Below are positions 1 through 64,000 of a DNA stretch of 64,000 bases, one piece after another; the stretch's first letter is position 1, and each line of letters begins with the position of its first letter. The notes beneath the pieces are model-generated. The model did not search any database and was not told the origin of the DNA. It was given only the letters and a program-made list of their open reading frames with translations. This DNA is from Deltaproteobacteria bacterium. Its GTDB lineage: Bacteria; Desulfobacterota; Desulfomonilia; UBA1062. A program made the position numbers and the translations under genes. The stretch covers positions 1 to 64,000 of the forward strand of contig WFSG01000035.1 of the NCBI GenBank assembly GCA_015486075.1, given 5' to 3'.

Positions 1-714
<714 letters not shown>

Positions 715-785
715 AATTTTTCGCATCTTTCACTATTCAGTTTTCAAAGATCAATACTTATATTTAACGCTACTTCCCTAGCTTA

Positions 786-936
786 ACAGTACCAAGAAAG
801 CTAACCCCTGTCAAGCGACGTTTTCCTGTCTTACTCCAACAGGGTGTGCTTTCTATTAAAGAACAATAGCCTTGTCAAGGTCTAAAATATCCTCAAACAG
901 CCCTGACCTTCTAGATGAAGTTGTTACCATTGTCAA
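786..936 (-). promoter_or_regulatory. Three tandem sigma-70-type promoters of the rRNA operon
   Basis: Three perfect TTGACA boxes point toward the 16S gene, each followed after exactly 17 bases by a -10-like hexamer. They are TTGACA 936-931 with TAGAAG 913-908, TTGACA 878-873 with TAGAAA 855-850, and TTGACA 814-809 with TACTGT 791-786. The boxes are spaced 58 and 64 bases apart. The -10 elements match consensus at only 3 to 4 of 6 positions, while the -35 boxes are perfect, a plausible design for strong but regulated rRNA promoters. The array starts 19 bases after the tyrS stop codon, so rRNA need not depend on the upstream operon. Confidence 0.75.
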
Positions 937-954
937 GGCCATTTATCGGATATC

Positions 955-2157
955 TTAAAGATTTATTTTAACCCTAGCAAAACGCCTTCTACCCACCTTT
1001 ATGATATAAGTACCAGATGGCAGGATCATGTCCTCATCCTTGATACGCTCCCCATCGAGCCTGACAGCTCCCTGTCGTATCATACGTTTTGCCTCCGAAG
1101 TACTGGTGGTGAGATGGCTATCCTTCAGAACTGTGCATATCCATGGTTTATCTAGTCTCAAGGATACTTCTGGCATGTCATCCGGCAGAGACCTTGCACG
1201 AAATACCTGCTCAAACTCCTGTCTTGCCCTGATGGCATCTGCCTTGCCATGGAAACTTTCTACTAGTTCACTTGCCAGTTCCATCTTTACCTCCATGGGA
1301 TGTAACTGTCCGTTTTCAACCCTTGTCTTCATTAGATTTATTTCTTCGAGCTTCTTTGAACTAAGCAATTCATAATATCTCCACATAAGCTCATCTGAGA
1401 TTGACATCAACTTGCCAAACATCTCGGACGGCTTATCGTTTATACCTATGTAGTTGTTGTAGGACTTACTCATCTTTTGAACACCGTCCAGTCCCTCGAG
1501 CAAAGGTAATGTGATAATGACCTGCGGATCTTGACCATAGGCCTTCTGAATCTCTCTTGCCATCAACAAGTTAAATACCTGGTCTGTGCCTCCAAGCTCT
1601 ACGTCCGCATTCAATGCAACGGAATCATAACCCTGAACAAGGGGATACATGAACTCATGGATACCGATTGGTTTTCGGTCGGCAAACCTAGTCTTAAAAT
1701 CATCCCTCTCTAGCATCCGTGCAACGGTCTGGGTGGATGCTAGCCTTATGAACTCCGTGATGTTCATTTTCGACATCCACTCTGAATTGAATCTAATTTC
1801 GGTCCTGTCAGGGTCGAGCACCTTAAAGATCTGTTGCTGATATGTCCTCGCATTTTCCAATACTTGTTCCCTTGTCATGGGCCTTCTTATCGTGCTTCTT
1901 CCACTAGGATCCCCAATCATGCCTGTGAAATCACCTATTAAGAATATTACCCTATGCCCAGCATCCTGAAATTGCTTCATCTTCCTAAGTAGAACCGTGT
2001 GTCCAAGGTGAATGTCAGGGGCAGTAGGGTCAAAACCCGTTTTAATTCGAAGCGGCCTGCTTTTCTTCAACCTATCAACAAGTTCCTCTCGGGATACGAT
2101 GTCAACCACACCCCTTGTAATCTCTTTAACCTGCTTATCAATGTCCATATGTCCCAT
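955..2157 (-). CDS. tyrS: Tyrosyl-tRNA synthetase
   Basis: Class I aminoacyl-tRNA synthetase that charges tRNA-Tyr in the cytoplasm. The HIGH signature appears as HLGH at residues 50-53 and the KMSKS loop at about 228-232. A C-terminal S4 RNA-binding domain covers roughly the last 65 residues. A length near 400 residues is normal. The frame is open to GTG codons at 2166 and 2163, but I choose ATG at 2157 because AGGTGG lies five bases upstream of it; those GTG codons lie in and next to that ribosome site. The gene is last in a zapB-zapA-fthC-rny-tyrS string and lies directly upstream of the rRNA promoters. Confidence 0.96.
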
Positions 2158-2195
2158 GAGCACCACCTATACTATTAACAATCTTCTAGTAAGCC

Positions 2196-3746
2196 TCATT
2201 TTGCATACCCAACTGCACGGTTCTCCCTGATTACTACAACCTTTATCTGACCAGGGTAGATCATCTGCTTTTCAATGGCCTTTGCAATGTCCTGAGCAAG
2301 CGTGTCCATGTTATCATCATTAATCTGTGATATATCTGCTATTACCCTTATCTCCCTTCCTGCCTGCACCGCGTATGCCTTTGTAACACCCTTGAATGAT
2401 ACTGCTAGTGACTCAAGGTCTGAGAGTCTCTTTATGTAATTTTCAAGCATCTCCTGCCTAGCCCCTGGCCTTGCTGCAGAGAGTGTATCTGCTGCCTGCA
2501 CGAGAAAACCGTAGACCGAGGTTACGGGCGTCTCGTCATGGTGTGATGCTATTGCCTCGACAACTTCATCAGACTCCCCGTATCTCTTTGCTATGTCTGC
2601 ACCAATAATAGCATGAGATCCCTCTAGTTCATGATCCACTGCCTTACCTATATCGTGTAGTAGCCCTATGCGCTTAGCTATCTTCTGGTTAACGCCTACC
2701 TCAGCTGCCATTACACCGCAAAGGTGAGCGACCTCCAGGGAATGCTGATATACGTTTTGGGCAAAGCTTGTCCTGTATTTCAATTTTCCAATCAATCTTA
2801 CGAGCTCCGGGTGTATGTCATGTATACCAACGTCAAAGGTGGCCTGCTGGCCTGCTTCCCATATGCTATCCCTAACCTCTTTCTCTACCTTTTCAACAAC
2901 CTCTTCAATCCTTGCCGGATGTATTCTTCCGTCCGCTACCAGCTTCTCAAGTGCAAGCCTTGCTACCTCTCTCTTTACAGGGTCAAAACAAGAAATTACA
3001 ACCGCATCAGGCGTATCATCAATAATAAGGTCAACCCCTGTTAGAGACTCGATGGATCTGATGTTCCTCCCCTCTCTCCCAATAATCCTTCCCTTCATCT
3101 CTTCATTCGGAAGGTTAACAACAGACACAGTATGTTCATTCACCACGTCTGCTGAAAACCTCTGTATGGTTGTCGCCAATATCTCCTTGGCCTTCTTGTC
3201 TGCCGTAGCCTGGGCTTCTTCCTGAATTTGCCTGAGCTTCTTGGCAGCCTCGTGTTTTGCCTCGCTCTCTAGAGTCAACATTAATTCCTTCTTCGCCTCT
3301 TCCTGACTCAACCCACTTATCTTTTCAAGCCTACCTATCTGTTCCCTACGAAGGGCTTCTACTTCATGCCTGATCTGTTCAACTTCTCTCAATTTCTGGG
3401 TGAGCTTTTCTTCTGTTCTCTTTGCGTCCTGTTCGCGTTTGTCAAGAAGGGAGAGCTTAGTGTCTATCTTGTCTTCCCTTTGAGCAAGCCTCTTCTCGGC
3501 CTGAGAGATTTCCTTCATCCTTTCCTTTGCTTCTCTCTCGCCCTGTGATTTAGCGTTGAATATCATTTCCTTAGACTTTAGCCTAGCATCTGCTATCATG
3601 TTGGATGCCTCTTTCTTCGCCTCTTCTACCAATCTTGATGCAGTACTAGAGGCATCTCTTACATATCTCTTATCCAGAATTACCTTAATGAGATAACCCA
3701 GACCCAGACCAACAAATAAGGACAAAGCTATGTACACTATCATCAT
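2196..3746 (-). CDS. rny: Ribonuclease Y
   Basis: Membrane-anchored endoribonuclease that starts mRNA decay. Visible in order are one N-terminal transmembrane segment (about residues 2-22), a long charged coiled coil (about 30-200), a KH domain with GREGRN, and an HD phosphohydrolase domain with LLHDIGK and a following HAIIGA segment. At 516 residues it has the normal family length. The ATG at 3746 overlaps the stop of the upstream cyclo-ligase by four bases (ATGA), and GAGGTG lies seven bases before it, so the two genes are probably translationally coupled. tyrS follows after about 38 bases. Confidence 0.96.
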
Positions 3747-4303
3747 GATCCTTCACCTCTTGTCATGTAGACCCCACTTTCTGTCACCACAAAACTTACA
3801 CGTACATCCCAAGGATCCCGTGGCAAAGCATCAAAGAGAAAGGCCTTGAAACATACGCCCATTGTTGTCATGGAGGGATACTCCCTCATAAGCCGGTCAA
3901 AGTAACCCTTGCCATAACCTATTCTGAAGCCACTCCTGTCGAAAGCTAGCCCAGGCACAAGCACAAGACCGATATCTAAAGGATATACAGGCTCGCCCCC
4001 TACAGGTTCCATTATACCAAACTTACCCTTTTCAAGATCCTCCAATGAGGATACCTTGTAAAACTTGATATACTCTCCCTCAACCCTCGGGAACACGAAG
4101 ACCTTGTCACTAATATTTAACAGTGAAAGTATGTTAACCTCGCCTCTAGTAGGTGCATACAAGGCTATTATTGATGCCCACTTGAACCTGGGAAACTCGG
4201 CTATATGGGACTCTATCAATCTCTCAAACTTGAGCCGAGTACCTCTACTAAGACCTTCTCTCCGCCTTAGCGCATCCCTCCTTATTTCTTCCTTTGTTAG
4301 CAT
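3743..4303 (-). CDS. 5-formyltetrahydrofolate cyclo-ligase
   Basis: Converts 5-formyltetrahydrofolate to 5,10-methenyltetrahydrofolate using ATP. The signature GYGKGYFDR is present in the second half and the protein has about 186 residues, as in the family. The frame extends upstream to 4369, but the first segment there (MHLGRVLYPPSIP...) does not look like the family and would run into the structured gap. I place the start at ATG 4303, preceded by AAGGT. In many proteobacteria this gene (ygfA/fau) follows zapA with 6S RNA between them, and the same order is seen here. Confidence 0.9.
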
Positions 4304-4336
4304 AATACCTTCGCTCGAGCCGATTTTCTTGGGAAT

Positions 4337-4460
4337 AGAGGGTGGATAAAGTACCCTGCCCAGATGCACAGACTATCTTTACAATATTTCTTTTGCACTG
4401 AAATCCTCGATCTTTATGAAGATCTCAGCTTGCGCCAGGGCCTAAGAATATTATCCTCTC
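4337..4460 (-). ncRNA. Candidate 6S RNA or other structured RNA between zapA and the cyclo-ligase gene
   Basis: The 214-base gap between zapA and the cyclo-ligase gene holds nested complementary arms in the expected 6S location. Outer arms GGATAA (4456-4451) and TTATCC (4349-4344) enclose CCCTG (4440-4436) with CAGGG (4358-4354), which enclose GCGCA (4435-4431) with TGTGC (4370-4366). Inside is a perfect hairpin, GATCTT-CATA-AAGATC (4424-4409), beside an A-rich single-stranded side. A long hairpin with an internal bubble is the 6S architecture. However, this core is about 124 bases, shorter than the usual 160-190, so the identification rests mainly on gene order. It could instead be a leader structure of the cyclo-ligase mRNA. 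Confidence 0.33.
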
Positions 4461-4517
4461 GTTTATGTGCTTGACGGAAAACGACCGTAGAAGCATGCAA
4501 AAAGTAGGGGCGAGTAA

Positions 4518-4799
4518 TTACCCCAAGTATGTGTCTATATAATCTATCAGTTTCTCTAACCGGCTATCTGCTTTCAACTTTAATTCATCCAGCTCTTTCC
4601 TCGCCTGGGCTACTTCATCGGCCATGTTAAGCATAACCAATGCTATCAGATCCTTGGTTGAGACAGCAGTCTTTGATCTCTGGACCTCTACTACCTTGCC
4701 ATCTATGTACTTAGAAAGCTCCTGAAGATAGCCTTGGTCACCCTTGACCTTTACCTTATACTCATGACCTAATATGCTAAGTCTGATAGATCCCGACAA
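4518..4799 (-). CDS. zapA: Cell division protein ZapA
   Basis: Small cytoplasmic FtsZ-ring stabiliser, 93 residues. The N-terminal half (SIRLSILGHEYKVKV) forms the ZapA beta/alpha head. The segment TKDLIALVMLNMADE and the charged heptad stretch after it form the dimerisation helix. The start is TTG at 4799, two bases after the stop of the upstream coiled-coil gene, with GGAAG about ten bases upstream; no better start is available without losing the head domain. The tight spacing to the zapB-like gene indicates one transcript and a shared divisome role. Confidence 0.88.
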   Translation of the reverse strand: MSGSIRLSILGHEYKVKVKGDQGYLQELSKYIDGKVVEVQRSKTAVSTKDLIALVMLNMADEVAQARKELDELKLKADSRLEKLIDYIDTYLG

Positions 4800-4801
4800 G
4801 A

Positions 4802-5017
4802 TTAAAAGTCTTCCACACTCTTGATAAGATGTGTGATCTTCTCTTTTATACGATCCCTCTCCGCCAGGAGGTTTTCCATATCGCTCTTGAGCCCTGCTAT
4901 TTCACCCTCCCTTTCCTTTAACCTTACCTCTAAGTCTAATCTCTCCTGCTTTAAACCTTCAACCAGTTCCAGCAACTTTTTTATCTTCTGCTCCAGAATA
5001 TCAAGTTTGTTTAGCAC
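4802..5017 (-). CDS. Small coiled-coil protein, ZapB-like cell division factor
   Basis: This 71-residue protein is almost entirely a predicted coiled coil with leucine heptads (LNKLDILEQKIKKLLELVEGL and onward) and no membrane segment. Length, composition and position directly before zapA match ZapB, which bridges ZapA and the Z ring. ZapB-type proteins have little sequence identity, so the call rests on shape and context. It starts with GTG at 5017, with GGAG seven bases upstream, and is the first gene behind the promoter at 5045-5075. Confidence 0.72.
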   Translation of the reverse strand: MLNKLDILEQKIKKLLELVEGLKQERLDLEVRLKEREGEIAGLKSDMENLLAERDRIKEKITHLIKSVEDF

Positions 5018-5044
5018 TTACAATCTCCAATAAACTTATTATAT

Positions 5045-5075
5045 ATTATACATCAATAATGATGGTCAAAGTCAA
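5045..5075 (-). promoter_or_regulatory. Likely promoter of the zapB-zapA-fthC-rny-tyrS string
   Basis: On the minus strand a perfect TATAAT (5050-5045) is preceded by TTGACT (5075-5070) with a 19-base spacer. This is longer than ideal, but the -10 box is perfect and AT-rich DNA surrounds it. It would give a leader of about 20 bases before the zapB GTG. The rest of the 264-base divergent gap toward pheA (5076-5281) shows no T-box, leader peptide or strong plus-strand promoter that I can recognise. Confidence 0.45.
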
Positions 5076-5287
5076 GGATAGACTTCTTAGGCTCAACTCC
5101 AACTCATGTAAGTACCTCTACGCAACTTTACAAAAGAACGCAAACAAGGTATCTCCATTTACACATGCTCAACCTGAACAAGCAAAGCTCATAGTCTAGC
5201 ATACAATCTTGCAAAGCCAGAACCTTTCTGATACCCTCACCCTTGGGATTGTCCAGGATAAAATCTGAGACAGACTAGAGTGTGACG

Positions 5288-6364
5288 ATGAGCGATAAGA
5301 TAGAAAAGATCAGAAAGAAGATTGACTCAGTGGATGACACTATTGTTCGTCTTCTCAAAGAAAGGGCCATGTTATCCCTAGAGATTGGAAGGCAGAAAAA
5401 TAAGGAAGGCATGGAAATAGAAGACTTAACCAGGGAGTCATACATACTGGAAAGGTTGAGACATAGGGCGTCTCCTCCTCTTACTCCACAGATGTTGGAA
5501 GAGATATACAGTTTGATTTTCAGCATATCAAGGTCGCTTCAGTCGAAAAAGAGAATAGCATACCTTGGCCCTGAAGGTAGCTATAGCCACCTGGCAGCAT
5601 TCAAGACCTTCCGTTTTGATTCCATATTGGTACCCAGACCTAGCATAGACTCTGTTATAAAAGAGGTAATATCAGAAAGAGTAGACTTTGGTATAGTCCC
5701 GGTTGAGAATTCTACTGAGGGAATGATAAACCAGACCTTGGATATGATGGCATCATCAAGACTATACGTTTACAGGGAGATAATGTTGCCAATAGTACAT
5801 CACCTTATGGCAAAGGTTGATATCTCAGACATAACCCGTCTATTCTCACATCCGCAGGCTATTGCCCAGTGTAGAGACTGGATCAATAAAAACCTCCCTG
5901 GGGTTAAGATTGTAGACATGGCAAGTACATCGGAGGCAGCAATGGCTGCTGCGAAACATCCATCAGGAGCAGCCATCGCGTCAGAGTATACGGCCAAGAT
6001 ATACGGATTACGTATCTTGGCATCCAAAATAAACGATAATCCTGACAACATAACAAGGTTCTGGATAATATCAAGGCACATGGCAAAGGTACAAGGAAAG
6101 GCAAAGACATCCATAATCATCACGTTGGAAAACGTCCCAGGCGCATTATACAAGGCAATCGGTTCCTTTGCGAGTGAGGGTATAAATCTGACAAAGATAG
6201 AATCAAGACCCTCAAAGAAAAACCCATGGGAGTATCTGTTCTTCATTGATATTGAGGGGAATCTTGATGAGGAGGGAGTAACAAAGGCCATAGAAGATCT
6301 AAAATCGTGCACAAAGGACATCAAGATACTGGGATCTTATCCAGAAGGAGGAATATTGTCTTGA
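5288..6364 (+). CDS. pheA: Bifunctional chorismate mutase / prephenate dehydratase
   Basis: Makes prephenate from chorismate and then phenylpyruvate for phenylalanine synthesis. An AroQ-type mutase domain covers about residues 1-80 (IRKKIDSVDDTIVRLLKER). The dehydratase domain runs from about 92 to 270 (AYLGPEGSYSH, VENSTEGMINQTLD), followed by a regulatory ACT domain (GALYKAIGSFASEGINLTKIESRP) at the end. The ACT domain suggests feedback control by phenylalanine. Start choice is uncertain between GTG 5282 and ATG 5288; neither has a strong ribosome site, and ATG is preferred. It heads an operon with hisC, tyrA, aroA and cmk, and its last codons overlap the hisC start. Confidence 0.94.
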   Translation: MSDKIEKIRKKIDSVDDTIVRLLKERAMLSLEIGRQKNKEGMEIEDLTRESYILERLRHRASPPLTPQMLEEIYSLIFSISRSLQSKKRIAYLGPEGSYSHLAAFKTFRFDSILVPRPSIDSVIKEVISERVDFGIVPVENSTEGMINQTLDMMASSRLYVYREIMLPIVHHLMAKVDISDITRLFSHPQAIAQCRDWINKNLPGVKIVDMASTSEAAMAAAKHPSGAAIASEYTAKIYGLRILASKINDNPDNITRFWIISRHMAKVQGKAKTSIIITLENVPGALYKAIGSFASEGINLTKIESRPSKKNPWEYLFFIDIEGNLDEEGVTKAIEDLKSCTKDIKILGSYPEGGILS

Positions 6365-7455
6365 GACCTCCGAAGACAGCTTCTTGGATAAACCACATAC
6401 CTGCGTATAGACCAGGGAAGGCAAAGGAAGAGATAGCAAAGAGATACGGCATTGAAAATCCCATAAAGATGGCCTCAAATGAAAACCCACTTGGTCCAAG
6501 CCCAGCCGCTCTACGTGCCATAGATAATTACAAGTCCAAGATAAATCTATATCCCGACACAGCTGCAGAAGAACTAAGGATAAAGGCCGCGGGCTTCTTT
6601 GGGTGTAAAGAGGAGCAGGTAATAGTTGGGAACGGATCTGACGAGGTTATAGACCTAGCATGCAGGGCATATCTTGAACCAGGCGATAATGCGATAATAC
6701 CCGAATGTACGTTCAGCTATTATAGCATAGCATCTAAAGCATGTGGCGCGGTTATTAGAAACGTACCAATGGATGACGGTCTGAAAATAGATATTGATTC
6801 GATCATCTCCAGCGTTAATAACCAGACGAAGATCGTGTTCCTGGCTAATCCCAACAATCCAACAGGCTTACATATAAGTGGCAACAACCTATCTAGGTTA
6901 CTTGGGTCTTTGCCAGATCATGTACTTGTTCTACTGGATGAGGCATACGGACTTTTCACGAGGGCAAATGATTTTAAGAGTGGGCTTAAATTTATAGAGG
7001 ATGACAAAAGAATATTGGTAACAACAACACTTTCTAAATCTCATGGCCTTGCAGGGTTAAGGGTTGGTTTTGGAATTGCAGATAATGCCATAATAGAAGC
7101 ACTCAACCGTATTAAACCCCCTTTCAACGTTAATCTCCTTGCCCAGAGAGCAGGTATTGCAGCTCTTGATGATACCACTTTCCTGAAAGACACCCTAAAC
7201 ACAGTCTGGAATGGCATGGATTTTCTTTGTTCAGGTTTCAGAAAGCTTGGCCTGGAATTTGTTCCCTCGCAGACAAACTTTGTCTTGGTGAAGGTAGGAA
7301 AAGGTGCAAGGAGTGTATACGAGGAATTACTGAAGGCAGGTATAATAACAAGGTACATGGACAGCTACGGTCTTAGTGAGTACATCAGGATAAGTGTTGG
7401 CATGCCCGAAGAGAACAGGGCACTAATGGAAACAATAGGGAAGATACTGGGATAA
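6361..7455 (+). CDS. hisC: HisC-family aminotransferase (aromatic or histidinol-phosphate)
   Basis: Fold-type I PLP aminotransferase of the histidinol-phosphate group, 364 residues. NPNNPTG and the PLP-lysine motif TLSKSHGLAG are present, as is the ASNENPLGPS substrate segment near the start. Placed between pheA and tyrA, it probably aminates phenylpyruvate and hydroxyphenylpyruvate, perhaps in addition to histidinol phosphate; this is inference from context. The frame opens far upstream inside pheA. I choose TTG at 6361 because AGGAGG lies nine bases before it and TTGA overlaps the pheA stop, a typical coupling arrangement. Confidence 0.88.
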   Translation: MRPPKTASWINHIPAYRPGKAKEEIAKRYGIENPIKMASNENPLGPSPAALRAIDNYKSKINLYPDTAAEELRIKAAGFFGCKEEQVIVGNGSDEVIDLACRAYLEPGDNAIIPECTFSYYSIASKACGAVIRNVPMDDGLKIDIDSIISSVNNQTKIVFLANPNNPTGLHISGNNLSRLLGSLPDHVLVLLDEAYGLFTRANDFKSGLKFIEDDKRILVTTTLSKSHGLAGLRVGFGIADNAIIEALNRIKPPFNVNLLAQRAGIAALDDTTFLKDTLNTVWNGMDFLCSGFRKLGLEFVPSQTNFVLVKVGKGARSVYEELLKAGIITRYMDSYGLSEYIRISVGMPEENRALMETIGKILG

Positions 7456-7459
7456 AGTT

Positions 7460-8290
7460 ATGAAGATAGGTATAGTAGGTCTTGGACTAATCGGTTCGTC
7501 TATTGCAAGGTCAGTGGTTTCCAAAGAAGAAATTTCAAGTGTGGTCGCCATTGACACCAACACATCGAGCCTAGAGGCTGCGGCCAGTGAGAAAGTAATA
7601 GATAAAGGGGGCACAGATCTTTCCCTGCTTGAAGACGTGGACCTGGTCATACTTGCCCTGCCTGTTAAAACAGCACTAAAGATAGCACCAGAGGTTGTGA
7701 AGCATATGAAGAATGGTTCTATACTCACGGACACCGGTTCCACAAAGGTCTCGTTAGTTAGGCTTATACAACCACTATGGCCAAGGTACGTAGGGAGCCA
7801 CCCTTTGGCTGGAAAAGAAAGTTCCGGCTACTTATCAGGCGAATCAGCCATCCTGAGAGATGCCATTTGCGTAATAACCCCAACGCCCTCTACAGACAAA
7901 GCATGCATCGAGACGGTAAAGATGTTCTGGAGACTGTGCGGTGCAAACACCGTGCTCATGAGTCCCAGCAGTCATGATGCCATCATGGCTGTTACTAGCC
8001 ATCTACCCCACTTGTTGAGTTTTGGCTACATGCACATTATAGAAAACTCAGTTGTACCACGTTCCCTAATCGGAAAAGGCCTCAAGGATTTCACCAGGAT
8101 AGCTGCATCAGATCCAAGGGTATGGAAAGATATCTTCTTTGACAACAAAGATAATATAATACCGCTTATAAACGAATATATAAAAGAACTTGAGAAATTA
8201 CGTTCTTACATAAACGTGGGAAAAACCGAAGCTATAGAGGAACTCCTTAGACAATACAGTAAGATAAGGAGAACACTTGATGAAGGTTAA
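7460..8290 (+). CDS. tyrA: Prephenate dehydrogenase
   Basis: Oxidative decarboxylation of prephenate (or arogenate) on the tyrosine branch. The N-terminal Rossmann motif GIVGLGLIGSSIA binds NAD(P), and GSHPLAGKESSG is the conserved substrate-binding stretch (the HPLAGKE family motif). At 276 residues it is a single-function enzyme without mutase or ACT domain, so mutase activity is supplied by PheA. ATG at 7460 is four bases after the hisC stop, and the 3' end overlaps aroA by eleven bases. Confidence 0.94.
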   Translation: MKIGIVGLGLIGSSIARSVVSKEEISSVVAIDTNTSSLEAAASEKVIDKGGTDLSLLEDVDLVILALPVKTALKIAPEVVKHMKNGSILTDTGSTKVSLVRLIQPLWPRYVGSHPLAGKESSGYLSGESAILRDAICVITPTPSTDKACIETVKMFWRLCGANTVLMSPSSHDAIMAVTSHLPHLLSFGYMHIIENSVVPRSLIGKGLKDFTRIAASDPRVWKDIFFDNKDNIIPLINEYIKELEKLRSYINVGKTEAIEELLRQYSKIRRTLDEG

Positions 8291-9533
8291 AGGTGACATA
8301 AGGCCTCCTGGCGATAAGTCCATAACCCACAGGGCATTAATACTAGGTGCACTGGCCCATGGAAAAACAAGCATAAGAGAACCTCTTAAATCAAATGATA
8401 TATTCAGAACAGTTGAAGCACTGAAAAGATTAGGCATAGATGTAGATGCTAATAACGATGATATATGGGAGGTCCATGGTGGTGGGCAGTTTGAGGAGCC
8501 AAATGATGTAATAGATGCAGGCAACTCTGGTACTACAGCAAGATTGATAACCGGAATACTATCCTCCATTGACGGTGTAAGCATAATAACCGGCGATAAT
8601 TCACTCAAGAGACGCCCAATGGCAAGGCTTATAGAGCCGCTGACATTCATGGGTGCATCTTTCATGGCAAGAAAAGAGAGGTTTCTCCCGCTAGCCATAA
8701 AAGGAAAAAGGCTAAGGGGGATATCATATAGAACAAAGGTGGCTTCTGCACAGGTGAAGTCTGCTATACTGCTTGCTGGTCTCACTGCAGAAGGTATAAC
8801 CGAGGTTATAGAGCCGGCCAAGAGCCGTGACCACACTGAAAAGATGCTAGCTTATCTCGGTGCGTCATTAAGTATAGACGGCAACAGTGTGAGGATTAAG
8901 GGAGGTCAAAAGCTTGTCGGAAGGGAGATAGTTGTACCCTCTGATCCATCTTCGGCAGCGTTTCCAGCTGTATGGGCAGCAGCAACATATGGCTCAGAGT
9001 TGATAATAAGGGATATGTGCATAAATCCCACCAGAACAGGATACGTAGAGGTTCTCAAGAGGATGGGTGCTGACATAAAGCTGACAAATATAAGGTATTC
9101 ATCGGGCGAGGGGATAGGAGACATGATTGTAAGGGGGGGCAGCCTAAGGTCAACAGTAATGAAGGATGGCGAGATCCCACGGATAATTGACGAGATACCA
9201 ATCCTTGCCGTTGTTACAGCTTTTGCTGAAGGGGAAAGTGTCATTAGGAATGCAGGGGAACTCAGGCTAAAGGAGACTGACAGGATCGCTGCCATGGCAG
9301 AGGGACTTAAATCACTAGGTGCTGATGTGGATATCTTAGAAGATGGCATGGTAATAAAAGGCCGAGCAAGGTTCCATTCTGGCAGTATCAGGACCTTCGG
9401 TGACCATAGGATAGCCATGGCTTTTTATATACTCGGTAAGATAGCGGATATCGAGATAGAACTTGACGACATGGACTGCGTGAACGTCTCTTATCCTGGT
9501 TTTTTTAATGCCATGGAAAACATCGGTGGGTAA
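8280..9533 (+). CDS. aroA: 3-phosphoshikimate 1-carboxyvinyltransferase (EPSP synthase)
   Basis: Joins shikimate 3-phosphate and phosphoenolpyruvate in the shikimate pathway. The PEP/S3P loop PGDKSITHRA is near residue 10, DAGNSGTTARL near 83, and KETDRIAAMAEGL near 340, all intact. The protein has 417 residues. ATG at 8280 lies inside the end of tyrA and is preceded by AAGGAGA at a normal distance. A TTG three bases earlier is less likely. The gene sits after the branch-point enzymes in the same operon, although its own step lies upstream of chorismate. Confidence 0.95.
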   Translation: MKVKGDIRPPGDKSITHRALILGALAHGKTSIREPLKSNDIFRTVEALKRLGIDVDANNDDIWEVHGGGQFEEPNDVIDAGNSGTTARLITGILSSIDGVSIITGDNSLKRRPMARLIEPLTFMGASFMARKERFLPLAIKGKRLRGISYRTKVASAQVKSAILLAGLTAEGITEVIEPAKSRDHTEKMLAYLGASLSIDGNSVRIKGGQKLVGREIVVPSDPSSAAFPAVWAAATYGSELIIRDMCINPTRTGYVEVLKRMGADIKLTNIRYSSGEGIGDMIVRGGSLRSTVMKDGEIPRIIDEIPILAVVTAFAEGESVIRNAGELRLKETDRIAAMAEGLKSLGADVDILEDGMVIKGRARFHSGSIRTFGDHRIAMAFYILGKIADIEIELDDMDCVNVSYPGFFNAMENIGG

Positions 9534-10188
9534 CAGGATAATTACTATAGACGGCCCTGCTGGAACAGGGAAATCGACCGTTGCTAAAGGGATTGCGGAA
9601 AGGCTAGGTTTCATCTACTTGGACACCGGTGCATTATACAGGGCTGCTGCACTAAAAATAAGTTCTTCCCAAATAAATCCAGACAATGAAGAAGATTGTG
9701 CCAGGGTAATATCTACCTCTACTATAAGCATCTGTGGAGATAGGACGTTTATAGATGGCAAAGATGTATCAGAAGAAATAAGATCTAGCTATATCAGTGA
9801 CCTTGCCTCAAGGATAGCAACCCTACAAAGCGTAAGGAAAGAACTCATCAGTATACAGAGGTCAATAGCTCTGCTTTCTTCTATAGTTGCAGAAGGCAGA
9901 GACATGGGTTCAGTAGTGTTCCCTGATGCAGATGTAAAGTTCTTTCTAGATGCGATAGACAGGGAGAGGGCAAGGAGAAGATATCTGGAACTTCTTGACA
10001 AGGGTTACAACGCAGAGTTCAAAAAGGTTCTAACAGAGATACGTAGAAGGGATTCAAGAGACAAGACAAGAAAGATTTCCCCCCTAGTTATACCAAAGGA
10101 CGCAATTGTTGTAGATACAACACACCTTACACGTGAACAAGTGTTGTCCAAGCTCTTGGAGATTATAAGATTGCGCTTATCCGATTAA
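9526..10188 (+). CDS. cmk: Cytidylate kinase
   Basis: Phosphorylates CMP and dCMP. The Walker A loop IDGPAGTGKST is near the start, followed by LDTGALYRA and EGRDMGSVVFPDADVKFFLDA, which are the family's NMP-binding and lid motifs. I choose GTG at 9526, which overlaps the aroA stop (GTGGGTAA) and has GGAAA upstream. An ATG at 9508 would add six residues but has no ribosome site. The aroA-cmk junction is common in bacteria. The 3' end runs 12 bases into the convergent gene at 10177. Confidence 0.94.
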   Translation: MGNRIITIDGPAGTGKSTVAKGIAERLGFIYLDTGALYRAAALKISSSQINPDNEEDCARVISTSTISICGDRTFIDGKDVSEEIRSSYISDLASRIATLQSVRKELISIQRSIALLSSIVAEGRDMGSVVFPDADVKFFLDAIDRERARRRYLELLDKGYNAEFKKVLTEIRRRDSRDKTRKISPLVIPKDAIVVDTTHLTREQVLSKLLEIIRLRLSD

Positions 10189-10401
10189 AAGATTGGACTT
10201 CTTTTGTTTATTCCTCTCTGTCTGTTTCTTCTTGATATCCTGTGCCAGGTAGTCCAACAGCTCCTTGGAGAAATCTACAATATCCTTGTTATTAAAACCA
10301 TTGTTCTTTAGTTCCCTGTACATGGTCTTAGCCAATACTTTTGTAGCCTTTTCAGGCTTCATATTATTCATAATCATGTTTAACGTGCCCTTTCTTCCCA
10401 T
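10177..10401 (-). CDS. Conserved-looking 74-residue basic protein, unknown function
   Basis: I do not recognise this protein. It has 74 residues, is helical by composition and strongly basic at the C-terminus (DIKKKQTERNKQKKS), with no signal peptide, membrane segment or cysteine. Evidence that it is real: GAGGTG five bases before ATG 10401, and a sigma-54 promoter of near-consensus sequence just upstream (10428-10443). Its tail overlaps the convergent cmk gene by 12 bases. A small regulatory or adaptor protein expressed under nitrogen, motility or stress control would fit, but nothing in the sequence names the role. Confidence 0.72.
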   Translation of the reverse strand: MGRKGTLNMIMNNMKPEKATKVLAKTMYRELKNNGFNNKDIVDFSKELLDYLAQDIKKKQTERNKQKKSNLLIG

Positions 10402-10427
10402 ATCTACACCTCGTTTCGTGTATCAAG

Positions 10428-10443
10428 AGCAAGGTCTGTGCCA
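10428..10443 (-). promoter_or_regulatory. Sigma-54 (-24/-12) promoter
   Basis: On the minus strand the sequence TGGCAC-AGACC-TTGCT runs from 10443 to 10428, an essentially perfect RpoN site with GG and GC separated by ten bases. Transcription would begin about 12 bases past the GC, near 10417, giving a short leader that contains GAGGTG before ATG 10401. It belongs to the 74-residue gene. No enhancer-binding regulator is encoded in this window, and I see no clear upstream activator palindrome in the 190-base divergent gap. Confidence 0.75.
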
Positions 10444-10595
10444 AATCTTGCTTCCATAATAAATCTTATAAAATCAACGTGTTATAAACCGGGTACTCTT
10501 GTATAACAACATCCAAGTGTGTCTATTTTGCAATGAGCTGTGAATTTAATCCAACTTGATAAATATTGATATACTATAGTAAGAGAATAGATACA

Positions 10596-11258
10596 ATGCT
10601 AGAAGATACTAATATATCAAGAAAGATATCAATAATAGAGATTATCATTGTTGTAATCTTGGTCATTGTATGGATTTCTTCAGGCATCATCATATTCATA
10701 TCGAAAAAAGACCACCTTTTAGCCATGGCAAGTCTGCAGGAAAAGATCCTCGAAATTCCAGAGAATTACTTAAATGCAAGCCTCAACACAGGCCATGAAG
10801 AAAGCGTATTAAAAATGTTAGAAAAATCCTGGCCACCAGATAATCCATTCAAACTTTTCATTGCAAGAGAAGGATCCATAATATTCGCGACACCCACATT
10901 CACAAAACAGGCGGGTAATAAAGAACGTAGGATGCCAAGGATCTCAAACGAGCTACTAAATATATTATCTAGCAGGGTTCTCAAGGAGAAAAGGGGCGAG
11001 GCCTGGATTGGACGGGACAAGAATTCAGGCTTTCTAGCTACGTGGTCCGTGGCAGGTGGACACGGTAAAGGTATTATCATAGGTATTCTATCAAGCGAAG
11101 ACACACTGCTTAGTATATCTGGCTACTACGAGTATAGACTCCTTATAATGGTATGCGCTGGCATACTATCCGTTCTGATTCTATTCTTACTTATATGGTC
11201 CTTGTCCTGGATACGCATCACCTACCTTTACAGCAAGGCCCTCCAAGATAAGGAATGA
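10596..11258 (+). CDS. Membrane protein with one extracytoplasmic domain, sensor-like, no output domain
   Basis: About 220 residues: a first membrane helix (about 14-38, IEIIIVVILVIVWISSGIII), an extracytoplasmic domain of about 145 residues, a second helix (about 183-210, LLIMVCAGILSVLILFLLIW) and a short cytoplasmic tail ending ALQDKE. This is the layout of the input half of a sensor kinase or chemoreceptor, but the HAMP, kinase or signalling part is absent. The stop codon comes right after the position where a dimerisation helix would begin. It could be a truncated sensor or a free-standing signalling partner. ATG 10596 is preferred over an upstream TTG. No function can be assigned. Confidence 0.65.
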   Translation: MLEDTNISRKISIIEIIIVVILVIVWISSGIIIFISKKDHLLAMASLQEKILEIPENYLNASLNTGHEESVLKMLEKSWPPDNPFKLFIAREGSIIFATPTFTKQAGNKERRMPRISNELLNILSSRVLKEKRGEAWIGRDKNSGFLATWSVAGGHGKGIIIGILSSEDTLLSISGYYEYRLLIMVCAGILSVLILFLLIWSLSWIRITYLYSKALQDKE

Positions 11259-11263
11259 TAAAC

Positions 11264-12607
11264 TCACACACCCTTTCTTGCTCTGTTTGCAGCTATGAGT
11301 ATAGGATCCCATGCAGGCGCAAACGGGGGTGCATACCCGAGATCTAGCCTGTATATGTCCTCAACTGTCATACCAGCATATAAAGCTGCAGCAAGTACAT
11401 TTATTCTGAGAGCAGCGCCTTCCTTCCCTATCATCTGTGCGCCAAGCAGTCTCCCCGAACCCTTCTCGGTTATGAACTGAACAGTAATCGGCCAGCCACC
11501 TACATAGTGCTTGGAGCGGGACCTGTGACGTATATTGATGGCATATGCATCAAGACCCTCGTTCTTTGCCTCTTTAAGGCTGAGTCCTGTCCTAGCCACT
11601 TCCAGATCGAATATCTTGGAAACTGCAGTACCAACTATCCCTTTAAATTCTGATTTAAGGCCTCCAATATTCTCCCCGGCAATCCTACCTGCCTTGTTGG
11701 CGGTTGTTCCCAGTGGAATATAAGCAGGTTTTTTCAGCACCATGTGATAGGCCTCTGCGCAATCTCCGCCCGAGTATACCCTTTCAAGGTTTGTACGCTG
11801 GTGTCTATCCACGGCTATCGCACCTGTATCGCCAAGCTCAACGCCTATTTTTTCAGCTAGATCCACATTCGGTAAGGCACCCTTTGCTATAAGAACAGTA
11901 TCTGCACTGAATTCACCCTTGTTCGTTATAACCTTCTGAACCCTGGTATTGCCTTGGAAGGACAGCACATCTATGCCAGTCTCAATAGTTACACCTTTTG
12001 ACTTGACCTCCTCTTCCACCAGTTGTGACATCTCTGGGTCAAAGTTGAGCAGCATCTGAGAGGTCTTTTTCAGTATTGTAACATTCTTGCCCAGTTCCAC
12101 GAAAGCCTCGGCCATCTCCAGCCCTATGTAGCCACCACCACATATAACCACGTCTTTACCGCTCAATGCGCTTTGCTGAATACGAATCGCATCCTCAACC
12201 GTCCTGAGTGTATTAACACCATCGAGGCCTTCTCCTGGCACACCAAGACCTTTACCCTTTGCTCCAGTTGCTATCATGAGATAGTCGAAACCATGCCTTG
12301 ATGTCTTTCCATCCTCCAGGTTCAAGACATCTACATAACCCCTTTCGTAATCGATGTTCACCACCTCGTGCCGTCTGTGAATACGTATTGACCTCTTTCT
12401 TTCGAATTCCTCGGGTGTAATCTCTATCAGGTCATCGGGAGTTGTCAACATACCAGACACAAAATACGGTTCAGAGCATGCACCGTAAGATATGTAACCA
12501 CTCTTTTCGAACACCTCGACCTCAATATCGTTTTTTTTAAGCCTCTTTGCAGCGCTTGCAGCTGACAAGCCTGCTGCCACACCGCCTGCAACAACCAATC
12601 TCTCCAT
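11264..12607 (-). CDS. FAD/NAD(P)-dependent oxidoreductase of the CoA-disulfide reductase / NADH oxidase family
   Basis: A 447-residue flavoprotein with an FAD motif GGVAAGLSAASAAKR at the N-terminus, an NAD motif CGGGYIGLEMAEAF near residue 155, and a C-terminal dimerisation domain. A single cysteine in SYGACSEPY (Cys44) sits where CoA-disulfide reductases, NADH oxidases and persulfide reductases carry their redox cysteine. The exact substrate (CoA disulfide, oxygen, polysulfide or persulfide) cannot be decided from sequence. There is no C-terminal rhodanese domain. The start ATG 12607 has CAGGAGGAG upstream. It is divergent from a TetR regulator, its likely controller. Confidence 0.85.
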   Translation of the reverse strand: MERLVVAGGVAAGLSAASAAKRLKKNDIEVEVFEKSGYISYGACSEPYFVSGMLTTPDDLIEITPEEFERKRSIRIHRRHEVVNIDYERGYVDVLNLEDGKTSRHGFDYLMIATGAKGKGLGVPGEGLDGVNTLRTVEDAIRIQQSALSGKDVVICGGGYIGLEMAEAFVELGKNVTILKKTSQMLLNFDPEMSQLVEEEVKSKGVTIETGIDVLSFQGNTRVQKVITNKGEFSADTVLIAKGALPNVDLAEKIGVELGDTGAIAVDRHQRTNLERVYSGGDCAEAYHMVLKKPAYIPLGTTANKAGRIAGENIGGLKSEFKGIVGTAVSKIFDLEVARTGLSLKEAKNEGLDAYAINIRHRSRSKHYVGGWPITVQFITEKGSGRLLGAQMIGKEGAALRINVLAAALYAGMTVEDIYRLDLGYAPPFAPAWDPILIAANRARKGV

Positions 12608-12749
12608 AAACTCCTCCTGACTTATATGTTTTTCATGAATATTTTCTTTTCACCTTCCAGAAAATAGACCAAACCAGCCAACAGGTGCACATATAAGCTA
12701 GCCCTAGGGTATCCATGTAGTTTATATAGACAGAAAACACGTGTATATT

Positions 12750-12764
12750 GCTATCGCAGATAGC
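12750..12764. promoter_or_regulatory. Inverted repeat, possible operator for the TetR-family regulator
   Basis: GCTATC-GCA-GATAGC is a perfect 6-3-6 inverted repeat in the 252-base gap between the divergent flavoprotein and tetR genes. With one extra base the arms extend to TTGCTATC and GATAGCCAA. Size and position fit a TetR-family operator. The rest of the gap (12608-12859) holds no convincing gene. Confidence 0.4.
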
Positions 12765-12859
12765 CAAAACGGTCAACATGTATCTGGATTTGGTTGTATA
12801 AGTCTTTTGGAACAATATTTTGAATTGCAGTGACTCACACAATTTAGTATTAACCTCTC

Positions 12860-13507
12860 ATGGAAAAGAAAAGTAGGCGCACAAGACAGATAGAAAGAAA
12901 CCGGGAGATAATACTAAACGCCGCAAAGGTACTGTTCCTGAGCAAGGGAATAAGGGCAACCACAATGGGAGACATAGCCAACCGTGCTGGTTTTGATAGA
13001 CGCACTGTATATAATCATTTCAAAAACAAGGAAGACATACTCTCTTCTCTGATTGCTAGTGTACTGGACAAAATGAGCGAAACTTATCAAAGGATAGCAG
13101 CTACAGACACGAGTACATTCAACAAGTTGAGATCACTCGTATTGGGACTGCTAGATATATACATAGAAAATTCAGACATCCTTAACATATTTATACCAGA
13201 GTACGAGAGTGGTATGAACCAAAGGCCTTCCCGGGCCGTTTCAAGCTTTATGTTGAGGAACATCCACGAATACAAGGAGATAGAAGCAAGACTAGTAGAA
13301 ATAATTCAGAAAGCCCAGGATGAAGACCTTATTATAGACGTGCACCCATATATACTTGCAGGACTACTTAACGAGCTATTACTCAGAAGCGTGTTTGTCT
13401 GGCGTAATCATGGTAAAGATATGAACAAGCAAGATATAATAAGAGACATTATAAGGGTAATACAGGGAAATCTCTTAAAGAAACCTATCCAAGATAGTCT
13501 TCCATAA
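12860..13507 (+). CDS. TetR/AcrR-family transcriptional regulator
   Basis: A 215-residue regulator with the family's N-terminal helix-turn-helix (NREIILNAAKVLFLSKG, then TTMGDIANRAGFDRRTVYNHF, about residues 14-58). A variable helical ligand-binding region follows. It is transcribed away from the CoA-disulfide-reductase-like gene and probably represses it and itself through the palindrome at 12750-12764; this is inference. The effector is unknown. A strong bidirectional terminator lies about 50 bases after the stop. Confidence 0.9.
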   Translation: MEKKSRRTRQIERNREIILNAAKVLFLSKGIRATTMGDIANRAGFDRRTVYNHFKNKEDILSSLIASVLDKMSETYQRIAATDTSTFNKLRSLVLGLLDIYIENSDILNIFIPEYESGMNQRPSRAVSSFMLRNIHEYKEIEARLVEIIQKAQDEDLIIDVHPYILAGLLNELLLRSVFVWRNHGKDMNKQDIIRDIIRVIQGNLLKKPIQDSLP

Positions 13508-13556
13508 ACGAGCATATTATGTCTAACATAGCGCCGAGATGCACATGACAGATAAC

Positions 13557-13587
13557 AAAATGGGCCGGCTTTAAACCGGCCCATTTT
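13557..13587. terminator. Bidirectional rho-independent terminator between tetR and groEL
   Basis: AAAATGGGCCGG and CCGGCCCATTTT form a perfect 12-bp stem around the loop CTTTAAA. Flanking A and T tracts make it work in both directions. It ends the plus-strand tetR transcript and the minus-strand groES-groEL transcript. Confidence 0.93.
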
Positions 13588-13608
13588 GTAAAGAACATTC
13601 TGGCCACC

Positions 13609-15261
<1,653 letters not shown>

Positions 15262-15267
15262 CTAGTC

Positions 15268-15558
15268 TCATTTCTCTATGACACCTAAAATGTCATCTTC
15301 TCTCATTATAAGGTATTCCTCACCCTCTATCTTGATCTCTGTTCCAGCATACTTTGAAAAAAGCACCCTGTCCCCTTCCTTGACATCAAGCGAGACAACC
15401 TTGCCTTCATCTGTCTTCTTGCCTTTACCAATGGAAACAACCTCCCCCATCTGGGGTTTCTCTTTTGCTGTATCAGGAATAATAATGCCTCCCTTAGTCT
15501 TCTCCTCCTCTTCAATCCTCCTTACGAGGATCCGATCCTGTAAAGGTCTTACCTTCAT
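15268..15558 (-). CDS. groS: Co-chaperonin GroES
   Basis: Seven-subunit lid of GroEL, 96 residues: [14 protein letters not shown] start, mobile loop with [16 protein letters not shown], and [15 protein letters not shown] end. The frame continues upstream to 15591, but I place the start at ATG 15558, which has GGAGG nine bases before it and gives the family's usual N-terminus. The upstream extension would overlap the CIRCE operator. First gene of the heat-shock operon. Confidence 0.97.
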
Positions 15559-15580
15559 AAGCACCTTCCTCCTTTGTATA

Positions 15581-15615
15581 GTTAGTAGCACTCATCTTTA
15601 TTGAGTGCTACTAAC
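15581..15615 (-). promoter_or_regulatory. CIRCE operator (HrcA binding site)
   Basis: GTTAGTAGCACTC (15581-15593) and GAGTGCTACTAAC (15603-15615) are perfect inverted repeats separated by nine bases. The core TAGCACTC-N9-GAGTGCTA is the CIRCE consensus; here the arms extend to 13 bp. HrcA would block groES-groEL transcription at normal temperature. The hrcA gene itself is not in this window. Confidence 0.97.
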
Positions 15616-15638
15616 TTTATAGATTTTTGTGTTTTTTT
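15616..15638 (-). promoter_or_regulatory. groES-groEL promoter next to CIRCE
   Basis: TATAAA (15621-15616) touches the outer arm of CIRCE and is preceded by TTTGAA/TTGAAA about 15-16 bases upstream. Transcription would start inside the CIRCE arm, which explains repression by HrcA. Confidence 0.6.
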
Positions 15639-15874
15639 TCAAATATAATAAAAGACTACTAGATACAACTAAGTCTATCCAGGCGAGATTAGGCTATTAT
15701 CTCTTGATATAGCTCTTAAATATATTATTTTACAACATCTTAATCTTAATTTCAATCTGTTATCATGGGTTAATGTTTGTATGTCCAAGTAAAACCGCCT
15801 TTATAAGTATGGCCTGAGTCCAAGGGGGGGCTCTAGTTGTTGTCATAACACACTAAATGTTTTAGATTTTAGAC
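15639..15874. other. Non-coding stretch upstream of mntP
   Basis: Together with the CIRCE region this makes a 316-base stretch without genes. I checked it for a yybP-ykoY manganese riboswitch, which often controls mntP, and did not find its conserved core. AT-rich runs near 15704-15730 could contain the mntP promoter, but spacing is poor. Nothing else is recognisable. Confidence 0.5.
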
Positions 15875-16423
15875 ATGAATTTTGTCACATCAATGCTAAT
15901 GGCATTTGCCCTTTCCATGGATGCATTTGCCGTCTCTATCTCGAGCGGCATATTGCTACAGAAACCGAAAGTGTGGTTTGCACTCGAGTTATCTCTATTC
16001 TTCGGGGTTTTCCAATCCCTCATGCCTCTGGCAGGTCATGTGATTGGTGACAGTGTTGCAATGCTGACCTCAAAGGCATCCAGATGGTTAGCATTTCTTG
16101 TCCTTGCTCTAATTGGGCTAAAAATGATCTATGAATCCACGCTGCCGTCTGAGAAACGTATGGACCCCAGCAAGATAGGCATAATAATTTCTCTTGCATT
16201 CGCCACAAGTATCGATGCCTTTAGTGCAGGATTCAGTCTGTCACTTGTTGGTTTACCGGTGATGTTAATTGCCGTCATGGCCGGGACTGTAACGTTCGCC
16301 ATGTCATTTTCAGGGGTATACATAGGTAGCCTTGCAGAACGTAGCTATGGCAAAAACATGGGTATATTAGGTGGTATAATCCTTATTGCAATAGGCATAA
16401 AGATCCTCTCAGGGTCTTCATAG
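15875..16423 (+). CDS. mntP: Manganese efflux pump MntP
   Basis: Six-helix inner-membrane exporter that protects against excess manganese. Two repeat halves carry the metal-binding signatures, ALSMDAFAVSISSG in the first and ATSIDAFSAGFSL in the second. At 182 residues the length is standard for the MntP/YebN (DUF204) family. It stands alone between the chaperonin operon and the convergent recD, 21 bases away. No manganese riboswitch or clear metal operator was found upstream. Confidence 0.92.
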   Translation: MNFVTSMLMAFALSMDAFAVSISSGILLQKPKVWFALELSLFFGVFQSLMPLAGHVIGDSVAMLTSKASRWLAFLVLALIGLKMIYESTLPSEKRMDPSKIGIIISLAFATSIDAFSAGFSLSLVGLPVMLIAVMAGTVTFAMSFSGVYIGSLAERSYGKNMGILGGIILIAIGIKILSGSS

Positions 16424-16444
16424 AATATTCCAGTATCATTAATA

Positions 16445-18277
16445 TTATCTCCATAAGGCATCACGGAGACCCGAATTTCTCTCAATCCGTTTTCCCACGG
16501 CAGCCTTGAACACGTCCCTTGTACCCCATATGGCCACCCTTTTCTTTGCCCTTGTTATTGCTGTATAAATCAACTCCCTTGTAAGAACGGGCGCATCCTT
16601 CAAAGGTAGGACAAGGAGTACGCTATCGAATTCAGAACCCTGGCTTTTATGAACAGACATCACATAGCCATGTTCATACTCTGGCAACCTTGCAGGTGGC
16701 ACGTGCCTGAGTTCACCCCTGTCAGACCTAAATAATGCCATAAGCCTTTTATCTTTATCACCTATGGGCATGATTATTCCCACATCACCGTTAAATAGAT
16801 GAAGGTTGTAGTCGTTCCTGGTTATTAAAAGAGGTAGATATGGATATATGGCCCTTGATGTTTCTATCAACCCATGACCCGAGAGGATGTTTTCAATCAT
16901 GGCATTTAGCATTTTAACGCCAAATGGTCCCTCCCTTAAAGGTGTCAAGATCCTGAACGTATCAAAAAGATTAAAGGCATCATAAGGGTTCTCTGAATTT
17001 AGGTAAAGGCTGTAACCTGCTATTACCATAGGCTCCAAGATATTCTCAAGCGATCTCAGATCATCAATGTCTTTCCACTCCACATCTTTAAAGCCTTCCG
17101 ACAAAAGAATCTTCAATGCATCCTCGCTTTTCCCCGTTATAACTGCCCTGCTTAGGGCTGCTATCCCGCTTCTGCTAGAAAACCTGTAACTCTTTTCAAG
17201 GTGAACTATGCTATCCTGGATCCCTGGTTTTACATTATCATCAAAACCTATGTTCTGGCCTGAAATGTTGCTGACGAGCGAGGAGAAAGCACGTGAATAA
17301 GGATGTGAGATCCCTGTATCACATATATCGCCAAGCACTGCACCTGACTCCACTGATGCTAGCTGGTCTTTGTCCCCAATCAGTATGAGCCTTGCATCAG
17401 TCTTCATTGCCTGCACCAGTTTTGACAAGAGAGCTATATCCACCATTGAGGATTCGTCCACCACCACAACATCATGAGAAAGAGGGTTGGTCTGATCATG
17501 AATAAAATAAGGAGATCCTGGTATGTAGCCAAGCAACCTGTGGATAGTAGTAGCCTTGTCAGGGATACCTGGAGGCACCCTGTTGCCTTCTACAAATTCA
17601 GCTTTCACCATGTCAATGGCATCCTTTAACCTTGCCGCAGCCTTACCAGTAGGTGCGCACAAGGCTATCGATGTATCCTTTTTTCTCAGTCCAATAAGCA
17701 TCGCCATAATCCTTGCAGCAGTCGTAGTTTTACCCGTTCCAGGTCCACCTGATATTACGCATAGGCCTTTGAACATGGAACATACAATTGCTACCTTCTG
17801 CCAGTCTACCTGTCCGGCCAGCTCACCCCCAGATGAACCTCTCAGCATTTCCTTGGCAAGAATGGGATCTATGTCATCCATATTTTTCGAAACCCTTAGC
17901 CTTATGGACTCTATCAACCGGGCCTCATAATCCCAGTAGCGCCACATGTATAACCTGAATGATTCATCAAGTATCAGGGGCCTGAATTCGCCTGGCCTGC
18001 CCACAACGCTGCTCGAGACAATATTTTCTACCCATTCCCTCAGGCCCGGACATTCAAAACTGTTATCACCCGCAAGCCTTTTTCCTGCATACTCTTCTAG
18101 TTTCAGGCACACGTGGCCTTCCCTCGTAGCCTTGCTTACCAGTGCTGCTGCGAGGAACAGATGGCTGTGTTTATTGCTGGATAGACTCTGTATAAACCTT
18201 GCAAACTGAATGTCAATGGCCTCAAAAGCGGCAATATCCTGGCCTGTCATTGTAACATGTGTTACATCAGCTCTCAT
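16445..18277 (-). CDS. recD: Exodeoxyribonuclease V alpha subunit RecD
   Basis: 5'-3' helicase subunit of RecBCD, which processes double-strand breaks. Walker A SGGPGTGKTTTAARI is near residue 177, DESSMVDI marks the Walker B region, and SVHKSQGSEFDSVLLVLP near the end is helicase motif V/VI of the RecD/UvrD group. At 610 residues it matches the RecBCD-type RecD, not the longer RecD2. Its ATG overlaps the recB stop (ATGA), so translation is coupled and subunit ratio is fixed. Confidence 0.95.
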   Translation of the reverse strand: MRADVTHVTMTGQDIAAFEAIDIQFARFIQSLSSNKHSHLFLAAALVSKATREGHVCLKLEEYAGKRLAGDNSFECPGLREWVENIVSSSVVGRPGEFRPLILDESFRLYMWRYWDYEARLIESIRLRVSKNMDDIDPILAKEMLRGSSGGELAGQVDWQKVAIVCSMFKGLCVISGGPGTGKTTTAARIMAMLIGLRKKDTSIALCAPTGKAAARLKDAIDMVKAEFVEGNRVPPGIPDKATTIHRLLGYIPGSPYFIHDQTNPLSHDVVVVDESSMVDIALLSKLVQAMKTDARLILIGDKDQLASVESGAVLGDICDTGISHPYSRAFSSLVSNISGQNIGFDDNVKPGIQDSIVHLEKSYRFSSRSGIAALSRAVITGKSEDALKILLSEGFKDVEWKDIDDLRSLENILEPMVIAGYSLYLNSENPYDAFNLFDTFRILTPLREGPFGVKMLNAMIENILSGHGLIETSRAIYPYLPLLITRNDYNLHLFNGDVGIIMPIGDKDKRLMALFRSDRGELRHVPPARLPEYEHGYVMSVHKSQGSEFDSVLLVLPLKDAPVLTRELIYTAITRAKKRVAIWGTRDVFKAAVGKRIERNSGLRDALWR

Positions 18278-21200
18278 CCTGTAACCCTTGGAACCTTTCC
18301 TTCCATTAACGCAGTACCGAATTGATATATAAACTCCATGCTAGGCCTTGCACTGAAAATACCACAACCAGGATAATCAGGGTTAACACCTCTCAAAAAC
18401 ACATAGTATATCCCTCCAAAGTGCCTTTCGTAGTTGTAATCGTCGAGCTTCATCTTAAGGTAGTTGTGAAGTGCAAGCCCATATATATGGTACTGCAACA
18501 CGTAATAGTGGTTCTCCATTACGCTTCCGAGCTTGGACTCCCTATAGTCCTCTATCCTGTCTCCCAGGTAGTCAGACTTCCAGTCTATCAGGAAGAAACG
18601 CCCTTTAAATCTGAATACCATATCCATGTAACCAAGCATAAAGCCACGCGAAGGCTTAAAGCCAAGGCTAGATAGTCTCCTGGCAAAGTCATCGTGGTTG
18701 TATGTCCCAAAGACATTACCAAGAATCTTGGCATTGACCATCTTGATTGGAAATAAAAACTTGACTTCATTCAACCACTCGCCCCTATTAAGCATGGAAA
18801 GCTTCAGGCTACCCCCTGCATATTCTAGAGGAACATTTAGTACATTATCTACCATTGAACATACAGGAGTTACCCATCTATTATCAAAACCATACTCAAC
18901 CAGCTTCTTCTCAACAAGGGCCTCCACGTGGTTCCTGTTATTATTCGAATAATCTAGGCATTCCATTATCTTATGAAGACATATACCTGGGTGCGCCCCC
19001 CTGGGAAAGGAGAACATGTCAAGAGTTTCACCACTCTCTTCCTTCAAGGACCAAGTCCTTCCTGTAACATCCTCCTCAATATCTGTCTCTCTATCAAAAG
19101 ATATGGCTTCCCTGGCTTCCCCGGAAACCAGGTATGTATAGCTTGCTATTTTCCAGTCACTACGTATATGCCTGGAAAGCATCCTGTAAGCTAGGCCTTG
19201 ACCTTCCAGACCCGAAGGATTGTACCTGGACAACTTATTTTCTGCCTGCACGATTGAAACCTGTATGCTGCCATTTGATTTCTTTTCCAGATCCTTAAGA
19301 TCATCCAAGGCTGCATCGACGTCCATTTCCTTGAACATGTCCTCTGCCTCATACTGCGGGAACTGGCATTTTGCTCCCCTCAAGTGAAATAGATATGCAG
19401 GCGGCGAATTTCCTGAGTTTCTCACAAGTCCCCAATAAAGGTAGCACCTGCTTTTTGCCCTTGTAAGGGCAACATACATAAGCCTAATATTTTCTGCAAG
19501 TATCTCCCTTTCGGCTATCTTCCTGTTCGGATTCGACCTGTCCGCGTCCAGATCAATGTTCAAAACCATGTCCTGATCATGGAACATAAGGAGATCCTCC
19601 TTGATGGATCTGGAAAGCCTCCAAAGGAACGGGCAAAATACTACATGATATTCCAGTCCCTTGCTCTTGTGTATCGTGGCTACCTTGACTGCATCCGCAT
19701 CGCTTTCTAATCTTATCTGGTTTTCATCCAGCCTTACTGTGGAAGGATCCATCTGGATGCATAGCCACTTCAAAAGCCCTCCCACACCAAGTTTATTTTC
19801 AATGGAGGCCCGGTGTAACAGCTCTGCCAAATGAAGGACATTCGTCAACCTGCGTTCACCGCTCTTCAGAGATAATAGTTTTATGGATACTTCTTCCTTG
19901 GAAAGGAAGGTCCTAAACATTCTGAAGAATCCATCCCTGGCCCACAATTCACGGTAGTCTCGAAACTTTAACAGAATGTCCTCCCATTGTCTCTCATCCT
20001 CCATGACTCTTTCAATTGCCTGGCTGTTGAATCCCATGATATCAGTTGCAAGAGCCGCTTTCACGAGGTTCTCATTCCCTGCACTAGCAATGGCTGAAAG
20101 TATTCTTGAGATCTCAGAGGCCTCATGAGAATCAAACACATTGAGATCACTGTATATAACTGAAGGTATGCCAAGGTCCTTGAGCCTATCTCTTACCTCT
20201 CTTGCTTGGGCGTTGGTAGACACTAGGACGGCTATATCCTCTGGCTTAAGCACCCTATCTCCAACATGCGCCTTGCCCGCCAGCGCAAGATTCAATAGCC
20301 TGGATATCTCTGCCGCGACTGAAGAAATAACTACTTTCTCCGCCATTTCCTTCGTTAATGTCCTGTTATTGATATCATCCTTAAAAAAGAGCAACTTCAA
20401 GGCAAACCCTTTATCTCCTTCTACTCTGAGTGGATCAGATTTACCGGCCGCAATAACAGGTGAATACGTTATATCCTGGTACACGAAAGGATTGTCTGCG
20501 TTCATGAAAATAGCATTAATGGCATCAACTAGGCCTGAATAGGATCTCCAGTTCTTAGAAAGTGTGTATTTATTATCTACGTTCTTCGAGGCCTTGATGT
20601 AGGAAAATATGTCAGCTCCCCTGAAGCTGTATATTGCCTGCTTTGGATCACCTATTAAGAAGAGTATGGTATCCCTGTTAAAAAGCTTGTCAAAGATGGC
20701 GTACTGAACTGGATCGGTGTCCTGAAACTCGTCCACGAGAACAGCTCTATACCTATTTCTTATTGACTGTATAAGATCACCCTTTTCCTTGCTATCTAGT
20801 ACTTCCTTCACTCGGCTCAAGAGGTCATCAAAATACTGGACATTAAGTCTCTGTTTCATTAGCCTTAACTCTCTTCTTGCGTAAGCTATAAGCTCACCCT
20901 TGAGGTAAAGCTCGTACTCCTTTGCAATGTCAGCAAGGATCAAGGCCTTTTGGTATACCCTTCCGCACAGGTCAAAGATTTCATGCCTTGGTGGCGCACT
21001 ACCTTTCTTACATTTTATCCCATCTGTGGTTAGTTTATCGAAATTCTTGAACAAGGGAAGGGCCATACCACCTGATGCCACATACTCGTCCATGGCCCGT
21101 ATAAGCTTATCTCTCTTGCCATCCCCGTATACGCTCCGGTACAACCCGGGATCACGTAGTATGTCCTCAACCTCTTCTCTGAATACCGGCCACTTTTCCT

Positions 21201-21867
21201 TAAGACTTTTAAATACCTTTCTGTATTCATCTACTGCCTTGTTTACTTGGTCCATTGATGGGTAATCACAGGGAATGACTACCCTTGCGTCTTGATAGGC
21301 TAGGGCCTTAGCAAGAACTTTTGGTAGCCTGCCAAGTGTGTTATGAATGTAGGCTACCATTTCTTCCGGAAGGTTAGTCGCTATCTTCTTCCGCCAGAAG
21401 TCATTGAGAACCTCTCTTACGAGCTCTGACTGGTCAGTGATCAATTCCGTATCAAAGAATGCCTTGCTCTCAAATGCCTTGTCTCTGAGCACTCTCTGGC
21501 AAAAGCCATGTATTGTATATATGTTTGCCTGGTCAAGCGTGTTGATGGAGTCCCGTAAAAGTTCCATGGACCGCTTACTTCTGCCATGGTTCTTTTTCAC
21601 AATGCTATCTAGAATAGCATCGTCACTACCACCTTGGGAAAAGGCATTTAATGCATCATTCAATACTATCCTGATCCTGTCTTTCAATTCCTGGGTAGCG
21701 GGTACTGTAAACGTAACAACAAGTATCTGGTCAACGCCAAGTTCTAGTTCCAGCACCAGTCTAAGAAAAAGTAGTGATATAGCATAGGTCTTACCAGTCC
21801 CTGCACTTGCCTCTATTAGGTTACGACCCACAAGGGGTGAGGAAGATATTTTAAACTCCGTTACCAT
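18274..21867 (-). CDS. recB: Exodeoxyribonuclease V beta subunit RecB
   Basis: 3'-5' helicase and nuclease subunit of RecBCD. Walker A ASAGTGKT is at residues 20-27, DEFQDTD is the motif II region, VATIHKSKGLEY is motif V, and YVALTRAK is motif VI. The C-terminal nuclease domain is intact: GICLHKIME, GYMDMVFRFKGRFFLIDWKSDYLG with Asp1095 and Lys1097, then HYYVLQYHIYGLAL. With 1197 residues it is full length. The ATG overlaps recC by seven bases (ATGGTAA). The nuclease supports Chi-regulated resection rather than a helicase-only complex. Confidence 0.96.
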   Translation of the reverse strand: MVTEFKISSSPLVGRNLIEASAGTGKTYAISLLFLRLVLELELGVDQILVVTFTVPATQELKDRIRIVLNDALNAFSQGGSDDAILDSIVKKNHGRSKRSMELLRDSINTLDQANIYTIHGFCQRVLRDKAFESKAFFDTELITDQSELVREVLNDFWRKKIATNLPEEMVAYIHNTLGRLPKVLAKALAYQDARVVIPCDYPSMDQVNKAVDEYRKVFKSLKEKWPVFREEVEDILRDPGLYRSVYGDGKRDKLIRAMDEYVASGGMALPLFKNFDKLTTDGIKCKKGSAPPRHEIFDLCGRVYQKALILADIAKEYELYLKGELIAYARRELRLMKQRLNVQYFDDLLSRVKEVLDSKEKGDLIQSIRNRYRAVLVDEFQDTDPVQYAIFDKLFNRDTILFLIGDPKQAIYSFRGADIFSYIKASKNVDNKYTLSKNWRSYSGLVDAINAIFMNADNPFVYQDITYSPVIAAGKSDPLRVEGDKGFALKLLFFKDDINNRTLTKEMAEKVVISSVAAEISRLLNLALAGKAHVGDRVLKPEDIAVLVSTNAQAREVRDRLKDLGIPSVIYSDLNVFDSHEASEISRILSAIASAGNENLVKAALATDIMGFNSQAIERVMEDERQWEDILLKFRDYRELWARDGFFRMFRTFLSKEEVSIKLLSLKSGERRLTNVLHLAELLHRASIENKLGVGGLLKWLCIQMDPSTVRLDENQIRLESDADAVKVATIHKSKGLEYHVVFCPFLWRLSRSIKEDLLMFHDQDMVLNIDLDADRSNPNRKIAEREILAENIRLMYVALTRAKSRCYLYWGLVRNSGNSPPAYLFHLRGAKCQFPQYEAEDMFKEMDVDAALDDLKDLEKKSNGSIQVSIVQAENKLSRYNPSGLEGQGLAYRMLSRHIRSDWKIASYTYLVSGEAREAISFDRETDIEEDVTGRTWSLKEESGETLDMFSFPRGAHPGICLHKIMECLDYSNNNRNHVEALVEKKLVEYGFDNRWVTPVCSMVDNVLNVPLEYAGGSLKLSMLNRGEWLNEVKFLFPIKMVNAKILGNVFGTYNHDDFARRLSSLGFKPSRGFMLGYMDMVFRFKGRFFLIDWKSDYLGDRIEDYRESKLGSVMENHYYVLQYHIYGLALHNYLKMKLDDYNYERHFGGIYYVFLRGVNPDYPGCGIFSARPSMEFIYQFGTALMEGKVPRVTG

Positions 21868-24800
21868 ACCTTTTTACCCGCCCTTATTATAGGTAATAAT
21901 ATGTCCCTTGACACTGCGGTGAATCCTTTATCAAGAGGAAGTATTGAATCAAAACAAAGGCCAATGTATGGGTCATCTTTGTCCCCTTTTATGTGTTCAT
22001 TTCCCTCCCAGTTTTTAAGGGCAGCTGCCACGGCATTGGTATCAGTTGATCCCCTTGCCAATTGCTTTGCGAATTCCCATGACGATTTTGGGAAAAAGTG
22101 TATAACATTTGAGAGCCCCTCCCAGTAATACTTTAGAAGTAACCTTAGGTACACGTTCGGCTCAAGAACTGGACCATATTCCCAAAGACCATCACTAGCA
22201 AGCACATAGCTTTTAATACCCTTGCCCATCACGCTTAGGCTGTAGATCAGGTGATTTATCCACAGATTCAAGTGATCTTTTGAACGCGCCTTTGCATACC
22301 TTGATACAAACACTCCATTCCTCGAGATCGGTCCAACCTGACCTTCAATCCTAAACCCATCCAGATCTAGTTTAACCTTGATGTATTTGAATGGTAAATC
22401 TAATGACAGTTTCTTCGCAATATTTATCAGTCTTTCTGCTCCAGCTTCTATATTTCTATACACGTAGTGTCCTACCTTACCATGTGGAAGTGTGCCAGAA
22501 GCCTTTAGAAGGGGGTAAATCCCCTCACTTGGTATTCCCTCCATAAGCTTGTTCAACATAAACTGACCAACAATGTAGCGCTCAAGCCCCCCTAGTACAA
22601 ATGGCTCCTGTTCTTCCAATACTGCGTCCCCTCTATCAAGTACAATCCCCAGTCTCCTTTGTACAATAAACTTGGCAGGGTTAGAGAAAAATTCGCTAAG
22701 CATTCTAGGCGTTATAATGCGCCATTCGTCTCCGGGTTCCTTGAGTTTACCCCTGAAGAAAGGCCTAATCTCTTCAGCATGTTTAATAATACGCTTCGCA
22801 GCTTCCATGTTTCCTTTGGAATAGCTAAACAGCTTTTTATTACGAAAATACTCGGGGCTAAATGCCTGCAACCTGTGTTTTACACTTATATGGTCCGAGA
22901 TCTTAGAACCACCCGGCAAGATAAAGCACCTATCTAAATAATCCATGAGTTCAGAGACCAGTACACTCGGTGGCACATTGGTGTTGTCTTGCATTGACTG
23001 GCCAACATAGCTTATGTAAAACTTCTCTCTGGCCGAGACCAGGGACTCCAGGAACAGGTACCTATCATCGTCCCTTGAGGACCTGTCCAGCGGCATGGGG
23101 TGCCTTGAAATAAGGTCAAATCCGGGCGGTCTTGATATTCTTGGATAGCTCTCGATATCCATACCTATAAGACATACAACCTTGAAAGGTATGCTCCTCA
23201 TGGGAAGCATTGCACAAAAAATAACGCCACCAGTTATGAAAGAGCTTGTGGACACCTGCCTGTTTAAATAGTCGCTCAGACACGCCTTTATAGCCTCTAG
23301 CCCAACATCCTCTTGGAAAGATGCAAGCGTTTCCTTTTCTCCAAGTCCATATATTGTGGACCTTAACAATTGCACGTCTGAGAATATGCCTTCGTCAGGC
23401 TCAAAGAAGTTGTCCAGAATGGAGACAAGCGTATTTGACCATGACTTTAGTGATCTTGGCTGATCAAGATGCTTGACCGTTGCAAACAAGCTGTCTGTAA
23501 AGTCCAAAAACCTACCCAACAGTAGAGCCCCCTCTCCTTCTATATGGTCATATGGTAAGATGCCATTGTATAATCTTTTATCTTCTCCGGGCATTGCATA
23601 ACCAAGCAACAACCTTTTTATCCCGTGGGACCACGTATTTTCTTCGAATCCTGGAAGTCCAAGAGATTCTCTAAACTCAGCATCTAGCCCCCACCTGACA
23701 CCAGAGTCCATGATCCATCTTCTTATTGTACCAAGGTCTGCCTCCTGTATGCCAAACCTCCTCCTTATGAACGAATACTCAAGGAGATCCAGGACATCTG
23801 ATGCCTTTAACCTTGAACGAGGAAGTTCGAGTATATCAAAAAAGCCACTTAACAACTGGCTCTGCATCCTTACGGTCCTATCTGCTATACTGTAAGGTAT
23901 GGCTAAGGATTCATCTTCTGGAGTACCAAAGACCGCGTGTATATAAGGGGTATATTTTTCAATGTCTGGAGTCATCACCAATATATCCCTTGGCTCAAGC
24001 GCAGGGTCCTCATCGAACATTGCAAGGATGTTGTCATATAGGATCTCTACCTCTCTCATGGGTGAATGGCATGAGTGTACTTGTATTGACATATCACTTT
24101 CACTGACAAGTCTCTTATGTTCTGAGGGCTCTTTGAGATTTAGGATGTCTGACTGTATGGATGTAAGCAGGTCTTTTTCTTCAACATCCTCGAAGAGATG
24201 CGTCTCCTCAGGATCATATCCGTAAACTAGGTCAAGGAAATCCCTGCCAACAACGCCCATGGAAGCCAAGAGCGTATTTCCCCTTTCGAGGAGAAGTTCC
24301 TCCCTAGAACGGGCCTCTTTTCTTTTCAACCTTACTATCTCCCTTTCAGGCACGATATCTCCCCAGAATTCTCTGGCAGGGCTCATAAGAAAAAGATTGA
24401 CCTCCATTAAGGAAGACATGGCCTTAAACGCCTCCATGTGATACCTTGGTAAGGAAGATATGCCAAATATGCATACCCTCCTGGGTAGGCACCTGAGTTC
24501 CTGAATACTATCTATCCTTTCCATAAAGGTCTTGAGCAGGTATGACCTGCTCATGCCTCCTATATGCTTTACCATTTCCCTGAACAGGATGGCCTGCCAT
24601 GTTTCCACGTCCCTGTCCTCTTCTCCAAGGCTCAGGACACCCCTTTCCCAGTCTAGTATCATCTCTGGTCTGTAAACCATGTATTGGTCGAACCTGTCTG
24701 CTATATGACGGGCCAACTGGTACTTCTTAAGCTCCTGGGTATCATCTGAAAGGTAGGTCTTGATACTTCTGAATCCATCCGCGTCCAGCAACCTATTGAT

Positions 24801-25097
24801 GACTCCTATTATCTCCCATGTCATTATATCTGGTTCGAATAGGTCAAAGTACTTGTACTCAGGCACTAATAAACTGAACATCCTGTTGAGAAATGTATTG
24901 GGGAAAGGAAATTCATAGTTTGCACATATACCGTGGGCTTCGGCAAGCTTCAAAGAAAGCCACTTTTCCATACCCCTACTCTGCACAACGATTATCTCCT
25001 TTTCAAGGGGCGTACTCAGCGGCCTAATTAATACATCGACAAGTTTGTCGGACAAAACTTCGAGACGGTTACTTAAAAAGAGTCTGAAGCCAGACAT
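21861..25097 (-). CDS. recC: Exodeoxyribonuclease V gamma subunit RecC
   Basis: Chi-recognition and scaffold subunit of RecBCD, about 1078 residues. The N-terminal segment VVQSRGMEKWLSLKLAEAHGICANYEFPFPNTFL is characteristic of RecC. ILVMTPDIEKYTPYIHAVFG and the C-terminal inactive nuclease-like domain also match. ATG 25097 is chosen over TTG 25100 because GGAG lies eight bases upstream. First gene of the recC-recB-recD operon. Compared with E. coli there is no ptrA between recC and recB. The Chi sequence this organism uses cannot be read from the genes. Confidence 0.94.
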   Translation of the reverse strand: MSGFRLFLSNRLEVLSDKLVDVLIRPLSTPLEKEIIVVQSRGMEKWLSLKLAEAHGICANYEFPFPNTFLNRMFSLLVPEYKYFDLFEPDIMTWEIIGVINRLLDADGFRSIKTYLSDDTQELKKYQLARHIADRFDQYMVYRPEMILDWERGVLSLGEEDRDVETWQAILFREMVKHIGGMSRSYLLKTFMERIDSIQELRCLPRRVCIFGISSLPRYHMEAFKAMSSLMEVNLFLMSPAREFWGDIVPEREIVRLKRKEARSREELLLERGNTLLASMGVVGRDFLDLVYGYDPEETHLFEDVEEKDLLTSIQSDILNLKEPSEHKRLVSESDMSIQVHSCHSPMREVEILYDNILAMFDEDPALEPRDILVMTPDIEKYTPYIHAVFGTPEDESLAIPYSIADRTVRMQSQLLSGFFDILELPRSRLKASDVLDLLEYSFIRRRFGIQEADLGTIRRWIMDSGVRWGLDAEFRESLGLPGFEENTWSHGIKRLLLGYAMPGEDKRLYNGILPYDHIEGEGALLLGRFLDFTDSLFATVKHLDQPRSLKSWSNTLVSILDNFFEPDEGIFSDVQLLRSTIYGLGEKETLASFQEDVGLEAIKACLSDYLNRQVSTSSFITGGVIFCAMLPMRSIPFKVVCLIGMDIESYPRISRPPGFDLISRHPMPLDRSSRDDDRYLFLESLVSAREKFYISYVGQSMQDNTNVPPSVLVSELMDYLDRCFILPGGSKISDHISVKHRLQAFSPEYFRNKKLFSYSKGNMEAAKRIIKHAEEIRPFFRGKLKEPGDEWRIITPRMLSEFFSNPAKFIVQRRLGIVLDRGDAVLEEQEPFVLGGLERYIVGQFMLNKLMEGIPSEGIYPLLKASGTLPHGKVGHYVYRNIEAGAERLINIAKKLSLDLPFKYIKVKLDLDGFRIEGQVGPISRNGVFVSRYAKARSKDHLNLWINHLIYSLSVMGKGIKSYVLASDGLWEYGPVLEPNVYLRLLLKYYWEGLSNVIHFFPKSSWEFAKQLARGSTDTNAVAAALKNWEGNEHIKGDKDDPYIGLCFDSILPLDKGFTAVSRDILLPIIRAGKKVW

Positions 25098-25232
25098 CAA
25101 GGTTTCTCCAAAAGGATTATCATTATAGAACTGTATAACTTATAACACGAAACTGGGAGATTAATACAAGTCTTAAAATACCCATCAACGCAAAATCGGC
25201 ATCTTGAAGGCAAGGCCTTTATTAGAACAAAC

Positions 25233-25262
25233 TTGACATTTAAACACTCATTAACATATGAA
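25233..25262 (+). promoter_or_regulatory. Promoter of the lipoamide-dehydrogenase-like gene
   Basis: TTGACA (25233-25238) and TATGAA (25257-25262) are separated by 18 bases. The -10 box covers the upstream in-frame ATG at 25258, so that codon would lie outside the transcript. This supports the GTG at 25309 as the real start. Confidence 0.55.
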
Positions 25263-25308
25263 GTGTCAATCTGCCAGCACAGGGAAAGCTGATACCAGAG
25301 GAGGGTTC

Positions 25309-26763
25309 GTGGAATACGATTACTACGATGTTCTTACAATAGGTATGGGGCCTGCAGGCATGGCCGTATCTGCCATGGCCGCTGAGATGGGACTCAAGGT
25401 ATGTGCAATAGAGAGAAATAAGATCGGTGGGGAGTGCATGAACGTGGGGTGCATTCCTAGCAAGGCCCTGCTCAGGATAGCAAAGACCAGGAGTACGTTT
25501 GACAAGCTTGATATGATGGCACTCTCGAGCATGCCAAAGCCTGATCTGAAGAGACCATTCGAGAGGATCCAGGAACACATTGACTACATAAACAGGAACA
25601 AGACCATGGCTATGTTCACCAAGGTAGACCTGCTGCTGGGAAAGGGGGATGCCACTTTCGTTGACAAGGACACGGTTAGGGTGGGTAACAGACGGATAAA
25701 GGCAAAGAGGATTTTCATTTGCGTAGGTACAAGGCCTGCCAAGCCGCCCATTCCAGGCATAGAAAACGTGGATCTGCTTACAAACGAGAATATATTTCAC
25801 CTGGACAAGGTACCTGATAGCATGACCATAATAGGTGGTGGAGCAATAGGTTGCGAGATGGCACAGGCATTCCAGAGACTTGGTTGCAGGGTCTCCATTG
25901 TCCAGATGGATCCATATCTACTTCCATTCGGAGAGGAGGACGCGGGCAGATTACTGGAAGATGTATTCACAAAAGAAGGGATAGATGTCTACAACTCAAG
26001 GAAGATAACAAGGGTGGAGAAACACGCTGACGGTATCGCCCTATACACATCAAACAACGAAGAGATCGTCTCTGAAAAGCTTATGGTGGCTGCTGGAAGA
26101 AGAATGGACTTGTCTCCTCTCAACCTGGAGAATGCAGGCATTGAATATTCAAAAAAAGGAATAAAGGTAAATAAATATCTCCAGACAACGCAGGCAAATA
26201 TATATGCCCCGGGCGACTGCAACGGAAACTATCTCCTATCCCATGCAGCCATGCATCAGGGCATGATAGCCCTCATGAACAGCCTTCTTCCATCGGGCAT
26301 GAAAAAAAATTTCAGGAAATTCGTGGTACCGTGGACAGTCTTTACTGAGCCTCAAGTATCACATGTTGGCAAGCTTGAGTCACAATTAATAAAGGAAGGG
26401 AAAAAATACGAGGTGGTGGAGTCCAGGTACGAGGATTACGGTGCTGCGATAGCGGAAGGTGTTGACACAGGCTTTGTCAAGGTATTTGTAAGTCCTATGG
26501 GGAAGATATACGGGGCCAAGATAGTAGGGGAAGGCTCTGGCGAGATGATAAGCGAGTGGGCAATGGCCATACAGAAGAACATCAGGATGCATGACATACT
26601 TTTCCTCCAGCATTCGTTTCCCACCATGTCATTCTTAAATAAGCGGGTATCGGAAAACTGGATGATGAACAAGATGAAATCAAAGATGATAAAACGTCTT
26701 ATAAAAAGATTTGCAAGGAGAGATCTACCCAGTCTATATAAGGGGATTGCAGCATGGTTCTAG
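25309..26763 (+). CDS. Dihydrolipoamide dehydrogenase-like pyridine nucleotide-disulfide oxidoreductase
   Basis: A 484-residue flavoprotein with an FAD motif (IGMGPAGMA), the redox-active pair GGECMNVGCIPSKALL (Cys43, Cys48), the NAD motif GGGAIGCEMAQAF, and the dimerisation domain with FTEPQVSHVG. The C-terminal HSFPTMSF resembles the catalytic His-Pro motif of this group. No 2-oxoacid dehydrogenase or mercury genes are nearby, so its partner is unknown; mercuric-reductase-like or Lpd-like proteins without a complex are common. The tail after HSFPT is long and basic (MIKRLIKRFARRD). I chose GTG 25309 because of the GGAGG just upstream and the promoter at 25233-25262. Confidence 0.85.
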   Translation: MEYDYYDVLTIGMGPAGMAVSAMAAEMGLKVCAIERNKIGGECMNVGCIPSKALLRIAKTRSTFDKLDMMALSSMPKPDLKRPFERIQEHIDYINRNKTMAMFTKVDLLLGKGDATFVDKDTVRVGNRRIKAKRIFICVGTRPAKPPIPGIENVDLLTNENIFHLDKVPDSMTIIGGGAIGCEMAQAFQRLGCRVSIVQMDPYLLPFGEEDAGRLLEDVFTKEGIDVYNSRKITRVEKHADGIALYTSNNEEIVSEKLMVAAGRRMDLSPLNLENAGIEYSKKGIKVNKYLQTTQANIYAPGDCNGNYLLSHAAMHQGMIALMNSLLPSGMKKNFRKFVVPWTVFTEPQVSHVGKLESQLIKEGKKYEVVESRYEDYGAAIAEGVDTGFVKVFVSPMGKIYGAKIVGEGSGEMISEWAMAIQKNIRMHDILFLQHSFPTMSFLNKRVSENWMMNKMKSKMIKRLIKRFARRDLPSLYKGIAAWF

Positions 26764-26997
26764 ACTTGCAAATGTAAATCCGGCCAGACTAACAACCGCT
26801 TTGAGGCTTATTTCCCTCTTTATGGGGACCTAGTAAGAATATTATCTTGATATCTACCACTGAAATCATGCATAAGCGCACAGGATATCTCTTCGGACTT
26901 CTTTGTGCCGGCGTATACCTTCTAAATCCGATTAACATAAATCACTCTCAGTGCCGAGAAGATAATATATTATAATAAGGTTGCAAGTGGCGTAAAG

Positions 26998-28254
26998 ATG
27001 AGAGAACAGGCTTACGATTTCAAGGGAAAAGATGAGAACGTAAACAGCGTATATGTAGCCAGGCAACCTATATTCGACCGAAACAAGAAAATTTTCGGCT
27101 ATGAACTACTTTTCAGGGAAGGCATGGAGAATATCTTTCCCGGCATAGACGGTAACGTGGCTACATCCAAGCTGCTTTCCAATACGTTTTTCAACATTGG
27201 ACTTACAAAGATTACCGCTCGGAAAAAGGCCTTCATCAATTTCACCTATGATCTGTTATTAAGAAGGATACCACTCTTGTTTGACAATAAAACCACTGTG
27301 GTCGAGATCCTCGAAGACGTGGAGGCAGATAGCAGCATAGTCTCGGCGTGCAATGAAATAGCAAAACATGGGTATACGATTGCCTTAGATGATTTTGTAT
27401 ACAAGAAAGACTTAGAAGAACTGATACGGATTTCTAACATAATAAAGATCGACTTCAGGGCGACACCGAAAGAAGAAATAAAGGCGCTTATCAATATGTT
27501 GCTATCTTACAACGTAGGCCTTCTGGCTGAGAAGGTCGAAAATTACGAGGAGTTCAATATTGCCAAGGACATGGGATTCTCGTATTTCCAAGGGTATTTT
27601 TTCAGTAAGCCACAGATCATAAGGGGAGAGGATATACCTAGCCTCAAGGTCAACTTCCTACAGATAATGAACGAGGCAAACAAGCCTAACCTAAGCTTTA
27701 GCAGTCTGGAAAAGTATATAACCCACAACGTGGGCATATCGTATAAGTTGCTACGCTACATAAATTCTCCCTATTTTAGAAGACTGGAGAAGATAGCTTC
27801 TATAAAGCAGGCAATAGTAATGCTGGGTGAAAAGGGGATAAGACAATTTCTAAGCCTGATAGCACTATCCGAACTGGTGTCTAATAAGCCTCAGGAATTG
27901 TTACGTAATTCTGTAATAAGGGCCAAGTTCTGCGAACTTATGGGCAATAACAGATCATCCGGTGTCGACTCTTCAGAACTGTTTACGCTTGGCCTGTTCT
28001 CCAACATAGACGCAATACTGGACGATACCATGGAACATATAATGGCAAAACTCCCTCTGTCTGAGAACATAAAAGGAGCACTCCTCAAGGGCGAAGGAAA
28101 ACTTGCTGAATACCTCAGGCTTGTGATCTCTTATGAGACAGGTAACTGGGACGATGTATCGGCATTATCAGAGGTTATCGGGATTAGTGAGGAAAAATTA
28201 CCTATATTTTACCTTGAGGCCATTATATGGGCCGACGCCATTGCTGAATTCTGA
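26998..28254 (+). CDS. EAL-HDOD signalling protein (YuxH type)
   Basis: 418 residues, with an EAL-type domain (about 16-210) followed by an HDOD domain (about 215-390). The N-terminus VYVARQPIFDRNKKIFGYELLFR is typical of the YuxH group. Several EAL residues are visible: Glu of YELL, the Asn-Phe stretch, EILED, LDDF, KID, AEKVE and QGYFFSKP. A cyclic-di-GMP role is therefore possible, although many relatives are inactive binders. HDOD domains occur in signalling and often replace HD-GYP catalysis with protein binding. It is monocistronic; the 234-base gap upstream shows no GEMM riboswitch core and no strong ribosome site. Confidence 0.87.
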   Translation: MREQAYDFKGKDENVNSVYVARQPIFDRNKKIFGYELLFREGMENIFPGIDGNVATSKLLSNTFFNIGLTKITARKKAFINFTYDLLLRRIPLLFDNKTTVVEILEDVEADSSIVSACNEIAKHGYTIALDDFVYKKDLEELIRISNIIKIDFRATPKEEIKALINMLLSYNVGLLAEKVENYEEFNIAKDMGFSYFQGYFFSKPQIIRGEDIPSLKVNFLQIMNEANKPNLSFSSLEKYITHNVGISYKLLRYINSPYFRRLEKIASIKQAIVMLGEKGIRQFLSLIALSELVSNKPQELLRNSVIRAKFCELMGNNRSSGVDSSELFTLGLFSNIDAILDDTMEHIMAKLPLSENIKGALLKGEGKLAEYLRLVISYETGNWDDVSALSEVIGISEEKLPIFYLEAIIWADAIAEF

Positions 28255-28390
28255 GATCCAGTAAGACGCATACCACCTTATTAAAGCCTGCCTTATAAAT
28301 ATAAACAGCAGCCAACCAGCACCGCATTGTGCAAGGCAGGATTTTATGCTATTATTAAGGTATATTTTCGATGGTTAAAGGAGGTCTCTG

Positions 28391-29803
28391 ATGAATCCAG
28401 AAGAAATAGGCTATATGTCGGCAACTAGAATGTTGAAGGCATACAGGGAGAAAGAGCTATCACCCGTGGAGGTGATAGATGCCATCTTAAAAAGGATAGA
28501 AGAGATAAACCCCAAGATCAATGCGTTTGTCACGCTACTTGGAGATGAGGCAAGGGATGCTGCAAAAAAGGCTGAGAAGGAAATCCTTGAAGGCAAGTCA
28601 CTCAGGGCACTGCATGGTATACCCATTTCTATAAAGGATAACATATTTACCAAGGGTATAAGGACAACTTTTGGCTCAAGACTTTACGAAAATTTTGTTC
28701 CACAGGAGGACTGCGCCTTTGTCGAGAGACTGAAAAGGGAAGGCGCTATTCTGATAGGCAAGACCAACCTGCCGGAACTGGGCTTGATAGCCATGACAGA
28801 TAATCCGTTGTTTGGACCGACTAAGAATCCATGGGATATGACAAAGACACCAGGTGGGTCTAGCGGTGGTGCGGTTGCAGCTGCAGCGAGTGGACTAGGA
28901 CCAGTTCACCTAGGCAATGATGGTGGGGGATCCATTCGCATACCATGCAGTTTCACCGGCGTCTACGGCCTTAAACCACAGTTCGGAAGGGTACCACGGT
29001 ACCCTGCTTTACATGGTTGGGAAACCCTAAGCCATGAAGGTCCAATAACAAGGACGGTAGAGGATGCTGCCTTGCTACTTACGGTGATAGCAGGTCCTGA
29101 CGAAAGGGATAGGTTTTCACTACCTAATCAATCTATGAATCTTATCAATGCAGTCAAAAGGGATGTAAAGGGACTAAAGATAGCATGGAGTCCTGATCTT
29201 GGCTATGCAGCAGTAGATCCTGAGGTCCGAGAGATTGCAAGCTCTGCGGCGCTCAAGTTCAACGAGCTTGGTTGCATCGTGGATGAACTTGATACGCAGT
29301 TCATAAACATAGAGTATGACTGGCTGGTAATGGTGGCGAGCGAGACCTTCGCAGCTATTGCAGACCGTAGGCAGGAGTGGGAAAAAGTCATGTATCCACT
29401 TTACAAGCCTTTCATACCGATAGCAGATAGCCTAACTGGAAAGGACTTTGCCCTTGCACAGTTCCATCGGGAGGATAACTGGGTGAGGATAAAATCCGTA
29501 TTCGATAAGTATGACTTACTCCTTACACCCACGACACCTGTACCTGCGTTTGAGATAGGTATCCTAGGACCGGAAAAGATAGATGGAAAGGATGTACTTC
29601 CTACTGGTATCGCCTGCTTCACCATTCCGTTCAACTTTAGTGGCCAGCCTGCTGCAACTCTACCCTGTGGCTTCACGAGGGACGGGCTTCCAGTGGGATT
29701 ACAGCTCGTCGGTAGACGCTTTGACGAGGCAACAGTCATCAGCGCATCGGCTGCTTTTGAAAGGGCCTTCCCTTGGCATGGTAGGAGACCCAACTTGGGC
29801 TGA
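28391..29803 (+). CDS. Amidase-signature family enzyme (GatA-like)
   Basis: A 470-residue amidase with the Ser-cisSer-Lys triad visible as Lys82 in SIKDN, Ser157 in GGSSGG and Ser181 in GGGSIRIPC. Hydrolyses a carboxamide; the substrate is not determined. Compared with GatA of the tRNA amidotransferase it stands alone without gatB or gatC, so a stand-alone amidase is more likely than GatA itself. ATG 28391 has AAAGGAGG upstream. The 108-base gap after it holds two weak hairpins and no clear T-tract terminator. Confidence 0.88.
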   Translation: MNPEEIGYMSATRMLKAYREKELSPVEVIDAILKRIEEINPKINAFVTLLGDEARDAAKKAEKEILEGKSLRALHGIPISIKDNIFTKGIRTTFGSRLYENFVPQEDCAFVERLKREGAILIGKTNLPELGLIAMTDNPLFGPTKNPWDMTKTPGGSSGGAVAAAASGLGPVHLGNDGGGSIRIPCSFTGVYGLKPQFGRVPRYPALHGWETLSHEGPITRTVEDAALLLTVIAGPDERDRFSLPNQSMNLINAVKRDVKGLKIAWSPDLGYAAVDPEVREIASSAALKFNELGCIVDELDTQFINIEYDWLVMVASETFAAIADRRQEWEKVMYPLYKPFIPIADSLTGKDFALAQFHREDNWVRIKSVFDKYDLLLTPTTPVPAFEIGILGPEKIDGKDVLPTGIACFTIPFNFSGQPAATLPCGFTRDGLPVGLQLVGRRFDEATVISASAAFERAFPWHGRRPNLG

Positions 29804-29910
29804 CAAAAGGTGCGTAGGGCATCCTGAGATCTGAGAGAATAACGGGAATTAAACCCGTGGGAAAGTAAGCAAACAGGCTGTTAAGGTATATTGCCTCCAG
29901 GCCTTAAGCC

Positions 29911-30762
29911 TTATTGGGCGTACTGTTGTTTTATTCTCAGAAGGTTTTCCAGGTAGTAGTCCGAATAGGCAAGGTCCTTCCTTGCCTTTATTTCACTTAT
30001 AAGCACCGGAATGACAGGCCTTATATCAACTCCAAAATGGTTCCTTTTATGCTTATCAGCCTTGCTAATTAACAGCACGGAATAGTACTTAACGAGTGTT
30101 CCCACCTTTGTATTTCTCCTGGATATATATGCCCTGCCCGATAGTGTGGAAAGAAAGAAACAGGAAAACCTGTACAGGTCCTCCGGTGATAACAGCATAT
30201 CACCTGGGTTCTCTCTTTCCTGCTCTTGTACCCAAGCGTAAAACAAGGCCATTGTCTGTTCCATGTTACCATTCTCTTTATCCATGATGTCTTTGACCAG
30301 GCATATATCCCTTTTCCCCAGAACCCTGTAAAAATACGCCATGTTGTGCATTAAGGTATACATGTCCCTTGTCTCACCTGTTATAACAGGTGGATTTGCC
30401 TTTAATCTGGATAGGATTTCCTGAAAATGCCTGTAAGTGCCTTCCTGCAACCCATATGCCTTTATGTATGGCCTGTTATCGAGAGTTGAAAAAAACTTCA
30501 TAACTTCTTGCTTTATCTCATACAAGTTCATCTTCGCATAAGGATACTCCCCACCAGCAATCTCCCTGAGTGAGGTCTTGTGTTTCTCTCTTGTCTCTTG
30601 AACTGGTTCAGGAACTGTTTTTCTGCGGATTACCTTTTCTACCTCGGGACCCTTCACCTCGACTACATTATGATGTACAATCGTGTTCCAGTCCACAAGT
30701 ACAAAGACCGCAATAACGGCTATTACTATAGTGATTATAACGAGCCTCTTTCTTTGACCCAT
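29911..30762 (-). CDS. Membrane-anchored protein of unknown function
   Basis: I do not recognise this 283-residue protein. It has one N-terminal membrane helix (about residues 6-24, RLVIITIVIAVIAVFVLVDW), a charged linker of about 45 residues, and a soluble helical domain presumably outside the cytoplasm. The soluble part is rich in aromatic residues and has no cysteine pair. ATG 30762 has GGAGG upstream. It follows the thiamine-binding gene by 20 bases, so the two are probably cotranscribed. Helical repeats in the second half could mean a protein-interaction domain. Confidence 0.75.
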   Translation of the reverse strand: MGQRKRLVIITIVIAVIAVFVLVDWNTIVHHNVVEVKGPEVEKVIRRKTVPEPVQETREKHKTSLREIAGGEYPYAKMNLYEIKQEVMKFFSTLDNRPYIKAYGLQEGTYRHFQEILSRLKANPPVITGETRDMYTLMHNMAYFYRVLGKRDICLVKDIMDKENGNMEQTMALFYAWVQEQERENPGDMLLSPEDLYRFSCFFLSTLSGRAYISRRNTKVGTLVKYYSVLLISKADKHKRNHFGVDIRPVIPVLISEIKARKDLAYSDYYLENLLRIKQQYAQ

Positions 30763-30782
30763 ATCTTACCTCCTGGTCATAA

Positions 30783-31091
30783 TCAGGTCTTAAGGGCCCT
30801 GCCCACCTTCTGCTCCACGCTCTTAAGCTTTGAAACGAGTCTATTTGTATCACCTTTCCTGTAATCCACCTTTATCTGAAGAATAATACGGCCTGATTCC
30901 TCCTCAAGTTCGTGGAAACATTTGTCTAACAGCTTCCAAAGATCCTCCCATTCACCTTCCAGGACAGTACCCATGGGGTTTAACTTGTAGTTAATCCCGC
31001 TTTTGTCCACTACATCAAGTACGCGTGCCACGTACTTGCTCACGCTTATACCCTTATCCAACGGAAACATGGAGAACTCCATGAGTGTCAT
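30783..31091 (-). CDS. MTH1187/YkoF-family thiamine-binding protein
   Basis: A 102-residue ferredoxin-fold protein of the DUF77 family, whose members bind thiamine or related pyrimidines and form dimers or tetramers. The start MEFSMFPLDKG, the SVSKYVARVLDVVDKSGINYKLNPMGTVLEG stretch and the RIILQIKVDYRKG strand are typical. ATG 31091 has AGGAGG upstream. No thiamine biosynthesis gene or TPP riboswitch is near. The downstream partner is an unknown anchored protein. Two 12-base direct repeats (31220-31231 and 31244-31255, 11 of 12 identical) lie upstream. Confidence 0.85.
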   Translation of the reverse strand: MTLMEFSMFPLDKGISVSKYVARVLDVVDKSGINYKLNPMGTVLEGEWEDLWKLLDKCFHELEEESGRIILQIKVDYRKGDTNRLVSKLKSVEQKVGRALKT

Positions 31092-31276
31092 AGTCTAACC
31101 TCCTGATTGATGAATAGAGAATAACCTAATTTAGCAAATAGGTAAAGATCGCTTAACAAGTTTTTCTAGGACAGGTATTAGTGGCCGGGACAAATGTATA
31201 AGACAAAGTTCTAAATGTTATAAGGTGCAAGATTCAGTTAACAATAAGGTTCAAGGTTTAATTATCAAGACATGTA

Positions 31277-34200
31277 TTATCCTAATGAATTTATCTGGCC
31301 GGTCAGCCATTGCTGCTGTGCCTTGAGCTGGGATAGGGTTGTCTCCATCTCAACGAATTGGTTTATGAGAATCTCTCTCCTGGTATCTAGCCTTTTATTT
31401 GCAGCCTCGATCCTCTGGTCCATATTATCCATCTGATCCTTTAGGGCATCTTGCTTGCCAGCCACATATCCCGAGTAAGGATCCGTCATGTAGTATAGTG
31501 CCCTGTCCATTTCTTCGCCTACACCCGTGGTAAATGTAAAATCGAATGTACCTGTTGTGGTGCCTGTATACTTTATTACCAGGCCTGCAACTGATTGATT
31601 GTCATCACCTGTCAAGGTCTGGCCGCTACCCGTCATGGTCATCCAAGAGCTGGAACCGGATGTCTGTATCCTTCCTGCCACGTCCTGGCCCGTGTATGTT
31701 CCATCCGTGATCCCAAGATTACCGCCTGAAACAGATACGGTAAAACTCGAACTCCCGTAGGCATTATTGCGTATCGTGAGCTGTCCATCCGAATTCAAGG
31801 CTGTCAAATCCATTGAATACCTGCCCTCCTGAGAACCATCTGCACCTGTAGGGTCAACGTCTATTGTCCCGAAGTCGAGGTTCTTTACTGACCCGATGGC
31901 GAGGGTAAGGTTAGAGTCCCCTGCAGTGGTATCCTTGATAGCTATCCTGCCTTGGCTGTCAATATAGGCATCATAGCCTGTACCAAATGCGCTCTCTATT
32001 GCATCCAGCAGGCCACCAACTGTATCAGTGGATGTATCACTTATGGTGTAACTACCTGATACAGCAACCCCTGACCTGTTTGTGCCATTAAAAGTTATTG
32101 TATCACCATTTGCAAGTCCGGCAGATGTGCCTGATGAATCGTAGACAGAGTTCCAAGTAGTGGAATCTGTGATGGGAGTAGTTGCACCTGCATCGCTATA
32201 GTAAGATTTATCACCTACCCTTATCTCGTTGTACTCTTGCGATAGTTCCGAGTTTATGGCATTCACTATGGATGTTATGTTCCAGCCTGCACTTAAGTTT
32301 ACCTTGGCTACTCTTGACTGGTCGTCCGTGATTGTAATGGTGGCATCCGAGTCAAGGGTACCCGAAAAGCCCGATCCAGTGGTACTAGCCCTCGTTGCCG
32401 GTTGGGTTATCTCCACGTTATAGGAGCCTGCCGTTGAATCCCTGGTGGAGCTTATATAGGTTAGATTGCCGTTCGTGCTTGAGCCCTGGGCCACGAAAAG
32501 GTCCTCGACATCGGCAAAATTTGTCCTCAGGTATCCATCCAGCTTTGAATCATCAATTGAAAGTTTACCATCAGTATCTATATTTATCCCTATGAGGCTG
32601 AGATGGTCGAAGTCAGAGCCAAGACCTGTAATACCAGAAAGTATTATATCCCTTATGTCACTCTTAACTGTCAAGAGAGAGGAATCTCCAAACAGTACAG
32701 GAGTCTTACTTGGATCATTCTCGTTATAATCAAACTGGCTGTTGATATATGTTATTATATCATTATACTTGTTTACGAAGTCCTGTATTTTAGACTTTAA
32801 AGCATCATAGTCTCTACCAACATTGAGCGTCAGTGTTACGGATGAATCTGCATTTTTGAGATCAAGGGTTACTCCTGGAATAATATCTGTTATCTGGTTT
32901 GATGATCTGGTCATGGTTACACCATCAACCTTTATGGAAGCATCCTGGCCAGCAATTATCTCCCTTTTCCTTACTGACGAAAGATTGAATGTTCCGAAAT
33001 CAAGTGTTGAGTTGGAATCCGATATTGTGGATGTAAGACTCAAAGAAAGGGAGGATGTCCCTGACTGGTTATCCTCAACAACTATCTTTCCATCAGAGTT
33101 TACATACGCTGTCACCTCGTTATTATAAGCGCTCTCTATTGCGCTCAAAAGGTCTCCCACAGTGGACGAGCTTGTAATGGAAAAATCTGTAGATGTGATG
33201 GTATTTCCATTGTGGTCAGTACCACTTATCGTGATCTTGTCCCCACTTGTAAAAGTATTATAACCATCTATATCGGTTATAAGTGTGTCCGATGTTATGG
33301 CACTCCCGTTTGCTGTATTTGCAGTGCTCCCTGTTACCCCATATACATCTGAATGCCCCTGTTTTATAAACCCTAGGGTCTCAAGTATATTACTTGCATC
33401 AACAAATGTCTGGCTACCGTCTATCTGGAGTGTGTACGTGGTTGTTCCAGATTCCGTGTCAGGAACAACACTTGCGCTTACACCTTTAGACTGCAGGTTT
33501 GTGTTGTTGTTTATCTTGTCCCTTATTGACTGCAAAGAGTCAGTGGACAGGTCAATACTGATTGACTCTCCATCTATGGTCACATTCCCGTTCTGAGTTG
33601 TACTTAGGCCTAGTAGATCTTTTATATCCTGGGTTGAGCTTGTAAACGAGCGTGACCTTGCGCCTCCTGTTATGGGATTACTTAAGGTGGTTGTATCATC
33701 GGAAATGCCTAGCTGAGTAAGTATATCGGTTGCAGATGCATTTGCTATGTCAATACCGTCGGCACCTGTATTTTGTGATGTAAGGGTCAGCCTATATTCA
33801 CCGTCTGCCACTGTAACAATGCTAGCGGTAACCCCTGCAGGGTTGTCACCAGAATTAAGTGCATTTATCTTGTTCTTGACATCAGAGAGGGTGTCTGTAG
33901 AACTAAGAGTCAGAACCTTGCCGTTTATAAGGATATCACCCGTTATTCCCAGACCACTACCAATAGACTCAAAGCTCTTTGTTGAGAGTTTCTGTGCCTG
34001 GGCAAGGCTGTCTATTTCGACTGTATACGTACCCTCGGAAGCATTTGACCCAACGGCAACATCCATAAAGTTACTAGCGTCAGAAGTGGTTCCTGATGCA
34101 GTCATGCTGGATGTAAACACATTAAAATCATCGAGTTTTGAGAGTGAGTCTGCAGCACTCTTTAATGACAAGAGCTTTGTATTAACGTCTCCCCAGGCTT

Positions 34201-34339
34201 TGTACTTTGAGTTGAGCTTGTCCTTGTCAGACTGCATCAGCTCAATTGGTTTACTCTCAACTGCCATGAGCTGGTTTATTAAACTCTTCCAATCTAAATT
34301 GGATGAAAGGCCTGAGAGATAAAGCGTACTGTCTGCCAT
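31277..34339 (-). CDS. fliD: Flagellar filament cap protein FliD, extra-long
   Basis: Cap that assembles flagellin at the filament tip. The N-terminal domain (LSSNLDWKSLINQLMAVE, residues 9-26) and the C-terminal domain with a coiled coil (about 955-1015) are typical. Flagellin-hook IN motifs occur at about 134-160 and 252-278. At 1020 residues it is far longer than the usual 450-700. The extra length includes two copies of one module, about 345-455 and about 725-830, sharing GD-IT--GT, DLLSAIESA/GLLDAIESA, AY--S-G-I and LDFGT. The second copy lies inside the C-terminal domain. AAAGGTG precedes ATG 34339. Last gene after flagellin and flaG. Confidence 0.93.
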   Translation of the reverse strand: MADSTLYLSGLSSNLDWKSLINQLMAVESKPIELMQSDKDKLNSKYKAWGDVNTKLLSLKSAADSLSKLDDFNVFTSSMTASGTTSDASNFMDVAVGSNASEGTYTVEIDSLAQAQKLSTKSFESIGSGLGITGDILINGKVLTLSSTDTLSDVKNKINALNSGDNPAGVTASIVTVADGEYRLTLTSQNTGADGIDIANASATDILTQLGISDDTTTLSNPITGGARSRSFTSSTQDIKDLLGLSTTQNGNVTIDGESISIDLSTDSLQSIRDKINNNTNLQSKGVSASVVPDTESGTTTYTLQIDGSQTFVDASNILETLGFIKQGHSDVYGVTGSTANTANGSAITSDTLITDIDGYNTFTSGDKITISGTDHNGNTITSTDFSITSSSTVGDLLSAIESAYNNEVTAYVNSDGKIVVEDNQSGTSSLSLSLTSTISDSNSTLDFGTFNLSSVRKREIIAGQDASIKVDGVTMTRSSNQITDIIPGVTLDLKNADSSVTLTLNVGRDYDALKSKIQDFVNKYNDIITYINSQFDYNENDPSKTPVLFGDSSLLTVKSDIRDIILSGITGLGSDFDHLSLIGINIDTDGKLSIDDSKLDGYLRTNFADVEDLFVAQGSSTNGNLTYISSTRDSTAGSYNVEITQPATRASTTGSGFSGTLDSDATITITDDQSRVAKVNLSAGWNITSIVNAINSELSQEYNEIRVGDKSYYSDAGATTPITDSTTWNSVYDSSGTSAGLANGDTITFNGTNRSGVAVSGSYTISDTSTDTVGGLLDAIESAFGTGYDAYIDSQGRIAIKDTTAGDSNLTLAIGSVKNLDFGTIDVDPTGADGSQEGRYSMDLTALNSDGQLTIRNNAYGSSSFTVSVSGGNLGITDGTYTGQDVAGRIQTSGSSSWMTMTGSGQTLTGDDNQSVAGLVIKYTGTTTGTFDFTFTTGVGEEMDRALYYMTDPYSGYVAGKQDALKDQMDNMDQRIEAANKRLDTRREILINQFVEMETTLSQLKAQQQWLTGQINSLG

Positions 34340-34433
34340 AACTTTACACCTTTCACATGGATCTGAGCGCAGGACAATAAATACTTACATAAGCAAGATA
34401 CCAGAAACAAAACCCTGGCATGTCCATGCTAAT

Positions 34434-34826
34434 CTATGTCTTCTCCTCAACAAGCAAGCCCACCATTTCTTTCATCTTCTCCCTGAACTTAAGCATGTCA
34501 GCTGGTGGTATCTGCTTAATAACCTTGTCGGTCCTGGTATTGACAATCTTTACAACCAATTCTTTCAGCTTATCGTCTATGGAAAACCTTATGGAATAAT
34601 TCATGCTTTCTAGCTGCTTGTTTATGTAGTCGACTTCATGCCTTACAAGTTTTTTCGAGACAGGCCCTTTTATTCCAGTCACTGTTGGCTGATTACCCTG
34701 TCGTATTTCATCGGTGTGCTCAGACGTTGTTTGTGACCTCGCGCTATCCTCTCCTCTTGGAAGGAAGGCCAGACTGCTAAGGATTGCGTTATGATTTATG
34801 ATTTCAAGGTCACCTGAAATCTTCAT
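34434..34826 (-). CDS. flaG: FlaG family protein
   Basis: Small cytoplasmic or filament-associated protein that affects flagellar filament length in other bacteria. The C-terminal half INKQLESMNYSIRFSIDDKLKELVVKIVN followed by DKVIKQIPPADML is the FlaG signature. The 60-residue N-terminal part is polar and poorly conserved. I place the start at ATG 34826; the GTG at 34838 lies in AAAGGTGG, which serves as its ribosome site. It lies between flagellin and fliD, as in many flagellar clusters, separated from flagellin by a strong hairpin. Confidence 0.88.
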   Translation of the reverse strand: MKISGDLEIINHNAILSSLAFLPRGEDSARSQTTSEHTDEIRQGNQPTVTGIKGPVSKKLVRHEVDYINKQLESMNYSIRFSIDDKLKELVVKIVNTRTDKVIKQIPPADMLKFREKMKEMVGLLVEEKT

Positions 34827-34847
34827 CGTTCCGTCCACCTTTATCCG

Positions 34848-34882
34848 GTTCTAGCCCACGGGATGCTCCCGTGGGCTAGAAC
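34848..34882 (-). terminator. Intercistronic hairpin between flagellin and flaG
   Basis: GTTCTAGCCCACGGG and CCCGTGGGCTAGAAC form a perfect 15-bp stem with a 5-base loop. No T tract follows on the minus strand; the flaG ribosome site comes about ten bases later instead. It is therefore more likely to protect the 3' end of flagellin mRNA or to reduce read-through into flaG-fliD than to be a full terminator. Confidence 0.6.
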
Positions 34883-34901
34883 ACTTGGTCTCAAGGATAC
34901 A

Positions 34902-35996
34902 TTACCTCATCAAGGTAAGAACACCCTGTGAACTCATGTTGGCCTGTGCAAGCATGGCTGTTCCTGCCTGCTCTAGGATCTGGTTCTTTGTAAAGGAAAC
35001 CATCTCGCTTGCCATATCCACGTCCCTGATAACGGATTCAGAGGACTGGAAGTTCTCAATCGTAACCTGTAGGTTTGAATAGGCATAGTCCAGACGGTTG
35101 ATCGCAGCACCCATGTTACCCAGTCTATTGTTGACCGTATTAATGGCACTGTCGATCGTCGAGAGTGCAGAACTCGCACTTGACCTGTCACTTAAGCTAA
35201 TACCGTTGACACCCAACGCAGTTGTACTCAGGTTACCCAGCGTGACACCTATTGTGTCTGCACTGTTATCATTGCCTGAACCCACCTGGAACACACCACC
35301 GCAGGCACCTGCAGTGACGGTTATGGTATCATTGTCCAGGCCAGCTGCGCTGAAATCTGAATCAGCGTTTATGGTGATGCCCAGCTTGTCAAAGTGTATG
35401 GTCTGGGCACCTTCAGAGGTAACCGTCACTGTCTGAGTGATGTTATTACCTGTTATGGCTAGGCTTGTTCCGCTAACGTTGAAGGTGTAGGTTCCTGCAG
35501 CAGCACCGCCAACGCTGAAATCACTTGAAACAAGGCCAGACCCAGATACACTTACCGAGCTAAGACCATTACCGAAGTTACCTTTCAGAAGGATGGTGCC
35601 CTGATACTCGGTATCGTTTACTATCCTGTCTATTTCATCAAGCAGTGTTGATGACTCTGAATTGATCTTGTCCCTATCAGTAGAAGCATTATCAGATGCT
35701 GCCTGTGTTGCAAGTTCTTTCAACCTCTCAAGTATGCCTTCTACTTGGTTTGCAGCTCCCTCCGCCACGTTTACCATTGACTTGGCCTCGTTCACGTTTC
35801 TTGATGCAACGGTAAGTGAACGTACATTTGTACGCAAACGGTTTGCAATGGATAGGCCTGCTGCATCATCTGAAGCATGGTTGATTCGATAGCCGCTTGA
35901 AAGTCTCTCCATGTTGCGGCTTAATCTGAAGTTTGTTTCAAGTAGATGCCTGTGGGCGTTAATGGCAGCCACGTTTGTGTTAATACGAAGTCCCAT
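34902..35996 (-). CDS. fliC: Flagellin
   Basis: Filament subunit of 364 residues. The N-terminal D0/D1 region (INTNVAAINAHRHL, RLSSGYRINHASDDAAGLSIA) and C-terminal D1/D0 region (RLDYAYSNLQVTIENF, DVDMASEMVSFTKNQIL, ending QGVLTLMR) are complete. A Gly/Ser/Thr-rich variable middle of about 150 residues is exposed. Single flagellin gene in the window. ATG 35996 has AAGGAGGATAAATC upstream. It is probably transcribed from a sigma-28 promoter at 36131-36157 with a long structured leader. Confidence 0.97.
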   Translation of the reverse strand: MGLRINTNVAAINAHRHLLETNFRLSRNMERLSSGYRINHASDDAAGLSIANRLRTNVRSLTVASRNVNEAKSMVNVAEGAANQVEGILERLKELATQAASDNASTDRDKINSESSTLLDEIDRIVNDTEYQGTILLKGNFGNGLSSVSVSGSGLVSSDFSVGGAAAGTYTFNVSGTSLAITGNNITQTVTVTSEGAQTIHFDKLGITINADSDFSAAGLDNDTITVTAGACGGVFQVGSGNDNSADTIGVTLGNLSTTALGVNGISLSDRSSASSALSTIDSAINTVNNRLGNMGAAINRLDYAYSNLQVTIENFQSSESVIRDVDMASEMVSFTKNQILEQAGTAMLAQANMSSQGVLTLMR

Positions 35997-36024
35997 GATT
36001 TATCCTCCTTGATTTGTTTTTTTT

Positions 36025-36079
36025 ACGACCTTCCTTGGCCGTCTTTATCTAGCTGATCAGTATTGTTGGCCCTGATCAG
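36025..36079 (-). promoter_or_regulatory. Structured 5' leader of flagellin mRNA
   Basis: Two stem-loops can form in the leader. CTGATCAG at 36072-36079 pairs with CTGATCAG at 36053-36060 across an 11-base loop. Downstream, ACGGCC and GGTCGT (36042-36037 and 36030-36025) form a 6-bp stem with one G-U pair around AAGGAA. A run of A residues and the flagellin ribosome site follow. The arrangement suggests control of translation or stability of flagellin mRNA; the mechanism is not shown by sequence alone. Confidence 0.5.
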
Positions 36080-36092
36080 GCCTTAGAGATAT

Positions 36093-36119
36093 TCACCTCC
36101 TTTCTTTCTTATTTTCCAT
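36093..36119 (-). CDS. Possible 8-codon leader ORF in the flagellin 5' UTR
   Basis: ATG at 36119 opens a frame encoding MENKKERR and stops at 36093. AAGGG lies five bases before the ATG. The last codons and stop form AAAGGAGGTGA, a perfect anti-16S match, yet no start codon follows it at a working distance. Ribosomes ending the mini-ORF could be held by this site. It may equally be a decoy Shine-Dalgarno sequence in a leader with a chance ATG. Confidence 0.35.
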   Translation of the reverse strand: MENKKERR

Positions 36120-36130
36120 CTTATCCCTTA

Positions 36131-36157
36131 ATATCGACAATCCAAGAAAAGACTTTA
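36131..36157 (-). promoter_or_regulatory. Sigma-28 (FliA) promoter of flagellin
   Basis: TAAAGTCT (36157-36150), an 11-base spacer and GTCGATAT (36138-36131) match the FliA consensus TAAAGTTT-N11-GCCGATAA at 7 and 6 of 8 positions. Position and orientation fit flagellin, giving a leader of about 125 bases. The other part of the 303-base gap, toward panC, shows no further signal apart from a lone TAAAGTTT at 36293-36286. Confidence 0.7.
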
Positions 36158-36299
36158 ATATTATTTTTTAAGAGATTAGATAGGGGTCAAGAATTTCGCC
36201 CTCCCAAATGCAAGCTATCTGAGGTATCCCGACTACAATATTTATGATATTACCACGGAATCATGGATTTACTATGTTTAAAAGCAAACTTTAAAGTAT

Positions 36300-37148
36300 C
36301 TAGGTAGGATCAAGTATAATATTATCTATAAGTCTTGCCTTACCTATCTTTACTGCAAGTGCTACAACTGCCCTCCTCTCGATCGTTTGCAGTCTAGATA
36401 GACTGTTCGCATCCACAACCTCTATGTAGTCTATATTACAGCCATGTTCCTGCATTATCATATCTGTAAGGATATTCTTAATCCTGTAGACATCCCTCTC
36501 CCCCTGCCTGAACATTTGCTCAGCCCTCTTGAGCGCCCTGTTCAAAACCGTGGCTCTTTTTCTCTCCTGAGCCGAAAGATACCTGTTCCTAGAACTCATG
36601 GCAAGTCCGTCCTTTTCCCGTACTATGGGATGACTCACTACCTTGACCTTCATGTTCAGGTCATCTACCATGCGCTTTATTATAACAAGTTGCTGGTAAT
36701 CCTTTTCCCCGAATACCGCTATGTCTGGTTCAACTATGTTAAAAAGCTTTGCAACCACAGTGGCTACACCCCTGAAATGGGTAGGCCTAGAGACACCGCA
36801 TAGAACATTGGAAAGACCTTCAACGCTGATGTAAGTCGCATAACCATCTGGATATATCTCTTCTGGACGTGGATGAAATATGCACTCGACCCCGACAGAG
36901 GATGCCAGCATCATATCCCGCTCAAAATCCCTAGGATACCTGTCCAAGTCCTCGTTAGGACCAAACTGCGTGGGATTTACAAATATGCTTATCACAACAT
37001 GATCAGACAGTTTACGAGCCATCCTCATTAGATTCAGGTGACCATCGTGCAGATAGCCCATCGTCGGTACCAGGCCTATGGTCTCTCCCCTTGCTTTTAT
37101 GGCAGACACATATGACCTAATACCGGCTATATCATCTATTACCTTCAT
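36300..37148 (-). CDS. panC: Pantothenate synthetase
   Basis: Condenses pantoate and beta-alanine with ATP. LVPTMGYLHDGHLNLM carries the HxGH nucleotide motif, VFGEKDYQQL and MSSRNRYLS complete the active site. With ATG 37148 the protein has 282 residues, the family norm. The frame also offers GTG at 37160, which would overlap the panB stop by four bases (GTGA). I prefer ATG by family N-terminus, but coupling from the GTG is possible. It forms an operon with panB. Confidence 0.95.
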   Translation of the reverse strand: MKVIDDIAGIRSYVSAIKARGETIGLVPTMGYLHDGHLNLMRMARKLSDHVVISIFVNPTQFGPNEDLDRYPRDFERDMMLASSVGVECIFHPRPEEIYPDGYATYISVEGLSNVLCGVSRPTHFRGVATVVAKLFNIVEPDIAVFGEKDYQQLVIIKRMVDDLNMKVKVVSHPIVREKDGLAMSSRNRYLSAQERKRATVLNRALKRAEQMFRQGERDVYRIKNILTDMIMQEHGCNIDYIEVVDANSLSRLQTIERRAVVALAVKIGKARLIDNIILDPT

Positions 37149-37156
37149 GTCTAATA

Positions 37157-37960
37157 TCACTCTTCAAAAGAGTGAGAAAGGTCAGGGAACGTTCCCTCTC
37201 TCACTTCCTTGCAATATGTTTCCAGTGCCTCTTTTATCACGCCGAAAAGCTCTGCGTACTGTTTGACAAACTTAGGCTTAAATTCCTTGAACATGCCAAG
37301 TAGATCCTGTAACACGAGCACCTGACCGTCACAGAATGGGCCTGCGCCAATGCCTATTGTAGGAATATCCAGCTTTTCTGTTACTATTTTGCCCACATCC
37401 GCTGGAACGCATTCAAGAACCAGGGAAAATATCCCTGCATCCTGTAGCCTTAATGCATCTTCAAGCAGCGCCGTGGCCGCATCTTTACCCCTACCCTGCA
37501 CCTTGTAGCCTCCAAAAGCATGAATCGACTGTGGAGTAAGGCCCAAGTGTCCCATAACCGGTATGTCTGATGCGATAATGGCTTTGACCTGTTCGATGAC
37601 CCTCTTCCCGCCCTCCAGCTTTACTGCCTGAGCATGGCCTTCCTGCAGGAATCTACCCGCATTTCTTACTGCTTGCTCGGTACTTACCTGGTAGGACATG
37701 AAAGGCATATCACCCACAACGAGAGCGCTAGGCTCTGCATTTGTAACACACATGGTGTGATATACCATCTGGTCCATGGTTATGCTAAGGGTGTTCTTAC
37801 CTCCTGCCATTACTACGCCTGCCGAGTCACCCACGAGTATTATATCAATATCTGTGGTGTCTATAATCCTGGTCATGGTGAAATCATACGATGTCACCAT
37901 GGTTATTTTTTCTTTACCCTTTTTATTTATTACGTCCTGCACTGTAACCGATTTTCTCAT
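37157..37960 (-). CDS. panB: 3-methyl-2-oxobutanoate hydroxymethyltransferase
   Basis: Adds a hydroxymethyl group from methylene-THF to ketoisovalerate, the first committed pantothenate step. VTSYDFTMTRIID, GDSAGVVMAG, GHLGLTPQS and IGIGAGPFCDGQVLV are family motifs. I start at ATG 37960 (MRKSVTVQDV), with GGGAGG upstream, rather than the longer frame to 38011. The protein then has 267 residues. Upstream (37961-38084) TTGACT and TACTAT with a 19-base spacer might be a weak promoter. No riboswitch was recognised. Confidence 0.95.
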   Translation of the reverse strand: MRKSVTVQDVINKKGKEKITMVTSYDFTMTRIIDTTDIDIILVGDSAGVVMAGGKNTLSITMDQMVYHTMCVTNAEPSALVVGDMPFMSYQVSTEQAVRNAGRFLQEGHAQAVKLEGGKRVIEQVKAIIASDIPVMGHLGLTPQSIHAFGGYKVQGRGKDAATALLEDALRLQDAGIFSLVLECVPADVGKIVTEKLDIPTIGIGAGPFCDGQVLVLQDLLGMFKEFKPKFVKQYAELFGVIKEALETYCKEVREGTFPDLSHSFEE

Positions 37961-38084
37961 ACCTTGCCTCCCATGCAACAACAGGATAGTAGATCCTAGG
38001 TAACCGATCAAGTCAAAATGCCATAACCATTATTTTATCAAGGGTTTCCTTAACTTGCTAGGACCGTAACTTAGCAAATAAAAC

Positions 38085-39290
38085 CTAGAGCCTGCTCTTT
38101 CGGAGGGCACTATCAACGTCCTCTATGATGTCATCAACATCCTCGATGCCGACGGCAAGTCTGAACAGGGTATCGGTAATGCCCAGTTCGTATCTCTGTT
38201 CCCTGGTATAGTTATAGTAGCTTACTGTTGCGGGGTGGTTTATAAGGGTCTCTACGCCACCAAAACTCGGCGCAATGTAACATAACTCAAGTGAATCCAA
38301 AAAGCGCCTGGCCCTTTGCAGATCGCCCCTTATGTCGAATGTCACAACCCCACCGCCTCCCTTCATCTGTTCCTTAGCTATAGTGTAATGCCTGTGGCTC
38401 TCCAGTAAGGGGTAGTAAACCCTATCTATGTCAGGATGCTTTTCCAAAAACCTGGCCACTTTAAGTGCAGATTCGTTCTGCCTTGCCACCCTTAAAGGGA
38501 ATGTCTTCAACCCCCTCAAAAGCAGGTAACAGCAATGAGGGTCAATCACTCCACCCAGGGATCTGTGCAAGTCCTTTATCTCTTCTATCAACTCTGACCT
38601 GCCAAGCACGACACCTGCCAGAATATCGTTGTGCCCTGCAAGGTACTTAGTGGCACTGTGTATCACAAGGTCCATACCAAACTCCAATGGCCTCTGGTTC
38701 AGAGGAGTGGCAAAGGTACTATCAATAAGGGTAAGAAGGTTATACTTGGTTGCTATCTCCTTTATCTTCACAAGGTCAAATACATTCAGGTATGGATTGG
38801 TCGGTGACTCGGAGAATATAAACCTGGTATTTTCCTTTATCGCTCCTTCTAGCGCATCGTAATCACCAAAAGGTACGATGGAACACTCCACGCCGAAACG
38901 CTTCAGGTATAACTTGCAGAATTCCAAGGTCTTCTTGTAGCTATCGTCAGTTATAACCATATGATCGCCGGAATGGACAAGTGCTAGTATGGTTGTTGTT
39001 ATCGCGTTCATCCCAGAAGAAAACAGCACGCATTCTTCGGCTCCCTCGAGATCAGCGAGCCTTCTCTCTGCTATCTTTTCCGTTGGATTGCCATACCTAC
39101 CATACTCGTACCTTTCCTTGTTATTCTTCGTGTATTCCTCTATCTCCTTGCTATCCCTGAACGTATACGTGGACGTCTGAAAAATGGGGGTTGTAAGGGA
39201 ATCCGCATACCTTTTGGGATATTCCCCTGCATGAACAGCCCTGGTAGCCAGACTTGATCGTGGCTTAAATTTATCTTTTCCTTTACCCAT
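38085..39290 (-). CDS. Cystathionine gamma-synthase / gamma-lyase family PLP enzyme
   Basis: Fold-type I trans-sulfuration enzyme, 401 residues. YEYGRYGNPTEKIAERRLADLEGAEECVLFSSGMNA and the PLP-lysine motif SATKYLAGHND are clear. Candidate reactions are cystathionine gamma-synthase, gamma-lyase, O-acetylhomoserine sulfhydrylase or methionine gamma-lyase; the family cannot be split safely by eye. The general look is closest to gamma-synthases of plants and some bacteria. ATG 39290 is preceded by AAAGG. The leader (39297-39457) contains no SAM riboswitch core. Confidence 0.87.
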   Translation of the reverse strand: MGKGKDKFKPRSSLATRAVHAGEYPKRYADSLTTPIFQTSTYTFRDSKEIEEYTKNNKERYEYGRYGNPTEKIAERRLADLEGAEECVLFSSGMNAITTTILALVHSGDHMVITDDSYKKTLEFCKLYLKRFGVECSIVPFGDYDALEGAIKENTRFIFSESPTNPYLNVFDLVKIKEIATKYNLLTLIDSTFATPLNQRPLEFGMDLVIHSATKYLAGHNDILAGVVLGRSELIEEIKDLHRSLGGVIDPHCCYLLLRGLKTFPLRVARQNESALKVARFLEKHPDIDRVYYPLLESHRHYTIAKEQMKGGGGVVTFDIRGDLQRARRFLDSLELCYIAPSFGGVETLINHPATVSYYNYTREQRYELGITDTLFRLAVGIEDVDDIIEDVDSALRKSRL

Positions 39291-39457
39291 GCTCACGCCT
39301 TTCTATATCTATTAATACATAATACTATTAAGATAGCAATATCAATGAGGCAGAATTCAAGCAGGATTAGAAATGGTTCTATGCCCTTCCAGATCCTTTT
39401 TATAAAGATCCGTATAATGAAAAGCTCTATATGCAATAATCACAATGACCTAACCCA

Positions 39458-40369
39458 TTATCTCTTTTTTTTCCCTTCACCGCTAAGGTACAGGACAATC
39501 GGGCTTGCTACGAATATGGATGAATATGTACCTACTATTATGCCAACCATCATGGCAAAGGAAAAGTTATGTATGACTCCTCCGCCAAATATAAATAGGA
39601 ACAGAACAACTAAAAACGTTGTAAAAGAGGTAAGGAGCGTACGGCTTAAGGTCTGGTTTATACTATCGTTGACGAGGTCGGTGAATTTTCTTGCCCTGGC
39701 ATTTTGCTTTTTCATGTTTTCCCTTACTCTGTCGAAGACAACAATGGTATCATTAAGAGAGTACCCTATTATTGTAAGTAGGGCAGCCACGATGGGAAGA
39801 TTAACCTCCTTATACGTAATAGAGAAAACACCGATTGTTATAAGGACATCGTGTACAAGAGCAAGTATGGCACCTAGGGAAAATCTAAGCTCGAAACGCC
39901 ACCACACGTATATAAGTATGCCTATCCCTGCATAAAAAAGAGAGAGAAAACCTTTTTCCTTCAGGTCCTTGCTCACCTCTGAACCAACCATCTCTACCCG
40001 CCTTATATCTACCCTGTCCTTCCCAAATGCCTTGTATAGGCTTGAACGGAGGACCTTTGATAGCTGCTGTGGTGTGCCTTCACTAACAGGTATCCTTATG
40101 AGAAAACCATGGTCACGTGGATTGCCGTAGCTCTGTATGCGTGCATTGCTGAAACCCACGGGCTTGAGGGCATTTCTGACATCCTGTGTCTGCACGTTAT
40201 CATGGAACCTGACCTGTACAAGCGTACCACCTGCAAAGTCTATTCCGTAATTGAGTCCCCTGAAATAAAGGGAGATAATGCCTATTACAATAAGGGTGCA
40301 TGATACCAAGTATGCATATCTCCTTACGCCTAAAAAGTTGATATTTGTATCCGGTTTGATGAATTCCAT
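39458..40369 (-). CDS. secF: Protein translocase subunit SecF
   Basis: With SecD it drives late steps of Sec export using the proton gradient. 303 residues with six membrane helices: the first at about 18-36, then a periplasmic loop with YGIDFAGGTLVQVRF, then five helices including the conserved SLNDTIVVFDRVREN. It follows secD by 11 bases. The stretch after it (39297-39457) contains no obvious terminator. Neighbours yajC and secD confirm the role. Confidence 0.96.
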   Translation of the reverse strand: MEFIKPDTNINFLGVRRYAYLVSCTLIVIGIISLYFRGLNYGIDFAGGTLVQVRFHDNVQTQDVRNALKPVGFSNARIQSYGNPRDHGFLIRIPVSEGTPQQLSKVLRSSLYKAFGKDRVDIRRVEMVGSEVSKDLKEKGFLSLFYAGIGILIYVWWRFELRFSLGAILALVHDVLITIGVFSITYKEVNLPIVAALLTIIGYSLNDTIVVFDRVRENMKKQNARARKFTDLVNDSINQTLSRTLLTSFTTFLVVLFLFIFGGGVIHNFSFAMMVGIIVGTYSSIFVASPIVLYLSGEGKKKR

Positions 40370-40380
40370 CTATTATCCTC

Positions 40381-41946
40381 CTAGATACTGATCCTTTGAA
40401 CCTTCTTCTTGATGACAAACCATTCCATGATCCATTTGCACAGCACAAGGGCGGTAAACAGTGACGACAGGATACCAATGCTAAGTGTTACTGCAAATCC
40501 CCTTATGGGTCCGGTCCCGAACTGGAATAGTACAGCTGCCGCGATGAGTGTAGTTATGTTTGCATCAAGTACCGTGGACAGCGCATTTGCATAACCAGCT
40601 TCTAAAGCCTTTGCCGGGCCCCTGCCTAACCTGATTTCTTCCCTTATACGTTCGTATACAATGACATTTGCATCAACCGCCATGCCAATGGTCAGCACTA
40701 TACCTGCCATGCCTGGAAGTGTGAGTACTGCATGGAACATGGCCAGTGCTCCCATTATAAGTATTATGTTACACACGAGCGCAAGGTCGGCCAAGAGCCC
40801 AGACCAATTGTAATATAAAACCATGAAAAGTATCACTGAAAGTCCACCTATCACAATAGACACAAACCCCTTGTGTATGGAATCTCTACCAAGAGAAGGG
40901 CCAACGGTGCGGTTTTCAACAATCTCAACCGGTGCAGGCAACGCACCTGCTCTCAGTACAATAGCCAGATCACGTGCCTCCTCAAGTTTGAACCTACCTT
41001 CTATAACTGCCTTCCCGCCAGGTATGGGCTCCCTTATGACAGGTGCGGAATACACCTTGCCATCAAGGAGTATGGCCAGTCTTTTGCCAACGTTCTCGGT
41101 GGTTATACGCTTGAAAAGACGCGCTCCCTCGTTATTGAAAGAAATGGCCACATAAGGTTCATTGTATGTGCGTGCAATCCTAACGCGTGCATCTTCCAAG
41201 TAATCTCCTGTCATGAGTGTACGCTTCTTCAGCAATATGGGTTTATGACCAGTCCTGTAATAGGCAATATAACTGCCGGGCGGCACGTCTCCCTTGAGTG
41301 CATCCTCCAGCGAATGATCCTCGTCAACAAGCTTGAATTCTAAGAGAGCTGTCTTGCCTATAAGCTTTATAGCCCTCTGTGGATTTGTTATGCCCGGAAG
41401 CTGAACCAATATGGAATCCTTGCCTGTGGGTACTATTGTCGGTTCCGTAACCCCGAACTGGTCAATACGGTTTCTTATTGTTTCAAGGGCCTGCGAAAGG
41501 GTGAACTCCTTCATCCTCTTAATCTCCTGTGCAGAAATCTTGAAAACTACCGAGTTGTCTGTTTCCTGCGCTGCTAATGACTCCTTAAGGTATGGGTAGT
41601 CACTGCTTACTGTATCCATCAGGTTGTCTCTGTCATCGGGGCTTCTCAATACGATCTTGATACTATCAGGAGGAATGGCGTCAACCTCGGTGTAATGTAT
41701 TCTCTTCTGTCTCATCTCGGTCTTCAGGTCTGAAACAATGCTATTAAGCCTGCTTTCAAGCGCTTTCTCTGTATCGACCTTTAGTATCAGGTGCATACCC
41801 CCTTGAAGATCTAAGCCAAGTCGTACCTTGCTTTTGGGACCAATCCACTCGCTTGGCAGCTTGCCAACGAGGCTGGGAACCGCAAACAGAACACCTGTTA
41901 CGATCACTGCAAGGATGACAAGGCCCCTCAGATTGAATCTTGTCAT
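40381..41946 (-). CDS. secD: Protein translocase subunit SecD
   Basis: 521 residues: first membrane helix at about 7-24, the P1 head domain containing GLDLQGGMHLILKVD, and a C-terminal six-helix half with GMAVDANVIVYERIREE and a final helix. Membrane partner of SecF and YajC in protein export. GGGGGTG precedes ATG 41946. It lies 12 bases after yajC. Order queA-tgt-yajC-secD-secF is a classic bacterial cluster. Confidence 0.97.
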   Translation of the reverse strand: MTRFNLRGLVILAVIVTGVLFAVPSLVGKLPSEWIGPKSKVRLGLDLQGGMHLILKVDTEKALESRLNSIVSDLKTEMRQKRIHYTEVDAIPPDSIKIVLRSPDDRDNLMDTVSSDYPYLKESLAAQETDNSVVFKISAQEIKRMKEFTLSQALETIRNRIDQFGVTEPTIVPTGKDSILVQLPGITNPQRAIKLIGKTALLEFKLVDEDHSLEDALKGDVPPGSYIAYYRTGHKPILLKKRTLMTGDYLEDARVRIARTYNEPYVAISFNNEGARLFKRITTENVGKRLAILLDGKVYSAPVIREPIPGGKAVIEGRFKLEEARDLAIVLRAGALPAPVEIVENRTVGPSLGRDSIHKGFVSIVIGGLSVILFMVLYYNWSGLLADLALVCNIILIMGALAMFHAVLTLPGMAGIVLTIGMAVDANVIVYERIREEIRLGRGPAKALEAGYANALSTVLDANITTLIAAAVLFQFGTGPIRGFAVTLSIGILSSLFTALVLCKWIMEWFVIKKKVQRISI

Positions 41947-41958
41947 ATGAACACCCCC

Positions 41959-44363
<2,405 letters not shown>

Positions 44364-44545
44364 ATCTAGAAACACCTAACTACGGGTACATACATCAACA
44401 CCGGTCTCAGGTCTCTCATAAAGTAAGAAACCTTGGCTTGGAACCCTCCTGCACGGTTAGCCAGGGGCAAGTTACATCGACCATATGCATAATACACGTT
44501 ATAAGAAAAATATATCTCATATAAAAAGAGAACTTATATCCAAAT

Positions 44546-45577
44546 CTACCTGCTAAAGTCAAACTGATAGCGTCTCAGAATATCATCATTTGCAATCCTG
44601 GCATCAATGACCCCGTTCATACTCATAGGACTATCTCCCCAGTAGGCTTTTACACCCCCGGTCCCTCTAGCCTTAGAGTAACGCAGGCATATGCTAGCTG
44701 CAATACCCAGGTTTTCCTTGGTCATTTCTCCCCTCATGACGGCCAAAGGACCGGGGTACCCAGAGATCTTAATAAATATATTTCCGGGGAATATCATCTC
44801 TGACAATATCTTGTTTTCCTCTTCATTTCTTGCAACTGTGAATATAGTGGACTCGTCTAGGACAAATTTCCTGCCCACTACATCCATAAACAGATCATAT
44901 CTCGTTGGGGGTAAGGGGTGACACCTTTCTATTGTGTGTCTCACTTTTGATGCCACCTCTGCATTTGTCAGGAGACAGCCACCCGTTGGTGTTGGAATGT
45001 ACTGGGGTTTTATGCCCATGGATCCGGCAATCCCGAGCTGTGTCTTTCTTCCTCTTCCTGTTATATCCAGCAAAGCATCCCTATCGACAATACCCGAGAG
45101 CTCAGGCTCAGTAGGAGACAAATGTCTCGCGCAAAGTGGCCTGAGAAGGATGTCTTTGCACCCTGCTTCCCTTGCAATGATATTCATGGTATCTCTTCTC
45201 TGGGACATGGGCCTCTGGCCCAGAACCTCCCCTGTGATTATGAAAGATGCATTGAACGGTTTGAGTAGATTCCTAGCTTTTCTCAACATGCCTATCTTGC
45301 AGTCTATGCACGGATTTAACCACCTCCCATAGCCATGTTTCGGGGTCGAGAGTATTGGTATGAAGTCATCGGTATAGTCTATGACATGCACATATACACC
45401 GTATCTTTCTAACTGTTTGTCCCTGTAAGACCTAGGGTCCCTTATTGCATCGAGTCCAAAGAAAGGAGTGGCGAAAAATAAAGGAATCACGTCGATGCCC
45501 TGAGACATCATCAATTTCACTGCTATTATGCTATCCAGACCACCGGAATACAGTGCTATGCAACGTCTTCTTTCCAT
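44546..45577 (-). CDS. ThiI/MnmA-like ATP-pyrophosphatase, likely tRNA thiolation enzyme
   Basis: 343 residues. A PP-loop YSGGLDS (10-16) binds ATP as in tRNA sulfurtransferases and MnmA. Three cysteines are placed like an iron-sulfur site: Cys90 and Cys93 in NPCIDCKIGM and Cys201 in PTGGCLLT. The C-terminal part resembles the NFACT-R type RNA-binding domain reported fused to such enzymes; this is from memory and unverified. It lacks the THUMP domain of classic ThiI. Exact nucleoside unknown. It stands downstream of the tRNA-Val/tRNA-Asp pair and upstream of queA, a tRNA-modification neighbourhood. Confidence 0.75.
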   Translation of the reverse strand: MERRRCIALYSGGLDSIIAVKLMMSQGIDVIPLFFATPFFGLDAIRDPRSYRDKQLERYGVYVHVIDYTDDFIPILSTPKHGYGRWLNPCIDCKIGMLRKARNLLKPFNASFIITGEVLGQRPMSQRRDTMNIIAREAGCKDILLRPLCARHLSPTEPELSGIVDRDALLDITGRGRKTQLGIAGSMGIKPQYIPTPTGGCLLTNAEVASKVRHTIERCHPLPPTRYDLFMDVVGRKFVLDESTIFTVARNEEENKILSEMIFPGNIFIKISGYPGPLAVMRGEMTKENLGIAASICLRYSKARGTGGVKAYWGDSPMSMNGVIDARIANDDILRRYQFDFSR

Positions 45578-45642
45578 AACTATGAACCCGAGGTTTCTTG
45601 AACTTCAATATAAAACACAGGTTTACCACGAAATGCAAAGTG

Positions 45643-45669
45643 AAAACCTAGATCTCCACGCCATCTAGG
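45643..45669 (-). terminator. Probable terminator after the HU-tRNA transcript
   Basis: On the minus strand CCTAGAT and ATCTAGG pair across a 9-base loop and are followed by TTTTC. It lies about 130 bases after tRNA-Asp and before the ThiI-like gene. The stem is only 7 bp, so strength is uncertain. The rest of the 222-base gap holds nothing I can name. Confidence 0.45.
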
Positions 45670-45799
45670 TGCCCTGTATACTTGAAATGCGTCGGCTATG
45701 TCCAGGATAAGTTTCCGAAGCTATGCTGTCACTAAATGCACTTATGGTTCACCTGCTTACAGGGAATCTGCAGAAAAAGATGTTGTGTTTAAGGAAATG

Positions 45800-45877
45800 T
45801 GGCGGGAGCGACGAGACTCGAACTCGCGACCTCCGGCGTGACAGGCCGGCGTTATAACCAAACTTAACTACGCCCCC
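45800..45877 (-). tRNA. tRNA-Asp (GTC)
   Basis: Minus-strand cloverleaf with acceptor GGGGGCG paired to CGCTCCC (one G-U) and anticodon arm CCGGC-CTGTCAC-GCCGG, so anticodon GTC. The T arm has TTCGAGT. An encoded CCA lies at 45802-45800. It follows tRNA-Val by 13 bases in the HU transcript direction. It is a substrate for the queuosine enzymes encoded nearby. Confidence 0.97.
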
Positions 45878-45890
45878 GCGGAAATTAACA

Positions 45891-45965
45891 TGGTAGGCGG
45901 AACAGGATTTGAACCTGTGACCCCCGGCTTGTAAGGCCGGTGCTCTCCCACTGAGCTACCCGCCT
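45891..45965 (-). tRNA. tRNA-Val (TAC)
   Basis: Minus-strand cloverleaf starting AGGCGGGTAGCTCAG, anticodon arm CCGGC-CTTACAA-GCCGG (anticodon TAC), T loop TTCAAAT and acceptor end TCCGCCT-A with encoded CCA at 45893-45891. It starts about 20 bases after the HU stop, so it is probably processed from the same transcript. Confidence 0.97.
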
Positions 45966-45984
45966 GATTCATTAATATACCTAC

Positions 45985-46260
45985 TTACTTGTTTACAGCT
46001 TCTTTTAAAACCTTACCAGCCTTAAATCTCGGAGCCTTGGACGCCTTTATGGTGATAGGCTCCCTTGTCCTCGGGTTAACACCCTTTCTGGATGCCCTCT
46101 TAACCACCTCAAAGGTCCCAAATCCAACCAAGGTTACCTTATTACCCTTAGAAAGTGCCTCAACAATTGCCTGTGTGGTTGCATTAATCGCCTTCTCTGC
46201 AGCGGCCTTTGGTAAACCTGTCTTGTTAGCAACAACTGAAATCAACTCTGTCTTCGTCAA
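45985..46260 (-). CDS. hup: DNA-binding protein HU
   Basis: Nucleoid protein of 91 residues: TKTELISVVANKTGLPKAAAEKAINATTQAIVEAL, then GFGTFEVVKRASRKGVNPRT in the beta arm, ending KAPRFKAGKVLKEAVNK. The start is TTG 46260, with AGGAGGT five bases upstream; an overlapping ATG is out of frame. It has a promoter at 46308-46336 in addition to any read-through from lon, and two tRNAs follow. Confidence 0.96.
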   Translation of the reverse strand: MTKTELISVVANKTGLPKAAAEKAINATTQAIVEALSKGNKVTLVGFGTFEVVKRASRKGVNPRTREPITIKASKAPRFKAGKVLKEAVNK

Positions 46261-46307
46261 AACATACCTCCTTGGATATATTTGTGCTCGCCATAAAGGA
46301 CTCCCAA

Positions 46308-46336
46308 AACCTAACAATAATTATTTTCACTGTCAA
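46308..46336 (-). promoter_or_regulatory. HU promoter
   Basis: TTGACA (46336-46331), a 17-base spacer and TAGGTT (46313-46308). The perfect -35 and weak -10 copy the design of the three rRNA promoters at 786-936. It lies in the gap between the lon stop and the HU start, so HU and the tRNAs can be transcribed apart from lon. Confidence 0.65.
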
Positions 46337-46340
46337 TACA

Positions 46341-48659
46341 TCAATTAAGGGCATAACTGATAACCTCGTCCATGTGTTCAACCATGCGTATGTCAAGTCC
46401 CCTAGTTATACCCTTGGGTGTCTCTGCCAAGTCTTTTTCATTCTCAACCGGTATAATTACCTGCTCCATACCGGCCTCCTTTGCTGCCAGCAATTTTTCC
46501 TTCAGGCCACCTATCGGCAATACCCTCCCGCTCAGCGTCAGCTCTCCTGTCATTGCCACCACAGATCGGGCCGTTCTCTTGGTAAGAGCCGAGATAATGG
46601 AAGTAGCCATTGTTATACCAGCTGACGGGCCATCTTTCGGTATTGCCCCCTCCGGTATATGTATGTGAATATCGATCTTTTCATAAAAGTCCCTTTCAAG
46701 ACCAAACTCTTTTGCCTTGGAACGCACGTAGCTCATGGCAGCCTGAGCAGACTCCTGCATCACTTCCCCGAGTTTGCCTGTAAGTAAGAGGTTACCCTTG
46801 CCTGGAAGAACCGTTGCCTCAACCACTAGCAATTCTCCACCCGCCTCTGTCCAGGCAAGACCGTTGACCATGCCTACCATGTCTTTCTTTTCTCTTGAAG
46901 GCCTCCTATACTTGGGTACACCGAGTAAGCTATGGACCCTAGTTGGGCTAATGCTTACCTTTTGTCCATCTATACCCTTTACTATACCTCTTGCTATCTT
47001 TCTGCATATTGAAGATATCTCTCTCTCCAGGTTCCTTACCCCGGCTTCCCTCGTGTATTCATGTACAATAGTATTGATGGCCTTTGTCGTAAAGGATACA
47101 TGCCTGTCTCCTAGACCGTTCAGACTCAACTGCTTGGGAATGATAAAATGCCTTGCTATCATGAGCTTGTCGTAGCCGGTATACCCCTCGATTCTCAGTA
47201 TCTCCATCCTGTCCTTGAGAGGATCTGGTATTGCATGCATGTTATTTGCGGTCGTTATGAACATAACCTTTGATATATCATAATCAATGTCCAGGTAATG
47301 ATCGTTGAACGCATGATTCTGCTCAGGATCCAGAACCTCAAGCAGTGCAGCAGACGGATCTCCCCTGAAATCGACGCTCATCTTATCCACCTCATCGAGG
47401 AGAAAGACCGGGTTTGATGTGCCTGCACGTTTTATTCCCTGTATTATCTTGCCAGGCAGTGCACCTATGTACGTACGCCTATGTCCTTTAATCTCAGCCT
47501 CGTCCCGTACACCCCCAAGGGATACCCTCACGAATTTCCTGCCTGTTGCCCGCGCAATAGAGCGGCCCAGGGAGGTCTTACCAACGCCAGGGGGCCCCAC
47601 GAAGCATAGTATTGGGCCCTTTAACTGCCCAACCAGATGCTTTACGGCTAGGTGTTCCAATATCCTTTCCTTGATCTTATCTAGCCCGTAATGATCCTCA
47701 TTAAGGATTCTCTCGGCCTCTGATATATCATACTCCTCAGGTGACATGGTGTTCCACGGTAATGTTATGAACCAGTCAACATAGTTCCTTACAACAGTGG
47801 CCTCAGCACTCATGGGCGGCATCATCCTGAGTTTCCTCAATTCTTCCAGTGCCTTTTCTCGCGCTGGCTCTGGCATATCCTTGGTCTTCAGCCTTTCCTC
47901 GAGCCCAGATATGTCATCCTGGAAGGCAGACCTGTCTAGTGTGTCCGAGTGAGCAGTCCTTGATTGGCTACCTAGCAGGGTCTTTCTGGATGAGCCCATG
48001 CGTTCGGCTATCTTTTCCTTTATCTGACCTTCTAACTTAAGTATCTCTATCTCCCGGGAAATGTACTCGTAAACTTTCTCCAAACGCTCATCCGGTACTG
48101 TCTCTTCAAGAAGCTCCTTAAGCTCTGCTATCTTGAGACCAAGGTATGAAGCCACTGTATCAGCAAGCCTGCTAGGATCCTCTTCCAAGGAGATCTCGGT
48201 TACAGATTTCTTATCCACGGTATTACCTTTAAGGCCTGCATATTCTTTAAATGCCTCTATTACGAGTCTCCTCAGTGCTTCAGTCCTAGCCTGGTTTACC
48301 ACTACTTCCTCAAGTAACTCCACCACGGCATGAATGTGACCAGATTCATAAATCAAGTCCTTTATGTAAACGCGTGACTTCCCTTCTATAAACACCTTTA
48401 GCGATCCGTCCGGAAGCCTGACTAGTTCAAGTATAGTTGCCAGTATACCTGTACGCAACAAGTCCTCAAGATCAGGTCTAACGGCCAAAGAGTCCTTTTG
48501 GAGGCACACTACGAAGTCCCCGGATTTCTCGTAAGCGGCCTCTACAGACACAATGGATTCTCGTCTCTCTACAAGTAGTGGAATCACGGAGTGTGGAAGG
48601 ATCACGATATCCTTTAGGTAAACCAAGGGAAAGATGCCTTTGCTAGCCTGCTCTGCCAT
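46341..48659 (-). CDS. lon: ATP-dependent protease Lon
   Basis: 772-residue AAA+ protease that removes damaged and regulatory proteins. N-terminal substrate domain (about 1-200), ATPase with [15 protein letters not shown] (Walker A) and [10 protein letters not shown] (Walker B), and C-terminal protease with Ser679 in KDGPSAG and a lysine in [14 protein letters not shown]. The segment of about 40 residues around 225-265 is a polar linker. It is downstream of clpX by 28 bases in the tig-clpP-clpX-lon order common in proteobacteria. Confidence 0.97.
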
Positions 48660-48687
48660 TCTATCTTCTTGTTTTATTCAGGTCCTA

Positions 48688-49941
48688 CTATACCTGGCTT
48701 TTTTTTCTCTCGTAAACAATGATCGGTGCATTCTCGCCCAATATCACATCGGATCCCACAATGCATTCCTTGACTCCTTCCATATCAGGTATATCGTACA
48801 TGATATCCAACATTGCACCTTCCATGATGGATCTAAGACCCCTTGCCCCTGATTTCCTTCTCATTGCCTCTGCTGCAACGGCCTTGAGGGCCTCGTCCGT
48901 AAAACTGAGTTCAACCCCCTCTAGCTTGAAAAGTATTTGGTACTGCTTTACAAGGGCATTCTTGGGCTGGGTAAGTATAGTCACCAGTGCGTCTTCGTCC
49001 AGCTCGTGCAACGTGGTAACCACGGGCAACCTCCCAACAAACTCGGGTATCATACCGTATTTTATCAAATCCTCAGGCTGCACTCTCTTTAGTATCTCAC
49101 CAATATCGTCGTCCCTCTTACCCTTTATATCAGCCACAAAACCGATGGTCTTCTTATCCAGACGCCTAGATATTATCTTGTCAAGACCAACAAATGCACC
49201 GCCACATATAAATAGTATATTAGTTGTATCTACCTGTATAAACTCCTGATGTGGATGTTTCCTGCCTCCCTTAGGCGGTATGGCTGCAACTGTACCCTCT
49301 ACCATCTTCAAAAGCGCCTGCTGCACACCTTCACCTGACACGTCCCTGGTAATGGATGGGTTGTCTCCTCTTGATGCTATCTTGTCTATCTCGTCTATGT
49401 ATACAATGCCTTTTTGGGTTCTTTCGACATCGTAATCCGCGTTCTGGAGAAGATTTGCTATTATGTTCTCAACGTCCTCGCCAACATACCCTGCCTCTGT
49501 TAACGTTGTAGCATCGGCAATGGTAAACGGCACGTCAAGTATCTTTGCAAGTGTCTGCGCCAGCAAAGTCTTTCCACATCCGGTTGGGCCTATGAGAAGG
49601 ATGTTGCTTTTGTTTATCTCCACGTTCCTGGGATCCGCGTTTGATTCTATCCTCTTGTAATGATTATACACCGCAACAGAGAGTATTTTTTTTGCATACT
49701 CTTGACCTATTACGTACTCATCGAGTATGGCCTTTATCTCCGAGGGCTTAGGTATCTTTGAAGAGGAACTAAATTGCTTATACTGACCGTTCTCCTCGGC
49801 CAGGATCTCGTTGCAGAGGGCAACACACTCATCACAAATGTATACATCAGGACCTGCGATCAGCTTTCTTACCTCTTCCTGGAATTTACCGCAGAAAGAG
49901 CAACGTAAGCCAGGCCTATAGTGGTCATGAATCTTGGGCAT
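48688..49941 (-). CDS. clpX: ATP-dependent Clp protease ATPase subunit ClpX
   Basis: 417-residue AAA+ unfoldase. N-terminal C4 zinc domain (CSFCGK...CDEC, about residues 15-42), Walker [17 protein letters not shown], Walker [11 protein letters not shown], and the [14 protein letters not shown] sensor 2 region. The ClpP-binding IGF-type loop appears as [11 protein letters not shown] 49941 lies 17 bases inside the end of clpP with GGAGGG upstream, so the two subunits are coupled. Confidence 0.97.
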
Positions 49942-50554
49942 TTATTCCCTCCTCCCCTGTCTCTGTTTTTAAAACCCTTTTGGTTATCACCTTATCTATT
50001 ATACCATACTCCAAGGCATCTTTTGCAGTCATATAAAAATCCCTTTCTGTATCCTTTTCTATCTTTTCCACTGGCTGATTTGTATGCATTGCAAATATCC
50101 TGTTTATCTCTTCCTTAAGCCTTAGTATCTCCCTTGCCTGTATATCGACATCGGTTGCCTGTCCCTGAACTCCACCAAGGGGTTGGTGTATCAATATTCT
50201 GGAATGGGGCAACGCATATCTCATACCTGCTTCCCCGGCAGCAAGCAATACTGCGGCCATGGACGCAGCCTGGCCAAGGCATATCGTACTCACCTTTGGC
50301 TTTACATACTGCATTGTGTCATAAACCGCCATTCCGGATGTCACGGACCCTCCAGGTGAATTGATATAGAAGAAGATATCCTTTTCAGGGTCCTCTGACT
50401 CCAAGAAGAGCATCTGTGCAACAAGCAGGTTTGCTATGTCATCGTTTATCTCTCCGCCTAGGAGTATAATACGGTCCTTCAACAATCTGGAGTATATGTC
50501 ATATGACCTTTCGCCTCTATTCGTCTGTTCCACCACTATCGGTACTAGCGTCAT
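49925..50554 (-). CDS. clpP: ATP-dependent Clp protease proteolytic subunit
   Basis: Serine protease of 209 residues: [13 protein letters not shown], then [17 protein letters not shown], the nucleophile in [16 protein letters not shown], the catalytic His in [14 protein letters not shown] and an Asp in the following helix. The long frame reaches 50587, but family N-terminus and ATG 50554 ([10 protein letters not shown]) define the start. This lies 38 bases inside the end of tig, a deep overlap that couples them. Confidence 0.96.
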
Positions 50555-51872
50555 CCTTGTTTTCCTCCGTGTTTTCTGAGCTCTCATCCACTTCTTCCAG
50601 GTTTGAGTTGTCTATTACGTAATCAAAAACCTTTTTCTCGATTATACTAAATTTAATGTCCTCAATGCCACCTCTTTCCTCTAGGGTCTTCCTCACCTCT
50701 TCTGAGGGTACATTATATTTCTCAGCCATTAGGGAAATCTCCTTGTCTATATCCTCACCCTCAACTTTAATGCCAACCTCGTCTGCAATGGCCTCCATTA
50801 TAAGCGATTGTCTTACTATTCGTTCAGCCTCCTTCAAGGTATCCTCCTTGAAGGCATCTGGGTCCGGGTAGAGATCCTCTAGGTTTATGCCCTGGCTCAT
50901 AAGCCTCTGGGAGAGCCCTCTTATCATCAGGCCTGCTTGAACTTTTACCATAGATTCTGGAACTTCGATGGGATTTGCCTCTATCAGCTTCCCTGCCACG
51001 TCTCTTACCAGTGCTGACCTTGCATTATTCTCCATCCTTTCTTCCAGTTCAGACCTGATAGTGGATTTGAGCTCGTCCATGTTCTCTATCCCATCCCGTG
51101 CCTTCTTTGCAAAGTCATCATCGACTTCGGGCAGAATCCTGGACCTGATCGACTTTACAACAAGGCTGACAGTGGTCTTTATGCCCCTCATGTTCTCCAT
51201 GAAATGATCATCGGGGAATTCAACCTCAATATCCTTCGTGTCCCCCAACTTCAGACCCACTACAGCGTTTCCAAGGTCAGGTATAAAACCCCTATCGCTA
51301 GCCGCTTCCACTGTTATGTTCTCCCGGGACAGGTCTGGGTAATCTTTACACGTTATATCAAGGCCAACAAAGTCTCCTTCCTTGACCAAGTATTCGTTGT
51401 CTTCAACATTCTTGATCTCCCCGAGGTTTTCCCTGAGCCTTTTAATCACGTCATCAACCATTTCATCGGTTACGTTTACTTTCTGTTTCTTTAGGTCAAA
51501 GCCAGTGTATTTTTCTAGCTTTACTTCTGGTTTAACATCAAACTTGGCCGTAAATCTGAAGTCCTCACCCTCCTTCGGCGAATCATTAGTGAACTCAGGT
51601 GCCGATACCACGAAAAGACCCTGTTCTTTTACCGCCTTGTCAAAATATTCTGATATAAGACGCTTAGACAGCTCACTCACCACATAATCACCGTAATACA
51701 TCCTTATGACATTCCTTGGTGCCCTTCCCTTTCTAAAACCCTTTATGGTGACGCTCTTTATTATATCGTCATAGATCTCAGAGACTACCTTGTTGACATC
51801 TTCCTTGGGAACAACAACCTCCATCTCCTTAGCTGTACTGGCATTTTCCGAGTCCTTTAAAACAACCTTCAT
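50517..51872 (-). CDS. tig: Trigger factor
   Basis: Ribosome-associated chaperone and peptidyl-prolyl isomerase, 451 residues. The N-terminal ribosome-binding signature is [12 protein letters not shown] (about 44-55). The FKBP-like middle domain is around 150-240, and the rest is the helical chaperone body. The last 25 residues are Asp/Glu/Ser-rich ([15 protein letters not shown]), encoded by the stretch that also carries the clpP start in another frame. It heads the protease block. A stem-loop lies in its leader. Confidence 0.95.
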
Positions 51873-51919
51873 TCTCCCTTACCTCTTTCTCCTTTTCCTT
51901 ACATACATTTTATCCGCTT

Positions 51920-51960
51920 AAGGCCCTGTGCTTGTAACACTAACACATTTACAGAGCCTT
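51920..51960 (-). promoter_or_regulatory. Stem-loop in the leader of trigger factor
   Basis: AAGGCTCTGT (51960-51951) and ACAGGGCCTT (51929-51920) pair as a 10-bp stem with one G-U around a 21-base loop, which can fold further by TGTAA/TTACA. There is no T tract on the minus strand, so it looks like an mRNA leader structure about 50 bases upstream of the tig start rather than a terminator. Confidence 0.45.
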
Positions 51961-51993
51961 ACTTATTCATCTATTATCTACCTTTACCTCTTT

Positions 51994-52764
51994 TCAATTA
52001 AAGGTCAACGGATTTTTGCTCATGCTGAGCCTCTCAAAGACACCTTTCATCCCGCGCGTGTATCCTGACTTCAAATTATGTATAAAAAAAGAAGGATATA
52101 GAACTAGCTCCTTGCCAGCACCCTTGGCACCCCTCACCAGGCACAATTCAGCCCCTTGTCTCACGTTGGGGTAGACCATCTGGATGGCCTTTGGCTCTAT
52201 CCTGCTTTCCCTCATGTAGTATACCAAATCTACCATCCTCCACGCAGGGTAAATTATGTAGAACCTTCCACCTGGTTTCAGAACCTGGTATGCCTTTGCA
52301 AGCAGACCCCTAAGATCAACCAGGATTTCATGACGTGCTATTGCCTTGGATCTGTTAGGATTCAGCCTGCCCGTTTTTACCGGTCTGTATGGAGGATTAG
52401 TTACAACCGCGTCAAAACCATCTTCATTGAAATCTTTTATATCGCTATGCACTATTCGGATACGATCTTCAAGCCGGTTCAGTGCTACAGAGCGTAAGGA
52501 CATCTCTACCATGTCTGGCTGCACTTCGACCCCGGTTACAACGAGCCCCTTGACACCAGCAAGCATTATAGAAATTACACCTGAACCTGAACCGATTTCC
52601 AGTATTTTCGATCCAGCATTCTCCTCAACAAAGGAGGCTATAAGGTAAGCATCTGCAGAAAACCTGTAACCACGCTTTTTCTGGATGACATACAGATCTC
52701 CGCACTTTAGGCAGTCAAGGGTCTCACCCGCCTTTGGAATCACGCTACCTTTCATCTGGTGCAT
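51994..52764 (-). CDS. TrmN6/YfiC-like adenine-N6 methyltransferase
   Basis: 256-residue class I SAM methyltransferase. SAM motif I is ILEIGSGSGVISIMLA and the catalytic motif is VVTNPPYRP, which marks amino-group methylation of adenine. The best-known relative, YfiC/TrmN6, methylates A37 of tRNA-Val. The start GETLDCLKCGDLYVIQKKRGYRFSADAYLIASF also matches that group. Whether the target is tRNA-Val (one is encoded 6 kb away) is untested. The start at ATG 52764 overlaps ndk by 20 bases; ATG 52755 is possible. Confidence 0.83.
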   Translation of the reverse strand: MHQMKGSVIPKAGETLDCLKCGDLYVIQKKRGYRFSADAYLIASFVEENAGSKILEIGSGSGVISIMLAGVKGLVVTGVEVQPDMVEMSLRSVALNRLEDRIRIVHSDIKDFNEDGFDAVVTNPPYRPVKTGRLNPNRSKAIARHEILVDLRGLLAKAYQVLKPGGRFYIIYPAWRMVDLVYYMRESRIEPKAIQMVYPNVRQGAELCLVRGAKGAGKELVLYPSFFIHNLKSGYTRGMKGVFERLSMSKNPLTFN

Positions 52765-53206
52765 ATATTATCTTTTCCAACATTCTCTCGTAATCAAAGA
52801 TTTCGTCTTTTTCAAAGAACCTATTTATCTCTACCTCAGCTGTATCCTTGCTATCAGAGGCATGAACCAGATTAGATTGTATGCTCATACCCCAGTCACC
52901 TCTTATTGTACCAGGTGCTGCCTCCCTGGAATTGGTCACACCACATAATGATCTTACCACCTCCACGGCATCAAGTCCCGCCACGCACATGGCGATTATA
53001 GGAATAGTTGTCATGAATTCCTTTATCCTTGGGAAAAAGGGCTTATCTTTCAGGTGAGAATAATGTTCCTCTAAGAGTTTTGTGTCCGCAGATAACATCT
53101 TGAAGCCCACTATGGTCAAGCCCTTATCCTCAAACCTGGATATGATTCTTCCTACCATGCCTCTTTCAATCGCATCGGGCTTTATAAGAATAAGCGTTTT
53201 TTCCAT
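52745..53206 (-). CDS. ndk: Nucleoside diphosphate kinase
   Basis: Transfers gamma-phosphate between nucleotides, last step to dTTP and other triphosphates. MEKTLILIKPDAIERG start and the motif SNLVHASDS, in which the histidine is phosphorylated, are present. 153 residues; the loop before it (GTIRGDWGMSI) is normal. CGGAGG precedes ATG 53206. It lies after the dCMP deaminase-dcd-thyX group and completes the route from dCMP to dTTP with a missing thymidylate kinase. Confidence 0.96.
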   Translation of the reverse strand: MEKTLILIKPDAIERGMVGRIISRFEDKGLTIVGFKMLSADTKLLEEHYSHLKDKPFFPRIKEFMTTIPIIAMCVAGLDAVEVVRSLCGVTNSREAAPGTIRGDWGMSIQSNLVHASDSKDTAEVEINRFFEKDEIFDYERMLEKIIYAPDER

Positions 53207-53320
53207 ATTTTGTCATCCTCCGATCCTAAGTTATAATGAATGCATCTGTTGTGCTACACATCTTTAGATAAGCAGGTAACTTCTCCCAGAAAAATGAATT
53301 ATATACCGTGAACCGATAGC

Positions 53321-54031
53321 CTACTTCTTCGCAAAATCCTCAAATAGTGTAGGGCTTATCTCCATGACCTTGTTAAACATGATATAGGCAAGTCTCCTTA
53401 TTTCCCACTCTGCCGCGTATGCAAGCCTCAACTTAAAGAAATGTCTTAATGCCCTTGCATTTATGTATACATACGCTGAGGTAGACCAGCCCACTGGCAT
53501 GAGCCTCCTTAGTTCCTGGTTGTTCACACCCTTTGCCAGCAACTTCTCATATACTTCTAGGGCATGCCTGTGTTCCTTCTCGTAAATCCTGTATACTTCC
53601 TTTACCGTGTCCTCTGAGTCAATGTATTCAAGGGCCGGGTAGACAAAGGTGTTTAAAGATGCCTTGACGTACCGGGTGGAGCGAAAGGTCCAACCAATGC
53701 CTATCTTGTGTCTCGTCCACTGGCCGGCTAGAGACTTGGATATGCCTGTTACGTGGTACACGAACTGCAAAGCCTGCAAAGGGGTGTCGTGGCCCCATTC
53801 TATCAATTTCCTGTTCAACCTGAGATCGTCTTCATGTGTCCCCTTTGATTCATGACTCTGCCTGGCGGTAAATGCTGGAAGTGTTTCACTTGTAATATCC
53901 TGGGCCACGTACTCCTGGACAGGCCTTGTCACGGCAACTAGTTTTACCGAGGGCTCTTCGTTTCTGAACAGGCCCTGCCTCAGGTGCTTCCATCTATCTA
54001 TTGCCTCAAGCTCCTCTTGGAAATAAGTCAA
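53321..54031 (-). CDS. thyX: Flavin-dependent thymidylate synthase, divergent
   Basis: Makes dTMP from dUMP with FAD and methylene-THF. The family motif RHRx7S appears here as RHK followed by eight residues and Ser118 (RHKIGIGWTFRSTRY, 107-121), so both the third residue and the spacing differ. Upstream, GHDTPLQALQFVYHV and downstream NARALRHFFKLRLAYAAEWEIR match ThyX folds. 236 residues. TTG 54031 overlaps the dcd stop (TTGA), with GGAG eight bases upstream. No thyA is seen. The family call is strong by overall pattern, activity less so. Confidence 0.8.
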   Translation of the reverse strand: MTYFQEELEAIDRWKHLRQGLFRNEEPSVKLVAVTRPVQEYVAQDITSETLPAFTARQSHESKGTHEDDLRLNRKLIEWGHDTPLQALQFVYHVTGISKSLAGQWTRHKIGIGWTFRSTRYVKASLNTFVYPALEYIDSEDTVKEVYRIYEKEHRHALEVYEKLLAKGVNNQELRRLMPVGWSTSAYVYINARALRHFFKLRLAYAAEWEIRRLAYIMFNKVMEISPTLFEDFAKK

Positions 54032-54612
54032 AACGGTCTCTCCTCTTTGCCATCCGTAGATACCCTGTCTCCCTGCCAAACACCTCTGTAGGGCACTGCT
54101 ATGCCATCTATCGGGAAGAAGGCTATGCAGAGTATGCGGAAGCCCATCTGTATGTCAACCCTTTCCTTTGCCTGATGCTTCATTCCAACCGTTAGTTTGC
54201 CCTGGTAGTTGGGTGATATAAAGGCAGTCTCAAGAGGTATACCAGAACGTATCAAAGTGGTTCTTGGCCTTATGTATGCAAATAGATCAAAGGGCAGATT
54301 TACCTTTTCGATGGTCTGGAGGAGTAGATATTCTCCTCCTTTCACAGAGTAAACACCATCAGGATCTGATTCTATATCCATCACCTTTTCTACCTCGGGG
54401 GTTATTCGAACGTCTCTCATCAACCTCGCAACACCCCTCGGCCTATAGATTGCACCAAGCCTCAGATCTACCGTGGTACCCTCTATACCCTCCAGCTGCT
54501 CATCTCCTATATTCTCTATCAACGGCCTATGTATGACCTCATGCGTTAAGGGATCTTCTACATCAACACCATTCTTTATCATTTCTACTATCTTGTCCGG
54601 ACCGATTACCAA
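54028..54612 (-). CDS. dcd: dCTP deaminase / dUTPase family protein
   Basis: 194 residues of the trimeric dUTPase fold. GTTVDLRLGAIYRPRG, then IRPRTTLIRSGIPLETAFISPNYQGKLTVGMKH: the arginine-serine-like nucleotide loop and a glutamate in PLETAF, where Dcd enzymes have their catalytic Glu. It may deaminate dCTP or hydrolyse dUTP, or both. Because dCMP deaminase is next door, either activity would supply dUMP. Start TTG 54612 with AAGGAG nine bases before. It overlaps thyX by four bases. Confidence 0.83.
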   Translation of the reverse strand: MVIGPDKIVEMIKNGVDVEDPLTHEVIHRPLIENIGDEQLEGIEGTTVDLRLGAIYRPRGVARLMRDVRITPEVEKVMDIESDPDGVYSVKGGEYLLLQTIEKVNLPFDLFAYIRPRTTLIRSGIPLETAFISPNYQGKLTVGMKHQAKERVDIQMGFRILCIAFFPIDGIAVPYRGVWQGDRVSTDGKEERPF

Positions 54613-54614
54613 GG

Positions 54615-55151
54615 TTATAGTCTCCTTCTGGATGTGTCAGGTTTTAGAAACTCAATGGCATAATTAATGGTCTTCTCACTAACCTTTAGTTGTTCCACCT
54701 TTGCTCCGCTTGATGTTAACACTTCCTTCCAGTACCTATCCCTCTCTGGTATTGGCGAATCATACTCGTACTCATACACTATTCTCACTATGCCTGATAT
54801 TATTATCAGTTTGGTGCATGTTATGCAAGGTTCCAAGGTACAGTAAATGGTGGCCCCTTCAACGCTGACCCCTTTTTTCGCTGCAAGTGCTATGGCGTTT
54901 GCCTCAGCATGTGCAGATCTGCACATATCGTACTTCATGGCCTCGGGCCAATCAAGAGACCTCCTGAAACACCTGCCCTCGTCTATACAGTGGGGTTGAC
55001 CAGGCAGCGACGCGTTGTAGCCCGTTGCAAGGACCTGCCTGTCCTTGACAATGACAGCACCTGTTGGCCTGGAGAGACACGTAGACCTCGAGGCAGCCAG
55101 TTTTGCGAGCATCATAAAGTATTCATCCCACGAGGGACGTATAGAACCCAT
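54615..55151 (-). CDS. Deoxycytidylate deaminase
   Basis: Zinc-dependent deaminase turning dCMP into dUMP, 178 residues. The zinc site is HAEANAIALAAKKG plus EPCITCTK; an extra cysteine-rich stretch HCIDEGRCFRRS is typical of the ComEB/dCMP deaminase group, which is often dCTP-activated. It is 3 bases after the DUF4340 gene and 2 bases before dcd, so the dUMP supply genes form one transcript with the Gld-type module upstream. Confidence 0.93.
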   Translation of the reverse strand: MGSIRPSWDEYFMMLAKLAASRSTCLSRPTGAVIVKDRQVLATGYNASLPGQPHCIDEGRCFRRSLDWPEAMKYDMCRSAHAEANAIALAAKKGVSVEGATIYCTLEPCITCTKLIIISGIVRIVYEYEYDSPIPERDRYWKEVLTSSGAKVEQLKVSEKTINYAIEFLKPDTSRRRL

Positions 55152-55154
55152 TGT

Positions 55155-56450
55155 CTACTTCTTCTCTCTATTACCCTGGAGCATGGCACTTACATCCTTT
55201 GCAGCATCAAGACAACGCTTCAGATCTTTATTGTCCGCAAGATAGGTCGAACTTCCACACCTAGCATAACCCCCCTTATAAAACGTGATCATCAAGTTTC
55301 CATTGTCATGCAAGGTATAAAGTTTAATAGTACATACATCCAGGGGCCCATTAGGAATATTCCCCAACACTTTCTTGTACTCAAGGTCTTCCAATGATAA
55401 CAACAACTCGTCTACCTTCCACTGGTCCCTTACTTTCTTGTTATTATAAAACCAGTCATCACCTTTCTTTACAAGTACGCTCTCATTTTTGGAGCCGTAG
55501 GAAAGGTTTATCTTCCTTGTGTCATCCGTTGCAAAGTGGATAAATGTCCTATCCTGTATGTCTTCTACTTTGCCTGGTATATCATCAAGTATATCCCTTG
55601 AAAGCTCTACTAGCCCCTTAGTGTTACTTGATACCATGTACAGGTGTGATCCTCTATCCCAAAATTTAAGGGTCTCGGATTTCTTGCCACTAGATATGAA
55701 GACTATTGTACTTGGCCTAGACATGTCTACACCCTTTACGTGGCCTGGGAAAGCCTTTGCCTCAAGCCAGCATAACCTTCTTACAAGGGAATTTATCTTG
55801 TCCTGCTTTACCTTGAGGGACTTATGCCCGGCTAGTGACCAAAGCCCGTTCTTATCCTTCTTTATGTTTAGGGATACGTGTTCTCTCTCTATCCTAAGTC
55901 CATCTACATCGCCCGGACTTAGTTCAACAACACGTTTATACCGAAGAGTATATAGTCCCTTGTCAAGGCTTGCCTTTTCATATGCATTCACTAGGAATAT
56001 GCCTTTTTTGGTTGACGACGTAGCATACCTATACATACCTGTCGGAGTCTTGTCACCGAGCACTAGCTTCCATTGCTTTTGACCAGACTTAAGAATAAGC
56101 CTTAATCCAGGTCTATCTAGGCCAAAGACTGCCCTGTCCTTTCCGGACCCTATTGACCTTACCATCTTAAGCCCAACAAGGTCTGCCAACAGGTTTCCAA
56201 CCGTAGCCTTGTCTGCCCTGGTCAGAAGCGGCTTGGTTATCATCCATCCGTGATCTTTCTTTTCCAGCACAACGTGCTCTGTACCTTTTATATCTAGGTA
56301 GTCTATCTTGTCTTTGTCGATGGCAAATACCCTAGATGCTTTTTCCTTTAATGCCTTTTTCTCGCTTGGGACGTGGACCTCGTAATAATAGTAGTAGCCA
56401 AGCAGTAATCCAAGGATAACAATATAGATGGCGACTTTCCTTAACTTCAT
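55155..56450 (-). CDS. DUF4340 domain protein
   Basis: 431 residues with an N-terminal membrane helix (about 6-24) and a repetitive beta-rich extracytoplasmic region: DKDKIDYLDIKGTEHVVLEKKDHGWMITKPL and VFGLDRPGLRLILKSG are typical of DUF4340. Two similar lobes can be seen (second around VLVKKGDDWFYNNKKVRDQWKVDELLLSL). Function unknown, but it regularly accompanies GldG-like proteins and ABC transporters. Start ATG 56450 after AAGGAGGAG, overlapping the GldG-like stop by four bases. Confidence 0.85.
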   Translation of the reverse strand: MKLRKVAIYIVILGLLLGYYYYYEVHVPSEKKALKEKASRVFAIDKDKIDYLDIKGTEHVVLEKKDHGWMITKPLLTRADKATVGNLLADLVGLKMVRSIGSGKDRAVFGLDRPGLRLILKSGQKQWKLVLGDKTPTGMYRYATSSTKKGIFLVNAYEKASLDKGLYTLRYKRVVELSPGDVDGLRIEREHVSLNIKKDKNGLWSLAGHKSLKVKQDKINSLVRRLCWLEAKAFPGHVKGVDMSRPSTIVFISSGKKSETLKFWDRGSHLYMVSSNTKGLVELSRDILDDIPGKVEDIQDRTFIHFATDDTRKINLSYGSKNESVLVKKGDDWFYNNKKVRDQWKVDELLLSLEDLEYKKVLGNIPNGPLDVCTIKLYTLHDNGNLMITFYKGGYARCGSSTYLADNKDLKRCLDAAKDVSAMLQGNREKK

Positions 56451-57793
56451 GCTCTCCTCCTTACAAGGAACACGCTTATCCCTATAAAAAGAACGATACA
56501 TGGTACTATCACTACAGGTATCCAGAACATCAAGCTCGCCTGGGACGGAGTCAAGGGCGTAAGGTGGTTACTCTCTTTTTTCCTTATCACCACCAGTTCC
56601 TGCTCGCCGAGGAGTACATTCATACAATTCATGGCAAGGTCCTCGTTACCTGATGTCATTATGTATGCATTGGAGAGAAAATCCGAATCACCGAACACGA
56701 CGAGCCTTGCTCGACTGTTTCCTTTTTTATTTAGCTTCTTCACGAACAAGGCTATGTTAACAGGACCTTTCTTGTCCTTGCTATCAAGCTTGGCCTTACC
56801 CTGATTCCTAAGCCTATCCAGATTGGTCTCTGCCCAGCTCTGATTTGACGTCCTTGCAAGCCATTTGATGACGATATCTTTTGGCAAGGGCTTCTTTATC
56901 CCAAGAGAACGAGCAGTTGGGAAAAATGTTGCATACCTAAAGCCCTTCAATGCCTCTACATCACCATATTCGCTCACAACAGGTATAAGGTAATCACCCC
57001 CAAGTATCCTGCTGAACTTGTCTATAATCATGTCATTTCCCACTACGACACCATAGGCAGCCAGGAATCCTTTAAGTCCTGTATCTTCCATGGGCTCCAG
57101 GGCAATAAAAATGTTTCCACCCTTTTTAAGGTAATCGTTGAGTTCTCTTGTCTCCACGGGCAGAAACGGCTTTTTGGGCCCAACTATCGCAACAAGGCTA
57201 GCATCTTTAGGGATGGCTTTTGTCCTCACAAGCATGAGTTTCTTTATCTTATAATTGTCACTTTCCAAGGCATTCCTTAGTGTATAAAGTCCATCCTTTC
57301 CAGTATCGCCAATATCTCTCTCACCATGTCCTGTGATAAAGTAAATCGTTTTTTCCCCAGGCTCCTTTAGTTTCAGTATAGCACTGTCAAGATTCTGCTC
57401 GCTCACTGAATCTATCCTCTGTTGCTTTCCATTACCAATCACGACTGCCTGGCCATACCTCTGTATTGCATATTTCTTTGCCTCACCTGGATAAACGTCA
57501 GGATCTATTATCTTGTATTTCACGTGCCTGGTTGCATACGTAAAGAGATCCAATATATCCTTTGCCTCTTTTCTCAAATTGTCGTTCTTACAGAAGGCAA
57601 TGACATTTACGTCGAAGTCCAAGGAGTTCAAGATGTTTCTGGTCTTCACGTCAAGTGTGTTTCTTCCGTTAAGTGTGAGATCGTATACCTTGGGGTGGTT
57701 CAAGGCGATCATGTACATTATAACCAGTATACCAATAAAGACTACTATACCTATCCCGGTGCCAGACATATACCTGATTGTCTTTTTTCTCAT
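56447..57793 (-). CDS. GldG-like ABC-associated extracytoplasmic protein
   Basis: 448 residues with a membrane helix at each end (about 14-32 and 420-443). Between them lies a large domain with VNVIAFCKNDNLRKEAKDILDLFTYAT, TIYFITGHGERDI and VVFGDSDFLSNAYIM, motifs of the GldG/ABC-2-associated family (DUF4350-like). GldG helps gliding in Bacteroidota, but the same module occurs widely in bacteria that do not glide. ATG 57793, with GGAGGGG upstream, lies four bases after the permease stop. Confidence 0.83.
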   Translation of the reverse strand: MRKKTIRYMSGTGIGIVVFIGILVIMYMIALNHPKVYDLTLNGRNTLDVKTRNILNSLDFDVNVIAFCKNDNLRKEAKDILDLFTYATRHVKYKIIDPDVYPGEAKKYAIQRYGQAVVIGNGKQQRIDSVSEQNLDSAILKLKEPGEKTIYFITGHGERDIGDTGKDGLYTLRNALESDNYKIKKLMLVRTKAIPKDASLVAIVGPKKPFLPVETRELNDYLKKGGNIFIALEPMEDTGLKGFLAAYGVVVGNDMIIDKFSRILGGDYLIPVVSEYGDVEALKGFRYATFFPTARSLGIKKPLPKDIVIKWLARTSNQSWAETNLDRLRNQGKAKLDSKDKKGPVNIALFVKKLNKKGNSRARLVVFGDSDFLSNAYIMTSGNEDLAMNCMNVLLGEQELVVIRKKESNHLTPLTPSQASLMFWIPVVIVPCIVLFIGISVFLVRRRA

Positions 57794-57797
57794 ACAG

Positions 57798-58559
57798 CTA
57801 GCCCCTCCATGTATGTGACTCAAGAACCCTGAGGCTCATGAAAAGGAAGAACAGGGAAAACAAAAGGTAAAACACCGCATCCTTTACGTTCAGCATGCCC
57901 TTTAGGAAATCATCTAGATGTTCCATGAGACCTAGCTCACCTAGGACCTTTGCAATTGAGCTACCTGAGAATACATCAGAGAACCATCCTATGGCCCAGA
58001 ATGCAAGTATAATCCCCAGCGATGACGTGGCAGCTATAATCTGGTTCCTTGTGAGGCAGGATGCAAATACGCCTATGGCAAGAAAAGATGCAGCCACCAG
58101 GAATAGGCCGAGATATGAGCTTAAAACCAAGCCCCAGTCAGGGGTTACAACCGTTCCCTCAAGCAACATTAAGACCCATGTCATACCCAGGAGTATACCG
58201 ATTATACTAATGCCAGCAAGGTACTTGCCAGCCAGAACATCTACATCCCTGATAGGATACGTAAAGAGCAATTCTATGGTTCCGTTTGCCTTTTCTTCAG
58301 AATATAGCCTCATTGCAATTATGGGCACTATGAACAGAAGAAGTATGCTCATGTCCGAGAAAAGCGGCCTTAATACTATCTTATCCAGGCTTAGGCCTGT
58401 TGACAACTGGTACTGAGCAATCCTACTTGCAAGCATGCTCATGTATGTCATGTCGTTGTAAAAAAAGATTCCCAGCACGCATAAGAAAATGAAAGAGACA
58501 GCGTAAAATATAGGTGAAGTGAAATATATCAACATCTCCTTTGCATATACACTACGCAA
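57798..58559 (-). CDS. ABC-2 type transporter permease (GldF-like)
   Basis: 253 residues with six predicted membrane helices. ELLFTYPIRDVDVLAGKY is the cytoplasmic coupling-helix stretch common to ABC-2 permeases. Start TTG 58559, two bases after the ATPase stop, with GGAGGTG overlapping that stop codon. Partner of the ATPase at 58561 and the GldG-like protein at 56447. Confidence 0.88.
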   Translation of the reverse strand: MRSVYAKEMLIYFTSPIFYAVSFIFLCVLGIFFYNDMTYMSMLASRIAQYQLSTGLSLDKIVLRPLFSDMSILLLFIVPIIAMRLYSEEKANGTIELLFTYPIRDVDVLAGKYLAGISIIGILLGMTWVLMLLEGTVVTPDWGLVLSSYLGLFLVAASFLAIGVFASCLTRNQIIAATSSLGIILAFWAIGWFSDVFSGSSIAKVLGELGLMEHLDDFLKGMLNVKDAVFYLLFSLFFLFMSLRVLESHTWRG

Positions 58560-58560
58560 A

Positions 58561-59484
58561 TTACACCTCCTCTTCAGTCACAAGTTCCATGAATATGTCT
58601 TCCAGGCTCATCTCCTTTGCATGTAATTCCATAAGGGGTATGCCTGCTTCCACTATCTTCTTTGCTATGACTGGCCTTAGATCCATGTCCTTTGGCGTCT
58701 CAACCTGTATGTGAGAATTGAACCTCGATGCGCTCACCACACCTTCCAAGTCTTTTAACAGCTCTAGCGTTTCATCCATGCGTTCTCCAACGTAGACTTC
58801 AATTATCCTGTGGTCTGTGAGCTGGGCAGTGAGGTTGGAAGGGCTATCCACAGCTATTATCTTACCCTTATTAACGATCGCGACCCTGTCACATAACTGG
58901 GAGACCTCGGGGAGTATATGGGAGGAAAGTATTATGCTCCTTGAGCCGGAGAGGTCCTTTATAAGCTGTCTGATCTCGTATATCTGTCTGGGGTCAAGGC
59001 CTATGGTCGGCTCATCCAATACTAAGACAGGCGGATCATTTATCAATGCCTGTGCAAGACCTATCCTTTGTCTGTAACCCTTTGAAAGCTGGGCTATGAT
59101 CCTTCGCCTAACGTCATGAAGACCACACTCCCCTACCACGGTATCCACAGTGGCCCTGATATTCTTTCTTTTAACGTTCTTTGCAAAAGCGGCAAACCTG
59201 AGAAAACTTTCAACCTTCATCTCAGTGTAAAGGGGATTGTTTTCAGGGAGGTATCCTATCCTCTTCCTCACCTCCAGGGAGTCATCCACTGTATCATAGC
59301 CCATTACTCTCACCCTTCCTGAAGTGGGCGGCATGAATGCAGTTATTATCCTCATTGTCGTGCTCTTTCCAGCACCGTTCGGGCCAAGGAACCCCAGGAT
59401 TTCACCCTGCCTGACCTCGAAGGAAATGCTGTCAATTGCAAGCTTGGGTCCGTAATACTTGGTGATACCCTCAACGGTTATCAT
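58561..59484 (-). CDS. ABC transporter ATP-binding protein (GldA-like)
   Basis: 307 residues: Walker A GFLGPNGAGKSTTMRII, signature LSKGYRQRIGLAQAL, Walker B VLVLDEPTIGLDP and the switch histidine in SSHILPEV. The C-terminal extra domain (about 220-300) is typical of the ABC-2 exporters of drugs and polysaccharides, and here of the Gld-type module. First gene of the module; the string runs without gaps to dCMP deaminase. Confidence 0.92.
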   Translation of the reverse strand: MITVEGITKYYGPKLAIDSISFEVRQGEILGFLGPNGAGKSTTMRIITAFMPPTSGRVRVMGYDTVDDSLEVRKRIGYLPENNPLYTEMKVESFLRFAAFAKNVKRKNIRATVDTVVGECGLHDVRRRIIAQLSKGYRQRIGLAQALINDPPVLVLDEPTIGLDPRQIYEIRQLIKDLSGSRSIILSSHILPEVSQLCDRVAIVNKGKIIAVDSPSNLTAQLTDHRIIEVYVGERMDETLELLKDLEGVVSASRFNSHIQVETPKDMDLRPVIAKKIVEAGIPLMELHAKEMSLEDIFMELVTEEEV

Positions 59485-59583
59485 CCCTTCACCCCCTGCA
59501 TCCCAAGATTAATACCGAGCATCAAAAAGCACAAACAGGATTAAAAGTCAAATATGTATGGCAAGATTACGTGTTCCTTCCAT

Positions 59584-59603
59584 TAAAACCGGGAGAAACC
59601 GGT
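59584..59603 (-). terminator. Probable terminator after pyruvate kinase
   Basis: ACCGG (59603-59599) pairs with CCGGT (59592-59588) around a 6-base loop, followed by TTTAATG. The stem is only 5 bp but all G-C except the closing A-T pair, and it lies just after the pyk stop codon. Confidence 0.45.
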
Positions 59604-59615
59604 GGAGGGGCATGG

Positions 59616-61058
59616 CTAATCAACGCGGATAATCCTAAAGGTATCTGTTCCACCTACCCTGCCCGGAAGCAGGCCTTCAGTAAGTATGACCTTATCGCCT
59701 TTTTTTGCTAGGCCATTATTCTTTATGAACTGAATAACCCCATCAAGAATATTTCCCCTTCTTTCCATCAAGACTGGATATACACCGTATGAAAGGGAGA
59801 GGAAATTACATACAGATAGACTATCGCTAAAAGATATTATCCAGCATCCTGGTTTGAACCTGGACACAAGTCTAGGCGTACTTCCACTGTGAGTTGGTGT
59901 GAGTATAAAACGTATGTCAAGCATCCTCAACGCATCCACAAGGGAAGAAGAAATCACGTCTTCAATACTTATGGCACGAAGTCCTGCCTTATAAACACGA
60001 CCCTGCGTATCCTCCAAGACAGGCCTATGTATCCTGTTCTTCTCGGTGACAGCAGCAATCTTTGACATCATCCTCACGGTATCAACTGGATAATCCCCTA
60101 TGGCGGTCTCTTCCGAGAGCATCACGGCATCCGTACCATCAAGTATGGCATTGGCAACGTCGGTCACCTCTGCTCTTGTTGGTCTTATATTGGATGTCAT
60201 GGATTCCAACATCTGGGTCGCAGTGATCACTGGCTTTGCCATCATGTTTGCCTTGCGAATAATCATTTTCTGTACAACAGGTACCCTTTCTATGGGTATC
60301 TCAACCCCTAGGTCACCACGCGCAACCATAATGCCATCACAGGCCTCAAGTATTTCGTCTATATTTTCTACTGCCTGCCTTCTTTCTATCTTTGCCACCA
60401 CGTAAATATCTTTGCCTTTGTCCGACGCAAACTTCCTGACCTTCTTTATATCGTTCGCGCTGCCTGCAAACGATACGCTAACAGCATCGACACCATTCTC
60501 CAGGGTAAAGCTTAGAAGTTCCATATCCCTATCTGTTACAGCATCTACTGCGAGCTCTGCTCCAGGTACATTAAGGCCCTTGCGCGATAGCAACTTCCCT
60601 CCTATAACAACTTTACAGAGCGCACTGTCATCCCTTGTTTCCAGCACCCTTAATTGTATGAAACCATCGTTTAAATATACCTTGTTCCCCTTTCTAAGGC
60701 TCTTTACAAGACCCTTGAACTCCACCGGTATCACAGATTTGTCCCCAGTGACATCACGCACCGTTAGAGTCACATTATCACCCTTCTTCAGCATAATAGG
60801 TTCCCTCGCAAGCATTCCCACACGTATCTTTGGACCAGGGAGGTCTGCGAGGATAGCAACATCCTTACCCAGTTCTCTCGAGAGTCTCCTTATGAGCCCT
60901 ATATCCCTTGCATGCTGTTCCAGACTCCCATGGCTCAGATTTAGGCGGGCAACGTTCATCCCGGCTCTAACAAGGCCCTTGAGCACTCTCTCTGAACGCG
61001 ATGCAGGCCCTATAGTACAAACAACCTTGGTCTTATGCGATGGTAGCCTAAATGACAT
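59616..61058 (-). CDS. pyk: Pyruvate kinase
   Basis: Final ATP-forming step of glycolysis, 480 residues. TKVVCTIGPASRS, AGMNVARLNLSHGS, DLPGPKIRVG, the lysine/Mg region VVAKIERRQAVENIDEI, IMVARGDLGVEIP and KPVITATQMLESM are all intact. The allosteric C-terminal domain follows (about 350-480). GGAGG precedes ATG 61058. It is monocistronic or preceded by a 57-codon frame and by tRNA-Pro on the same strand. Confidence 0.97.
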   Translation of the reverse strand: MSFRLPSHKTKVVCTIGPASRSERVLKGLVRAGMNVARLNLSHGSLEQHARDIGLIRRLSRELGKDVAILADLPGPKIRVGMLAREPIMLKKGDNVTLTVRDVTGDKSVIPVEFKGLVKSLRKGNKVYLNDGFIQLRVLETRDDSALCKVVIGGKLLSRKGLNVPGAELAVDAVTDRDMELLSFTLENGVDAVSVSFAGSANDIKKVRKFASDKGKDIYVVAKIERRQAVENIDEILEACDGIMVARGDLGVEIPIERVPVVQKMIIRKANMMAKPVITATQMLESMTSNIRPTRAEVTDVANAILDGTDAVMLSEETAIGDYPVDTVRMMSKIAAVTEKNRIHRPVLEDTQGRVYKAGLRAISIEDVISSSLVDALRMLDIRFILTPTHSGSTPRLVSRFKPGCWIISFSDSLSVCNFLSLSYGVYPVLMERRGNILDGVIQFIKNNGLAKKGDKVILTEGLLPGRVGGTDTFRIIRVD

Positions 61059-61097
61059 ATTCTTCCTCCGCTTACTTTAGTATAGAACCCCCTTTTA

Positions 61098-61271
61098 TCA
61101 AGGTAAAACCAGATGAGGGAATCTTTGCCAGTACCTTAGGCCGACATACCTCATCCACAAAGCTCCAGTCTTGCACACTATAACTGCATAAGATCTCTTT
61201 GTTCCATCTTTTCTTAGTTCCCTCATTCTTAGATAAACTACTTTGTCCGCTGATATCTTGGGGCTTTTCAT
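61098..61271 (-). CDS. Possible 57-residue basic protein upstream of pyk
   Basis: An open frame of 57 codons in the 295-base gap between tRNA-Pro and pyk. ATG 61271 is preceded by AGGA at about ten bases. The product is rich in Lys, Arg and Tyr/Trp (YLRMRELRKDG, WMRYVGLRYWQR) and has one cysteine, with no membrane helix. I do not recognise it. It may be a real small gene, a remnant of a larger one, or chance. No repeat of the tRNA 3' end was found that would mark an integrated element. Confidence 0.3.
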   Translation of the reverse strand: MKSPKISADKVVYLRMRELRKDGTKRSYAVIVCKTGALWMRYVGLRYWQRFPHLVLP

Positions 61272-61353
61272 TAGTAGTGCTTCCTATCTTCTTCTGGTAC
61301 GGATGGCAATCAAGGACTACATCTGCTGCCAGTTACCAATCTAATAATCTAAC

Positions 61354-61430
61354 TGGTCGGGAAGCGGGGATTTGAACCCCGGACCCCAGCGTCCCGAACG
61401 CTGTGCTCTGCCGGACTGAGCCACTTCCCG
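61354..61430 (-). tRNA. tRNA-Pro (CGG)
   Basis: Minus-strand cloverleaf: acceptor CGGGAAG with CTTCCCG, D arm GGCTCAGTCCGGCAGAGC, anticodon arm CAGCG-TTCGGGA-CGCTG (anticodon CGG), T loop TTCAAAT and encoded CCA at 61356-61354. Confidence 0.97.
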
Positions 61431-61506
61431 GACCGCGATTCAATATAGAAAGGATACCTAGCCTAAGTCAAGCGTATTAACACGGCTGGCCTTAATCAGG
61501 ACAGCA

Positions 61507-62412
61507 TCAGTAGACATACCATGGCATTGTCTTTTTTTCATAAGTAATAAAATGCTGCCTTACTACCCGGTTATCCATATAGGAACTAAGATCCTTGGGG
61601 TACGTGCCTGGCGTGAAACGGAACAGATCCTTTCCGAGCTTCTTCATGGGCATCTTTATTTCAACGCTTAAGTATACTTCGCTCTCGTCCTTGCCAGCGC
61701 TCAAGGCATCGTTTCTTGCACCTATCTTAAATGTGAGCACCTTCATCGGTTGTACATGGACCTCAAAGCTCATACCTTGCATATCTGACTCATCTTCCCC
61801 CCTGAAGTAATAAAAACTAGGCCATATGGACACGTACGGGGCATCCTTCAAAGATATGGGTATGCCCAGAGTGAAATCCATGCCAGAGAGTGCCTCTTCT
61901 CTTCCTTCCCTACCTGATAGAGGTAAATAGATATTGATATGAGCGGAGAAATTTTTAAAATACATCTCTGCACCTGTACCTATACGTTCATGGTTGTTGT
62001 TATCCGTGTAATCATAGAATAAATTATATCCTGCGATAGCCTGTCCTCCCATAACAGGTACCCTCATGCCTGCTCCTATACTGACACCCAGTTCACCCTG
62101 CTTCAATGTTAAGGCAGGCTCTGAAAAAAGATACATTCCATTGTAGGAACCAATGGAAACGAATGAATCCAGGGTATAGGCAGGGACGTCCTTGTCTGAT
62201 ACCCTGTAGCTGCCACCAGTCCATACAAGCTCAGGACCAGAGGCAATTAAAGGACTGGGGAGCAAGAAATATGTAAAGATAAGGGCAATAACAAGCCACC
62301 TTTTAAAAGGCCAAAACTTATAACCACGATATATACCGCAACCGATAGCAACCTCTGGAGAAGACTCCGAGTCGTAGAACCTGTTTTTATCAACCTTATT
62401 CCTGGCATCCAT
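61507..62412 (-). CDS. Inverse autotransporter beta-domain protein (YchO/intimin barrel), passenger-less
   Basis: About 301 residues. After a 38-residue polar N-terminus comes a signal-like helix (about 39-53, WLVIALIFTYFLLPS, then LIASG). The rest matches the inverse-autotransporter barrel: AGYNLFYDYTDNNNHERIGTGAEMYFKNFSAHINIYLPLSGRE. No passenger or Ig-like repeats follow; the chain ends after the barrel. An outer-membrane location is expected. ATG 62412 has GGGG six bases before it; GTG 62445 is an alternative. A short frame upstream (62396-62491) with a strong ribosome site suggests a frameshift or a longer true N-terminus. Confidence 0.78.
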   Translation of the reverse strand: MDARNKVDKNRFYDSESSPEVAIGCGIYRGYKFWPFKRWLVIALIFTYFLLPSPLIASGPELVWTGGSYRVSDKDVPAYTLDSFVSIGSYNGMYLFSEPALTLKQGELGVSIGAGMRVPVMGGQAIAGYNLFYDYTDNNNHERIGTGAEMYFKNFSAHINIYLPLSGREGREEALSGMDFTLGIPISLKDAPYVSIWPSFYYFRGEDESDMQGMSFEVHVQPMKVLTFKIGARNDALSAGKDESEVYLSVEIKMPMKKLGKDLFRFTPGTYPKDLSSYMDNRVVRQHFITYEKKTMPWYVY

Positions 62413-62491
62413 AACAAACCCCGGTCTCACTATCTTTATCTCCACTTTTGCACAACAGAATGGACTCTACTTTTCCCAGTCCCTGCTTCAT
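62396..62491 (-). CDS. 31-codon frame with strong ribosome site, overlapping the barrel gene start
   Basis: ATG 62491 has GGAGGAGG seven bases upstream, the best ribosome site in this area, and opens 31 codons ending at 62396 inside the barrel gene. The product has CKSGD and a CYGC motif. Removal of one A in the AAAA run at about 62449-62446 would join it in frame to the barrel protein. It is therefore either a leader peptide coupled to the barrel gene or the true N-terminus broken by an indel. Confidence 0.35.
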   Translation of the reverse strand: MKQGLGKVESILLCKSGDKDSETGVCYGCQE

Positions 62492-62548
62492 ACATGAACC
62501 TCCTCCAATGTATTTATAATCTACTGACAACCTTCCTTATATTTTATA

Positions 62549-63568
62549 TCATTTAGCATGCCAGAAATCGCCTATCTTTGAGCATATGTCTTCTGGCCTC
62601 AGAGTTGTCAAGGTCTCATTGTGGAGCATTCTCATGTAATTTATCTCGCACGTATCAAGCGGAGGTAGGCTCAAGCGTGGGCATATGCGGACATGGGGAA
62701 GGAACAGCGAATTACTGGTAAAGAAATACATGGACATGTTAAAACTGTACATGTTTAAAGAATCTATGAAATGCAGTATATCTAGTATACCTGTTACAAG
62801 GGAATCCATTATCTCTCGCTTTATGTCCGAAGGCCTATGCACATTTTCCAGTATGCCAATTATATCAAATGCCCCCATGGGTGCAAATGCAACGCCCCAG
62901 AAGATACCACCAGAGCGGGATAAGAATCTCTCCTTTAGCCTGAATTCAGCGTCTAGAAAGTCTTCCCACAGGTCTCTCTTGGTTTCTTTCATATACCTTT
63001 CAACCGAAGTTATTACAGATGTAAAATAGCTTGTTGGGGTGGACGATGCTATGATCTGTAGGTGGGGGTGTATAATGGAACCGCCAGCCAAAGGAAAGTA
63101 GTTCCAATTGATGGATTGATATACAGCGTCTTTCTGCATCTCGGACAGGTCATTCAGGTAATCTACTGAGCACAGTAATGCATCCTCAAGAATTGCAGGT
63201 GTAAATTCGGTTAATCCAACATAATGCCGGGCTGTCATCACGGTGACCGCAGAGTTCTCGTCATAGGGAAACGCATTGGGTACGCACAGGGCTTCTCCCC
63301 TGGAATACCTTTCCTTGCTAACGACCTGAGAACTAAACTTAGGGGTCACCTTTTCAACAATCTCCGGGCAAAAAGGGCATATACTCTTAGACTTCTCAAT
63401 GATAGGTTTGAGATCGACCTTCTCAAGGACCTTTATGGGGAAATCCAGAATCCTCGCCTGGTGCCCTGTGAGTGGATCTGCCCTTACCTCGCTCTTCTTC
63501 TCAACCTCTGCAAAACCCTGAAACGGATCACAGAACTTAGATACCTTTGTAATCCTGGTGAAATCCAT
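62549..63568 (-). CDS. GalT-like (HIT superfamily) nucleotidyltransferase
   Basis: 339 residues. SICPFCPEI (Cys64, Cys67) is a zinc-binding pair, and HPHLQ (167-171) is the HIT-superfamily active-site motif, seen as HPHGQ in galactose-1-phosphate uridylyltransferase. Large N-terminal domain and similar length agree with GalT or the related ADP-glucose phosphorylases. No galK or galE is near, so the sugar is unknown. A run of Met/Phe near residues 270-295 is unusual. It lies upstream of the barrel gene by about 60-100 bases. Confidence 0.78.
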   Translation of the reverse strand: MDFTRITKVSKFCDPFQGFAEVEKKSEVRADPLTGHQARILDFPIKVLEKVDLKPIIEKSKSICPFCPEIVEKVTPKFSSQVVSKERYSRGEALCVPNAFPYDENSAVTVMTARHYVGLTEFTPAILEDALLCSVDYLNDLSEMQKDAVYQSINWNYFPLAGGSIIHPHLQIIASSTPTSYFTSVITSVERYMKETKRDLWEDFLDAEFRLKERFLSRSGGIFWGVAFAPMGAFDIIGILENVHRPSDIKREIMDSLVTGILDILHFIDSLNMYSFNMSMYFFTSNSLFLPHVRICPRLSLPPLDTCEINYMRMLHNETLTTLRPEDICSKIGDFWHAK

Positions 63569-63655
63569 GGATCCGGATGTTACTACAGTAGAACATCGGG
63601 GTCAAGCTTGTATGAAGCAGCATCCTTCTGCATTGGACAGTTACAAATCCCGGAC

Positions 63656-64000
63656 CTATGGAAGATTGTCGTTCGGGTTTCTGTAGGTCACCAGCATCCT
63701 GGTAATGGTAGCTGCTTTCTTGGGTTCCATGTAAGGAAGTATAGTACCTGCTATGTCACCCTTCATGTTAAGGAATACCTCCACAGCAATCTTTAGATCA
63801 AGCTTGTTCATGAGGCTGGCTGCTGCCTTGGGCTTCATCGAAGTATACATTTTTACCAAGTACTTTATCCTACCGTTGCTCTCGATCCTGTATGCATCCA
63901 CCGCTTTCTTTACCGACGCCCTTAGTTTCTTCAGCTCTTTTATCTTTGCATCTACCTTTTTTTCAATCTCCTTAAGTTCCTGTTCCTTTAGGTCGATATC
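63656..64000 (-). CDS. MotE / MgtE-N-domain coiled-coil protein, 5' truncated by the window
   Basis: The visible 114 codons start with a coiled coil (KEQELKEIEKKVDAKIKEL and onward) and end in the MgtE N-terminal-type domain: YLVKMYTSMKPKAAASLMNKLDLKIAVEVFLNMKGDIAGTILPYMEPKKAATITR. Such proteins (MotE/FlbB-like) act with the flagellar motor, and MotE is often encoded near flagellar genes. The frame is open to the window edge, so the true start lies beyond 64000; the internal GTG at 63901 is not the start. With flagellin in the window, a motility role is likely. Confidence 0.8.
   Translation of the reverse strand, partial: DIDLKEQELKEIEKKVDAKIKELKKLRASVKKAVDAYRIESNGRIKYLVKMYTSMKPKAAASLMNKLDLKIAVEVFLNMKGDIAGTILPYMEPKKAATITRMLVTYRNPNDNLP

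Follow-up and report, generated by a model that had tools for sequence, protein, structure and literature searches.

The window, that is, the whole 64,000-nucleotide stretch of DNA that was analysed, carries on its minus strand an open reading frame of 74 amino acids with an ATG start, here named S74. The frame had been claimed in the original prediction and is present in the list of open reading frames of the window. The coordinates of S74 and of the features surrounding it are collected in Table 1. The placement of S74 opposite cmk and beside a sensor-like membrane protein was also borne out. The cmk gene is convergent with S74, and the 3′ ends of the two genes overlap by 12 bp (10177–10188) in the window and by 12–15 bp in nearly all relatives. 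The gene on the other side is divergent and encodes a membrane protein with a predicted PAS/Cache-like domain.

Table 1. Positions of S74, its promoter elements, and the adjacent genes in the window
Feature	Position	Strand	Remarks
cmk (CMP kinase)	9535–10188	+	convergent with S74; listed ORF begins at 9508
S74 ORF	10177–10401	−	21 orthologues; dN/dS about 0.04; AF2 model
Ribosome-binding site GAGGTG, upstream of S74	10407–10412	−	sequence
Sigma-54 −24/−12 element TGGCACAGACCTTGC	10429–10443	−	conserved in 21/21 orthologues
IHF-like site AATCAACGTGTTA, between UAS and promoter	10472–10484	+	0 mismatches to WATCAANNNNTTR
Putative enhancer (UAS) ATTGCAAAATAGACACA	10518–10534	−	91 bp upstream of −24 box; in 21/21 relatives
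Divergent membrane protein	10596–11258	+	TM, PAS/Cache-like domain, TM, without output domain (predicted)

The gene order in the relatives is groEL, tetR, a poly(A) polymerase-type and/or a CoA-disulfide-reductase-like gene, the membrane protein (often present, divergent), S74, cmk, aroA, tyrA, hisC, and pheA. The divergent membrane gene is present beside S74 in most relatives; similarity searches did not find it at seven loci with both S74 and the UAS (L028, L029, L032, L034, and L038–L040). At 11264–12607 the window contains the CoA-disulfide-reductase-like gene; most relatives have a gene of the poly(A) polymerase/CCA-adding type at this place, and one locus (L026, identical to L004) has both. 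This arrangement suggests that the poly(A) polymerase-type gene was lost or moved in the genus of the window.

Helices are predicted for residues 3–13, 16–33, and 38–73 of S74 (AF2 model, pLDDT 83), and the protein ends in a conserved LIG sequence. The conservation of LIG could in part be a dual-coding constraint, as this segment overlaps the 3′ end of cmk in most genomes. Searches of the S74 sequence against Pfam, NCBIfam, PHROGs, and the PDB returned nothing above the cut-offs, and a fold search with the AF2 model matched no solved relative. A GAF domain is absent from S74. No match to S74 was obtained in the viral contigs that were searched, and none to the Rfam models across 10100–10700. 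The earlier description of the product as unrecognised holds for the curated libraries (Pfam, NCBIfam), and the protein and its domain appear to be undescribed in the libraries searched. Two families, ENCP4 (PF08967; 16.7 bits against a cut-off of 31.4) and RsbU_N (PF08673; 14.7 bits against a cut-off of 25.5, for a single member only), were rejected.

Orthologues of S74 with 74–75 residues and 43–91% identity were obtained from 21 of the 24 genomes of the same family, a set that includes the genome named UBA1062 (L030) and consists almost entirely of metagenome-assembled genomes. The family is accordingly taken to be UBA1062 (Desulfomonilia). The alignment contains 20 invariant residues, among them the terminal LIG. 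No true cmk match was found in the three genomes that lack S74 (none in two and a marginal, partial match at 8.7e-4 in the third). Since cmk is expected in any complete genome of such kind, the S74 locus is most likely missing from these assemblies. For the closest-genus pair of orthologues, which belong to one genus, dN is 0.04, dS is 0.98, and dN/dS is about 0.04; these rates amount to strong purifying selection on the frame. One genome contains a second, partial S74-like copy (L023, G012:C193:10861–11067) without the expected start codon and without a sigma-54 site, which is degenerate or a contaminant. A weak match from the sister family (L138) falls on the opposite strand of a membrane-protein gene and was not retained.

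The original prediction placed a strong sigma-54 site before S74, and the window agrees: a perfect TGGCAC-N5-TTGC lies 27 bases from the ATG, followed by GAGGTG at 10412–10407. TGGCACAGACCTTGC is the only zero-mismatch example of this pattern in the window. When the flanking T residues are added (TTGGCAC-N5-TTGCT), the window contains one match, against a chance expectation of 0.44 at ≤1 mismatch. The element is found before all 21 orthologues, 39–53 bp ahead of the ATG as counted from its first base, and the −24 GG and −12 GC are ten bases apart in the window and in 21/21 orthologues. Loss of the frame or of the GG-N10-GC site in relatives had been named as grounds for abandoning the prediction; both are kept in every orthologue. 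Across 19 relative loci, together about 204 kb, the more stringent pattern TGGCAY-N5-WTGCW matched 18 times at the S74 gene and a single time outside it. From the geometry of sigma-54 promoters, transcription would start at ~10417 and yield a leader of about 16 nt. Further sigma-54-like sites with one mismatch occur in the window at 60322–60336 (minus strand) and 1233–1247 (plus strand), and read TGGCATTATGGTTGC and TGGCATCTGCCTTGC.

Two additional elements precede the promoter. In the alignment of the upstream regions, the 17-bp motif ATTGCANAWTNNNCACA is present in 21/21 relatives, 89–92 bp upstream of the −24 box, with a few members 1–2 bases off. Its shape and position are those of a putative site for an enhancer-binding protein (activator). 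The motif is retained at the loci where the divergent membrane gene was not found and the poly(A) polymerase-type gene adjoins, and it is therefore assigned to the S74 promoter. A genome-wide regulon search by pattern matching returned, for the combination of UAS and promoter, essentially the S74 gene alone per genome, plus a few additional single matches. The second element matches the IHF consensus, WATCAANNNNTTR, and occurs at the identical position and on the same strand in 15 of the 18 non-redundant genomes; 1000 shuffles gave at most 5. An IHF site between enhancer and sigma-54 promoter is common, not obligatory, and the putative site at S74 fits this position. Taken as sequence features, these elements identify a sigma-54 promoter with an enhancer with high confidence. 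The case for a regulated small protein is stronger than first claimed, as the ORF, the −24/−12 element, the UAS, and the IHF-like site are all conserved across relatives.

A hidden Markov model built from the S74 orthologues detected distant homologues within the phylum, the GAF C-termini among them at 2e-8 per genome. The first alignment held no GAF protein, so the matches are independent of the later alignment. Two stand-alone homologues (L115 and L119) are located beside a sir2-like gene (a Sir2-type deacetylase by eye), and both have −24/−12 elements. They share a different conserved upstream element, TGACAC..GTGTCA. A strongly conserved block, ATTGACAC-N-C-N2-ATGTGTCA-N3-GTGACAT, was noted upstream of their sigma-54 site (alignment A5, columns 160–195). 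This block is probably the site of another activator. A third stand-alone homologue (L117) has a histidine-kinase gene in the same locus. At two other loci (L116 and L118) the S74-like domain forms the C-terminus of short GAF-domain proteins (L116:811–1662 and L118:862–1662). The domain was found in about 20 genomes of the class of L116, apparently Desulfuromonadia, and a GAF-type frame with the terminal domain was recovered at 17 loci. Comparison of the S74 group with the GAF C-termini by hhalign gave a probability of 97.5% and an E value of 6e-12 over 51 ungapped columns. On this profile similarity, S74 is the free-standing counterpart of a predicted helical domain that has no name and is located at the C-terminus of GAF-domain proteins. 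The helical C-terminal domain is homologous in the two groups, whereas S74 differs from the GAF proteins in having no GAF domain, in its C-terminal LIG tail, and in its locus.

Several other explanations were weighed. A promoter-like sequence could arise by chance ahead of a spurious ORF, and one match in a 64-kb window is not unusual: of 100 shuffled windows, 35 contained at least one such site at ≤1 mismatch. The −24/−12 site from one genome alone could thus be chance, but the conservation of the ORF, the −24/−12 element, the UAS, and the IHF-like site across 21 genomes decides otherwise and leaves a coincidence with negligible probability. The sigma-54 transcript might instead enter the 3′ end of cmk and lower cmk expression by collision or as an antisense RNA, the peptide being secondary. 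The 3′ overlap found in nearly all relatives is compatible with such a role, as is the finding of no terminator-like site for the minus-strand transcript. We nevertheless regard it as quite unlikely, given the very strong selection on the protein, the retention of S74, with LIG still encoded, at L026 where the overlap with cmk is absent, and the sigma-54 sites of L115 and L119, which adjoin sir2 and not cmk.

The two remaining alternatives concern the function of the protein. S74 and the divergent PAS/Cache-like membrane protein might constitute one sensor–adaptor pair with the divergent regulatory region in common, as the prevalent divergent arrangement and the sensor-like predicted fold lacking an output domain would allow. 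The failure to find the membrane gene by similarity at the seven loci with S74 and the UAS makes this pairing unlikely. S74 might also resemble the Spo0E response-regulator phosphatases and act perhaps on its own activator in a negative feedback. The top PDB match is 2c0s, a 64-residue chain, through GFxxxxxIxFSxEL (E value of 0.31), and for 2/19 members the Spo0E-like Pfam model is listed below its threshold. Both proteins are short helical hairpins that are similar in this stretch. S74 is, however, under every cut-off for Spo0E-like proteins (12.7 bits for PF09388 against 23). It has S-[KRG]-E-[LMI]-[LI] in place of SQELD, the Spo0E-like signature, and E47 is not retained in all distant homologues. 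A Spo0E-like phosphatase activity of S74 would be a weak lead, and the reading as a whole is decidedly improbable.

We favor the explanation that S74 is a core small protein, expressed from an RpoN-dependent one-gene unit, that would serve as a free-standing signalling/adaptor or dimerisation module; taken in its entirety, this account is reasonably probable. The assignment of S74 as a helical signalling/adaptor protein is made with moderate to low confidence and comes from the domain architecture shared with the GAF sensors. On sensing its signal, a specific NtrC/NifA-type activator would bind at 10518–10534, IHF would bend the DNA at 10472–10484, and the activator would contact the sigma-54 polymerase at 10429–10443. 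RpoN-RNA polymerase would then transcribe S74 alone from ~10417. The S74 made on activation may bind a partner via the helical hairpin and possibly also via the conserved LIG tail. The sequences show a conserved protein, a −24/−12 element with two further elements at fixed positions upstream of it, and genes for RpoN, activators, and HU/IHF; the binding, the induction, and the start site are inferred.

The genome encodes one RpoN, 13 strong matches to sigma-54 activators (about 13 full activators), and four HU/IHF proteins. No convincing UAS that would point to autoregulation was detected near the 13 activators, where the best score was 13.7, whereas the true sites all scored at least 19.7. 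Co-absence could not be used to trace the activator: S74 is missing from three genomes most likely only because its locus is unassembled there. The putative 17-bp UAS could serve to identify one activator among the many sigma-54 activators that are still unassigned.

The regulatory design of the S74 promoter is of an already known kind. IHF acts at the sigma-54 promoters of the orp operons in Desulfovibrio vulgaris, as documented (PMC3897727), and a sigma-54 regulome is available for this organism (PMC4641369). These sulfate-reducing relatives, all formerly Deltaproteobacteria, resemble the S74 locus in bringing an activator, IHF, and a −24/−12 element together. The S74 system differs in that other genes are controlled in D. 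vulgaris, whereas here the predicted promoter, with a putative UAS motif of its own, precedes a single small orphan gene. No small sigma-54 protein described in Desulfobacterota was found in the literature. Family UBA1062 (Desulfomonilia) has been proposed to contain syntrophic fatty-acid and butyrate degraders of anaerobic digesters (PMC13248872), and with S74 this lineage gains a small core protein that is clearly regulated.

S74 also defines an unnamed domain, present in GAF-domain proteins as well, that is open to modelling and to tests in cultured relatives. In a more speculative proposal, to which we assign only a small chance, the helical module would constitute a new domain for signalling in Desulfobacterota and would act as the output part when joined to a GAF sensor. 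Free S74 would then be a sigma-54-induced feedback regulator or adaptor of its own activator or of another partner, with the activator devoted to one gene family-wide. The GAF proteins themselves are uncharacterised, and their gene neighbourhoods vary. The GAF gene follows a ThiF/E1-type gene (by eye) at L158, L160, L162, and L165, and a membrane-protein gene at L116, L151, and L154. Homology of the divergent membrane protein of the window with the sensor gene upstream of the L116 GAF gene was rejected at a probability of 9%. The membrane protein encoded upstream of the GAF gene at L116 has a cysteine-rich tail (CCVCKKIRNEQNEW...CPSCL).
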